In this document: piece after piece, positions 1-64,000 of the stretch
How positions within the stretch are numbered: position 1 is the stretch's first letter
Layout of the letters: each line of letters begins with the position of its first letter
DNA from: Sistotremastrum niveocremeum HHB9708
Taxonomy: Eukaryota > Basidiomycota > Agaricomycetes > Sistotremastrales > Sistotremastraceae
Direction of reading: 5' to 3'
Assembly (NCBI GenBank): GCA_001630475.1
Contig: KV419416.1
Location: forward strand, 196,477-260,476
Length of the DNA stretch: 64,000 nucleotides
Notes under the pieces: model-generated
Seen by the model: the letters and a program-made list of their open reading frames with translations, nothing else
What the model was told of the DNA's origin: nothing
The model's database searches: none
Translations under genes and position numbers: made by a program

Positions 1-1184
1 TTTTTATACCACTGGAAAAACTAGTGATGAAGAGTCTTTCAAACTTCTCGATCACATTGTCGACTCTGGATGCACCTTCTGGGTACGTTTGATATCTCAT
101 TCGAGATGGTCCGTAGGCTGACCGCATACATCCTTAGGACACGAGCGATATTTATATGAATAACGAGGATGTTATTGGTGCATGGTTCAAGAGGACAGGC
201 CGTCGCAATGAGATCTTTTTGTGCACGAAGTTTGCCAGTTCAATTGACAAGGACGGAAACCGAGTCGTCAGAGGCGATCCTGAATAGTCAGTTGATCTTT
301 GTTTCTCTAACGCAATGCACACTCAACGTGTATCCTCCTAGTGTTCATCAAGCTTGTGCTCGCTCTTTGAAGAGACTCGGAATCGATGTTATCGATCTGT
401 GAGTACACATGCCTAAGTCAGCGAGAAGTCGCGTTCTCACCACTTGAGCATAATAGATACTATGTGCATCGTATCGATCCCAAGGTTCCAATCGAAAAGA
501 CTGTCGGCGCGATAGCAGAGCTTGTGAAAGCAGGCAAGGTTCGACACGTCGGCCTTTCTGAGTGTTCGTCTGAGACTCTTCGCCGCGCCTATGCCGTTCA
601 TCCCATCGCCGCTGTCCAAATGGAATACTCGCCTTTCGCGCTCGAGATCGAGAGTGAACAGACAAAGCTCCTCGCTACCGCCCGAGAACTTGGTGTCGCC
701 ATTGTCGCCTACTCTCCCCTGGGTCGAGGCGTACTCACGGGGCAATACAAGAGTCGCGATGACTTTGCCCCTGATGACTTCCGACTTGCTATGCCGCGTT
801 TCTCCGCTGAGAACTTTGACAAGAACCTCGTCCTGGTCGATAAATTGAGGGTGCTGGCGGAACGCAAGGGCGCCACGCCGGGCCAGCTGACACTGGCATG
901 GATTCTCGCCCAGGGACCCGACTTCATTCCTATTCCTGGGTGAGTGAGATGCTCTTTCACAGGCACTGTCTGGTGTTTCATTAATGAATCTGACCTTGAT
1001 ATCTTTCCGATTTAGCACGAAGAAAATTAAATATTTCGACGAGAACATCGGTGCGCTGAACGTCCAGCTCACTCCCGAAGAGATACAAGAAATTCGCGCG
1101 GCGTCTGAAGCTGCGGAAGTCAAGGGTGGCCGCTATCCAGAAGCCATGATGCAATATTGTTTCGGTGATACTCCTGCGCTTTGA
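1..1184 (+). CDS. Aldo/keto reductase, 5' end outside window
   Basis: NADPH-dependent aldo/keto reductase, cytosolic, of the YakC/AKR13-like type that reduces aldehydes and ketones. The reading starts inside an exon at base 1. It runs over introns at about 80-137, 287-341, 399-456 and 940-1015, each with GT...AG ends, and splicing restores a continuous frame to the stop at 1182-1184. The catalytic tetrad is visible: Asp and Tyr in [12 protein letters not shown], Lys in FLCTKFA and His in DLYYVHRID. Family signatures [29 protein letters not shown] and PIPGTKK follow in the expected order, ending in the usual LTPEEIQEI helix. The physiological substrate cannot be told from sequence. The N-terminal strand and first helix lie upstream of the window, so the true start is not visible. 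Confidence 0.93.
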
Positions 1185-1714
1185 AGATGTCCAGAAATGC
1201 GTCGAAGCATGTTGGAGAGCACCGGGAATCTCGCGGGAACTGGGAAGAAAGAAGAGCATGATGGACAATTGTGATGAAAGGCGTCATCTCTCCACGGGGG
1301 CTTGAGGCCTGAGGGTAAAGATCATGCTATTCCAATGGAATCTTCGACAAAGGAGCAGGGACAGGTATCGGAGCATCGTTCATCATGGACATGCTCGTTC
1401 CAGGCGTCTCCTTTACATTACGTAGGCACCAAAACATGTGTTTGATTCGACTTCAGCGTGTGTATGAGAGTAAGCCGGCTCAGGCTCAGGGTGTCTGCTT
1501 ATGCTGTCGGTGGCATCAGCCTCGAATTGGCCAGCGGAGCGCACATGTGCCAGTGAGAACGCGTACGGCTTGATGCGATCCGCTCGGTGAACCGGCCAAG
1601 CTGCACTTGATCCATTCTGAAATTCTACATCATTTCTCGCAGTCGTTGCTTACCATCCTTATCACCGACATCATTAACGCATTATGAGTGCTATAAGGAG
1701 GCGATACAGTGGGT
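1185..1714. other. Intergenic, no gene seen
   Basis: Downstream of the reductase. It holds only short unrelated open frames, none with a recognisable motif or splice pattern. The last eight bases (1707-1714, CAGTGGGT) are the left target duplication of the hAT element. Confidence 0.6.
1707..1714. repeat. Target site duplication, left copy
   Basis: CAGTGGGT, identical to 2330-2337 and directly abutting the terminal inverted repeat of the hAT element. Confidence 0.85.
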
Positions 1715-2329
1715 TAGGGCTGGGTAAAAATCGTCGGTGTAAATTTACATTGTAAATTTACATCACGTAAAAAACGTTATAAACACCGCGGCCTCAGAAT
1801 CGCATGTAAAATATGGGTAAAATATTCCAATTTCTCAGGTACACTATCAGCTCTATCGATAGACTTCATTTGCAACAAGCACAACGTTAATACCTTCCCG
1901 ATGCTTTTGGTCCGCTTCCGGCCTATCTTAGGCGGAACGGCAACCAAAAAGGGAACCAGTGCCTGAGAGCTCGGCGATAGCGGGACAATATCCGAGACTA
2001 CATCCGACCCGACCACCGATCGGTCATTCAGCTTTTCCCAACTTCAACTTCCAAAGTGCATACGCCGTCGTCCCTCAGCTTGTTTCATAGAGTGTGGCCG
2101 TGTAGGATATACAACTGAGTCCACATGTATATTTTACACGTTATTTACACGTTATTTACATGTAAAAAATGTAAAAAATCGCCCGGGGCTTCGCCCCGGA
2201 CCCCTTGTTTGGCTTTGTTGTGCCAACGTGTAAAAAACTAGTAAAAAACACCCCATTTGTATTTTACTCGGAGGGGTAAATCAAACATACATAAAATACA
2301 AGGCCGGAGTTGAATTTTACCCAGCCCTA
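1715..2329. mobile_element. Non-autonomous hAT-type DNA transposon (MITE-like)
   Basis: A 615-base element with terminal inverted repeats. The left end reads TAGGGCTGGGTAAAAATC and the complement of the right end reads TAGGGCTGGGTAAAATTC, 17 of 18 identical. It is bounded by a perfect 8-base direct repeat, CAGTGGGT, at 1707-1714 and 2330-2337. TAGGG-type ends with an 8-base duplication are diagnostic of the hAT superfamily. Inside, both ends are rich in subterminal GTAAA/TTTAC motifs (1738-1775 and 2130-2290), a common arrangement for transposase binding in hAT elements. A GC-rich hairpin (CCGGGGCTTCGCCCCGG) lies at about 2183-2199. The longest internal frame is 79 codons on the minus strand and I do not recognise transposase in it. 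The element must therefore be moved in trans. The intact duplication suggests recent insertion. Confidence 0.87.
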
Positions 2330-2337
2330 CAGTGGGT
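2330..2337. repeat. Target site duplication, right copy
   Basis: CAGTGGGT, identical to 1707-1714, directly after the right end of the hAT element. Confidence 0.85.
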
Positions 2338-3034
2338 CCAACATCTAGCCGACGCCGACTCAAATACGGCGCTTTTGTCATTCTTTCCCCACTAATAGCC
2401 GACCCCTGCCTTCCCCAAGCCGGATGTCGGCCCAAGGTCCCAAGAGAACCAGGATCCCATGCACACGCTGATGCATACGTTTGAAATGCCACGCACGCGC
2501 AGATCAAGCAACTATTTCACGTATGAACGTGGCGTACAGCCTTTGCTGAATCAATGACCATACAAAGAGCATCTTGTTCCGTGTCAATGCCCTGGCACGG
2601 AACCAGAGATCAAGGAACAAGGCCACGGGGCAAACACGATCCGGGCTCCCGATCAAGATTTGATCAATTCAAATAGATCGGCCGATGAGAAAGAAGTAAG
2701 TCGATTAACATCCCTTGTTTGATTCTGTGCTTCTTCACTTTTACTATATTTGTACTAGCATCTCTTCCTCTTTAAATATCAAATGAAAAGAGCAAACCGA
2801 AGCTAAACCACTATTACTTTTAATTGCTACAAAGATTGGCTTGTTGATGTCAACAGCAGAAGCGCAATAAAATCTAATAAAAAAACAGTTGATGCAGACT
2901 GCCGGGGAGTCGTGCAAAATTAAAGCAATAACAACATAGCTGCGCGGAAGCGGTGATAGACAATGGAGACGCGAGCAGGAAAGCAACGTTGTGATGCGGA
3001 GGCGGCCAGCCGTCGACCGGAGTTGACAATGGGT
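2338..3034. other. Intergenic, no gene seen
   Basis: AT-richer stretch between the hAT element and the 3' end of the minus-strand RlpA-like gene. It probably includes that gene's 3' untranslated region. No supported feature. Confidence 0.5.
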
Positions 3035-3582
3035 TTACCAGGGCTCGAAGCCACGGGGCATGAAATGCCATTTGACGTTGTTGAGTTCGCCTACTTCGAG
3101 ATCTGCGAGGGCTTGGAATGCCGCCTCAGAAAGATCTGATGTCTTTTAGCATTGGAAATCAAAGGAAACAGAAAGAGCATACCGATGTGGTCAACTTCAC
3201 AACCTTCGCATTCGTCGCGAACCAGAGCATAGGTGCTTTGACCATTAGCCTCGATGGAAACCCACTGGAGTGCATGCTCAAATTTCCGTTCCACAAGGAA
3301 AGAGAAACTATTACCTGTTGGCAGTTGGCACCTGAAAACCAACGGAGTCGAGACAACGCAACCACATTGTTCGATTTGCCGTCGTCCCAGTCGCCACAGG
3401 CGCCTAAGCCAGCCACATACCAAGTAGCCTTGAAAACCGAATTAGTCGAGGCGGAGGAAGAGATGATGAAAACTCACTTTGCCATTATAGGTCTTTCTCT
3501 TCTCGAGCTCGGTTGCAGGAGCCGCGAGGACGGAAAGGATGGAAGCGATGAGGACAAAAGTGATGGCGATGATTCTGAACAT
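3035..3582 (-). CDS. Small secreted RlpA-like / barwin-fold protein
   Basis: Extracellular protein of about 133 residues with a double-psi beta-barrel of the RlpA/expansin/barwin type, a family secreted by many basidiomycetes. The start codon is 3582-3580 and the stop 3037-3035. Residues 1-20 form a signal peptide (MFRIIAITFVLIASILSVLA). A Lys-Arg pair at about 28-29 looks like a Kex2 cleavage site, directly before the mature TYNGKATWY. The barrel motifs GLGACGDW, NNVVALS, GANCQQ, IEANGQ and VRDECEGC are present, as is the closing signature VGELNNVKWHFMPRGFEPW. Four exons are needed. The introns are at about 3429-3477, then after GANCQQ, then a third ending in CATCAG before DLSEAAFQALADLEVGELNN. 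The four paired Cys residues are typical of the fold. Whether this member binds cell walls or has lost activity cannot be told. Confidence 0.88.
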
Positions 3583-5363
3583 TGTGAAAGACGGGTGGGT
3601 TAGGGAGTGAGTAGTCGAGTGGGGAAGGTAGATGGAGGCGGGCAGGTGAGGAGGTGCAGGGAAGGTGGCACTCGACAAGGATTTCGACCTGCAAAACAGC
3701 GCGCCTTTAAAGAATTTCGTGGGTCGGCTTTTGGCACCCTTTTGTCGCGGCTTGGATGAGTGAAATTTTCCAATGACCCTCTAACGAAGATCTGGGGTGG
3801 CATGCCGGTAAGCATTCCGAGCAAAGTCTTTAGCACATGGGAAGTGCACGACGAGTCAAAAACTCCGGAGCGGAGAAAGTAGGGTGCGATCACACTCAGA
3901 GATCTGGGCCGAAGTGGATTTCCGGGGGGTGTCCGGTCGGTCATGCGGCTGACGCCCTGGAGCCGATTACTATTTTAGGCAGATCGGTTAGATTATCCGG
4001 CAAAACCATTGTTGTGATCTATTTGCGAGCAACGCTCTTCACGAACCTGAAGGAACCTGAATCTCGGATTTTGATGCGATGGTGCGTGCTAGCCGCATGC
4101 CCCGTCCAGCCCTTTTGATTTCGGACGACCGCAGACACACCGAGCGCTCTCCTCGCCGTTGCCGCGCTTTTACTCCATTTGCTGCCAGGCCTGCGTTCAT
4201 TTTACTGTACTCATGTAATTGTTACACGAGGCCGACTCTTAATGACAGTGTGTTTCCTCTTGACGAGCCGTTCTCGTGGCATGGTGTCGAAAAATGAAGA
4301 CGGAGTCGAATAACGTATGCATAGTCTGCGGGTACTTTGCAAAATTTTCACGTTGCAGCCCGGACGGCTTCGGACATGCGGCAGCGTCAGGAGGCAATAT
4401 TTAAGGGTATTGCGCTCCACCTATTGCCACATGAGAGCTAGAATAACCGGGTTCGGGTTTACATACCCTATAAATCAGGCAAGGGTGGAGGTGACGTCGA
4501 CCGGCTGGGTATTCTGCACTTTTTCTCCTCTCCGTTGCTTTCCGCAATTTATTAGGGGAGCCGAAGCCAAAAAATAGGACGCTCCTAGCGGCAGGATGAA
4601 CCGTTTAGGGAGCAAAGAGGGTACTGTAGTGGCGTGTGGAGCCAAATTTCTTTAGAAAGTCTGCGTCCATCCACCGGAGAATGTCCGTTCGGTGTTGGAT
4701 CAAGAGTGACTGGAGCGTGACTGGCCAGCCAACATCTCCTTGGGAAATGTGACCCAGGGACGAAGACTATGAGCTGGGAGTCTAGGACCTTGGAGCCAAG
4801 CCAATCACCTCATCCAAAAGTCACATGTGCAGGAGAAGGAAAGGACACCAGAAACAGGGTGAGAAAAGTGCAAGTTCCATGGGATCCGTCCTCCACGACA
4901 CTTCGGAAGACGATGATGAAGCAATGACACCCTGCTGTAAACCTTCAGAGTCTTCCGGACCACAGTAGTCAAGCAGAGAAGTAGAACATACCAGAAATCA
5001 TCCGCTTCACGCGATAAACACGTCAAATATGTCATGCTACAGTATCTCAGTATTGCCGGACCCAGTTGCGATCGAACCAAACTCTAGACTCACAAGATAT
5101 CTTGCGTGTAGATTCAAGCTTCAACGGTGCGCTATAGCAGGACGCATTGTACAAGAATTGGCAAAGCTTCGCGAGCTAGCTCAGGCTGGTCGGCGCGCAG
5201 ATTCAGGTCGATGACGGTCACGTGAGTCCCCTATTGCCCTCCGCCGCGACCGTCACTTCCAAGGCAGGCGTTCAAGGCGTGTGTTTGCCGCATCCTTCAA
5301 GCCATTTAGCCCAACGTACACCTAACCCATGGACACACCTTGCTACGGAAAGGAACTGCCAGT
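3583..5363. other. Intergenic between divergent genes
   Basis: Shared upstream region of the minus-strand RlpA-like gene and the plus-strand Bzz1 gene. Several open frames of 60-110 codons occur on both strands, but none joins across plausible introns or shows a known motif. I see no repeat, RNA gene or transposon end here. Confidence 0.45.
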
Positions 5364-8348
5364 ATGGCTTTCACAACTTCATGGCTTCATGTCTCGCCAT
5401 CCAAGATGGCACTGAACTCGAGACCCGTCTGGCAGGACCAGTTTGATTTGATCTCGAAAGTCTCTGAGGCACAGCTTGGTCTCATTAGTGATGTGAGCAT
5501 CTTCGCGTTCTGTATTCTAAATCATGGTCGAATATGTCGACTATCGAACAGGTCCGTGACTTAATCAAGGAACGTTCTTCTCTTGAAAGGGACTATGCAG
5601 CTAAGCTGCAGGCCCTCGCCAAGAAAGCTAGCGATAAGAAATCTCGAAGAATGGCTCAACTGGTCCTTGGAGAGGAACCCACCAAAGCTTGGGACGAGGA
5701 TACTCTACGTAGAAGGTTCGGGTTTCCTTTCCGACAATCTGGTCCCGAAGCTTGACGTCATCGTTCTATAGCACACTGGACAGTGCCTATTCGCAGCTTA
5801 TCGCATCCATGGAGAGTTCATCCCTAGATCATGTCACTCTGGCAGATGCATTGATTTCACAAGTTTCGGAAGACTTGCGTGCGCTGGAGCGGCATCACGA
5901 GGAATCTCAAAAGAAGGTGCTGGAGCGGCATATTCTCACAAATAAAGTACCACGCTCATCACAGTTGCTGTAGCAAAATTCCTTTTATCAGAGACTGCTC
6001 TCGGAACGTGACAAGATCTATGCCGAGCGAGCTAAAGTGAGTTAGCGATTGTTCTATGTTCAAAATACAAGCTCATATACTTCATTCTAGTACAAACAGA
6101 AGGTGACACCATCACAAGTCGAACTGGTCGAATACTCACTGTACGCAGTACGATGACGAATGCCTTGAGCTTCAAAGCCTTCGCAATAAGCAGGCAAGGG
6201 CGCCGTGTATTGATATCTGGTTACCTTTTGACCCTTTGACAAAATTCCCAGGATCGCTCCCAAGACGATAAACAAACAGAGAAATTCCAGAAGCAAGCAG
6301 ATCTTCAGCGAGTCGAAATGCTAAACGGCAAAAAGTAAGCGGTCTGCGAATAATCTCAATAGACTGATTGATTTTTGTATAGCAACTTCATCGTGACCAC
6401 AGCAGTAGCAAACCAGATCAAATCTTATTTCTACGACGTTGAACTACCAGAGATTGAGGATGTAAGTATTTTTCTCATTGCGTCGGCGGCTTTGGCTGAT
6501 GTCGCAGTCAGCAATTACGTAAGGCATAGTACCTATTAAGACGAAGTGATTGTCATGACTTGTCAACAGAGCAGATTCAATCTCACCTTGTCACTCGGCT
6601 TGTCCAACTTCTGCTCCGTGCACAGTCCTTACACCACGTGCACATAAATGCATTAGATGGCCAAATCGATTTTACAAAGTCTGCCCTTGAGAAGGTGGAC
6701 CCTGTCGCTGACCATCGCCTTTTCATCGAGTACAACGTTCGACCATTCACATCGCCAAGTGACCTCGAGTTTGAACCATGTGCTACTTATTATGATACGG
6801 TATGTTCTCCGTTCTACAATAAGGATTCCTCGATCATCATTCCAAACAGCCGGACATTGCTGTAGAACCGGAACCCAAGATATATCTCCAAAATAAGCTG
6901 AATCATTGCCATGAGAGGCTGGCTGAGATATCGCCTCTAGTCGAGAGCAAGAGTGAGTTTACGTAATTTGACACGCCAAATGTATGTCTTATGTTTCAGG
7001 GAATGAGGTTTCGAGGATCAAAGAAGTGGTAGCGGCTTATACTAAGGATCCAGAATTAGGAGACTTGGATGAAGTTTTTGAGGTATGCTTTCCCACCATC
7101 AGCTCTGTTATGCTATACGTATTTTCCCTTTCTCAGAACTATCTCAATACTCGGCATCAACTATCGGTCTTAACGGCCTCTGAATGCGCATTAAAGGCGG
7201 AATCTGAAGTCTTGATGAACGCCCTTGAAGGTAAACAAAATCCCCGACATCTCAAGAATTATAGTGTCTCAATCTGGTCTAGGGGATGTAGGAGATCGGA
7301 TTCCACATGCGTTCAAGAGTTCTGCGTTTTCGATTCCTACCCCGTGCGCTTACTGCAAGGTAAATCCCGAAACTATCTATTCGAAGTCACTCAATTTCTA
7401 ATGTGCGACTAGAATTCCATCTGGGGTCTGTCAAAACAGGGTAAGACGTGCAAATCCTGTGGCATTTCAGCTCATAACAAGTGCGAACTAAAGGTGTGTG
7501 TGGACTGTTCATCGGTGAATACAGTACACTGACTACACCCACTGCAGGTTCCGGCTCAGTGTGGATTCTCTCATGCCCCCAGATCTCGCGCCCCCTCCCT
7601 TAGGGTCCCTTCTGTGAAGTCCTGTAAGCATCGTAGCGCTCCTCTTGGAGATCGTATGACGAACTGAATAATTGACATCAGCAAACTCCCGGATTTCACA
7701 AAACTCAGCCCCGTTATCCTCATCACCAAGATCCTCGCTAATGCCTGCAAGTACCTCAGAGGAGTCACTAGTGACAGCCGTACTTTTATTCGAATTCAAA
7801 GCTACGACGCCATATGAACTATCCGTTTCAGGTGTGTTCAGTCTACAGCTTCATCTCGTTGATCTAATACACCTACTAGAGGGCGCCATCGTCCAAATAT
7901 TGGAGGAAGATGACGGGTCGGGCTGGTTAAAAGTCTCGGATGGCCGAAAAAGTGGATTGATCCCCACTTCGTATGTTGAATTTCAGGGCGAAGGTACCGC
8001 CACGGAAGCGTCTTCCACGCACAGGTCGATATCCAGTCAGGGATGTGGGGTCTACGGTGAGTTGTATCAATTTCTCTGTATACTATCATTCATCGCCTCA
8101 CGTAGTGCGAGCTCTTTATGACTATAACTCGCAGGGCGAGGACGAACTGGCTTTACGCGTCGGTCAGACACTCGAGCTCTCAGCCGGCCCGGATGGAGGG
8201 AAGAACTATGCAGATGGTTGGTGGGAAGGCATCAACGAACTAGGCACTAAGGGCATTTTCCCTAGCAACTATGTAAGTGGACTCTCCTTGTTTGGAAGGA
8301 TAATCTGCTGAGTACGCAACCTTGACATTTCAGGTCGAGTTATGTTGA
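5364..8348 (+). CDS. BZZ1: Bzz1-like F-BAR, C1 and double SH3 actin regulator
   Basis: Cytoplasmic membrane-bending adaptor. In yeast, Bzz1 binds Las17/WASP at endocytic sites and promotes Arp2/3-driven actin assembly. The F-BAR region begins with DQFDLISKVSEAQLG and continues with RSSLERDYAAKLQALAKKA, SYFYDVELPEIED and SALEKVDPVADHRLFIEYN. A C1 zinc finger follows, with His in IPHAFKSSAF, then CAYC, CKSC and HNKC. Two SH3 domains end the protein: VLLFEFKATTPYELS...GWLKV and VRALYDYNSQGEDELAL...GIFPSNYVELC. More than ten short introns interrupt it. One, 6194-6251, begins with GC instead of GT, and the frame demands it because read-through soon meets a stop. The ATG at 5364 (MAFTTSWLHV) is my best start, but the first exon is weakly conserved and an upstream exon is possible. 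The order F-BAR, C1, SH3, SH3 is that of the family. Confidence 0.88.
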
Positions 8349-8579
8349 TTCCTTCTACAATGATATTTTAGCAAGAACATTTATCTCTTCTAGTCACTTC
8401 ATATTGATTGATCTGATTATATACATCATCGCATGTCTGTTCTAAATATTACAGTAGTGTAGTTGTGATGACCGTTGGGGCACAAAATTAAGGCAGGGCC
8501 GGTGTTGTGACTTGTTTGCATTGCGGGCATTCTCTGGCAATAAGCGGCGAACGGCAACTAAACAGCCCTTGGGCCAGCA

Positions 8580-9747
8580 ATGGCTATACGCGATGTCTGG
8601 GCACCGAATCTTGAACAAGAGATGCACTACATTCGCAGCATAATTGAAGATTACCCATATGTCGCGATGGTATGGCGCTTCTGAGGCAGATGTACACGCA
8701 CTCGTTGACCTGTATGCTAGGACACTGAATTCCCGGGCGTGGTTGCTCGACCTATTGGTACATTCAAAACCTCATCGGACTATCATTATCAAACCATGCG
8801 TTGCAATGTCGACCTATTGAAGATCATCCAAATCGGACTGACCTTAGCCGACGAAGAAGGCAATTACCCTCAAGAAACGTGTACATGGCAGTTCAACTTC
8901 AAATTCAGCGTTAGGTATTGACGCTCGATATCTCTCTTTGAGGCAGGAGGTGACCTGTCCATGAATACAGTGACGATATGTATGCTCCCGAGTCAATCGA
9001 GCTATTGCAGAAGTCGGGGATCGACTTTCAGAGACACGAGGAGTTTGGGATAGAGCCCAATGACTTTGCGGAGCTGTTGATCACTTCAGGATTGGTATTG
9101 TGTGACGAGGCGAAGTGGATAGGGTTCCACAGGTGCGCATTGGTCTTTCATGAATGCCCTGACCATCGCTTACGGGCATGCTTTACAGCGGATATGACTT
9201 TGGTTATTTGGTTAAACTCCTCACTGCCGACAACCTTCCTACGATGGAAACCGAATTCTTCGACCAGCTTCGAATATGGTTCCCATCAGTCTTTGATGTG
9301 AAGTTTATCATGCGAGCAAGCAAAGTTTTGAAAGGGACGTTACAGGACGTTGCCGACGATCTTGGGGTACGAGCCTTCCATGTATACGAAGACCCAAGCT
9401 CATGATATTTCAAGGTCATGCGCATTGGGCCTTCACATCAGGCAGGATCAGACAGCTTGCTCACCGCTGCTACTTTCTTCAAGATGCGCGAACAGTTCTT
9501 TGAGGATAAACTCGACGAGCCAGAATTCAATGGGATCCTATACGGACTCGGCTCAACGTACGCTCTCTCCGACGCAGGTCGAAGCGGGGCGACTCTCGCC
9601 GAACGAGACAGTCGCGTTCTCTCAGGCTTAATGACCCCTGGTCTCAACTCGTTCTCAGCACCCACAGGAGGTGCCTTCGCCAATTCTCAGGGTCTGATGG
9701 GTCAGCATCCTTATCAGAGAGGGATGCCTCTGACTGTGGACAGATAG
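8580..9747 (+). CDS. CAF1: Caf1/Pop2 (CNOT7-type) poly(A) deadenylase
   Basis: Catalytic subunit of the Ccr4-Not complex that shortens mRNA poly(A) tails. The protein starts [15 protein letters not shown] at 8580, a typical Caf1 N-terminus. All four DEDD exonuclease residues are present: Asp and Glu in DTEFPGVV, Asp in HSGYDFGYL and Asp in [10 protein letters not shown]. Between them lie [49 protein letters not shown] and [14 protein letters not shown], all characteristic of the family. The fifth active-site residue, His in GPSHQAGSD, is present. Introns fall at about 8670-8720, 8916-8971, 9134-9188 and before the exon that opens with the segment MRIGPSHQ. A Ser/Gly/Pro-rich tail ([20 protein letters not shown] and beyond) follows the nuclease domain, as in other basidiomycete homologues. 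The gene follows Bzz1 by 231 bases on the same strand. Confidence 0.95.
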
Positions 9748-9966
9748 CTGTGGTTCATATGGCTTTGTGTATTACTGTATTGCATATAGCTTTGTCCTGT
9801 ATCGCTTTGTTAGTATTAGCTCATTATCTATTTTCTTTTTTGTGGAAAGTTGGTGAATGTTGCTGAGTTTCAATTTGTCGAAAATGTCGTGTCTGCGTCG
9901 AAGTGCAACCATCGTGCTATAACTGACATCCCGCTCGCTGGTTCAACTGTGTCTCTTTCATCTAAG

Positions 9967-10525
9967 ATGATGGCATTACGGACGGTGTCATCTCTTATCG
10001 TGAGACCACCTCTGGTCCGCTGCTTCCAGGCAGTCATTGGACGGGAACAGGTACCGGCTCCTCGAGGTGCGTTATGAGACTAGGATCGTATATTGCCTAA
10101 CTAAAATCATAGCATGTATCAAGGAAAGTTTTCGACGCCTGAAGCTCTCCTAAAGTCGTTCGGAAGATCAGCTGAAACCAAGTTGAAAGTGGAATCTTGG
10201 GAGGCGTTATGGAAAATGCGAGGAATTGATATGAAAGAAGCTGGCATCTCCGTGAAGGATCGACGGTACCGGAATTCAGTTGCATCCTTGTCTGATTGTG
10301 TATTAACTTGGAGTGTTGAACGCAGGTACATTTTATGGGCTATGGAGAAATACAGAACAGGAGAAGAGCCTATACAATTCGCGCATCCACCTAAGCCTCC
10401 TAAGAAAGTCAGAGGGTAAGTTTTGGGCCACTTTATTGAAGTTCGAGCTAATGGTCTTGACTTTTTCAAGTTGGGGTCCTAAGGTGCAATACGGCAAACT
10501 CATCCGATCCCGGCGAAAGCGGTAG
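9967..10525 (+). CDS. FYV4: Mitochondrial small ribosomal subunit protein mS41 (Fyv4/IGR motif)
   Basis: Structural protein of the small mitochondrial ribosomal subunit. The N-terminus (MMALRTVSSLIVRPPLVRCF) is basic and hydroxylated with no acidic residue, as in a mitochondrial targeting sequence. The IGR-type core follows: TPEALLKSFGRSAETK, WEALWKMRG, EAGISVKDRRYILWAMEKYR. It ends in the conserved VRGWGPKVQYGKLIRSRR tail. Four exons give about 127 residues. The first intron runs from CGAG|GTGCGT to TATCAAG, giving PAPRGKFSTPE. The second falls within DRRY and the third before WGPKV. The three joins are frame-exact. The canonical IGR tripeptide reads FGR here. Two adjacent ATG codons (9967 and 9970) could serve as start. 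Confidence 0.9.
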
Positions 10526-11215
10526 CCACCTTCAACTCTTGTTATGACAACAGAGGACGCATCGCTTTTTGAGATGACAGATCTTGGGTGGCTTTTTGTT
10601 GCAAGGAGATTGCTTTAGGCGTACTGGCAGTTGCCACCCCGCCACTGATACGCGGGAGTCTACAGTTCAGCGTCCACCGCCGAGGACGAACCTGGGATGC
10701 TGAACTACACTCTAGACTTCAGGACCCCTAGCAGCTCGTTATAGGGCGTTCTGACTGTACATGTATTGATGCTGTGATAAGGACGCGCTCCTCGACGGAC
10801 GAGGCGCTCCATCAGACGAATAAATTTTAATTCTAATTTGGCTTACGTGGCACGGATAACTCCATACGCGGATTAAGGTTCAGACTCCGCATCCGGCAGC
10901 CTAACCCTCAACCCACGACAACCCAAAGCGGTGCCCGTGCCCTTTGCCCAACTCAACATATATATAATCTTGCGCCGAACTCCGTGTTCGATAATAATCA
11001 CCCTCTCACTCTTACCATCACCAACGCTCTCCACTCGAGTTCCCTTTTCCTTTACAACTCTCCCAGTCTTTCTTAACATTGTGAGTACACTCCCGACCAC
11101 TACCCACCACCCTGTCGTCTGACCATCGTTCGTTCGCGCCCGCAGTCAAAGTGGGTTCCCCGCGATAGCTTCCGCGTAGCCTCCTTTTTCCTGACCGTGT
11201 TTGCCACTTGTAGAC
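10526..11215 (+). promoter_or_regulatory. Promoter and leader of the 14-3-3 gene
   Basis: A clear TATA box, ATATATATAAT, lies at about 10957-10967, some 250 bases before the 14-3-3 start codon. Downstream the sequence is pyrimidine-rich (CCCTCTCACTCTTACC), which is common at highly expressed fungal start sites. GTGAGT after CTTAACATT (about 11080) and an AG just before ACATG suggest one or two introns in the 5' untranslated region. The part from 10526 to about 10900 shows no gene. Confidence 0.55.
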
Positions 11216-12146
11216 ATGTCTGATACTCGTGAAGACTCTGTCTACCTCGCCAAGCTCGCTGAGCAGGCCGAACGCTATGAGGGCGAGTTTTTCCTTTATG
11301 TTTTACACCCGAGGTCTAACCTTTTACTACAGAGATGGTCGAAAACATGAAGCGCGTCGCGTCTTCCGACCAAGAACTCACCGTCGAAGAGCGCAACCTG
11401 TTGTCCGTCGCGTACAAGAACGTCATTGGAGCGCGTCGCGCGTCTTGGAGAATCGTGTCGTCGATTGAGCAGAAGGAGGAGTCGAAGGGCAATGAGCAGC
11501 AAGTTTCTATGATCAAGGGTTACAGAGAAAAGATCGAGAGCGAGCTCGCAAAGATCTGCGAGGATATTTTGGAGGTGCTCGACAAGCACCTTATCCCTTC
11601 CGCTGCTTCCGGCGAAAGCAAAGTCTTCTACCACAAGATGTACGTCGAGTCCCTTCTCTATATGCGTACTCATTCTAATCCTTTCAATAAGGATGGGCGA
11701 CTATCACCGCTACCTCGCCGAGTTCGCCACCGGCGACAAGCGCAAGGACAGCGCCGACAAGTCACTCGAGGCTTACAAGGCTGCTTCCGATGTCGCTGTC
11801 ACCGAACTCCCTCCCACTCACCCCATCCGTCTCGGTCTCGCCCTCAACTTCTCAGTGTTCTACTACGAGATCTTGAACAGCCCCGACAGAGCCTGCCACC
11901 TCGCCAAGCAGGCCTTTGATGATGCCATTGCCGAACTCGACACCCTGAGCGAGGAGAGCTACAAAGACTCGACTCTGATCATGCAGCTGTTGAGAGATAA
12001 CTTGACTCTCTGGACCAGTGATATGCAAGACTCTGGTAATTAACTCTCGCTGATGGTTTGTATGGCTTTCTGATCTGATTTGTATTTCAGCTGACAAGCC
12101 CGCCGACAAGGAGGACACTGATGCTCCTGCAGAGGAAGCCGCATAA
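11216..12146 (+). CDS. 14-3-3 phosphoprotein-binding adaptor
   Basis: Dimeric cytosolic adaptor that binds phosphoserine/threonine peptides in signalling, cell cycle and metabolism. The start [20 protein letters not shown] is canonical. The signatures [20 protein letters not shown] (14-3-3 motif 1), [16 protein letters not shown]...[26 protein letters not shown] and [18 protein letters not shown] (motif 2) are all present. The phosphate-binding Lys, Arg, Arg and Tyr positions are retained. The tail [17 protein letters not shown] is acidic as usual. The first coding intron (11283-11332) starts with GC (G|GCGAGT...CTACAG). Only this donor yields the invariant RYEEMVENMK. Other introns are at about 11638-11690 and 12038-12090. 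Fungi usually carry two such genes and no other copy is in this window. Confidence 0.97.
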
Positions 12147-12601
12147 GCTATTGTTGTCGTTTGAAGTTCGACATATCTTATGTTCTCGTCTAGTCCGCTG
12201 TTGCTTTCCCTCTTTCACACCAGAGTGCGTTGAACGGGGGAAGCTCGCTCTTGATCTTTTTCTTTCTCTCTTTCTCTTCTTTTTTCTTCTCGGGAGTGTA
12301 TTCTCGCTCTCATACATCCCTTGCTCGTCGATAAGTGCCAATCTAAAAATGAAGTGGATGCCTGCCGTCGTCATGAATGTGTGAAATTAGAGACTGAAAC
12401 GAGTCTTCGTCGACTGGTGATGCGTTTCGAGTTGTTCGGCAGCAAACGTCGGAAACGGGAAGTGCTCGTCGTCACTGGTCTACAACGTCATTGGTCTATT
12501 TTGGGATACACCTCCAATGACGACGATGAAACCCCTCGCAATATCGACGAAGCATACAAAAGGCACAGCACGACGAGATTTAGATCAAATTTTTACCTCT
12601 C
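12147..12601. other. 3' region of 14-3-3 and upstream of the PLD-like gene
   Basis: Contains a long pyrimidine tract at about 12249-12293 (TCTTTTTCTTTCTCTC...), probably part of the 14-3-3 3' untranslated region or the next promoter. No coding feature supported. Confidence 0.4.
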
Positions 12602-15257
12602 ATGCCTTCAGACCACGTTATCCAGCTGTGCACCTCAGACGAGTCTGTTACACGCGCTCTTGCTGCTGCACCTCAAGAGTCTGTTAAGAAGATCGTTGGC
12701 CAACTCTTCAAAGGTGTGAAACACGAAAGTGGTTCCACGAACAAGAAGCGCACTCAGGACAGCCAGCCAACTCATACGCAGGAGGACTTGGATAGGGCTG
12801 CAAAATGTGGCAGATTCCCGTCCAGACCAAGTGATTTGTTCTTGAAGGTTCGTGTTCAGATTTGATGTGTGGATGATGATTCACCCTTTGGATGTCTTAG
12901 ATGTACAGTGATGTTCTCGAGCTCTTGGAGAAAGATCCCATGGTCGGACTCGTCTCTCCTTCGCTGCTAGGCGGTGCTGGCGTTGTTCCTTTGACCGTTG
13001 TCTCTGTGTATGTCGTCGTCTCGATTTTTGATCGATTCTATCTGACCAATTGCATAGAATTCCGGATATAATGCGCCATTATGCAGATCTCATCGTTCGA
13101 GCCGAGAAAGAAGTGTTCCTTGCTACCAACTACTGGGAACCATCGCACTCTGCGTCGATCGTTGCTGATTCTCTTCGAGAACTCTCGAAAAGAGTTGGGC
13201 AGAGACAAGGAGAGAAAGTCGTCGTGAAGGTACGTCGTTTGAAATCCAACGAATTCCAAGTTCTCAACCTGCGTTCAGTTGATGTACGATCGTGGAACTC
13301 CTAGTCAGGCGATCAACAATCACGCAGTCGTGAAACCCGACGCATGGAGCAAAGTCGGTCTGCCGACAGAAGACGAGATTCCGAACATCGACTTTGAAGT
13401 TGTCAACTATCACCGTCCTCTCCTTGGAACCTTCCACGCGAAGTATATGGTTGTCGACAGGAAGGTTGCTTGCCTGAACAGCAATAATATCCAAGATCGT
13501 CCGAATGTCGAGATGATGGTCCATGTCGAAGGACCTATTGTGGACTCCTTCTATGATATGGCACTCCTCTCATGGAGCAACGCTATGCACCCACCCCTTC
13601 CTCTTCTCAATCAACCACGAGCTGAGATCTCCAACTTCAAATTCAACAAGGACAATGAACACTTGCAGTGTACGTCTCTCCTGCGCGGAATAACTCGTAC
13701 CATGCTCAAAGCCTATTCAATAGATATCGACGAACAAGGTTCCGGAGAAGCTTCTCGTCGATTTTTGCAGAAGCAACACGAGGGTATCGACCAAGCAGAA
13801 GCCCAAGAAGGTGCTCAGAGAGCTCCAGGTGGCGGCCGTATCAAGAACTTCGCACGAATGGCAACCAACCAGCATGATGCATCTGGCGGAGCTATCGGCC
13901 AGGATGATGCTCTGAAAGAACATCCGAATATGATGGTCCCTTCTAACAGCACTGATGGACAAAACGGTCCAGTAAATGCGACGAATGCCTCGGAACCTCA
14001 GGGCGATGCCGCTTCCGCCCAATCTACTGGCGGCTCACAGGTCGATGATCAATCCAATTCGCTGCCGGATGGCGACCCTGTGGCTACTAAGACGAACGCT
14101 AAGCCAGATGTCGACGACAACGCGGAAGCCGATAATGTCAAGAACGAGATCGTGGCTGGCGGAAAGGCAAAGTCGAATCGTGCCGCCGGCATCGCTGCGC
14201 ACTTGAACGCTGGAAATCAAGACACCGAAGCTACGGCAGAAGATTCAGATTCTCTGGATGATTTCAAGCCGCATATAATGCACCAGGCTCACGATATGGT
14301 TCCGATGGCTATGGTAAACCGACATCCGCGAGGCAGTGAGTGGATTTACGTTTGAGTTGTCAAACTTTATTGATGTTTGACTAGCTCCCGGACATTCCGA
14401 TGGCCACGATGTTCCTCAGAACGTTGCTTTCCTCGCAGGGTTCAAATATGCTCAGAAGAGCGTGTTTATGTATGTGTTCTTCGTGATCGTGTAGCGTTCG
14501 CTGATCTTGATCGATTTAGTCAAACGCCGACCTTCAATGCTTCTCCGGTTGTCCCTGCCACGCTAGATGCATGTCGTCGCGGTATCGAAGTTACTCTATA
14601 TCTGGATCTCGGTCAGTTTCAACCCTTCTTCCTGGCATAATAATATGCTAACTTCGGTCACAGGCTTCAATGATCAGGGAGAGATGATCCCCTTCCAGGG
14701 TGGTACGAACGAAGAAGTGGTCAACAAGATGTACAAGACCCTTAATGAAGAGGGCAAGCAAGACAATCTGAAAGTGTACTGGTATACCGGCAAGGATCAA
14801 GTCAAGCCCCTGAACGCTGCTGCGAAGAAACGTAATTGTCATGGTACGTCTTCATGCATGTTCCGGACCGTATGAAAACTAACGTATGTAACAGTCAAGT
14901 TCATGTCGATCGATGACTCCGTCGCTATTCTGGGTAATGGCAATCAGGGTAACTATCTCGCACTTCGGAACGGACACCATCTGATAATGACGATGCTTAG
15001 ATACCCAATCTTGGTTCCATTCTCAAGAAATCAATCTCATGATCGACTCCAAGGACCTTGTCGCTGAGTGGCATCGGGGCATCAACGCTAATCAGAATAC
15101 ATCCGTATACGGCTTGGTGGATAATAAGGACGGCATCTGGAGAGACAAAGATGGCACTGCTATTGAAGCTTCGGGCACCAAGAATGTCGGTCCGCTCGGA
15201 AGACTGAAGGGTCTTGGTGGGGCTGTCGCTCGTGTAAGAGGTACTGGAGGTTTCTGA
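12602..15257 (+). CDS. Phospholipase D-like protein with two HKD motifs
   Basis: Member of the phospholipase D/phosphatidyltransferase superfamily, with both active-site HKD copies. HAKYMVVDRKVACLNSNNIQ (HxKx4D) lies in the exon at 13279-14355. HVKFMSIDDSVAILGNGNQ lies near 14900-14960. The start at 12602 (MPSDHVIQLCTSDESVTRAL) is in good context. Between the halves sits a long polar, low-complexity insert rich in Asp, Asn and Ala (about 13850-14230), which should be disordered. The motif surroundings (RPNVEMMVHVEGP and DTQSWFHSQEINLMIDS) match fungal PLD-like proteins often annotated as cardiolipin synthase-like. No transmembrane segment or PX/PH domain is evident, so it is not the classical fungal Spo14. 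Substrate unknown. Both catalytic motifs are intact, so activity is expected. Confidence 0.88.
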
Positions 15258-15453
15258 GTGTGAGACTATGCTACGGTCGACGCCAATCTGTACTTGTATA
15301 CCCCTTGGACCTTTTCGATATCACACACGTCTCTCCCTTTAGGATGACCGATTTGCTATTACTGTACTGTATTGGATAACATAAGCTACCTTGTGGACTA
15401 CCAAAGTCAAAGTGGAAAATGACAATTGTTCCTCTGACAATGCACCGACACTA
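15258..15453. other. Short convergent intergenic spacer
   Basis: Only 196 bases separate the stop codons of two convergent genes that both belong to phospholipase D-type activities (HKD and zinc-dependent). The two 3' untranslated regions very likely overlap. Confidence 0.6.
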
Positions 15454-17007
15454 TCAAACATCTACTTCCGCAGTCTCGCCAATATCAATCACTCCAAACC
15501 CTCCTTCCTCCGCCCAATCTCCGATATTTAGCTTCTCCCTCTCACTAGTCAACTCGACGATAGGCTCGAAAGCTTCTACATCAGACCCGGCAAAAGTGGC
15601 AAAGTGCATAGCAAGCGAATGCTGCGATTTGAGATCCTGGTGGATGAGAAGCGCTTGTGCGGGTGTTGCGTGAACAGCGGATGTCAATCCGTGATCCGTT
15701 AACTGATCGGCTGGTTTAGAAGGCTGATGATGAGAACTGCTATGAAGGGACATACTCGCAGACCCATGCGGGCTATGAATGAGAGTGTTCCGCCACGCCA
15801 TATGGGGAGCATCGATATGTTGAAAGGGCCATATTTCTCGCCAATCTCTGTTAACGATGTGAGTCACACAATGGCGAATTGCCAAGATGAAGACCACATT
15901 ACCTTTGAAAACGGGACAAGGGCCAGTTGAAGTCATGTATCCCGTGTCACTACGCCACGGATGATGCCTCAACACATGGCCATAATGAAGACAACATAGA
16001 AGGGCTTACCCAGCGTGATATACGGATACTCTACGCGTAGGTAGATTAGGAGAATGAATGACTTGCTCGACTACCCAACTGGCCCACAGTGTGGTTCGAC
16101 GATCATTGACGCCGCGGCCTATCCTCTCGATTAATATATGGATTGGAGATAAAATCTACTCACTTACCGCTTTGGTGCTGCGCGGGGGTGCATATGAATC
16201 GAACTTTCGATGAAGGAGAGGATGGTTTGGAATCGGGAATGCGAAGAGTTACATCTTGCCACCAGTCAAGTTCTGTGATACGGTCGGTCGGAATACCGCT
16301 CGACTTGAACCAGGTTTTATTGCCTGAAGACCAAACCATCAGTTAAGTGAGCGAGTGATCTCAAGTAAACGAACCTAAAGGAACAATGAAATGGACGTTC
16401 GAGCCACGGAGTTTGTGGATGGATTGAATGGTGGGGAGGTCGAGGTGATCATAGCTGAGTGATTGTCCATGACAGCTCTAACAAGTCCATCAAATAAATC
16501 ACTCACTGATTGTGACTGGTCACTACAAAATGAAATTCTGGCAGGTCTTCCAACTTGCAAGGGGGAGGTAACCTTCTCCGGGGACCTGTCCATTGGGAAG
16601 GACCTGCACGATCCGAAAAGATTGGATCATAGAGGATCCGTATAGTGGTTTCTTTGGGAGATGCCCTTGGTAATTCGACCAAGAAACTCTAGATGCAGCA
16701 TTAAGAATCCGGCCATACGAAAGAGAACGTGACGACGAACAGCATGTCCCAACCAAGTTGCTTTGACTGCATCGCTTCGCTCACTCCCAAACGTAGGTTT
16801 GACGACCTCTACCGGTTTATGAGAATGCTGTGCGAATTCCTTTGCCCATTCGAAAGGAAGTCCAGGCCAGCCCGGTGCTGTAGGTAGCTGCCAGTTTGAG
16901 AACGAAGTCTCTTCGGGCTCTTCCCAAGGGTTCCGAAATAGAGTCGCCGAAGAATTTGCATGATGAGATGGTCGTTCAGATATGGAGGTTTTAGAATCAG
17001 TAGACAT
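15454..17007 (-). CDS. NAPE-PLD-like zinc metallohydrolase (Fmp30 family)
   Basis: Metallo-beta-lactamase-fold phospholipase that, in known family members, cuts N-acylphosphatidylethanolamine to N-acylethanolamine. Yeast Fmp30 is mitochondrial. Start at 17007 (MSTDSKTSISERPSHHANSS). Ordered motifs: VKATWLGHASFLVELPR, IRILYDPIFSDRAGPSQWTG, RRLPPPCKLEDLPEFHFVV, the zinc site TSHNHYDHLD (HxHxDH), NKTWFKSSGIP, FICTPAQHQSGR, VYHAGDTGY (metal Asp) and the final MHFATF (metal His). The exon at about 15850 encodes MLPIWRGGTLSFIARMG, then the frame must change before LTDHGLTSAVHATPAQALL. The candidates are a 32-base intron (CGA|GTATGT...CATCAG) or a 53-base one from the upstream GTCTGC. I cannot decide. 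All metal ligands are present, so it looks functional. Confidence 0.86.
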
Positions 17008-17178
17008 GAGCGGCGTGGCTCTGTTCAGTTGCCTTTAGTATCCTCATCGTGGCTCTTTTGCCTAAGTTGACATCATACGTCATTAGCATTGGATAACAAG
17101 TCCTAACATTCCGAAGTAAACTAAAGCGAATAATTTAAAACAATTAACATGATGTGAAAGCGTGTCGAATGTGCAGTG

Positions 17179-18201
17179 CTAGTAGGGCTTGAATCGCCTC
17201 TGTTCCCGTAATTTTGTGACTTTGGCCTGATCTGCTTCCCAATCTTTCTTCAGTTTGATGAGCCCTGAAGTCAAGTGATTAGCGGCATACAACACTCGAC
17301 GAAAGGGTAACGCACCAGCTCTCCTCTTTTCGTTGTGCTGGAAGGCATAGAACATCTCTTTCTCCTTGGGTTTCTTCTTCTTCTTCGAATCCGTCGCGCC
17401 CGAGCTCTGGAATTTCTTGCTCGCCACTCCGACACCACCGCCGAGGGTCTTGCCATATGCACCCCCACGAGTGACAAGCGTGAACCCATCTTCATCAACA
17501 ATAGCTTCTCCCTTGTGATATTGTGATTTCTGTTTCCGCTTAGCAACTTCATAATCAAATAGCTCAATCGAGCTATCAGCATGCAGTCGCACGGCATCGA
17601 GTGATGGTCGTCGCGAGTCATGAAGCGCCGTGTAATGAGCCAAGCCTCTAGGCTCGGAAGAAGATGGCCATACACGTGGACTTTCTGGGTTGATGGAAGA
17701 GAGGGCTCTTTTGACAGCCGAGTCGTCGAGGTATACGACGTAGGCTGATTTCCCTGTCGGACGAAGACGACGTAGAGGCGCTGATGGCAGTGGTGTGACT
17801 ATGGGTGGTTTTTCCTTTTTCCCTCGAGGCTTTGATCTGCGCTTGCCACTGTTACCAGCTTGATTGGGCTGTGCGTCGCCATCTTCGCCATTAAGTATGG
17901 TAGCATCCTCTGCGTCTCCTGCACCTTCCTCATCGGATTCCGACTCGGACGATTCGTCGGGTTGATTGTCATCTTGTGGATGATCAGAGTTGAATGCGAC
18001 TTTTTCAATGTTGCCATGTGGGTTGAAGAACAGACGCAGTTCTCTGTCCGTCGCGTCGGGCGGGACGTTGACCACGAATAAAGTGCGGTTGCTGGGATAC
18101 TGGCTGCGTCCTTTGCTATCGCGGTGTTCGGTCACATAGAGGTAGTGAACAATGGACCCTCCATAGGACACAGGAAGTGTTGTGAAGCCAGATGAACTCA
18201 T
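17179..18201 (-). CDS. RRP7: Ribosomal RNA processing protein 7
   Basis: Nucleolar protein of the UtpC/90S pre-ribosome, needed for early cleavages that make 18S rRNA and the 40S subunit. Start at 18201 (MSSSGFTTLPVSYGGSIVHY). An RRM-like domain follows, with TLFVVNVPPDATDRELRLFF and SAYVVYLDDSAVKRAL. It is split by a long acidic/basic insert (SSESESDEEGAGDAED, then KRRSKPRGKKEK). The Rrp7 C-terminal signature is clear: EKEMFYAFQHNEKRR, GLIKLKKDWEADQAKV and LREQRRFKPY. A 51-base intron (about 17264-17314, GTGCGTTACC...GACTTCAG) lies between RRA and GLIKL. It contains no stop and is a multiple of three, so unspliced mRNA would give a protein with 17 extra residues. An upstream open extension to 18435 lacks conservation and is probably leader. 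Confidence 0.9.
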   Translation of the reverse strand: MSSSGFTTLPVSYGGSIVHYLYVTEHRDSKGRSQYPSNRTLFVVNVPPDATDRELRLFFNPHGNIEKVAFNSDHPQDDNQPDESSESESDEEGAGDAEDATILNGEDGDAQPNQAGNSGKRRSKPRGKKEKPPIVTPLPSAPLRRLRPTGKSAYVVYLDDSAVKRALSSINPESPRVWPSSSEPRGLAHYTALHDSRRPSLDAVRLHADSSIELFDYEVAKRKQKSQYHKGEAIVDEDGFTLVTRGGAYGKTLGGGVGVASKKFQSSGATDSKKKKKPKEKEMFYAFQHNEKRRAGALPFRRVLYAANHLTSGLIKLKKDWEADQAKVTKLREQRRFKPY

Positions 18202-18685
18202 CGACAGAAAAAGATGAGTCTGATTACGTAACGGTTCGGTGGTTCTTTCAAGATCAAGCCTCTGTTCTTGCAACCGACTCAATTTCTGGCTTTGAGTCGC
18301 AACACTGCTACCTTCTTGCTGATCTGCGATACGCTCTTTTTGAATAGGATCTGATTGACCTCTGGATTGGACAAATGCCTCCTGATAACACTTACTCTGA
18401 TGTCGACATTTCTTCCGATAGCGTCGTTGCAACACTGATGGTTCCCAACTCGGTGTGGCCTCACCTCAATGATCTGCGGGAATAGCAAACCCTTGTTGTC
18501 CTCGTGCTAGTATAAGATGACAAGCTGCTCTTCTCAAATCGGTAGCATACGCTCTTGGCCGGTCCAACACACATTCATTCCGTCAGTCCTTCAGTGAGTC
18601 GGGTCCTTGTAACATGAATATCTGGATTGACCAGGCATTAGAATCTTCTCATTTTCCTTTACTATTTCTGTATCAGTAGTCCAAC
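18202..18685. promoter_or_regulatory. Divergent promoter region of RRP7 and a secreted-protein gene
   Basis: About 480 bases between two start codons pointing apart. I see no strong TATA box for RRP7. AT-rich TTTCCTTTACTATTTCTG sits just before the secreted-protein start. An open minus-strand frame over 18202-18435 lacks family resemblance. Confidence 0.4.
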
Positions 18686-19570
18686 ATGCATATTTCCTTG
18701 TCAACTTCAACCTTTACCCTCGTCCTTCTTTTCTCGTCAGCTCTGGCGGCTCCTGCTTCACTTGTCCAGGAACGAGGCATCCTTGATGATATCAAGAATG
18801 CCGCGCACAACCTCGAGAATGCCACACTCAGCGGCGTCGTCAATACGCTAAAGCAGAGCATCGAGAACCCTGCGTTAACTGAAGGTTAGCTGAACGTGCC
18901 TATACTTCCACAAAGCTAACCTTTTGTCGATCAGCACGTCTTGAAGTCATCAAAGGCATCTCTCAGACCACCGTCAGTATCAGAAGGTCTGCTTGTTTAA
19001 TGAGTAACTCACCTTCCGCAACAGAGCGCTTTGACTGCAATAACCGCTCAAGCCAATTCGACCGACAACCTCGCAGTCGCGTCCATCTCAAAGCAAGCCC
19101 AGCAAGGCGTGAACAACGCCCAACAAGGCATCGATAATATTGGACAAGCTCTTATTTCGGGTAACACTCCTTCGAAAACCGAGTACGTAACCCCCTCATC
19201 CCAATATTCGGCAAGCTAATATTTATGTGCCTGCCTTTCTAGTCAAAAGAACGTCGCTCAGGGAATCAAGACCGCCCAGGACGGCGTCGCCTGCATGCCT
19301 TCCGCCATTACGAAACCCGACGAAACATTGAATCAAAAAATTGCCGCCGGGCAAACAGCCATTGGTCTTCTTCGCGCGGGCGGCGAGGGTGTCTTGTCTG
19401 CTTCCGTATGTTCTTGTTCTCTTTGAGGCTTAGCGAGAATCTAAGAAACTAAACTAAACCGCTTGTAGAACCTCTCGTTTGGAGATCTAGGCCTTCCCGA
19501 CGATTTTGATTCTGAGCAGCCTGATTGTTCATCATTCTCGTCATCTGGAGATGATACCAGCTCCACTTAA
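18686..19570 (+). CDS. Small secreted protein, unknown family
   Basis: Predicted secreted protein of roughly 200 residues. A signal peptide (MHISLSTSTFTLVLLFSSAL, cleavage after ALA-AP) is followed by helical, Ala/Gln/Asn-rich sequence: ILDDIKNAAHNLENATLSGV, ISKQAQQGVNNAQQGIDNIG and QGIKTAQDGVACMPSAI. It ends in an acidic tail, SEQPDCSSFSSSGDDTSST. Introns are at about 18883-18935, 18974-19024, 19180-19242 and 19405-19468, each frame-exact, with the stop at 19568-19570. The repeated QQGxxNxxQGI pattern suggests an amphipathic helical bundle. Few cysteines are present. I do not recognise the family. Agaricomycetes carry many such small secreted proteins and this one shares a divergent promoter with RRP7. 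Confidence 0.75.
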
Positions 19571-22565
19571 CCTTTCCAAAACGGACGTTTCTACAGACGT
19601 TGTATATATATCCTGCCGTTTCATATCCTTCGGACCCTCTCTCGCTCGAATCTTGATCTACCGGCAATCCTGTCATCTCCAGATTTCTACGCTAGTAGAA
19701 TTGATTCGTAGCACCCCTTGCAACCAATATATTTTCCCCTTCCATGCCGTGATCGAGAACCTTCTTTTTCGACTATCGAGAATGATTGGTAGATTGAGGA
19801 CCAGATTTAGCCGGAATTTTTGTCAGGATTTTGTGTGCAGGCACATGGCGGTTTCGGACTTTCGGTGTTCTCGCCCGACGATCGATAACGTGGAGCGCTC
19901 GTGATCATATGATCATGTGCCTTTTTTATTTTATTTTTGTAGAGGGAGGGAGCTGAGCGTTGGGCATTGAGCATTGAACAATGTGCAGGTGATTAGCGGA
20001 AAAGGCTCGAATATATTATATTGAGCAAGGAAAACAACTCTGTAACGATGCAATCTGAAAGCGTCGGTCTTGCTAACAACTTGCAGTAAAATCAGAAGCA
20101 CGGCGTCGAAAATAAGCTGAAGATACTGGACACCCTAGTAGAGTGTTTAAAAGATGGAGTAAGGGTAAAGGTGGTGAAAATATCTGCGAAAAAGAGCGCG
20201 GACTGTGGCGGATTTGGTCCTGGTAGGACAGTGATCATCATCGATCACTAGATATAGTAGTGCTTTTGGGAGGTACTGGCGGCGTGGTCTCGAACGCTAC
20301 CGATCATGTGGAATGATATCCGGCCTGAGAGGAAGTATGAGCTTCGCGGTTTGTCTGGATCATTATGATGCTCACGTACGTTATAGTGCGTGAAAAGAAC
20401 CGGCATCCGTAATCAAGACGAAGTTTCCGTTAGGTCAAGTACGTGGGTGGCGCACCATGACCATCAGGTCATCATTTGCACCGTCTCAGTTGACTTCCGC
20501 GAGCATTGTCGTTCATTGATTGTCCGGATGCCGAGTAATCATGATCCTCCCGCGAGTAGCTTTGTGGCCGGGCTTGCATACTTGCGAGCGTTTAGAAACC
20601 CTTCTTGAGAAAGAAAGCATCCCCATCTTGCTAAATAGACGGAGTGCGGAAGCCAGATGGAGCATGAGATAACTGATTCCCTGGTCCTTGTCTTCCTCTG
20701 CAGCATGCATGTGGTGCTCTTGACGATCCTGAGAGTCTCATAGCGGCATCAATCCATTATCGACGTGAAAGTCATTATGCAGAGAAGCAGTAGCATGTCG
20801 TGCCTGCGTAGTAGAGCTGCGGATGCATTTTTTACGTGTTGATGGTGTCGGCAGGGGAGGGATGCAGGCTGTCGCCCTCTCCATTTCCTGAACAGCGACG
20901 TCAGCTAAGTTCAGGATCAAGGTTTAAAGTTTACAACGTTTACCTTTATGGATTATAGTTCCCTCGGATCATCCGGGATTCGATTCGAAGCAGATCCATC
21001 CTGTGCTGCATTTTGAGTGCCTGTGGGCGATATTCTCCTGCAAGCAAATTGCGCGGCTGGGCGGCTGAAGCAGTGACGCAGAGTCGACGAGCATCATCTA
21101 GAGTCGTATAAGCACCAGAATAAGACCAAAGAGAGACTGCGTCGTAGAGTATAGAGTCTTGTCTGAAAAGAGTGCCGATCGGCACTGTTTGTCGACCTAG
21201 CCATGGACCCACACCGCAAAATAAGCACTCAGACCAAGTTCAGATTCGTATAAAGGGCTTTCGCTTGTACGTAGGTTGGTTTGCTCCCGACTGCCATCTG
21301 CTCTCCCCACATTTTTTCTCCTCGTCGTCTGCGACGGTTGGACAGCTTTTTCGGCTGTTTGTCGAGTTCGGCTCCATCTTCTTCCGTCGATGAGGTGACA
21401 GAGGAGGCCCATCCAGAGACCAAGATAACATTGAACGATAATACCAACAAGTGAGGATGCAGACCCAAGGTCAATGAGGCCGATATCCTCAGGAATCTAA
21501 AGCGTTGTCCTTCTGAATCACCTTGCTCAGGAGTTATCTTTTTTGCTCCGCTGCTGCATCGGCTGTTCGGCACCTAGTCCCGACTGCCAGCACGATACAC
21601 ACTATCCGAGCCCACCATTTTCACACTCAACCGCGCCTATCTGAGACCCACGTGCTCTGAAGGGGGAAGCGAGTGTCGGCGCAATTATGTACGTCGTTGG
21701 CTATTGTCTGTTGGTGTGGCCATGTTCTGATTTTGTGGTGGCATTTTGACTAAGATTAATCATTCTGCATCGCGAGCGCACCTTCCGAGAGTGCCCCAAG
21801 ACGATATAAGATCCGTCTTGTTGTTGGATCGATTGAATCTCGTTCCTACTCCACCTTGTTTCACTTCGGCGATCACGACGAAAGGGAGTTTGAATCATTC
21901 ACCCCTTGCATCCTGTTTCAGTATCCGAACACAATTGGTCCTTTTCTGTGCCCGTTTAGACCATCAGATATCATCGAGGATACTGTAATTAGGGCGTTCC
22001 GCGGTCCCGGGGATTTGGAGAGCAGAGTCAACAAGGAAACGCGTCGCTTCGCCTCAGTTACCTCCCCCCACCACCACCAGGCCCGCCCTGTCACCTACCT
22101 AACGTCCTTTGTTCTTCGCTTTCGCACTTCTTCAGCCCTCTATAAACATAAGCTCATATAAATCGTGTCTTGCTCTGATTGCCGCATCCCCTTTGTCTTG
22201 CTCTTACAAGCACTTTTTTGCTGTCGTTGTTGTTCTTTCCCTTCCCCCATTGCAAACCCATTTATCCACCCTCATCGACCACACGTCCTTCTCATCAAAC
22301 TCTCATCGCTTCTTGATCCTTGCTGCTCTCATAGCCTTTCTCGCACTTGCTTTCAATTCGTGTCGTTTTCACTACACTAAACCCACCACTCCAGTCTCAG
22401 TCATCCAGTATCTGGAGCATTATTTTTCGTTTCTGAGCCCAACTCAGAGACATTTTTTCGTGAACGCCTCCAAAAAACAGTTTTATTTTTGGAGACTTTC
22501 TTATTTTGGTAATACCTATTCCCCCTTCAGCATAAATCCGCGTTTTCATTCTGTGAAAAAGGACG
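19571..22565. other. Long intergenic region with an unresolved minus-strand candidate
   Basis: About 3 kb. On the minus strand between about 21600 and 20740 several frames look partly coding. One contains SLVGIIVQCYLGLWMGLLCH, which resembles a membrane helix. Another contains LFRQDSILYDAVSLWSYSGA. A third follows a good intron (about 20896-20936, GTAAACG...AACTTAG) with DVAVQEMERATACIPPLPTP. I could not join them into one gene without forcing, so this may be a multi-exon membrane protein or a decayed gene. From about 22100 to 22565 the plus strand is strongly pyrimidine-rich and carries TATAAAC at 22141. It is probably the promoter and leader of the RNA-binding protein gene. Confidence 0.35.
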
Positions 22566-25381
22566 ATGTACGGCGGCAACAGATGGAATGGATTTACTCC
22601 AGAAAGCGCCATCACGCGCCCTCCGTGGAGAACTGCCTGGGACGTTGCGCCGCCAGAGAAGGAGAACGACGCGATTAGCTGGAGGGCCGACGAAAGGGAT
22701 CCGCGGATTGGAAGCGCCAGTCCGCCGGAGGGAATAAATGTCAGTGGGAATAGTCGACACTATGGCCCCACAAGTTCGACGTCGGGATTTCCCTCCGCCA
22801 TCGGGCAAGCGCCGCCATACTCTCTCCCTTCCTCCTACCACCACCATCAGGTCCAGTCTCCACAGCTTCACGCTCATACACCTTCTTTCGATACCTCTTC
22901 TTTGATCACTCGCTCTACGCTCTGGTGGGGTGATCTGGAACCTTGGATGGACGAAGAATACGCGAAACAAGTTTGCAATCTTATGGGCTGGAACGACACT
23001 TCAAAGGGCGGCGTCACCATCAAGATCCCGCATCCATCGCCTGACCCAATGAGCGGCACCCAAGCCAACAATCCGGGCTATTGCTTCCTTACGTTCCCGA
23101 CGCCTCAGTCGGCCGCGAACGTCTTGGCTCAGATCACGCAGACTTCGACCCAACCCCTTCCTCTCATGCCAAACTCGTCGCGTCCTTTCAACATGAACTG
23201 GGCCACATCCTCCACAACCGCTGCTCTCACTTCAGCCGTACCTACAGCACCAACAACATCTAGCGTTGCTGCGCCTCGCGAGCATTCCATCTTCGTTGGC
23301 GATCTAGCCCCTGAGACGTCGAACTCTGACCTCGTCGCCGTTTTCCGCAATCCCGTCCTTGGACTGCGGAACGATAGAGAGCCCAAGTTCATCCGGCCTT
23401 TCTACAGTTGCAAAAGCGCCAAAATCATGCTCGATCCTGTGACCGGTGTCTCCAGAGGTTACGGATTCGTCAGGTACGTGCATATATATGCACCCCTATC
23501 TACGCGCATATAAGCCTTACACATCTTTTCCCAGATTTACTGACGAGGCTGATCAACAGCGTGCGTTGATCGAGATGCATGGCCTCTATTGTCTATCTCG
23601 ACCCAGTTCGTACCCTTCCGTCGCCGTTTTCGCAGCATATATTGACCTTTTCGTATACAGTGCGCGTCTCACCCGCGACCGCGAAATTCAAATCACCCTC
23701 ACCGACAGTTCCTCGCGCCGACGGACCTGCGCTCCCTCTCTCGATACCCTCTTTATCTTCACTCCCTTCTCTTACCCTATCTCCGTCATCGTCTCGTTCA
23801 CTTTCAGACTTTCAACCGTCGCAGTCGGCGGAAAGTGGCTTGACGGCCAGCGTCTCAGCGACTCTTGCGTCTGATAGTCCTCCTTCATCAGCCTCGGGAA
23901 CGTTCAAGGATCCTTCGAAATTGAACGACCTCAGCTCGTTGTCGCAAAATATTTCTTCTTTAGTGTCCGGTAACCCACCCGTCCACGATCTTTCATTGCC
24001 TGGTCAGGCGAATGAAGATGCCGCTGGATGGGCTCATCCCGCCAATGCTCAAGCTCGTGCTATCCTCTCGAACTTGATCGGACCAAACGGAGAACAGTTG
24101 ACGAGTGCCGACCCGTATAACACCACCGTTTTTGTCGGTGGCCTCAGCCCACTCATCTCCGAAGACACCTTGAGGACTTTCTTTGCTCCTTTCGGCGAAA
24201 TCCACTACGTACGTTCATCCACGATTGCTATTGAATAGTGGCTCATTATCGGATTGTTTTCAGGTCAAGGTTCCCGTTGGCAAACACTGCGGATTCGTGC
24301 AGTTTGTGCGGAAAGCGGATGCCGAACGCGCCATTGAACGCATGCAAGGTTTCCCGATTGGTGGAAGTCGAATCCGATTGAGCTGGGGGAGGAGTCAATG
24401 TCAGTCAACCACTTTTCAGTTATCGAACACAGCCTGAACTAACTATCGTCAACAGACAAAGCAGCTCAAGCAGCGGCACAACAGGCACAAGCTTCGCAAG
24501 CCGCTGCTGCTGCCGCCGCGGCCGCGCAACAACAGCAACAGCAACAAGTGCTCCAGCAGACCGCTGCGTCCGTTCCGGCATTAGCGTCGCTCACTCACGA
24601 GCAGGCCATCTCACTTCTTCAGAAGCTCGGCTACGGCGCTCTCGCGCAGGGCGACGTCGATGTCGATGCCCTCCGTCCAGTTCTCGACCAACGCTCAGAG
24701 TTGTCTGGTCCGTCGCGACCATTGTCTGCCTCGACCTCGTTCGATGTGCCAGCCACCGTTAATAAGCTGGGTGATCGTGCGGGTCTGGGTGCGGACAACC
24801 AGGAATACCCGAAGTCTGCATTCGCGCCATTCGGGACTAATCAGAACTCGACGTGGAATGCGGATGCTTTCTCGGCCTTGCCTAAGCTGCGGTCAGAGCC
24901 TCTCCCACATCCATCGTCGCGGTACGCTCCTGGATTCGGTCCCATCGGTCCGGGAGAGGCAGCCAACAAGACAGTGAACGATGTCCTCAGCTCTGTGTCA
25001 CAGAGTACCCTGAATCCCGGATCTCGTCCCTTCAACATGTATGCAGCATCGTCTGCTGCTTCGAAGGCGCCAGGGTTTAAGGCTTCAGACATTCTGCGCA
25101 CCGATGTGCCGCTTCTTGCGCGTCGTCCTGGATCCGCGAATTCCTCTTCTCGCGCGAGCCCGCTTAGCAATACTTCCCCCGTCAATCCTCCCAACGGCAA
25201 ACACGCTGCAGATGAGGAGTTGGAAGATCTCAACGGAACGCTGAAAAGTCTCAATCTCGACAAAAAGGCAGCGGCCAGATCGCCTTCGCCCGACTCGCCT
25301 GCAGGCAGCGATGACGAGGGATATCGCGCCTCAGTCGGCAGCCCGAGCACGAGAAGTTCCGCCTCGAACAGCAATATGTAA
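22566..25381 (+). CDS. Three-RRM RNA-binding protein of the Nam8/Ngr1/Csx1 type
   Basis: RNA-binding regulator related to yeast Nam8 (U1 snRNP, meiotic splicing), Ngr1 and fission yeast Csx1. Start at 22566 (MYGGNRWNGFTPESAITRPP). RRM1 has TLWWGDLEPWMDEEYAKQVC and NPGYCFLTF. RRM2 has SIFVGDLAPETSNSDLVAVF and GVSRGYGFVRFTDEADQQRA, ending LSRPMRVSPATAKF. RRM3 has NTTVFVGGLSPLISEDTLRT, GKHCGFVQFV and GGSRIRLSWGRSQ, the hallmark C-terminal RRM of this group. A spacer rich in Ser and Pro separates RRM2 and RRM3. After RRM3 comes an Ala/Gln tract (about 24462-24548), then a Ser/Pro-rich disordered tail with DEELEDLNGTLKSLNLDKKA. Introns interrupt RRM2 (23475 region), the end of RRM2, RRM3 (about 24209) and the boundary before the tail. 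The pyrimidine-rich leader is unusually long. Confidence 0.92.
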
Positions 25382-25921
25382 ATGACGACACGATCCTCAA
25401 CTCAGCTTTCTTCCTTTTCTTTCTCTTGCAAAATCCTGGAAAACATTTTAATCGGTCCCGCTTCCACATGCGACTTTATTCTTCACTTCACAATCATGAA
25501 CTATAAAATCAACGACCTTTCTTTCTCGAACTTCGTCAAAATTCTCGTCATCGTCTGCCCCGTTCAATATTGTGCTTTATCGTTTGTGACTATCGTTTTC
25601 ATGTTTTAAACTGTGTTCGCCTTTTTGCATTTTCTGTTGCACATCGTTTTGTTAGGATCCGGAAAACGATCGTTGGTATCAAACCTCGATCGCTTCTCAT
25701 TCTCTAAAGCAAGAGCAGTATCTTGATTCTTTAGCCCAAGTTGACATGTAGTTTCGTTCTTAGCATGGTTCTCTGTGAAATAGTAATCCATTTGATTGCG
25801 ACTTGCCCGCGACGCGACAGTCACGGAGATAACGTCAGCTCAGTGCCACTATCTCCGGGAGACCCACGCATAGCCCACTTCGTCTCTGAGAGATCTTTTG
25901 ATGACCAGCATCCGCTCATAG
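25382..25921. other. Intergenic between two plus-strand genes
   Basis: Holds the 3' untranslated region of the RRM gene, T-rich around 25400-25620, and the promoter of the ubiquitin protease gene. No further gene supported. Confidence 0.45.
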
Positions 25922-28434
25922 ATGCACGATACGCTCGTCGCTGTCTGGGAGGAACTTTCTCTTACCTCACCCGAACTTGTCCTCCAGATAACTGTTCTCC
26001 TGATCCTAGTCGTCGCATTCTTTGCCACAAGCTCGTACAGCCTTGATCCACTCCTGTGGCAAGTTCGCATGATATTTCAAAATCTTGGACTTGGACTGTG
26101 GAACTGGGGCTCGTCAGACCATAAATCAGATTCATCCAATGAATCCAGGAAACTCCGAAAGAAAAAGGCGAGGACAAGGGTCGAGCAGCTCGGGAAACCT
26201 CACGTAAACGGAAACGGGAACGATGCAGGTTAGTGGTTTAGGTGTTGTACTTGACCGTCATGTCTCGAGATGCGAATAATCATACCGAGCTAGGATTAAG
26301 CTATGAAGCACTCTATTATCCGGGACTCGTCAATATGTCTGGGACGTTCTGTTTCCTAAATTCGACGCTTCAGGCGATGGCCTCGCTGGCATACCTTCAA
26401 CCGTATATCGAAGTAATTCACGCGAGAGCGGAGGAATACGACGTGCCTACGCCTGTTATCGATGCCCTGAGAGATGCTCTACATGGTGCGGGACCAGTCC
26501 GTTCGTTGATTGATCGAGTACTGACTGGATTTCAAAGCTCTCAACACACCTCAAACGTCTCCCAATGCGCTGAGGCCGGTGGCTTTGGTCAAAGCCTTAT
26601 CATCACCACGGGGAGGCAAGGGAGCACCGAGTGCCCTGCTTAGCGGTCGTGAGCAGCAGGATGCTCAGGAATTGTTCCAACTCTTGAGTGAGCTCGTGAA
26701 AGAGGAGGCTGGGGAGGTAGAGAAAGAGATGACGAAGGATCGCGGCTTAGGGAGCTTAGCTGCCCTGGCGAACCCGGGGCAATTATCTCAGAGCATTTTC
26801 GATGGATTGACTGCAAATCGAAGGAGTTGCGTCGAGTGTGGATACACCGAAGCTGTTATGCACTTTCCGTTCAACAATCTGCAACTGGCCGTCCCTCGAA
26901 TGGTGAGTCACCTATCCCAGTGTCATGTAGCCTTTTCTAAATTTAACCAATCATCAAACAGATGGCTTGCAACCTGGAAGATTGCCTGGAAGACTACACT
27001 CGCCTTGAATTGCTGAACGACTGCATCTGTCGAAAGTGTTCCCTTTTGGAGACGCACCGCAGAATAAAGGCTGAGGTCGAACGTATGGAGCATGCCAGCA
27101 ATGGAGAGTTAAGCGCTTCGAAGAAGAAGCGAATACGAGAAGTCAAGAAGTTGGAGTCTAGAGTGCGGTCTGCTCTGGAAGATGGTCGGATCGAGGAGGA
27201 CATCAAAGGAGTCAAAATTGAGAAAGTGGTTAGTCGATGTTCCAGCAAACAGTCTATGATTGGCAGGGTATGTCTACTTCTTCGAAACGTTGGCCAAACT
27301 CAGCTCACGGAATAACCTCTATAGCCGCCACCCGTTCTCGCTTTACATCTGAATCGATCGATACACTACGGCCACTACGCCGGCAAAAATCCATGTCATG
27401 TCAGGTTCCCCGAAGTGCTTGACTTGACCCCTTTCACCACTTCTGGACAACTTTCCACTCAACCCAATTCTCCCATATCATCATCTCCAAATGCTCTTCA
27501 TCGTACCACAACCCCGACTCCTTCCAATTCGAGCAATCCTCGAACATTATATCGACTGTCCTCCGTCGTGTGTCATTTCGGCGCTCACTCGTATGGTCAT
27601 TATGTCTGCTATCGTCGTCGACCACGGCCACCTTCAGCTGGACACCGACGTCTACTGAGACCACGATTGGCTCACAATCTTCATTGCAATTGCGATCTCT
27701 GCATGACTGTTGGACCTATACGAGATGAAGATGAAAAAGGGCAGTATGAAGGCCCGGGTGTGTGGTTACGAGCGAGTGATGATTCAGTCGAGGAAGTCCC
27801 TATCCAGCGAGTGCTATCGGAAACTAGTGGCACATTCATGCTCTTTTACGAACGAGTGTTACCGCCTCCACCTCAACAACAACCTGCTGTACGAACACTG
27901 TATACCACGCCATCCAGCTCGGAAGAGACTGTGAAACCCGAGGCTTCGGAGGTGATCGTCGTGGGCGCTCCCGTCAAGAAAGAGGAGGGGGACGACGTGG
28001 TACTTCCGCACGTTGTACAGTTCACGCCGGAGCCCGATCCTCTGCAGATCCATGAATCGGACATTCCGACCTCTCTCGTGCGACAACGATCAGGACCCAG
28101 GGTTGTTCGAAGTACCCAGCCTCGCAGTCGTAGTACTTCTGCTACTCCCGAAGGCCCTACAAAGCCCATCAGACCTTTACCGATCCCTCCTCAACAACCA
28201 CAATTCCGACCTCAATCTCCCCCGCGTACCACCTCACCAAGACCGACAGTGGCAACGAATGGCCACATGCATATAGATCAAAAATCGACTCCATCTTCGA
28301 ATCCTAGGACACCAAATTCACAACAGGGGAATCATGGAAGGACTTCGTCGCCGGATATTCCGGCAACACCACAGCATATTAGACCTTTACCACAACCACC
28401 TTTAGGGCCATCGAGCGTCGGATTAAGGGCGTGA
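25922..28434 (+). CDS. Membrane-anchored ubiquitin-specific protease (USP)
   Basis: Cysteine protease that removes ubiquitin, C19 family. Start at 25922 (MHDTLVAVWEELSLTSPELV). A single hydrophobic helix, VLQITVLLILVVAFFATSSY, lies at about residues 20-40, recalling yeast Ubp1 (ER) and animal USP30 (mitochondrial outer membrane). The Cys box reads GLVNMSGTFCFLNSTLQAMA, with SGT-F-C in place of the usual GNTCF. Catalytic Cys and the NSxLQ part are kept. QQDAQELFQLLSELV follows, then a zinc-ribbon pattern (CVEC near 26830, CICRKC near 27025). The fold continues with VLALHLNRSIHYG, and the His box is HSYGHYVCYRRR. WLRASDDSVEEV supplies the third catalytic residue. The C-terminal 150 residues are Pro/Ser/Thr-rich and disordered. 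Introns: 26229-26291, 26486-26571, about 26902-26961, 27229 region and 27270-27325. Confidence 0.9.
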
Positions 28435-28624
28435 TGTATTACTACAGATACGCATTGCTGTATTATTTAACAAATTGTATCTTCTCCACACTCGGTCCCT
28501 TCAGTGTGCTCATGCTGAGATAAGATACGAAAGAAATGGAACATCCACAAGGACTGGTACACTATCGTCCAGCCCATATATACAAAACACTGGCAGTGCT
28601 CGTGCTGAACGTTGACCCAGCTGA

Positions 28625-29059
28625 TTACCAGTAGACATCACGCTCGACGTAACGGGTGCGATGGCCTGGGAGGGTTCGGTAGTAGGTGGTTCTTTTAACC
28701 CGGGTTACGAGGGGATACCTGGGGAAAGAGGAGATCAATACGTTAGCATGGGTGCACATGAACTGCATTGGGTAGAGAGACGTACCATTCATGGTAGTAG
28801 TCCCCGTGGTCAAATTGAATTTCGACAATGTGACGACCCTATACCCACCAAATATGCAACGGTCAGTAATCAAGCATAAAGCTATATATAAGCTCGAGGA
28901 CGTACCGAAACGTCGTAGTGGCTACCCACAACTACGCCTTCTCGACGGCCAAGGTGCTGGACGTTGACAGCGACGACATCACCGGGCTACATGCGGCTCG
29001 TTAGACCGTCGATCGGAAACAAGATCGACGACAGATCATACGAGGATGTTATCAGACAT
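28625..29059 (-). CDS. Small basic protein of 81 residues, unknown function
   Basis: Assembled from four short exons, so no single open frame shows it. Start 29059-29057 (MSDNIL), then an intron from GTATGATC to CATGTAG, then PGDVVAVNVQHLGRREGVVV and GSHYDVS. A second intron (GTACGTCC...GTATAG) precedes GRHIVEIQFDHGDYYHE. A third (GTACGTCT...CCCCAG) precedes WYPLVTRVKRTTYYRTLPGH and RTRYVERDVYW, with the stop at 28627-28625. All three joins keep the frame and use good donor and acceptor sites. The sequence reads as alternating beta strands with turns (GDVV, EGVVV, VEIQF) like a small SH3/KOW-type barrel, then a basic tail. I do not recognise a named family. The gene is convergent with the ubiquitin protease, their stops 190 bases apart. 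Confidence 0.72.
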
Positions 29060-30981
29060 GTTGGAGTTGAACGAGATGAAGGGAGTGGAGGTCGAAATTG
29101 ATTTGTGAGAGGTGAGTTAACGGGATGGGAGAAAGAGAGATGTGCTATATTCCTTTTATTATTGTTCGGGAACACGCCGTTGGGGCAAGGAATTAGGACA
29201 TGCAACGTGTTGGCCTGTCATTGTCCGGTGAGAAAATAGTAATTCTTGTTGTCGGATGCGGTCTGGAAGAGATGTGCCTCGTTGACGCCTCGTGTTTTCG
29301 GAGGTAAACTCAAGAACAGACAAGGAACGTCGGACAAAATGTGCCTCGAGGTCGTTTTTTGTTGGTGAGCCGATCACCCCGAGCTCGTGCTCATCACCTC
29401 ACTGTTTGTGGTCAGCAAGATAAAATCTTCAGGCGAATCGAATGCAATGGCTTCATCAGGGAGCCGATCAGGTGTGCACAAACACATGTATTCGGAGAAG
29501 TACAATTTATAATGATTGAGTTAATGGAACTCTGATGCTAACCACGCTGGTCGATCCATGACTCGCAAAAGAAGCCAGAGAAGCTTGATGGTAGTATATC
29601 GTCTCAAGTTGCATGTTGCGTGGTCAGAAGAGAAAGGGCTTCTCGAGTTGTAAGAAGTTCAAGAACAGACGTGGACAGAGTAGGGTTCTGACACCTAGTT
29701 GCCATGCGCAGACAGCGGAACACCAAGACGGATATTGTTTATGAATATTCAGAGGCATGGTAGCGATACGGCTTATTCGTGGCACATCAGGCAAGATCAT
29801 ACGCCAGTGAACAGAGAGCATGGCGTTTGGTGAGACCCGGGCTGTGATCGCTGAGCCTTAGGTACATATCGAAGTGCGGTGAACATTCTTAGGACAAAGA
29901 CTTCGAGCTGGACGATCCTGAGTGAAAACAACAAGGACAGGAATTCATAGATACGCGAAGCTTCCGATCCATGAGCTATTGTTATGCAGCTCTGCGCTGT
30001 GACCGTCATAGTCATGATCAGAGAAGATTCAGATGCATACTAATCTGAGGAGGGAAGCTCAAGCTCCAGGTAGCCCCAGAGTGCGCAAAAGCCATGACAA
30101 GGAATATTTGCCGGGGCAGTCCATGGTACCAGCGAGCACCAGACGAGAGTTTCAATCCAATCCCCAGAGCTGAGGTTGAGAACAATAGTAAAGACACTGA
30201 GGGCAAAGAACAGGGAAGTCGCCGTGAGAGTGCGCTGCCAGGGGTATTGCAGAGTATCCATGGCTGGATAATATGGATCTCTTCTTTTAAGGACTGATGA
30301 ACCGTCAAGTTTCGAACTGCGCACGGTGCCTTAAAGGGTGTTCAGGTTTCACAAACAGGTCGAATTACTTCGATTATACTCACAGGTAGCCGCACCTGAA
30401 CGAATGGTGCATGATCTGGTGAAAGAAAAGGTGATACGAGCTTAGGGCGAAGTCGCCTATTTGATCTTAAAGTGAGAATGCATTGTTGAACAAGATTGAC
30501 AATGCACGACTTCTTACCGGACCACCAAGAATCGTTTCCAAGTCTATCGCAGTGCGGGAGGATTAGAAAATGTGACGCGTAATCATGGACTCCAAATTGA
30601 GTTTCTGCCACATAGCCAAGATTTGATTGAACCATAGGCTTGCAGCACCAAGCCGACCTAATGATATCGCTACGACTGTAGCCATTCGGTGAAGTTGCCA
30701 AACGCCATCCATCAAAAGCTGGCTTCTCGCAGGTAAATTCCTGAATTTGTTCAGCATCCACGTGTCTCACGTATCGCACCTTCCTTTCCCATAATGTTAT
30801 AGGATATCAGCAGACCAGGTTGAAGTTATGAGAGTAATGCTAGCCAGGCGCTATCGCGGTTCTTGTGATAGTGGTCGGAAAACGGAAGGAAGATCCGTCC
30901 TCTATAAGAAATGGGGTCCACACAGATGGACGACACCACAAGCCCATCCGCATACCCTTGCCAGATAAATAATCGTTCAAG
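29060..30981. other. Long intergenic region with minus-strand hydrophobic frames
   Basis: About 1.9 kb. On the minus strand, frames at about 30324-30040 contain TATSLFFALSVFTIVLNLSS and ETLVWCSLVPWTAPANIP, and 30015-29797 contains IYEFLSLLFSLRIVQLEVFV. They look like membrane helices. A further frame at 30779-30342 (MRYVRHVDAEQIQEFTCEKP) is open for 145 codons but has no recognised motif. I could not connect these with convincing introns. The region may hold an unresolved or decayed membrane protein gene. Confidence 0.3.
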
Positions 30982-33190
<2,209 letters not shown>

Positions 33191-34241
33191 AAGATGACGA
33201 GTGGAGGATGTGAATGTGAATAATGCCATGTAAGTTAGTGGCTGTACTGGAATGAAAAGGTCATTGAAGAATATGTCTCGATGTTACTCGCTTTTCGGTC
33301 CGTATGGGAGTTGTGAGCTTGACTCGGGCTTTCGTCGGGTATCAAAACCACCGGAAGCATTTCTCGACGATCAGGCACTGTCTCAGGATTCCGCGGGTAC
33401 ACGAGGCTCACACTTTGATGGCTTGAGTGGTGTTGCTAAGATCATAACCCCTCTAAGCTCCTCAAATATCTGCCTCATATTTCACATATGGTCATTGGTA
33501 GCCAGCAAGACGGTTGAGGGCTCCCATTTTCTTTGTCCATTGCAGAGTCATGATTTGCAGGGACAATTGTGAGTTCTTCCGCTCGCCACAATCTTCAGAT
33601 TTTCCAGCATCTTTTACGATTGACAGCCATCGACTTCTCGCCTGAGAAGACAAATTTCCTCCCCTTGCCAAAACAAGTGGGCCTCGAGTATGAGGCACGC
33701 CACAGCCAGTTGCCTAACCAGAGGATGCTCCTTCGTTGATGATCTCAGGTATTGATTGGAAACACCCAGGTTCTCGATTGCTCGTCGTGTTTTTGGTTCT
33801 CGGCTGCCTGAAGAGTGTATTTAGCCCCAGACCCTCGAGCTAGCTGGCGAAGCGAATGAGCTATTATGATGATATCGGGGACTTATCAACGGAACGGTTG
33901 TTCAAAAAAGGCAGCTGTTGTACAACGTCTTGGTTCGCCCGCCCTTTCCTCTCGTGGACAATTCCCAAGGAATTTCGCTCGTCCGGAACAGTTGCTTCTC
34001 TAAGGATTTCTCGCTCCAGAGCTGAACTTTATTCGTCGACTATGGGCCCCTGATGTTTATTTCAAAATGCGAGGCGAGTATTATTCTTGAGACCTTTAAA
34101 TATCATCCTACGGTTTGCGATCCAGCCAGCCATCATCGCTCCCTCCGCTCTCAACCCTCCACTGGCACACTCATATCAACCTCCCCTCGAAGTGTTGGAC
34201 TCCCCCAATTTCTTTTTACTACTGCTCCAGCAAGCCTCAGA
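33191..34241. other. Intergenic, no gene seen
   Basis: Between the P5C dehydrogenase stop and the next plus-strand gene. A 106-codon frame at 33252-33572 has no motif or splice partners. TTTAAATATC near 34095 is a possible core promoter for the downstream gene. Confidence 0.45.
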
Positions 34242-35434
34242 ATGTCCTCCTCTACCTTTCCTATAAGTTGGTCGGATCAACTCACCTCCCAAGTCAGTGT
34301 GTCGCTTCATTGTTTTTGGTCCACCACTCACCCTGTTCGACTCTCGGTTAGGCGGGAAGAATCAGCAGACCTAAGAAACGAAAGAGGCCGGACGATTTGG
34401 AAGAAGGCCCATATCAATTTGCTTACGGGTGAGTATACTCCTGTTGAACCCGCGAACGATTCTCATATGACATTAGTTCATCGACGGATCAGATGGCGTA
34501 CTGCTCACAGTTGGATGACAGCGCTGAATCCCGGGCGAAACGCAACAGGAAGAGGTCTGTTATCCTGACCGAAGTCGAATCTGCAAAGCTGACGTTTTCT
34601 ATCAGAGAGTCTGTGTCTTTCATGCGGAAGGACCCAACACCTCTCCCATACGACGTCCACTTTGATCCTTCTCAAGGGACTCTTCAGCCCGAAATCGCCG
34701 TCTTAGATATTGGCAAAGACTACCAATACTTAAGCCAACATTACGAGACGAAGAAGATAGAGGCCAGTCGTCGCTCCAAAAGAACTGCGCAAGCTTGGGT
34801 TCCAGAACCGAAGAGACCGCCGGTTCAATTGATGTGGGCTCTCAGCGACCCTAATTCGACATCGACGGAAGGCATAACCAGGACATGTGCGCTGGACCTA
34901 TGCCCAAGTTATCCACTGCGACCAAGTGCCGAACTCGCTCAATCTGACGGACAGGCTCCTATAGTCCTGGGTTCTCACCATGATCCCTCCTACAAAGAAC
35001 TCTTGCTGCAAAATGAAGTCCCTTCGTCACCTCCTACAGGCTTCAAGCGGCCAGAGGAGGAACTGTTTCACAGTCCCGAGAGTCCGAATGCTTCAGGACA
35101 AGCTTCGGCCTCATCACGACAGTTGGAAACTCGTCACTTAGCTCCCGAGTATGGCTGGCGGAGATTCGTCTTGAGCCCCGTGGATGAATTAGAAGTTCAG
35201 AACACAATAGACCGTTCGCGATTAGCCCAAACCCTCGATTGCGTCGCGGATTCTGTATCTGGCGAGATCTATCCCGATCAGTCGATATCCTGTCAATTGC
35301 ATGAGGAATCTCTCGCCGTGTACCAATCAATGCACTCACTCCTAGATACACATCGCTTACCTTCCTGGGAAGAGGTTCTAGAAATGTCTATCCAGGAGAG
35401 GAACGCTCATAGCTCATGGTGCAATGTCTTTTGA
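34242..35434 (+). CDS. Orphan protein with a nuclear localisation signal
   Basis: Predicted nuclear protein of about 355 residues, family not recognised. Exon 1 starts at 34242 (MSSSTFPISWSDQLTSQ). An intron (34293-34351, GTCAGTG...GGTTAG) leads to AGRISRPKKRKRPDDLEEGP, which holds a classical basic nuclear signal, PKKRKR. A second intron (34430-34478, GTGAGTAT...CATTAG) leads to SSTDQMAYCSQLDDSAESRA and a single long last exon. The body is polar, with a short hydrophobic-basic patch (RSVILTEVESAKLTFSIRES), and the C-terminus has a plausible helical region (SLAVYQSMHSLLDTHRLPSW). No zinc finger, homeodomain or enzyme motif is visible. Both joins are frame-exact and support a real gene. The role could be transcriptional or chromatin-related, which is inference only. 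Confidence 0.7.
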
Positions 35435-36007
35435 TCTGGTATCAAGATCTCTGCTTCCCTGTGGTTGGGGTGGTTGAACCGCGGTTCAGAATCTCAATCG
35501 CCTGCAGTCCTAGCAAGATGCATTAATACATACCTGATATCTCTCTCTTGATCTCTCTCTAGATCCATATAGATCGCGCCGATCTCAGGCTTCTCCGTAT
35601 TCGCTGGAACATTGAAATCGTCAGTACCATAAGTTCCCGCGAAAGATAGCCTATTTCCGTTTGTTGGCTTCAGTTTCCAGTCTGGGTCGTTAATACCATA
35701 TTATACTTCTTGTGGGCCGCCGTATTACTTTGTTCCAGATGAATCTAAAGGCTTGATAGCGGCTAAGGTAAGCTTGTGATGTACAAAGGAGCGTGAAGTT
35801 TCTTTGTTTATGCACACTACGGATATCGATGATGATCCGGAGATACAAATGTCACGGGACTAAGGCAGCATATGATCATATCATAGGGCACATTTCCGGC
35901 CTTTGCGGTGCTGTACACCATGTCGCTCTAATATAATACGAATGGAACGAATGGAAAAGATTGCAGGTCAAATCAAAGGACCCGAAGCTTGCCGATGCAG
36001 GCTTGCA
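35435..36007. other. Convergent intergenic region
   Basis: Shared 3' flank of two convergent genes. It contains a short simple run TCTCTCTCTTGATCTCTCTCT at about 35540-35561. No gene supported. Confidence 0.45.
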
Positions 36008-37305
36008 TTAGTAACCATACGCCAGACCTAATTTCTCGAGAGACAACTCGACCAAATCAGCTCTGCTTGTCCCGTCTCTTCGGGTTGAGATCCAGCCACT
36101 TTCTGAAGTGTATTGGAGTTCATGGGCGATGGTATTGTCGGGACGTTCACGCGAGCGGCGTTGCGTTACGAATATTGACTTGAGTTTTGGATGCGCACCA
36201 ATGACTTCCGGAATGGTCATGACATCGAATTCTCCAATCGAGTCAGCAGTGAAAGAAACAATCAAAATCTCGAGATGAGGAAGGTTTCTGAGTTTACGAA
36301 ATACCGCGGGCATGGTTACCGGCACGGCACCTGAAAAATGTCCGTATTAGACGATGCGATATAACAGTGAAGTATAGAAGGGTATCACCCACCTGAGAGA
36401 TACGAGATCTCAAAACAAGCGAGTAGACGCAGATTGATGGCTGCCATTGCGAAGGTTTGGATGAACCCATCGAGAAGGTGGGAAGGGGGAGAGTACATGG
36501 ACATATCGAGAGCATGCAGCCTCGGAGCAAATGTGCTCCAATAATGTGGAAGATGGAACGAGTCGAAGCGAAAAACCGTGATAGGGCGATCTTCGACGAA
36601 GTCCTGGAAATGGTTGTCCTGAGTAAGGACGTGAAGTGTCAAGCGCTTGAGCTTTGGCATCAATCGAGGTGTTCTGAGAGTTGAGACGGGTGTATATAAC
36701 CGATGAATGGTAAGAAATTGGATGTTCCTCTGCCGTTCAAGGAACTGAAGAATGTGACTGTCCATCGACAGGCGTGCGTGGAAACTAACAAGACTGTCGG
36801 CTCGAATGAGGTCTGGGAGAAACGTCATGATCCGCGGGGTGACACTGCTAGTGATCTCTGACCCCGAGAGATCCAAGGACCGAAGCCAACCCATCCTATA
36901 GAGTGGTAGATCGAAAAATTGCGTTGCGGTCCTGCTGTATCGCTCTGAAACGGCAACAAAGTCTTCAACGCGGAAGGAATGCACGTATTTTGCAGCACCG
37001 GCGCGAAGGGCGTTGACAATCAGGCCAGCAACAGAGCTGTTGTGCACGAAAATTATATCGCGGTACAACAGGCGGCGCGCCTCCAAATATAGGTACCGTG
37101 AAGTGAGCAGAAGATTGTACAGGATATGGTTACGAGCTTTGGGGTCACGAGTTGATGCAACTTCTTCTAAGATGTTTCTAAACAACTCCAGAGGAAGTTT
37201 GAGCGTTGGCCCGTCCGGGGTCTTATCGACCTGCTGCTCGTCATCCAGGACGAGAGGGAGAGGAAAGGGTGCGCTGGATTCGATGAATTGAGACATAGAT
37301 AACAC
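36008..37305 (-). CDS. F-box-like / leucine-rich-type protein
   Basis: Probable substrate-recognition protein of the very large agaricomycete F-box-like family. Start at 37305 (MLSMSQFIESSAPFPLPLVL). Internal ATG codons at 37296 and later are alternatives. The F-box-like region is LKLPLELFRNILEEVASTRD, then NLLLTSRYLYLEARRLLYRD, the usual Leu-Pro...Ile/Val pattern with the following helix. After it come irregular leucine-rich segments (LRSLDLSGSEI, IQFLTIHRLY, LKRLTLHVL, LHALDMSMYSPP, LLACFEISYLSG). One intron at about 36332-36389 joins the long exon to AVPVTMPAVFRKLRNLPHLE and the stop at 36008. The target is unknown. Such genes evolve quickly in mushrooms and often have no clear orthologue. 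Confidence 0.75.
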
Positions 37306-39284
37306 TGCCTAATCAGCGATGGGTTGAAGCACAAGCTTGAGTTTTACAGGTCGACGGTGCAGGCAGAATGGACTTAATCGATATCTAGTCAAGGCCTCGA
37401 GGTTATCTGGATGTTGTGAGCCGTTATCTCCGTGTTTGGAAGCGATAAGTAGATGATTTGTCAGCATCTGTACCTGTTTTCGAAACTTTTTTTACTTGCC
37501 TTTTTATCGACACACCGTTTCAGGTCGAGTTTTTTCTTCGTACGAGTGAGGTAAACAGCATTCTTCCTGTCCCTTCATAGTGCTCCGTCAAGCGGACGCT
37601 TGCAGCGAGCGCTGAGGCTGCTCAGGATTACTCGTACTTTTCTTTTTTTCTGAAAATGTGGTTCGTGGACAGAAAAGCTGGATATAAATCTAACGAGTGT
37701 CACCGTGATAGCAGAAACAACGCCCCTCTCTTGTGGAGGGGGCGATTTTTCGATTGATGATAGTGTCAACGACTGGACGCTTCCGCTTTCCTCGGTAATC
37801 AGAATGCCAGTCCTCAGGCGCATCACTGCAGAACCATTTGTCTCGCGGAGAAGGAGTGTTCTCAAGTGTTGTCGTGGATGCTGCGCCGCGTAGTCACTGG
37901 CTAGGGGAACTATTGTTCGGATCAATCACGGATAAGTCGACTGGGGAATGTTTAAATCACTTTTAAATCGCACCGGATCTCATATACTTTGGAAAACTTG
38001 AGTGAAATGGACGGATACTGAGCGAAGGAAATCTGCTAAGTGTATCGATACCTCTGCTGCCTAAATCCTCACTCTGTTCTGGATATCCGCAGGCCCAATT
38101 GTGGGCCGAGAGGTGTGGCTGCGATGAATCATTTCCGCCCAGTGCAATGACAATGCATGCTCCAGCAATGAACTGTCCTCTGATCCGATATACTACAACT
38201 CACCCGACATGCCATCTCTCTTCTGCACCTCTCCTATAGGTGGACCAGGTCCTAAAATCTTTCCGCCTTGCATGTCTTGTGCTTGGCAAAAATTAGATCA
38301 GCTGGCTTCGCCGCAACTTTCGCGTTCGACTCACACATACCTCGCAGTCAATGAGGGCTGTTATGCCTCGGTGATGGACCGCGATAACTCAACGAGACCT
38401 TAAGCGACATCTATACCCTCACATATCGGATCGATGGAAACCTGAGCCTGTCTGTATTTTCTTTCAAAGATTTCTTGAGCCGTGTCCTAATCGTCCTCTC
38501 GCCAAACATGTCCTTATACCATCACATCGACGACATCTGCGGAGAAAGAAAGTATGTGTCAGGAACATCTGCCATATTTTTGAGCTATTCACTAAGGCTG
38601 CCAGTGTGCAATTGGAAAAGAATATAAATTTAAATCGCTGGACTGAACCGTCAATTCACGGATCTAAGGCATCGTTGTGGAAAATAAGGAGGCCGGCTTG
38701 GTCCATACTGACACTCCCAGGATTGCAGAGGCTCAATTGCAGAGGCTGGACTTCTTGTTGGGAAATGAAAACTGACGCCGTAAACTACTTTGCCGCTCGA
38801 CACGATACTACTCTTTAAGAAATCCCGACGTTTCCACTCGCTGCTCTGACAGCTCTATTCTATACCATTGAACCCAATAATCTCTAAATATATTCGGCTT
38901 CAAGAATGCTTAGCGAGTCAACATTTAAGCTTCAGGGTCTACATTACGGTGAAGCCCATAATATTACCCTGCCGCAGATGCCCACGTTGTACTGACACTA
39001 AGGCGGCAGGTTGTACACGGCCAAGTAATAAAAGTCGCCCCTTCATAGGCTGGTCGGTCGGTTAGTAAGAACGACAACCTTGTCGTACGCGATCTCAGTG
39101 GCAGGCATACGACAGCCATACCGACCTCTTTAATTCTTCGAGGTTCCGCTTCAATGAGGAACGGACAGGTCTGTCAGGTCGACGACGTATATAAGGTCTG
39201 GTCCTATCCTATCCTGGAGTGTAACCCCCTCAACAGAAACAGTCCCTTCTTTAGCGAGTCCAAATCGCCAGACACTCTTTTGCC
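37306..39284. other. Long intergenic region with gene-like fragments
   Basis: About 2 kb. At 38508 an ATG opens MSLYHHIDDICGERK, followed by a good intron (about 38552-38605, GTATGTG...GCTGCCAG). In one frame afterwards come CAIGKEYKFKSLD, then stops, then NKEAGLVHTDTPRIAEAQLQ to about 38774. It looks like a decayed short gene, or one I could not splice. The frame at 38209-38403 has no motif. TATATAAG at 39188-39195 is the likely TATA box of the secreted-protein gene starting at 39285. Confidence 0.35.
39188..39195 (+). promoter_or_regulatory. Likely TATA box
   Basis: TATATAAG, 90 bases before the start codon of the small secreted protein gene, within the usual range for a core promoter in this fungus group. 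Confidence 0.5.
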
Positions 39285-39604
39285 ATGCGTTTCTGTCAAT
39301 CCTCCATTGCTTTCTTCGCCATCTTTTTTATGGCATTTGTGATGCTTGCGGGTGTCAAAGCCGCCCCAATGGTTGCTCCCAGAGAGCCTTCAAAGGCGGA
39401 CCACAGCACGAAATCGAGTGTAACATCCTCTAAGATTCAAACACACTCGCCCTCAGCCACTACCTCCTCATCACAAATACCTTCGCCGTCACCGCATCAT
39501 ATATCCCCAATTCGTGAGCGAATCTTATTGCGGCATTTACTGGGTACTAACCGCTGTCTCTAGAGCCTGAATGTGGCGGAGCAGGGCATTATTCTTGCGA
39601 TTGA
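39285..39604 (+). CDS. Small secreted protein of 89 residues, unknown family
   Basis: Predicted secreted peptide. The signal peptide (RFCQSSIAFFAIFFMAFVML, ending AGVKA-AP) is strong. The mature part is Ser/Thr/Pro-rich (SSVTSSKIQTHSPSATTSSS), likely O-glycosylated. It closes with PECGGAGHYSCD after an intron at 39514-39563 (C|GTGAGCG...TCTCTAG). The intron contains the consensus branch site TACTAAC about 12 bases from its end. Splicing adds a cysteine pair at the very C-terminus and a stop at 39602-39604. Without splicing the frame would run into unrelated sequence. A TATA box lies 90 bases upstream. Function unknown. Effector-like or wall-associated roles are possible but unproven. Confidence 0.65.
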
Positions 39605-42056
39605 TCGGAGCTCATTGAAAAAGATGCCATTTTTGGTCCTTGATATTCCAGTGAGTTTTCTGTCAAGCAAGGCATCCGCCAATCCATCTGACGGAATGGC
39701 CAGTATCTTACTTTGGTTGTCCATAACGAAGCTTGAAGCTTTGACCATTTGAGATGGGACCACCGGACTACGCCTTCGTACTATTTGCTTTATAATTTTC
39801 GGACGAGACCTTCCCTGCTGTGACCTCTAGTGTTCGGCTGACAGATACTGCACTATGAAAACATTTTTATTATGTTATATGTTATATGTAAATATGTCGT
39901 AGATATCAGTCGCCGCAATACACGAGGCCCTTGACGGGAAAAATGCCGGATCTGAAAGAGAGATACCATAGCACGAGGCAGCAGATGATGGGAGCAAGAG
40001 TATCTCCGCATAATCTGGGATGACAGGTAATTGATGCAATGAATGGAAGCAGACACAGTATATCAGCACATATTGATGGCTGGCGGAAATGATGCGGCGT
40101 CTATTGGACAGAGAGGCAGATGTGTGAGTTTTGCGAAAGGATATTCTGCGAAGCGTTTGGCAGTTCGAGGTCGCATATCTATCTTTATACATCAAAATCG
40201 AATAAGAGCATCGTATCAATGGCGACACAAAAAAGAAACAGTGTCAAGATTCGGCACCGGAGTCTAGGTAATTGGTGAATATTACCAAGTAAAGAATCGA
40301 GTTGGGTCTCGACATACATCGCCCCAGGACTAAGATGAGTAGATCATATCATCCCCTTCAAAACAATAAACTCACACCGGTCCAGGTCGCCGTGAAGATA
40401 GACTCTAGGGTATGGAATACTGCGGCAGTGCGTACGTAGACCGACGCGGAAGGCTCATATACCACGAGCTAGTGGCCCCATTACTTGACGATTTCCGTAA
40501 GGACCCCAGCTGCTAGTGCTCCACCCCAGATGTCGCTCGTAGGAAAAACGAAAGCAGAACCGGCAGCTAAGGAGGGCCGGACGTACAATTATCCAATGGC
40601 AAAAGCGCCGATCAAGACCTCCATAGCCTCCCGTCAAAGCACAAGTAAAACGGCACCATGGTGGGTCTGAAGTGACATATAATTTGATAGTGGTGTGTGA
40701 AGGAAGAGCCGATCTTGGACATGGAGGACGTTTCGACATTGACAGCATGAAATGGCATCAGTTTTGATAGATAGAAAAAGTTCTTTGGCGTTATATGCTG
40801 TTTGCTCAGGGCTTCGAACGCGAGGTTGTCGTCAGATTGAAGCATGGCGAACGGTTGACGTTGGGCCCCTGGGGTATCACTAGGGCAGTGAGTCGGACTG
40901 CGGTACACTGCAGCCGCTAGCGAGGTGTGGACACCACGTTGCGACACGTACAGTAAAATATCGAGCTAGCTAGCGCTTCGCTTGTGGATGGCAGGCCGTA
41001 TCATTATGGCCTAGAGCTAGACTATTAGTTGAAGCGTTTAAGGGCACGCATTGATTGTGTAACTTAGGTTCGCTGGTTGAGGCTTGCCAGGCGCTAATAA
41101 TCCTCTTCCGGATCCGATCATTCCGTTTGTTGTGTCAATGGCATCATAACCAACGTGAACTCGTATGAGTCTTCATCTATGTAAAAATCATCCAAAAAAT
41201 GTAGAGCCAAAGAAAAGTCTTTTGGATCTTAGAAACTGAACCAGGCCACGCGCGTGAATAATGTTGATATGGTTTTGCATTTCTTGACAACGCGGAGTAC
41301 ATGGAAAAATACATTATGAACAACTGACAAAGTCAGCAAAACAACGCAAAGGCAGAGAGATAGCATCCGAAAGCAGACCGTGTTTCAAGACATATCTGAG
41401 TTGCGTTATGTAATCGTGTGTATACAAGTAACGCTTTTAACAGCATGAAACCCCTAACAGGTTCGGGGAAGAAAGCGTTCGAGACAGAGAGAGTGAGGAT
41501 GCAAACAGGTAAGGAAACCCCATTGAAAAATCCTGGAATCTCGCGATATCAATGATGTGATGACAACTCTCTTCGGAACAAGAAAGCTCACCAACAGAAA
41601 GCAGAGAATTACGAAACTAGGATAACCGCTACAGAGGAAAAAGAGCGACAAAGGGATGAAATGAAAGAAAAGAAAGGGCGAAGGTGGTGTCTTCAATTTC
41701 GTGTATAGAGGAGAGACCCCAAGTAACCCATGATGATACAACTGAAAAGATAATAAAAAAGTGCAAGGTCGACCAAGGGTACAAATGCGTGTATGCGAGC
41801 GTATGCTGGGAAAAAGTTGATTTGTCGCTCTTATTCTTTGCGTGATTTCAGCGGCTTCTCGAAGAGGGTGAGAGATTAATTTTGAATGGGATTGATGGGA
41901 GAGGATGCAGATTTTGAAGCGGTAAGGGTCGAGGTCGTGAATGTGTCGTAAAAGAAGGAAGAAATATCGTCGGAGAAGCAAGTGTCGGCAAATGGCGTGG
42001 ATCTTGCCGAGAAGACGCGTCTACGTCACTCAGGACCATGATCTCATGTCGTGACG
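39605..42056. other. Long intergenic region, possible gene remnant
   Basis: About 2.4 kb without a supported gene. On the minus strand at about 40620-40475 one frame reads MEVLIGAFAIG, then a stop, then SLAAGSAFVFPTSDIWGGAL, with further hydrophobic Gly/Ala-rich sequence. It resembles the end of a membrane protein but is interrupted, so it is perhaps a relic. Around 41460-41760 the plus strand is purine-rich (pyrimidine-rich on the minus strand). It probably belongs to the 3' untranslated region of the BTB gene. Confidence 0.35.
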
Positions 42057-43387
42057 TCATATCGTTCTCTGACAGCAAGAAATCGAGAGTTAAATCGAGG
42101 AATAGAGTGAGAGGACCCAATGACCCACCTTGACGGACGACCATTGTACAACGAGGTCTTGTATTCGTACCCGCAGCGCATCTCGACACTGATCACACCA
42201 CAAATGTTCGCCAAGCGGTGCTAGGGCGCTTTCGAGTGCACCAACGGACATGTCTGTCATCAAGACGCTTGAATACGGGAAGAACATGACAAATATCAAA
42301 TCAAATACTGACCTGGTCGTGCATCCCACACCAGATAGCTTGAAGCAAGAGCCCAGGCTCGTGTGAGCTTTTTCTGTTCAGTAAAGTCACATGTGGGCGT
42401 CGGTGCGTGGGGATGCGGCGGAGGTAAGAGCAGTCGTTTCAGGGCATCGACGCGGCCTAGATGCAAGAAGAATAATCTTTTAAGGTACACAGGTCCCATT
42501 TCTTGCGCGATCTCGTCTGTTAAAACGGGAAGCGCCAAGGACAGGAGATGCGGCGAACATGAGACGGCAAGATCGTGGAGGTGATATCGCGCAGCGAGCG
42601 TGTATACGTCGAGAGGACGAGAAGGCGCGTATGAAAGGATGAGTTGGATCACGGGAGGTAATGTTGATGAGGGCGGAGGTGCGAGCGTGGATGATAACGG
42701 GGAGGTGGGACTGCTCCGCGTGGGATTAAGGAGATGAAGGAAGCCGTATTTCGAGACCGCAGCGACGGCTGATGCAAGATCATCGAAAGAAGGTGCGTAA
42801 AAGGAACAATCCATGGCATATACGGTATGCAATAAAATATTGATTGCTCCCGAAGTTTCTGACAGCGGTACGATGGTGGCCTCCTGCGCATCGACGTGCA
42901 TGGAATCTCCGACCCTGACTTCAGCTACATCTGCTATACTGAAATCAGAATCCGAGCGAGGTGGCGTTGTCATGTCAGAGATGGGTGTGTTGGGCGCAAG
43001 ACAATAATCTGTCTGCTGGGGAGCGATGCGAGGGCGACTGAAGGGAAGGAGATGGTTGAATGCATTCGATGAATTGGGCGTGAGTACTAAGGAGTGGACG
43101 TAAAAGAAAACTGAATCTGATGAAAGAAGGACAATGTCTGGCGTATTGCTCAACGGTGCGCAGGGGTCGCCACGGATGCCGTGGATGGGGAGATCTGCAC
43201 CGGGAAAGAAGGTGGTGCTGATCTGGATGCGAGAAGAGTCTGAGTCTTCGTCTGCCAGTTGTGTTTGGATATTCAAGGGTGTGCCGGGTGCAGACAACTG
43301 AATCGCAAGGCCGTTCTGGTGAGCTCGACTGGTTGTGATCGAAGCGGGGAAAACGTACGGGAGGAGTGAGAAATTTGGAGCCTTCAT
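42057..43387 (-). CDS. BTB/POZ-like protein, agaricomycete type
   Basis: Protein of about 400 residues of an agaricomycete family that carries a divergent BTB/POZ fold for protein-protein interaction. Start at 43387 (MKAPNFSLLPYVFPASITTS). The BTB-like part shows TPDIVLLSSDSVFFYVHSLV followed by LTPNSSNAFNHLL, the pattern D-hh-hhS-D...F.VH..hL...S..F. A serine/proline spacer follows, then INILLHTVYAM, VSKYGFLHL and helical repeats RPLDVYTLAARYHLHDLAVS and LTRAWALASSYLVWDARP. Two introns at the 3' end (about 42258-42313 and 42073-42131) add DMSVGALESALAPLGEHLWC, DQCRDALRVRIQDLVVQWSS and VKRTI with the stop at 42059-42057. The C..C pair in LWCDQCRDAL is conserved in this group. The biochemical role is not known. 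It might be a cullin-3 adaptor, which is inference. Confidence 0.78.
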
Positions 43388-46300
43388 CCATTGCCATTCT
43401 GCTTAACAGCTTGCTCTTTGGGACTTTCTTTTGGTGTCGGTTAAGAAAATAAAGCGGGAGCTCTTTCTCGGAGAAATGAGAGTCGTGAAAGGTCTTGAAA
43501 TTGAGCTAAGGACGTGACTGATAAGGAGGCGGCTACGCAGCGGATGCTGAAGCAGACTTGGATGACGGAGGAAGGGGATGCAGTTTGACCAAGCAGACTG
43601 GCGAATAAGCTGACCCGAGCGGTTTACAAGGCCGTTGGAGGAGGGGAACAGGAAGTGGGGCCCGGGAGCTGGCCAAGCTCGCAGGAAGGTTTCACAGTAA
43701 TAACGAAAGTGGGTGGCGATCGCCGCACACACGGGAAGTCCAATTTCAGGAACAACGAAGATCAGATTGCGGTCGAGAGCGCGTTCTGCGGCTTTGGGCA
43801 CCGACGACGGGGCTTGCAGTGTGCGGCCTGGGGGAGCAAGTTGGGCACGACGGACAGCTCGAATATATTCTACTATTTTTGTTGATTTTGCGAATGTTCC
43901 AGCAATTGTTCACGTTTTCTAAGCGACCCGAGATCAAATATTCCGGCCCCACCTAACTTTCTTCCACCCAACGTCACTCCTATTTACAGTTCCGCCTTCA
44001 CCGCCGCCAACGTCCACCTCATGTACCCCTTCGTGATCCGGTACCCTTTCTAGAGTCAATGTTCGCTAGGGCATCCCGCTTCTCACCTGCGGTCAATGCC
44101 CACGGAACAACAGTTTCATTCAGAACTTCCAGGGCTTCCAATGACCTCACGGGTCACTCGACCGCCAACCCTGCGCTTCTCATCTCCAACATGAATCAAT
44201 CTTGAGCTTATCGCGGTCAGGAGAGCTTGCGCAGACTGTGCTAGTCCTCATAATGCCATCGATTCGTCAGATGTTGATCCACTTGCTCAATTGAGCTGGC
44301 GTCGTGAACATGGCCTATTTCCAAATCATCGCGAAATGGCGTACGCGATGCCCTACTTCGCGTCAACGTGGCATCCAACATCCTCTCATTAGTAGCGTCC
44401 CCTAAGCACGATCCTACTTCCGTTCGCCCTGACGCAGTTGAGCCCAATGGTTTCTCCGAGTTAATGATCGTCATTTCTGACGTATCGCTGCCACGTGCGT
44501 TATGTCCTTTATGTCCTTCTAACGCCGAGCCGGACTCACGTTCCGTAACTTCCGCGATTTTACAGCGTGCGTTTCGAATTCCGAATCAAGGTACAAACAG
44601 TTTCAAACGTGGACACCCCAACGACTCAAGCGCTAACAAACTCGAAGCGCGTTGCTATCGTTCTCGAGACTGTACGAGCCTTGTAAACTTACGACATAAA
44701 ATAACCAGACGTCCTATATCTTCCTCGGGCTCTTTGTGTTTCTTGTTGCGGAAATCGACATCACCGAGGCGATCTTCGGCACGGCTGTTGGAGACTCGGT
44801 CTAGTCTCTCAGCTCTTGCCTTTCATCCATTTTGAGAAACGGAGTATAATGGCATATCATCGCTTTACCGTTGCGAACTCCGATTGAGTCTGTCGCTCTT
44901 GCCCGCTTTGTGGGTCCGGCCTTCGCACCGATCTTGACACCCGTCGTAGCAATTCTCGTGTTTCAAGTCCACAGCACTCTAGTTTCCCATAGTCTATCGG
45001 TTTCATGCGGCTTGATAATTCTATCCATTCAAATGTTCGGCTAGAACTTTGCCAAGTGCCGAATTGCTCCGTTTACCAGGCATGATCATACAGCTGCGGA
45101 TACTATCGGCGTTGATAACTGGATCATCACCGCGTGGAGCAAGTAGTCATCCGGATATCTCGGCAGAATGGGAATGGCGGGATCCACGCCTAGACCGGCC
45201 CCGCTCCCTCTAACCCAAGCCTAACCCTATCCCGTACCGCGCGCCTCGAACCTTGGGTTAAGCCCATCCTTCCGCCACAAGCCCTTTGAAAAATCCACTC
45301 TCTCCATCCTCGTCCCCACGCGATTCACGCACCATTCTCAAGACCAATACAATTCCCTATCGTACGATTTGCTTGTTTTTCTTTCTGGACTGGACAGGAC
45401 GGAAGGACCATTGTTGGTCCAGTGATACAATGTCAATGTCGACCATCATTCAGCATCACCTCGTTCCGCCTCTTCTTCGATCCACAGCTAGGGTCTTCGT
45501 GCGAGTTGGTATTGTGCTCTGACCCGGATCGAGGGTACCGATTTTTTCTTGACAAGAGTTGTAGCAACGCGTTGTTTCTTGCTGGTTGGAGGTTACAAGG
45601 AAGTCCGGCAGTCGGCGCCCCCGCCGACCCCGCCGACTGTTCCGCGTGCGAGCTATCAATGCTAAAGACCATCATGTCCGCAGAGTATGCCTGCCCGTCC
45701 CCGTCGATTTCGAGGTCTTACGACGCGTCGAACTCCTAGCAATGAGTCTTCGAGAGGCTACGCGTTCTGAGCGATGAAGAGTGATCTCTAATGGACCGAT
45801 ACTTGCCTGCTAAGGAGATTCACATTTAGCCGAGGTGCTCAAGCGCTCGAAAAAATTCTTAGCTTTCAGGGGTGGCCCCCACCACAAACATTCAATTACT
45901 CAGTTATCTGGTCGTTATTCATACTAACCATACACAAAACAAGAGCATATAAGTGGCTACGTGCTATTGTACCCAAGATTCAAATACGAATGCGCATTTA
46001 TCCAGTTCACTCTGCTCGTCTTGCAAATCCATTCTGGCAAGCTGTGTTAAAGCCAGGCGTTGTGGGTCCATCAGCGGGAAGCACACGAGGTCGGGAGACC
46101 ATCCAAATCGGTACAGATGCATTACTCCGGTCCCCAGATCTGGCGGTGCACCCACTCAAAATCAATACGATTGCAAGGAACCAAACCTTATTTTCTCGTG
46201 CCGCCTACGGCTTCTCCCTGTACCAAACGACGGGTGAGATCGCTTTCAAGTATGGGAATTCGAAGTTGGTCCACAGCTGGTTCTTGTTCATCGTCCGCCG

Positions 46301-46424
46301 TCCGATATTCCGACTTGCCTGACATATAAGCTGGAGCTTGGACGACAGACAATGGCTATTTCATTTCGCCTATCCCTATCCCCCCACCCAGCAATCCCCC
46401 CAGTCGACGCCCTTCAGCTTCAGA
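43388..46424. other. Long intergenic region between divergent genes
   Basis: About 3 kb. A 132-codon minus-strand frame at 43801-43403 (ALDRNLIFVVPEIGLPVCAA) lies directly upstream of the BTB gene. It may be part of its leader or a separate short gene, but lacks splice or family support. Plus-strand frames at 44368-44835, 45422-45739 and 45990-46322 are open but unrecognised. A short telomere-like stretch, CTAACCCAAGCCTAACCC, occurs at about 45218-45235. No RNA gene or transposon end found. Confidence 0.35.
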
Positions 46425-47715
46425 ATGGTCACTACGAGAGCTCAAAGCACGGTGTCTCCTAAGAAATTTTCTGGCGCATTGCGGTCCGGCAAGTCCGCTA
46501 AACCTAGGGTTAGCCTCGGCTTGTACGCTCATAATCCCAGATCTTCGACCGGTGAGCACCATGATTCTTGTCTCTCCCCGACGCTCTGTCTGACTCTGTG
46601 GCCCCGGCTAAGATGCTGTCAAGTCTGAGCGAGAAAGTCTATCCCCTCCCCTTCGCACTCCCTCGCCACCCCCACTCGTCTTCAAGATACCGGCGAAGAC
46701 CGCTGCAGTCATCGCCGTACACGGACCCTTTCGATCTGCCGAGATCATCGAGCAAAATCATGTCAAAGAGCTCTTCGAGCATGAAGACAACAACGACTAC
46801 GAAGCTATCATCGACTTGATCTTCCCCGAAACAGGTCACTCTGGCAATAAAAATCCACTTCATGTCAGACGACCTCCCAACTGCTTCATCGTAGCTCGAT
46901 CCGGCTTCACTTATATCTACAAGACGAATAATCTCCTACCTCAGCTCGAGAAGAATTTCCAGCTATCCGGGCAATATCTCAGCAGCTTGGGCGGCTGGTC
47001 CTGGCAAGAAGTCAAGCATCGCCGGAAGTACTGGGGAACGGGGGATCATCTCGGTCGTCTGTACCAGCTCTTCGTCAATCTGAGCCTCTACCTGAAAGAG
47101 CGGCATGCTCGTATTCATCCAGAGTACAAGTATAAGCCTCAGAGGAAACAGAACGACGGGAAGAAGAAAAGGGCCCCGAAACGCAAAGACACCGCCCGCC
47201 GCATCCTCAAGCACGAGGAGATCATCCCCATCCCCGACGTCAAACCCCCCATCTCACCTTCCCTACCCACTCTCGTGTCATCCGAGCACGTTGAAGACGC
47301 ATACATTGCCAAGTTCGACGAGTTTGACGACTTCATGCCTCTACCCTCCCAAGGCGATGAAGAAATGTCGGTCTCTCCAGATTATTCGCCTTCCGAGGGA
47401 ATGGACGTCGACCTACCCCAGCTTCCCGACTTCATCATCGACGTCGAGGATTACCTCTCCTCAGCCAATTCCAGTGGCCTCAGCACCCCTACTTCCTCGC
47501 CTTCTCTCGCCCATGTCGCTCTTCGGGGCATAGCCACTGCTCTCCCAGACGTGGATGCTATCGGCTTCGAGGAGGCAGACGATGACATGGATGTCTTCTT
47601 CGACTTTCCCCGTTACGAGACTGATTCCGGTCTTCAGCACTCGCGATTCGGCCAAACCGATAAATCTTGCCACGAAGGAGCCGCCGCTCTCATCCGACAA
47701 GTTTCCCCTTACTAG
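46425..47715 (+). CDS. HMG-box (MATA/Sox-like) DNA-binding protein
   Basis: Probable nuclear transcription factor. Exon 1 starts at 46425 (MVTTRAQSTVSPKKFSGALR). An intron (about 46551-46613, GTGAGCACC...GGCTAAG) leads to TDAVKSERESLSPPLRTPSP and a single long exon. An acidic stretch (ELFEHEDNNDYEAIIDLIFP) precedes the box. The box begins RRPPNCFIVARSGF, continues with LSGQYLSSLGGWSWQEVKHR, and closes with LYLKERHARIHPEYKYKPQR, the standard start and end of fungal HMG boxes. Basic sequence KKKRAPKRKDTARR follows. The tail is acidic and Ser/Pro-rich (YIAKFDEFDDFMPLPSQGDE), as in activation domains. The box is longer than normal: helix 1 to 2 by roughly 7 residues and the helix 2-3 region by about 12. 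That suggests either true insertions or a missed short intron. The family includes mating and stress regulators. No mating-locus neighbours are present. Confidence 0.8.
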
Positions 47716-48764
47716 TGACTTCAAACAATGCTATCTTCAAAATGTTGACAAATGATCGTGAGTATACTTATAGACCATGGCGTCCACTTACTTACTGCTG
47801 TCTATCAGAAAACAAATATTTCTCTCATCTTCCTCCGGTCTTCCAACAATTCATTTCTCAGTCCTGAAAATAATCGAAGAAATCACATTCAAAATGTATC
47901 AATTTTCTCATAATCAAGTCTACTGTATCGTCGTTCCAAATGTACCAAGGCGCCGAAGGGGGAAATTCTTTATGAAGTGATCTCATAATCAGCCACTACA
48001 ATCTGAAGGTCAAACCCCATTCTCGTGTAATAAAAGTAGTGTATGTACGAGTGAATCCGCTGTAAAATTTCGCCAACCCCGTAATATTCACAAGTCCAAG
48101 CACAAGTCTCAGCCCTACGGATGAATTAGTTGTCCAAGCTGCGCACAAAGACGTGGACAAACTTTAAAACTCGACCTCGCTTTCGTTGAGCTTGCACGCC
48201 TATCGCGTCCTCGTAGCATACTCCCAGCTTCACCGGCATTCTTGCGGGCGATGGTCTCACACGGACCCACAAAGATTGCGGCGCTTTGTCATGAGGCCAA
48301 TAGCTTCAAGACCGATGAATATGGCAACTCCGGTCAATTCATTAGGCCATCGGAGTGCGGAGAATTAGTTGTCACAACCTGTCTTTTTGGGAAGCGTATG
48401 ACAGAGAACAATAGCACAATCCCGATTTTTTGGCGCCCGATCTGTAATGGCAGATCTGGCCGTTGCCTCCGAGAACTTTTTGGTGCTTGGCCCTTCCAGC
48501 TGTCGTAGCAAACGCTAAGATTCAAGACATGACCATTCCAAAACATTTCATGACGCCTTCTGTGATCCTGCCAACGCACTTTCCACAAACGGCGATGATC
48601 ATCAGAATCAGGAAATTCCTCGAATAAATATCACTGTTCCGAATTCATTACAAGAAAGTCCTCTCAACAGCGCCGGGACGGTTACATATATTCAGTATTC
48701 TCAGTTTCGCCATATTCAGTGCTTCACGGGGTCCTATTATCGAACGTCAAAAAATGTAAGGACA
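47716..48764. other. Convergent intergenic region, no gene seen
   Basis: Lies between the HMG-box gene and the 3' end of the minus-strand pseudokinase gene. Plus-strand frames of 60-88 codons have no motif. AT-rich from about 47800 to 48020. Confidence 0.45.
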
Positions 48765-51700
48765 TCAATGAAAAGCTGACCAACCTAGTATTACAGCTGT
48801 ACAGTGCCATAAGTCGTCAGTCTGCGGGACGTGAATGTCAGTCCCTGTCTCGGAACAGAGCGATTCAATAGTTTCTTCCTCCAGCGAAGCCAGTCTGGTT
48901 CGATTGTTCTCCGGAACAGTCAAGAATCCAAGATGCGAGGCCGCCGCTACAGAAGCATTGATGAGCTGATCAATAGCTCGCAGATCACTTTCGACGGGGC
49001 CTGTTAATCTCCAGACACAAACACCCTCGCCGGGCTCTTCGACGTTTCGTCTAATTTGCCAGAGCGTACCGTTGGGATCCCAAACGTCTGAGTCTAGTGG
49101 CATAGGACGAGTTGGGACGAAAGGTATATCGGTGCCCGCTTGGGCCTCGATTGTGATACCGAGACGTAAGGTTTCTTGTCGGATCGCCCTGAGGACGAAT
49201 TTCTGATTCTTGCGGAGGAAACGATGCCACCTCTCGAAGATTGGCGCGCCGACCTAAACACAATGAGAGATTGTAGGAACTGTTGATTGAATATTACATA
49301 CCTCTTCTGTGGTGGCAGGTATCTGACCGAATTGAGAAAAGAGTCCTCGTTTAGCCTCCAACAAGCCTCCGCTAGGCCCACGAATAGTCATCTTCATATT
49401 TTCATGCAGCTCGAAATTAACGTTGAAATTGTTTCCGAGTGCATTCAACCATCCGGTTCCGCGTCTGAGGAGGTGAGTATGCAGACCTCGAGGTTGATCC
49501 GTCTCTATCGTGTTCTCGAAGCGGCTTTGATATTCAATCAACTGTTGCGGAAGATTAGAGCTGAGACCAATAGAATATTCCAGTAAAGATACCTTTCTGA
49601 ACTCTGCTGCGGCAGGTATGACATCCGCACGAGGTCCGACGATCTTTACAGAGATATCCATTTCGCCTTCGGAGCCGATAGAGAACGTTTCCGTGAACTC
49701 TATTTGAATGGAATAATGTGCTTTGAGCCGTTCCGCTGCACTCCTGGACGGAGCCAGGAATTCGACTCCTCGGATGCTTGGGAGGTTGATGTGGTCGGTC
49801 ATAGTAGTCGCCTACCAGTACAGTCAGAGACCATGAGGAAATGGACAGGACGAGACACTGACCATACGACCGACTCGCTCTCGAATCTCATGGATGACGT
49901 TATTCACGTGTCTCTCAGGCCCACTTATCTATAAGAGATTTAGTTGAAGAAGCGATCGTCAAGAACGTGCACTCACCTTCCATAAGCAGGGGCGATTAGG
50001 TTCCACAGAAGAATTGGCAAAGAAAGTCTCGATAGTAACGCCGTATTCTTCCTCCAGGCTCGCTTTGCCTCCGTCAGCAGGACCTGCGATACTCTGTGCA
50101 TGTTCCTCTTCAAGTCGAATTTCCTCGGTAATTCTCTGCCAACGACTCGACGCCGGACTTTGAAGGCCTAAGGGATTATTTCGAGGGGAACGCCAGGGCG
50201 GCATATCTTGAGCGGGGCTTCGCCGACCGCCTATGACCTTGGAGAAGTTAGAAAAAGGAACAAATGAAATAAGGACACCCGAACCTCGTTCAAGGCGATT
50301 GCTGGAGAGTGCGGCCGCGATCCACTTGGTCGAGGAGATAAAGGTCTCTGCGATGCCATTGGGGATAAAGGCAAAGGCATTCTCTGCGGTGACATCCCAT
50401 ATTGGCGACTGGTAGGAGTAGCAGCTCTAGGAGGATAAACTCCAAAATCAGGCATCGGAACAGGTGAAGTTGGGCGATTTACGAATCGCGAAGGGGATGA
50501 ACTACGCGGGTTGACATCTGGACTGTCGGGAGGCGGGTGGGGGTGGAACTTCCATTGGGATGCAAGATGGTCTAGAGTATATGACATATCTGTGATGCTG
50601 GGTCTTGAATCCATGTCAAGCGCCCAACACTGTTCGAGTAAGTTCCACAGCGGCTCAGTCAATCCGCGCTTTCGGTATGTCCAAGTTGAAGGACGCGTAG
50701 GGGTTTTGCCTTGCAATAGATCCATAGTGACTGTTTCATGAAGAATCGATTCCATGAATGGATGACTGCCTGTGAGAAGCTCGAGGATGCACATCGAGAA
50801 TTGCCAGATATCGCTGGCCCGAGAAGGACGCTCTTCGGTGTCAGGAGTAGTCAGTTCCGGGGCCAGCCATCTTACGAAGCCACTCCGGGTATTTGTTACG
50901 GTTGTGTTGGACATTTCGCTCCGTATGTGCGATACACTGAACCCTGTAAGTAACGCTTGTCCCTTGTCGTTTATCACGATGTTTTCCTGCGGGTCAATCA
51001 ATCAGAGACATTCGAGGATGAGAGAAGCCAGAAACTTACACAGCGAATGTTTTGATGGAGAATCGGGTTTTCTCTGTTATGAAGATAGCCTAGTGCGCTT
51101 GCAATTTGAGCGACCTAAGATCCACAAAATTGATTCACCATAGATCTAAAGAGATTGAAGTACTCACCAGCGCAGTCCTATTCACCATAGGTCGATCCGC
51201 AACGAAATCCAGAACCATGCCATTAACCATCCAAGGGGAAACGATTCCGACTTGAGGAGCGTATTGCCGAGTAATTCCAATGAACTCCACAATATGGGAA
51301 TGTTTGAGATATCGGGTAAGGAAGACTTCATGGTAGAAGCGCTGAAAACAACGTTCTGAGTTCCATTGTGTTCGGATGCTTAGGAACCAAAAACGGCTAA
51401 GTGACGTACTCGCAGGACGTCGTGCTCTTCTTCCGGCACTTCACTGCGCGGTATCTTCAGAGCAAGAGCTCTGCCTTGTCTATCAGCTCCCCATATATCA
51501 GCGAAACGTCCGGACAGAATGGGCTTTGAGGATCGATCGTCGATGGAGGGTACCTCAAAATCGCTAGGCAGCGACTTCGTTGTGATTGACAGTTCGTACG
51601 CCGCTGCAAGAGCCGTTTCGCGGATTCGATCAGACGCAGGTCTTGAATCAACCACCTGGGCATGGCTGAGTGAGAAGGATGAGTATGGAGGTGCAGACAA

Positions 51701-52511
51701 AGCATGCCTTGACGAGTTGGTTCAGGAAGAGGTTCGCTTGTTCACCCTCAAGTTTCATAGCTTTGTCACGATATTCGTGTCGCGTCAGAACACGTTCTAG
51801 TAGATCATCAAGGTCCTTCTTGTCCTTTGGTTCGTCGTTGCTCGCTCTCCTGGTGAGCTCGTCCATCACAGAACTATGTTTCTGTACATATAATGAGCAT
51901 CAGATGTTTCTAGAAGAAGTAGATGGAGAACGTACGGCGATGCCTAATTCCTCCGCTTGTCCCATGAGACCGTTCATCTCGCTCAGAATATTATCCTGCA
52001 TGGCTAAACTCCCTACCACGCCCAGATCGACCCATTCTCGAGCTTTGTGATGGACGTTGCGTATCAATCTATAGTCGATAAACAATGATCATCAGCGAGG
52101 TCCGGTGGTACAGCACATCGGAGACATACAGATCTACACGTCGAACCCACGAGTCCCAACGTTGTTCATGTCCATCGAGAGATACCAGCGTCTTCAATAA
52201 CCACTGACAACACGCATGTATCCTCTTAAATGTCCTCTAATACTCACATCATCATTAGATCACCCTTTCACATAACGAACAATGCATAATGCACTCACAC
52301 GATGGACGAACATCTTAGACGCTAATGTTCCGATTTCATTCATCAGTTGATTGAGCGGCAGGGTGCTCAGTGATTTATCATCTTCGTAAGGTTCACCCCC
52401 GAGATATGGTGCGATGCTTGGGATCAAGCTTAGATTGCCGTATGTGAGAGCAAGTGTTTCCGGTGAGGTGGGCGCAGGGGGAGGTGCATAAAGAGCTCCA
52501 TAGCTGGACAT
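48765..52511 (-). CDS. Pseudokinase (TKL-like) fused to KH-like RNA-binding repeats
   Basis: Large multi-exon gene starting at 52511 (MSSYGALYAPPPAPTSPETL). N-terminal helices (EIGTLASKMFVHR, WLLKTLVSLDGHEQRWDSWV, HHKAREWVDLGVVGSLAMQD) precede a TKL-type kinase fold. The glycine loop is PILSGRFADIWGA and the lysine is in ALALKIPRS. The catalytic loop reads ILHQNIRCENIVIN where HRD/HGDLKxxN is expected, so the Asp is lost and the Asn kept. The DFG motif reads TGF in QALLTGFSVS. The C-lobe is intact (RWLAPE, ASDIWQFSMCILELLTG, SRPSITDM). Loss of both Asp residues marks a pseudokinase. A Pro/Ser linker (SPVPMPDFGVYPPRAATPTS) leads, across a 47-base intron at about 50233-50280, into repeats resembling vigilin-type KH domains: GGKASLEEEYGVTIETFF, ISGPERHVNNVIHEIRERVG, SVKIVGPRADVIPAAAEF, MKMTIRGPSGGLLEAKRG and VWRLTGPVESDLRAIDQLI. 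If that intron is wrong there are two genes. Confidence 0.78.
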
Positions 52512-52780
52512 CCTGTTCCGGGAAACCGAGAATTGATTCTATGGCACTGAGGCCTCTCTCCGAACTATTGTAACACTGGCTGAGCTGAGTCGTTGAGCGA
52601 ACTTATAGGACTGAATAGCAGAGGACAATTAGAGGCTGAACGGAACGCGAACATGCACAGCCACACCCACGTGGCAAAGGCGCGTCTCGGTCGTCACGTG
52701 ATTCACTTCACAATTTTTGGCTTCAAAACCTCGAGTCTCTCTTCTCCTAAGCCAGTCGATCCAGTCGTTTTAAATACACT
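52512..52780. promoter_or_regulatory. Short divergent promoter, pseudokinase and DBP8
   Basis: Only 269 bases separate two start codons that point apart. It contains CACGTGGCAAAGG (E-box-like CACGTG, 52669-52674) and CGTCACGTGATT (CACGTG, 52695-52700), two CACGTG cores 26 bases apart. CACGTG is a classical bHLH site in fungi. Function here is inferred. Confidence 0.5.
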
Positions 52781-55154
52781 ATGGCACTTGGCAAAAAACG
52801 AAAGGAGCTCACTGCAGACGACTTGTTGCGAAGAGAAGAGACGCTCTCTGTCAAACGGCAGAAAACCACCAGCCAAGTCGGGAAGAGACGCACTCAAAAG
52901 TTAGACTCAGAACCAGAGTCCGATGCCTCAGGCGACAGCTCAGACGATGGTCCATTGCTCAAAGATGGAGATGGGGATGATGGAAGTGATGCTGAAAACG
53001 TTGAAGATAGTGAAGACGATCAGTCATCGGACGTCCAGCGACAGCCCCTGGACGAGCAGTCCTCGACAAGAATACGAGCCGACACTTCAGGCGCTCAGCG
53101 AAAAATCGTGGACAATTCTCAGGAGCCACTCTCGTTACCAAAGAAGACGCCATCCTTCACGTCGTTAGGAATATCGGATCCCATCGTTCGTGCATTGGCA
53201 AATATGTCTATCAAGCTGCCTACCGAAGTGCAAGCTGCGTGCATTCCGCCCATGCTAGCAGGTACGTCTATTCGTGATATCCTACATTCTTCTCCTGTTC
53301 GTTTAACTGGTATCATCCAGGCAAAGATTGTATAGGCAATGCAAAAACCGGTTCAGGCAAAACATTCGCATTTGCTCTCCCAATCATACAATCATTATCG
53401 AAAGACCCTTATGGCATATACGCCTTAGTCCTTACTCCAACCCGGTATGTATTCTGCCACTCCAATCTTTTGAGTGGTTTCACCTTTGTTCGACGCTGAA
53501 ACTGGCTCAATAGCGAACTTGCTTTCCAGATATCGGAACAGTTTGCCGTGATAGGCAGTGCATTGAATGTGAAAACATCGATAATAGTCGGTGGCATGGA
53601 TATGATGGCGCAAGCCATCGACTTGCGAAATCGACCGCACGTCGTCATTGCCACACCCGGCCGAATAGTGGATCACTTGAGAAGCTCAACCGGAGAATGG
53701 GATTTATCGCGTGTCAAATATCTCGTGAGCTTGTTCTTTGTTCTGTTAGACAGCTCTCTGAACATTTGATGTAGATTCTCGATGAGGCGGATAGATTGTT
53801 GACATCGACCTTTGCACCTGATCTATCGTACCTTTTTGGCGTTTTACCGAAGGAACGACAGACATGCCTCTTCACCGCAACTCTCACGCCCGCTGTAGAG
53901 AAAATCGCCGATGCAACGCCTAGAGCAGGAAAGCAAAAACCCTTCGTACATCGAATGCTATCAAGGTATGCCCTTATACACATATAACGTTCCTGGTATT
54001 GACGGCGTGTCTTAGTGTGGAAACAGTAGAGACGCTCAAACAAAGCTACTTGCTATTGCCATCGCATATCCGTGAACCTTACCTATTCTATCTGTTGTGT
54101 AATCCCCCAAAATCCGTCATCCATCTCCGTCGTGCACCCCCTGAACCTACCAAGCCCGCCCACAAGCAGAAGCACTTGAAGAAGCCACTCAAGAAACCCT
54201 CGAAAGCCCCGTCTTCATCCGATTCATCTGAGATCATTCAACCACCTCCGACTATCATATTCTGTGCACGAACTCGAACAGCCGCCTACCTTACATCACT
54301 TCTACGCACCCTCGGTATACGATCTACAGCCTTGCATTCAAAGATCACCCAACGAGCTCGTTTGAACTCCTTGTCTTTATTCCGTTCCAGGATGATTCCG
54401 GTCCTCATCACTACAGATGTCGGAGCGCGTGGTCTCGATATTGATGATGTCGCAATGGTAATCAATTGGGACATCCCACGGGAACCTGAGGAATACACCC
54501 ATCGAGTCGGAAGAACGGCTCGTATGGGAAAAGATGGTATCGCTATCAGTTTCGTCACAGAGAGAGACGAAGACTCAGTCTTGGCTATCGAGAATCGAAT
54601 CAGTGAGTTTAACCTTTTCTCTCACCGTACCATACATATCGTATCCCCCTGCTTTCCCATCAAAGTGGTTCTCACGTTTGACTCGGGTTTATCTCGAAAG
54701 CACATGACCTCTCCTACCTTCACATTTTTTCCTGTCGTTGGCGCGGCCGATAGGCGAGGCAATATGCTGACGTTTTGATTATCGTGCATCAGATACCAAG
54801 CTGGAAGAAATGACCCTTCCCGAGGAGAAAGTACTCGAAAAACTCAACGCGGTCTCGACTGCTAAACGGCTAGCCAACATGGTATGTTTTCATCTGTTTG
54901 TCTTTTTCAATTTGTTTTTCGTTTTCCTTGTCCCCGCCGATCCCCCGGTTGTTCGCTTTTCCCGGTCGTATGTTTTTCGAGCGGCTCGGCTAGTTGTTGT
55001 TTCACCCTCGGTTTTTCTTCTCTCTCTGTTGATCTGTGGCTGAAAAAAACCTCTACAGGAACTTCACGATTCGAACTTTGGACAGCGAGAAGAGATCCAC
55101 AAGAAGAAGAAAGGTCGACTGGATTCAGAAAGACCATTGCCCGTGTCGACGTAA
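52781..55154 (+). CDS. DBP8: DEAD-box RNA helicase Dbp8 (DDX49)
   Basis: Nucleolar ATP-dependent RNA helicase for 40S subunit assembly, working with Esf2 in yeast. Start at 52781 ([20 protein letters not shown]), then an acidic low-complexity N-terminus. Q-motif region: [20 protein letters not shown] and LPTEVQ. Motif I is AKTGSGKT and the others are [29 protein letters not shown] (DEAD) and LFTATLTP (motif III, TAT in place of SAT). [36 protein letters not shown] and [10 protein letters not shown] follow. A basic insert ([20 protein letters not shown]) interrupts the second RecA domain after [12 protein letters not shown]. Introns at about 53262-53322, 53444-53511, 53725-53773, 53966-54014, 54601-54791 and 54881-55059. 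The last two are longer than usual here. The end, [17 protein letters not shown], is basic as in the family. Confidence 0.94.
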
Positions 55155-56386
55155 CGCGCTGACCACTCAACCTGGGCGCGAGGCACACAAGCAAACCGGG
55201 CGCACCTCTTGCTAGGTTTCTGATCGGCTAGTTCGGTCGATAAGCGCGGATACAAATTCGGCCAGGCACCGCACGTGGAAGCGTATCGGTGACCTAGCTT
55301 CGGGTCCAGATCTCTAGATTAGGCGAGTCGGCTATCAAGCTATGGAGTCTTTCGGAAATACGACCGTCGGGCCGAGGGTCTTAGCTTTTTTGCAAATGTG
55401 ATTTGCATGCTGCGGCAACGTCGAGGGCAATCACGACTGTCTCTGAGATACCGTGAACTATATTGCAAGGTTGCGGGGTTTTGCCAAGATGAATGCCTAG
55501 AATCTCTAGTCGCGATGTGTCGTGCTACGCCTCTTACATGTATTCGCTATGGTCAGCGCGAATCCTTCATCCGGAGAGGGTAGAGCGGCTTCGTGGGTTC
55601 GCTTCCTGAGAAGACCTCAAGTGGTTCCTTGAGACGCAGAGCGATCACCTTTCTTCCGTAGAAGTGCTAGCCGGATATCAGGTTTAATATACGTAAGCGC
55701 GCTTCCTGAGGCTGAGACCTGAGGCCTGAGGTCTCGCGAGTGGGATTCCGTGTGCCTTTTCGGATATTACAGCGGTCTGGAGAGCGTGGAGGAGATGAAG
55801 AGCAAGCTTCGGTGGGCTCCGACGTCGAAGTGGCGTTGCCTAATTGGGATCAAAGAGAGTCGGAGTGAATGAGAGTGGGCTATGACGCATATATCGTCCA
55901 CTGTGAGGACATGGTGATTTGTGCACATTTGCGATGTCCACAGCCGACCATCGATATCAGTGCAAAGACCAATGAAAAACGTCCAGCGATCGTCGCATCA
56001 GAAAGGTACGAGTTGGAAAGGCCGAGGACAGCCTCCCGACAAGCTGACTAAGGACGTTCGCATGGCGGGACAGGGAGCACTGAATGGATATTCCAGGGAT
56101 GGCGGCGAAGACGGCGCAGAGCGTAGCCGGACATATCGCGGGACCGCAATAAGAAGTCGAGGAGTATATTGATTGGGCAGGAACGACCCTGACGGCTGCT
56201 GTTTCCCCGCATGGCAGACTAGAACCCAAGCACTGAACCGCACCCCCTTTGCTAGCCGATGCTCAGGTCGTTTAAAGCTCTCTCTTGTATATATTCCACC
56301 ACTTCCACTCTCATTTTCTCCGGCCCTCCCTTTTCCTACACCCCTAGCCCGTCCACCTCCTAACTTCATCCCTTTCCCTACTCACC
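55155..56386. other. Intergenic, with an imperfect palindrome and a TATA box
   Basis: No gene supported. An imperfect palindrome GAGACCTGAGGCCTGAGG followed by TCTC lies at 55714-55735, within a run of CCTGAG repeats. A related CCTGAGAAGACCTCAAG lies near 55604. A TATA-like TGTATATATTCC at about 56286-56297 is some 95 bases before the membrane protein start and followed by a pyrimidine-rich leader (CACTCTCATTTTCTCC). Confidence 0.45.
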
Positions 56387-57779
56387 ATGGCGGCTGTCTT
56401 CAACATTGACAAGGCTGAGCTGGTCTCCATTTTCGTGGAAGCCCTGTTGTATGGTCAGCCCACTTTCCTATCGACTCACCTCTTCGTACCGATGCTCATG
56501 CGACTTTCAGGCATCTTCGTGGTTTTGTTTATCGCTGCCGTCTGGATTCTCCTATTCCGCCGCTCAACGGACCACGTCAACAAGCCCATGTTGGTCGCCG
56601 CAATCCTCATGTTCATCTTTGCGACGACAGTCAGTACCTGCATGCTCTGACTCTTGACTCCGTCTCATGTGCAACCTCCTTCTCCCCTTTGTACACTCCA
56701 CAGCATTTGATCACCAACTTTACTCGTATCATCGACGCCTTTATTCACGATCGAGTAACTCCGGGTCCGATCCGGTCGCTTCAGAACCAGACAACTGTCA
56801 AGAACCTCCTAAAATCTTCGGTTCTCGTAGCGCAGTTGATCACGGGAGACGCTCTTGTGGTTCGTATCACGCGTCATAAACACTGCCAAATACGGAATCT
56901 AACCTCGTCTTGTTCACCAGACTTACCGTACCTACCTGGTCTGGCATCATAACATCTGGGTTGCACTTGTTCCCGCTTTGTTGGTCATTGGAACCGTCGG
57001 TCAGTTTTTTTCAGCCCCACATTCACCGTCGTTTCACCTAATTCTGTAAAATAGTGACCGGCACCGGAGTTGTCCATGGACTTGCCACTATCAAGCCCAC
57101 GGATCCTGTCTTTTTGGCCCAGCTCGCGTCTTGGATCACCGCCGAGCTTGTACTTACTTTCTGCAACAACATCATCAACACTGGTACGTTACCCGAAACA
57201 CCGCGCCTCTATCTGCACTGACAATGGTCTACTAGGTTTGATCACCTACAAGATCTGGTCCGTCGATCGCAGAGCATCCAGCCGTGTTGAAGGACAGTCG
57301 ATGCGCCCTGTCATCGCCATCGTCGTCGAGTCCGGTGCTTTGGCCGCCGCCACTTCCATGATCACGTTGATCACTTATTTGGCCGGCTCAAATTCGCAAT
57401 ACATCGTCCTTGACAACGTGGGTATTCGGCATGCCATAATGTGAACTACTTTCTAACTTCTAATTAGATGTCACCCATCACTGGTATCGCGTTCACACTC
57501 ATCATCGTCCGCGTCGGTCTCGGCCTTGCCAACTCCGGTACTACCTCGCGATACAACACTGGCGGCGTCTCTGGTGCCAGTGCTATGCACGGACGTAAAG
57601 GCACTCAATCAACTGGCTCCTACATGATCCCATCGCGGTCTCAGAACCGTTACCCTCTTCAACCTCTCGCCGTTCACATCACCACTGAGCAACAACACTC
57701 GGATAGCACTGTTGACATGGACAGGGATTCGGAATTCCAAGACCACAAGTCGTTAAACAAGTCATGGTCACCTGCGTAA
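56387..57779 (+). CDS. Multi-helix membrane protein, agaricomycete orphan family
   Basis: Integral membrane protein of roughly 330 residues, with about seven predicted helices. Start at 56387 (MAAVFNIDKAELVSIFVEAL). Helices include the segments IFVVLFIAAVWILLF, MLVAAILMFIFATT, SVLVAQLITGDALVTYR, NIWVALVPALLVIGTVVTG, LASWITAELVLTFCNNIINT, IAIVVESGALAAATSMITLI and MSPITGIAFTLIIVRVGLGL. The cytoplasmic-type loop LITYKIWSVDRRASSR between helices is typical of this group. A Ser/Arg/His-rich tail (SMIPSR-like, then HITTEQQHSDSTVDMDRDSE) follows. Introns at about 56455-56512, 56632-56701, 56856-56921, 56999-57054, 57184-57236 and 57419-57468. The arrangement recalls agaricomycete proteins sometimes listed as GPCR-like, but no GPCR signature is present and ligands are unknown. 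Confidence 0.78.
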
Positions 57780-60720
57780 TCATCCCATCCCCTTGTTTCT
57801 TCACGTCTGGCCGCAGACATTCATCGCCTCTGCGAAGCGGCTGCTCGCCCCCCATCCTACCCCACGCCGCATCGCTCATCCCTCCTGCACCGCCGCCACT
57901 CGCAAAAACCCATGTCGGGTACATATATCCGACGTCGTTCATTCTATCGCTCTAATTGCTCGTGCTCTTCCTCATTGTCCGCTATCTTGTCTCATCATAT
58001 CTTTGGTTTGTTGTCTTCTATACATCATTGTGTCTATTCCTCCATCTATGCCCACCACCTATGGCGCATCCCCGCCCCACACTCCATTCATCCCGACCAT
58101 CTTCATTCTCTACCCCTACCTGTCTGTACAACCTTCCTCATTTCATTTCATATCCCCATCTTTTCGGTGATATTCGGAGGTGATATATGGAATTCCGGGC
58201 TTTGGCTTTCTTTCTCTTTTTTGGATCCGTGATATAGCTGGAATGGTGTACTGGAGGACTTTTTGGTATTATCTCACTATTAGAAAAGCTTGTTGTTCTT
58301 AGGTCTAGATAATCAAAGGAAATAAAATTTAAACCCAAAACTGCTATGGAGTCGGGAGCAATTTGTTTATTGCGAGGAAATTGCGATCATATTCCGTGGC
58401 CGGCCGGTTTCAAATTTCGAGAGCCCGCCGCGAAAACGCATGACCCATCGCCGGCAGAGGTTAACGGCATATCTCACGGACTACCAGATACCTCCGACTG
58501 AAGATCTGGATCGGGCTCCTCAGATCCTCAAACAAGATGTTATCTATCATATCTTCATTCGCCTCCGCTCCCAAACGAAACTCAACACAGACATTTGACA
58601 TCCTCTTGTGCTCGAACTTGTTTCAGAATTCACTGGGTGATGACGTTACACCATGTCAATGTCAGTCGTATACATCGATCGATGACCGGAAATGGGAGAG
58701 TCGTTCCCACTGATCACACTACTCATGTTACCTTATCTAGCTGATGATAAAGTTTTAGGTGCATTGATATCGTCACTCAAAGCCTCCCAATCAGCGCACC
58801 CCTCTCAACCATTCAACGAACTTGAGTCGGCCGAACTTTGGTTAATCCGTTCAGCCATGTCTTGCAATCAGACTCGAACAGGAACTTGGCACTGAGATTG
58901 CATCCTTCGACAGGATAGGTTGTCAGCGTTTGCGTGTGAGGCACAGCATCCCTGACGACCTGTCTCTGGAGACAGATTACTGCTGATTGACTATATGAAC
59001 GCTTCTGACGCGGTATCGGTGCCTCAGGCTGCTCCGGGTCTCAGGACGCTAGGATCCCAGGGAGGCTGCTATAGCGCTATCTACAACCAGTCTCAAGCTC
59101 AGGCCTTAGAGTTCATCACCCGTCTTGATCGGATGATCAGCCACGCCCAACCGATGGGGAACTACTAGTAGAGGGAGGATGTCGTCGACTATTGAAGCCT
59201 TCGGTATCTCCATTTTCCAAATATGCCGTCGCGTAGAGCTCGACATTGCTCCCGACCACTGTTTCTCCGCGGTCATAGCACAGAACACCCTTTGAATCCT
59301 GTGGTTCATTGAAATTCTCAATTACCGTCGTCTCACTGCTGATGACGACTTGATGAAACTGTTGAAATTTCCTCACGCTCAGTACTTTGAATGTGGCTCG
59401 GTATCCTAAATAAGCTCCCTTTACCCCGCATCGGGAGTGGCTACTCGATGATCTCAAGCTGATCTATTGGTCATGGGAAATGCTGGATTCTTCTTGTATG
59501 AGGGAAAGACCTTCCGCGATTCATTTATATTCATTATCGAGTCCAAATATTAATCTCCGTCTCGACGACATCATTGGCTTATGATTGCTTTCAGCCGGTC
59601 TTGAATGCCTGGGTGCTCGTTTTGAAGTCTCCCATCCTTCTCGACAGGTTTCACTCGAGACGAATTATCGCAGATGGTCCCTCCCTCATATCATGCTCGA
59701 GTTCATTGACCGATATACACCTCCAGTACCTTTTACAGGACCCCCCAACCCCCCAACCCCCCAACCCCCCAAAACTTGGCCTGAAACTTCCGGCGAATCT
59801 AGGAGAGGATGATGCAAAGATCGCACCCTCGATCACTACCAGTACCTTCCGCGCGAAGAAAAAAAAATCTCGGAAAACCTTGGCTATTGCGCAACCATGA
59901 ATCCAAGGACCAACTTCACCTTCGACTGATTTCCGCGCATCTTAATTCTGTCGGCTACATCGAAGTTCGTGGAACCCCGGTTGTGCCCTCTGCCGGTGCA
60001 GAGACCGTCGACCCTTTCGCCAGCAATAAACGCGATAATATCCGTCATCTTCTAGCCGCCTCCTTCATCAGAACTTTCTTACCGTGCCTGGAAAACCTGA
60101 AGAGGGTCCTATAGAGGCCCCGGATTGTCAGACGTTAGGGTATCTAGGGTATCACGAAGCGAGCAATTTCAAATCGTGCGGCTTCTTCGTCTCTTTGATC
60201 TCGAAATGGCAAGTTTACCTTTTTAGGCTCGACGGACACCTACCCCGCACTTGGCCAGTCCAGGTTCCTGTTCCTTTTACGAAAGCCTTCTGTTACGTGG
60301 AAACCTGCGCTTTGATGAGACCTTGAGAGTCTGTGCGAATTTCCGAGCATACAATAGTACAGTATTACATGTATAAAGAGCTACAGCCTGCAGCACAGCG
60401 TTAGCCGTGAATAAAGTTTACTGCAAACGTTGTCGCTCTGCATCAGCAGAGTGATCGCAAACTCCGAAATACTCGTCGCAGTAACCATAGAGTACCTCGA
60501 AATGAGTTCAAATGACAAAGATTGCTATGAGGGGCAGTTCGAGGAGTAGCTCACACACAAGCTAGTCTGTCATGCAATCTCAGCACCGTTATCAACTTCT
60601 TGAATCGTACTGGATGCCGCTCAATACTGTAGACCACTGACTCGATCAAAAACGATATCGTCAGTGTCCGGCCTTCAGTAATAAGAAGCAAGGCATAAGA
60701 GAATCAAAAGAGTCAAAAAG
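57780..60720. other. Long intergenic region with fragments and an octanucleotide repeat
   Basis: The first 500 bases are the 3' flank of the membrane protein gene. A minus-strand frame at 59457-59137 (VRKFQQFHQVVISSETTVIE) looks partly coding but lacks a gene context. On the plus strand from about 59560 to 60330 pieces such as RRWSLPHIMLEFIDRYTPPV, KLPANLGEDDAKIAPSITTS, SVGYIEVRGTPVVPSAGAET and FKSCGFFVSLISKWQVYLFR lie in different frames. They surround four copies of CCCCCCAA. This may be a frameshifted or decayed gene. Confidence 0.35.
59741..59772. repeat. Tandem octanucleotide (CCCCCCAA) x4
   Basis: Four exact copies of CCCCCCAA followed by AACTTGG. The unit length of eight is not a multiple of three, so any change in copy number shifts an overlapping reading frame. 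Confidence 0.9.
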
Positions 60721-60822
60721 TGGCCCGTACGGGGGTCGAACCCGCGACCTTGGCGTACCGGAAGAAGTCAGGGACTTGCTCGGATATTAGCACCACGCTC
60801 TAACCAACTGAGCTAACCGGCC
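60721..60822 (-). tRNA. tRNA-Ile (anticodon AAU) with intron
   Basis: Read on the minus strand the gene begins GGCCGGTTAGCTCAGTTGG and ends CGGGTTCGACCCCCGTACGG followed by GCCA at 60721. The D-arm A box (TTAGCTCAGTTGG) and T-arm B box (GGGTTCGACCC) are canonical. The anticodon loop is CTAATAA with the stem TGGTG/CGCCA. It is interrupted one base after the anticodon by a 28-base intron (TCCGAGCAAGTCCCTGACTT and 8 more), the standard position 37/38. The mature sequence closely matches eukaryotic tRNA-Ile(AAU), including the well-known non-paired G5/G68 in the acceptor stem. Confidence 0.96.
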
Positions 60823-61100
60823 ATGTGTGTCTTACTTTACTTGCGGTATAAGACCTCACCCTTCAGGTTCGATGTGGATTCTATGACAGTGCCATCGTTG
60901 TCAAGTGAACCTCGATGGCAACCAAAAACAGATTCAGTATCTTCTTATTCTTTGTCAAAGCGATAACTATTATACATGATCAAGTATGCGTATGCGTATA
61001 AAACGTTACAGAGAAGAGGTCAGTCGAGGAGAAAAATGAGCGATTGAGGTAGTAGACTCGTTCAGAAGCATGAAAACTCGGCGTCGTCGGACACGCGCTC

Positions 61101-63271
61101 TCAAGTAGTTTCTTCAGTCCAAAAGCCAGGTATAACCTTCAAGACATTATGGAAATACCACCAACCGGGCGCGATCTCTCGATCTGCACTGGTGTCGTAA
61201 ACGTACCCAATCTCATCTGAGTCGCTCGCGTTAGCTGAAGGGTTCTTCTTCTTCTTTCGCTTCTTCTTCTTCTCGCCAGAATTTGTGGAGCTCATATTAT
61301 TCTGACCCTGTCCTTCTTGATCATCGTTGGGGCCGTTGAGATCCACCATCTCTGCATCTGCATCTGCCTGTGCTTCCTTCTCGGTAGGCCCTGCCTCTCG
61401 GGTCGAATCGGGAGCGGTTTCTTCGTACCCGGGTTTAGGGATGAGTTGGACGTATATAGCACCGATGAGCATTCCTTTCACGAAGACCTTGAGGATTCGA
61501 GGATCGACCAACACTCGAATTTTCTTCTCGCGACAATCTGTGTCACCTTCGGAGGCCTGTCCGTTCGCGTCGAAAATTTGCGGTTTGGGTTCGATACTGG
61601 ACTTAGAGGCCCATTCTGTCCAAGGGCCCAACACGACGATTGCGAGTCCCTCGATGCCTTTACCGAAAGTGGGTGAAACGTCTTTGGGGCCATAAACTTC
61701 CAGGATACGGCGAACGTTGTTGTCTTCGATACACCCGACTCGATGGGAGTAGATGAGAGGAGGATCGACGATAGGACCAAAGAAAGAGAAGAGAGTGTGG
61801 ACCGTCTCGGGAATATCCCATGTATTGACTTGTTTCTCTTCGGGCTCAGCGTCAAATGCAGTCGTGCCCCAAGCACTTTCCCCAGCCGTAGTGCCCCACG
61901 CGCTGGACTCGCCCCAACCGCCAGTTTCGAGAGCCGTAGATGATTGAGTAGTTGGTTCCCTCTCTTTGGAAGGATCGATGGTTTCCATGTTCAAGTTCTT
62001 GACTTCCTTCTCCCATTCCTTCTCTTCCTTTTGGGATCCATCGAGATCATCTTTGGCGTAGGGAGCATAGGGATTTCCAGCAACTTTCATGACGGCGTCT
62101 TTCCAACTTGGTATTCCCTGACAAGCCCTTGCGACTGAATCGATGAGGGCGCATGAGATATCGGATGTCGCAGGTAGTTCTATCATGGCACGGTCAATCA
62201 GAGAGATTGAGGCTTGGAAAGCCGCGGTATGCGTAGGTGAAGGAAAGACTTTGGATCGAATGAGATAAGAGATGAAAAACTTGGTGAGATGAGGGCCGTT
62301 CACGAGCTGTCGTGGATTCCTGATATGAAGTTTATTCTTCTGCAGAACGAAAATGAGTAAGCATGAGGATAACTGACCAGAAAAGACCTCTTTCATAGTA
62401 ATGGGAGGAAAGAAAGACTCTCATCGAAGTCAAGGGATCGGCAAGGAAAGCCGCCATCCTTTTCTCTCGTGCTCCTTCGTCTCCAGCGCGCATCTCGGAA
62501 TCGGCTTGAATCCCGTCTACGACAGCGCCATAGTCTTCTTGAGCAGTGCCAGGGGCCATTGGGGCAATAGCGGGGTCATCTCCAAAATCACTATCATCGT
62601 CATCTTCCTCTGCCTGGGCAGCCATATTGTCAGCGTGAAATTGACGCTTTTTCTTGCTCATGGGTCCTTGAGTTGCACGCCCTAGAAGGCCCACGAAAAG
62701 ACGGAACTGTATTCACAAGTCAATACTTGTAACGAGTTAAATAATGACGAGGGCGTACGTTGTCGTACAACGACTGCAATTCGGGCGTGAACTTGCGGTT
62801 CTGTTGAGAGAACTCGAGGCCCGCATTCTCAAATCGTTCGAAGTCGGAGGCAAGTCTTGAATACAATCAGCCTTTCCTCTGGGATGCAGAAATTGAAAGT
62901 TGATCTTACTCAGACATTGGGCTAGCCTTCCTCAGATCCTCACCCTCAGCCCATTCTTCCCACCACGTCAGCCTCTTTACAGGTTCGCCTGGCTTTGCCT
63001 TAGTTTTCGCCTTTTTCTTCTTTCCCCCGCTGGATTCTTCGATCTTATGTTTGATAGCGAATCTGATGGTGGGTACTCCTTCGCCGTCCAATTCGCTTTC
63101 GCCCTCTTTCCATCCTTCCATTGGCATCTGGATACCACGAGGTTTGAAGTCTTTGAAAGATATCAAAGCAGGATTGAGATCTGGAGGTGGCTGAGGCAAT
63201 GGGTCGAAGATGAAGACTAGATTGCCTTTGTCGTCCAACACCTGCTCGACGGGGGGTTTGGAGAGAGGCAT
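61101..63271 (-). CDS. ARB1: Arb1-like subunit of the Argonaute siRNA chaperone complex
   Basis: Homologue of Arb1, which in fission yeast pairs with Arb2 and Ago1 in the ARC complex. There it holds duplex siRNA, inhibits slicing and is needed for heterochromatin. Start at 63271 (MPLSKPPVEQVLDDKGNLVF). A basic stretch (SGGKKKKAKTKAKPGE) precedes VKRLTWWEEWAEGEDLRKAS. After an intron comes DFERFENAGLEFSQQNRKFT and PELQSLYDN. The Arb1 core follows: LADPLTSMRVFLSSHYYERG, LVNGPHLTKFFISYLIRSKV, ELPATSDISCALIDSVARAC and WGESSAWGTTAGESAWGTT (Trp-rich, as in basidiomycete homologues). Then come TWDIPETVHTLFSFFGPIV, KKIRVLVDPRILKVFVKGML and PGWWYFHNVLKVIPGFWTEE. Three or four introns, the last at about 62340-62392. 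The C-terminal KKKKRKKKK could localise it to the nucleus. Assignment rests on remembered family patterns. Confidence 0.82.
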
Positions 63272-64000
63272 CGTGGATCCGAGGAATTAGTACCTGAGTA
63301 AAAAGCGGGCTCCAGCGACTGTCACGGTTTTTTTAGTACGTAACGCAGAAGGCGTTCGACTTCAATTCAATCCGCGGCCGTAGTCCGTGTTCGAGGAAAA
63401 CGACGGAGATTACGACGATTCCACCCCAATTTATTGAGATCTGAGATGATCAAAATTCTAGCGTTGATATTCCATTGTAAACGACACAAGATTTATCACT
63501 ATCGAAGCTGTGGCTTACCTGCTTGGTCGTGATACAGGAAACAGGAAGCTGAGCGCGGTTGAGCGCGACCGGCGCTTGATTTGTATCCGCGAGTCATTGG
63601 CTGGCATACCAGTACTACGAAGCGATATAGTGTGTATAGACTTCCAAGCAAGTACACAACAAGAGTCCCAGCTCCTTAAGCACAGTTGTGTATACGCCCC
63701 TTTACAATACTACAAGTTCCAAAACGAACGACAAGGATCATCGCAATCTGTGTCTGATGTGAGCTACAGCACTGATCGCAACTTCTCTCTCCTTCTTCTC
63801 GCTCTCCCATCTCTCCACTGTTTCCTGCTGCGTGACGAGACCGAGCTCAAGCCATGAATGAAGCAGAGTCAATTTTCGCCGATATGGTTGGGGACAAGTC
63901 TCATGTTCGGAATGAGATCCACCAGCCAGCGAAAATGCGTCATCGACCTTGACGATCGTTGCTATGAGCAGGTCGGGTCACTGGGGTCAGCTTAGGAGCA
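63272..64000. other. Window end, no gene resolved
   Basis: Upstream of Arb1. A 115-codon plus-strand frame at 63510-63857 has no motif. Pyrimidine-rich sequence at about 63781-63825 followed by an ATG at 63857 (ATGAATGAAGCAGAGTC) could open a gene that continues past the window, but too little is visible. Confidence 0.35.

Follow-up and report, generated by a model that had tools for sequence, protein, structure and literature searches.

A stretch of basidiomycete DNA that encodes a kinase fold stripped of its catalytic aspartates and, downstream, KH-like repeats of the vigilin kind raises the question of whether the two halves form one gene, where each comes from, and what such a protein might do. 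We examined this locus in a 64,000-nucleotide window, the whole stretch of Sistotremastrum niveocremeum HHB9708 DNA analysed (contig KV419416.1; positions are counted from the first letter of the window). A hand splice model running on the - strand from 52511 to 48648 joins 14 exons into 1043 amino acids with no internal stop, and its exons were re-checked against the window:

48648..52511, - strand: whole coding gene, hand splice model with open frame
52511-52299, 52203-52130, 52068-51936, 51881-51708, 51655-51410, - strand: exons 1-5
51341-51168, 51114-51040, 50986-50285, 50237-49977, 49928-49863, - strand: exons 6-10
49811-49593, 49541-49302, 49253-48785, 48733-48648, - strand: exons 11-14
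51539..52511, - strand: N-terminal region, residues 1-237, no Pfam family above cut-off
50142..50551, - strand: Pro/Ser-rich linker, residues 509-629, split by the modelled intron 50284-50238

As modelled, 12 of the 13 introns are GT-AG; in the exon 4/5 intron the donor is GC, at 51707, unless a GT at 51713 is used instead. The initial annotation had placed the 3' end at 48765, which falls within the final intron (48784-48734); the gene instead runs on to 48648, and the additional last exon encodes the final GPREALNMAKLRIL, the end of a KH repeat. A 51-nt in-frame intron without stops (49592-49542), whose retention would add 17 residues at the junction of the second and third repeats, was included in the model because its removal restores KH spacing. 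The position of the linker intron is uncertain: 35 candidate GT-AG introns, 38-139 bases long, leave an open frame between exon 8 and the end of exon 9, each of them joining the kinase and KH halves by construction, and 50284-50238, which has a weak donor (GTTCGG), was preferred because of its length and a branch-like CTAAC site. Residues 1-237 matched no Pfam family above cut-off, the only hit being SpecificRecomb at 16 bits against a cut-off of 24.6.

The first half of the protein that can be assigned is a kinase domain:

50552..51538, - strand: TKL-type kinase domain, residues 238-508, without catalytic Asp and DFG Asp (Pfam and PDB matches)
51455..51457, - strand: Lys265, the VAIK lysine, kept (LALK)
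51049..51057, - strand: HQN replacing HRD, in the catalytic loop LHQNIRCEN
50939..50947, - strand: TGF replacing DFG

The three motif positions were located on the model protein, by alignment to TNNI3K and by comparison with other kinase loci. Profile searches place the domain in the protein kinase superfamily with a TKL-type match (PF07714, 1.2e-28, profile positions 7-255 of 258; PF00069, 1.8e-25), and its best solved relative in the PDB is TNNI3K (3.8e-21); B-Raf, KSR2 and MLK-type kinases rank below it. The motif expected of an active kinase, an HRD Asp together with a DFG Asp, is lacking, and the HQN and TGF that the initial annotation had read there were found again at 51057-51049 and 50947-50939. 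Its observation that the ATP-site lysine and the C-lobe are kept also holds: Lys265 is present, as are the catalytic-loop Asn and residues that we take, from familiar kinase motifs and the TNNI3K alignment, to be the alphaC Glu (FYHEVFL), the APE Glu, the alphaF Asp and the RP Arg. The gene product is, by motif, a pseudokinase.

This loss is not a general feature of the genome's kinases. Among 20 other kinase loci, selected from genome matches, read from exon fragments and forming a subset of more than 150 kinase exon matches, the HxD Asp is found in 19 (the other, L052, is gapped there) and the DFG Asp in all, which makes the double Asp loss particular to the window gene among the loci examined. 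A 22-kinase tree places the window kinase in a set of ten HGD/HRD-type kinases from this genome (support 97/94), and the exon borders of its kinase part recur, as fragment borders, in several of the others. At L052:1826-2545 (C4), a TKL kinase frame continues into sequence resembling the start of a patatin (PF01734, 0.0014; 19.3 bits, where the cut-off is 27.7) and is perhaps another kinase fusion.

Beyond the linker, the protein continues into five degenerate KH repeats:

49863..50141, - strand: KHa, residues 630-706, no GxxG
49593..49811, - strand: KHb, residues 707-779, one exon; APSR at the GxxG loop position, GSEG elsewhere
49302..49541, - strand: KHc, residues 780-859, one exon; GPSG away from the loop position
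48942..49253, - strand: KHd, residues 860-963, long loop as in vigilin's penultimate KH
48648..48941, - strand: KHe, residues 964-1043, completed by the last exon, 48733-48648

The Pfam profile KH_1 (cut-off 21.5 bits) scores 25 bits on the whole model protein and 29.6 bits, over two stretches, on its C-terminal 415 residues, both above the membership cut-off; taken singly, none of the five repeats passes (KHe 20.8, KHa 14.7, no match for KHb, KHc or KHd). The repeats align poorly in tandem, a KH profile built from this genome was weak, and AlphaFold without an alignment returned low-confidence models (mean pLDDT 43.6 and 39.0) that are uninformative on the KH fold. In alignments read by eye, GxxG is absent from the loop position of all five.

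Similarity to vigilin is stronger evidence for the KH part than the KH_1 scores. This genome contains a separate vigilin-like multi-KH gene (C2), with whose C-terminal repeats the window block is colinear and has two introns in common; the last two window repeats match vigilin's last two specifically, so that descent from the vigilin C-terminal block is strongly indicated for KHd and KHe and more weakly for KHa-KHc. The tail appears to be a worn copy of the vigilin tail. Direct similarity to this gene bears out the vigilin-type assignment that the initial annotation had inferred, and its "four or more" repeats become five, the fifth having been missed; the last exon, the loss of GxxG at the loop position of every repeat and a second kinase-KH gene had likewise been overlooked. 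We hold the anatomy, a kinase without its two Asp residues followed by five degenerate KH repeats, and its vigilin descent with high confidence as readings of the sequence.

The second gene was found in a search for relatives whose eukaryotic data comprised this genome alone:

C8:806940-810067 (L026:2441-5568): second kinase-KH gene, TKL kinase and about five KH-like repeats

Its repeats, roughly five when delimited by eye, are related to vigilin's C-terminus, and the gene shares with the window gene the order of a TKL kinase followed by KH-like repeats of this type. Unlike the window kinase, that of C8 has HRD and DFG intact and is apparently active; its first KH carries GRNG and it has almost no linker, whereas the window gene has no GxxG at the loop and a Pro/Ser linker. 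No direct homology was found on comparing the two KH blocks, and the tails are, at the level of sequence, diverged beyond direct recognition. C8 is the best other genome match of the window kinase by single-exon E-value, and six other fetched loci outrank it by summed tblastn score; the 22-kinase tree picks out neither a clade of the two kinases nor a single closest relative of the window kinase, and the exon borders, being common to several members of the set, do not single it out. The C8 N-terminus gave no BLAST match. When three KH blocks were searched by tblastn (E <=0.01) in 22 retrieved loci, only the vigilin-like gene and C8 matched, and since the 20 loci examined are part of more than 150 kinase exon matches, more kinase-KH members may exist. 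At L041/L054 (C26:414173 onward), a TKL kinase has a long Pro/Ser-rich tail resembling the window linker, with KH matches no better than 0.19.

Two further features flank the gene:

52781 onward, + strand: DEAD-box helicase gene (PF00270, 3.9e-46; nearest solved chain DDX47)
46612-47715, + strand: 367-residue open frame with an HMG-box-like stretch by eye, no Pfam match at E <=0.01

The start codons of the helicase and kinase-KH genes are 270 bases apart, and the two genes are divergently transcribed from a shared start region, an arrangement that would fit an RNA-related expression programme and proves nothing.

The locus could in principle be split into two neighbouring genes, with the kinase stopping at 50233 and a separate KH gene beginning at Met609 (50204) within the linker, for which the weak donor of the modelled linker intron and the in-frame ATG in exon 9 might speak. 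However, that stop and ATG are only 26 bases apart, Pro/Ser-rich sequence runs on across the intron, and the C8 paralogue encodes kinase and KH within one unbroken exon, which lends weight to the single-gene model of the initial annotation; we therefore judge two genes highly improbable and the two halves very likely one gene, as the sequence stands. Some kinases with lost motifs are active, and the retained VAIK lysine, alphaC Glu and catalytic-loop Asn might suit an unusual mechanism; with both Asp residues gone and a Gly-rich loop reading SGRFAD, however, catalysis by the window kinase seems equally improbable.

Every step beyond the anatomy is one that we infer. We propose that the protein would be a catalytically dead scaffold, that its vigilin-type tail would place it at the docking site of the vigilin C-terminus, and that the pseudokinase might there pair with, or compete against, an active kinase such as the C8 product, in the manner of KSR and RAF. 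Vigilin/Scp160 is described in two papers as a large, conserved, RNA- and polysome-associated protein (PMC8783092, PMC6492140), its polysome association depending on Asc1 according to one of them (PMC8783092), and the C-terminus of yeast Scp160 is reported to contact the 40S protein Asc1/RACK1. The initial annotation had suggested that this could be an RNA-scaffold signalling protein. On such a reading the KH repeats would have kept their binding to mRNA and would carry the pseudokinase there. Their kinship with vigilin favours it, but vigilin repeats n and n-2 retain GxxG and all five window repeats lack it at the loop, which weakens plain RNA scaffolding and makes protein docking, at the ribosome or RACK1, a serious alternative. 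Published accounts nevertheless state that the KH domain nearest vigilin's C-terminus binds RNA (PMC8783092) and that the five C-terminal KHs of human HDLBP do so with reduced affinity (PMC9117268); on the former we lowered our estimate for docking from 0.35 to roughly 0.3, and raised that for an RNA-bound scaffold, which we now consider nearly as likely. Alternatively, the protein might be a dominant-negative decoy that sits where vigilin or the C8 kinase would dock and shuts them out without a partner kinase. Of the two genes sharing this layout it is indeed the one with the dead kinase, and its tail type is that of vigilin; the window and C8 tails are too diverged for a shared site to be assured, and we think this improbable. 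Less probable again is a gene losing function, both halves decaying without selection: catalytic and GxxG motifs are indeed gone, but 1043 codons in 14 exons remain without a stop, and structural kinase residues have been kept while catalytic ones were lost.

Anatomy, descent and the docking scaffold, taken together loosely, come to about even odds. A broader reading, in which a small fungal family of TKL kinases carries the vigilin ribosome-docking tail and the live C8 and dead, GxxG-free window genes form a KSR/RAF-like ribosome pair, is more doubtful than the docking scaffold itself. If true, such a live/dead pair would be a translation-coupled signalling module not found described in the literature searched, and would assign a partner to one or more kinases of the mushroom TKL expansion, most of which have, to our knowledge, no established function. 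Dead and apparently live versions in one genome of a kinase with vigilin C-terminal kin are a natural construct for asking what the block docks to, and whether mushroom TKL kinases signal at the ribosome.

The initial annotation knew of no described kinase-KH protein of this layout, and the literature that we searched (titles and starts of abstracts, mainly open-access with few subscription journals) names none. Vigilin/Scp160 has about 14 KH domains in tandem over its full length, whereas the window protein has five behind a kinase domain at the front and is not a full vigilin. KSR1/2, TKL pseudokinase scaffolds of which KSR2 is among the PDB matches, also have a TKL-type fold with degraded catalytic motifs; KSR, itself a TKL member, is not known to have a KH tail, acts with RAF and MEK, and regulates RAF. 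Within mushrooms, a TKL kinase expansion is described for Laccaria (PMC2838846), and FslK members are said mostly to keep their catalytic residues and to bear additional domains in only 16 of 241 cases (PMC3937382). Set beside these descriptions, the window kinase has lost its two catalytic Asp residues and is followed by KH repeats; what it has in common with the expanded TKL kinases is its place in the 10-row HGD/HRD-type set of its own genome.
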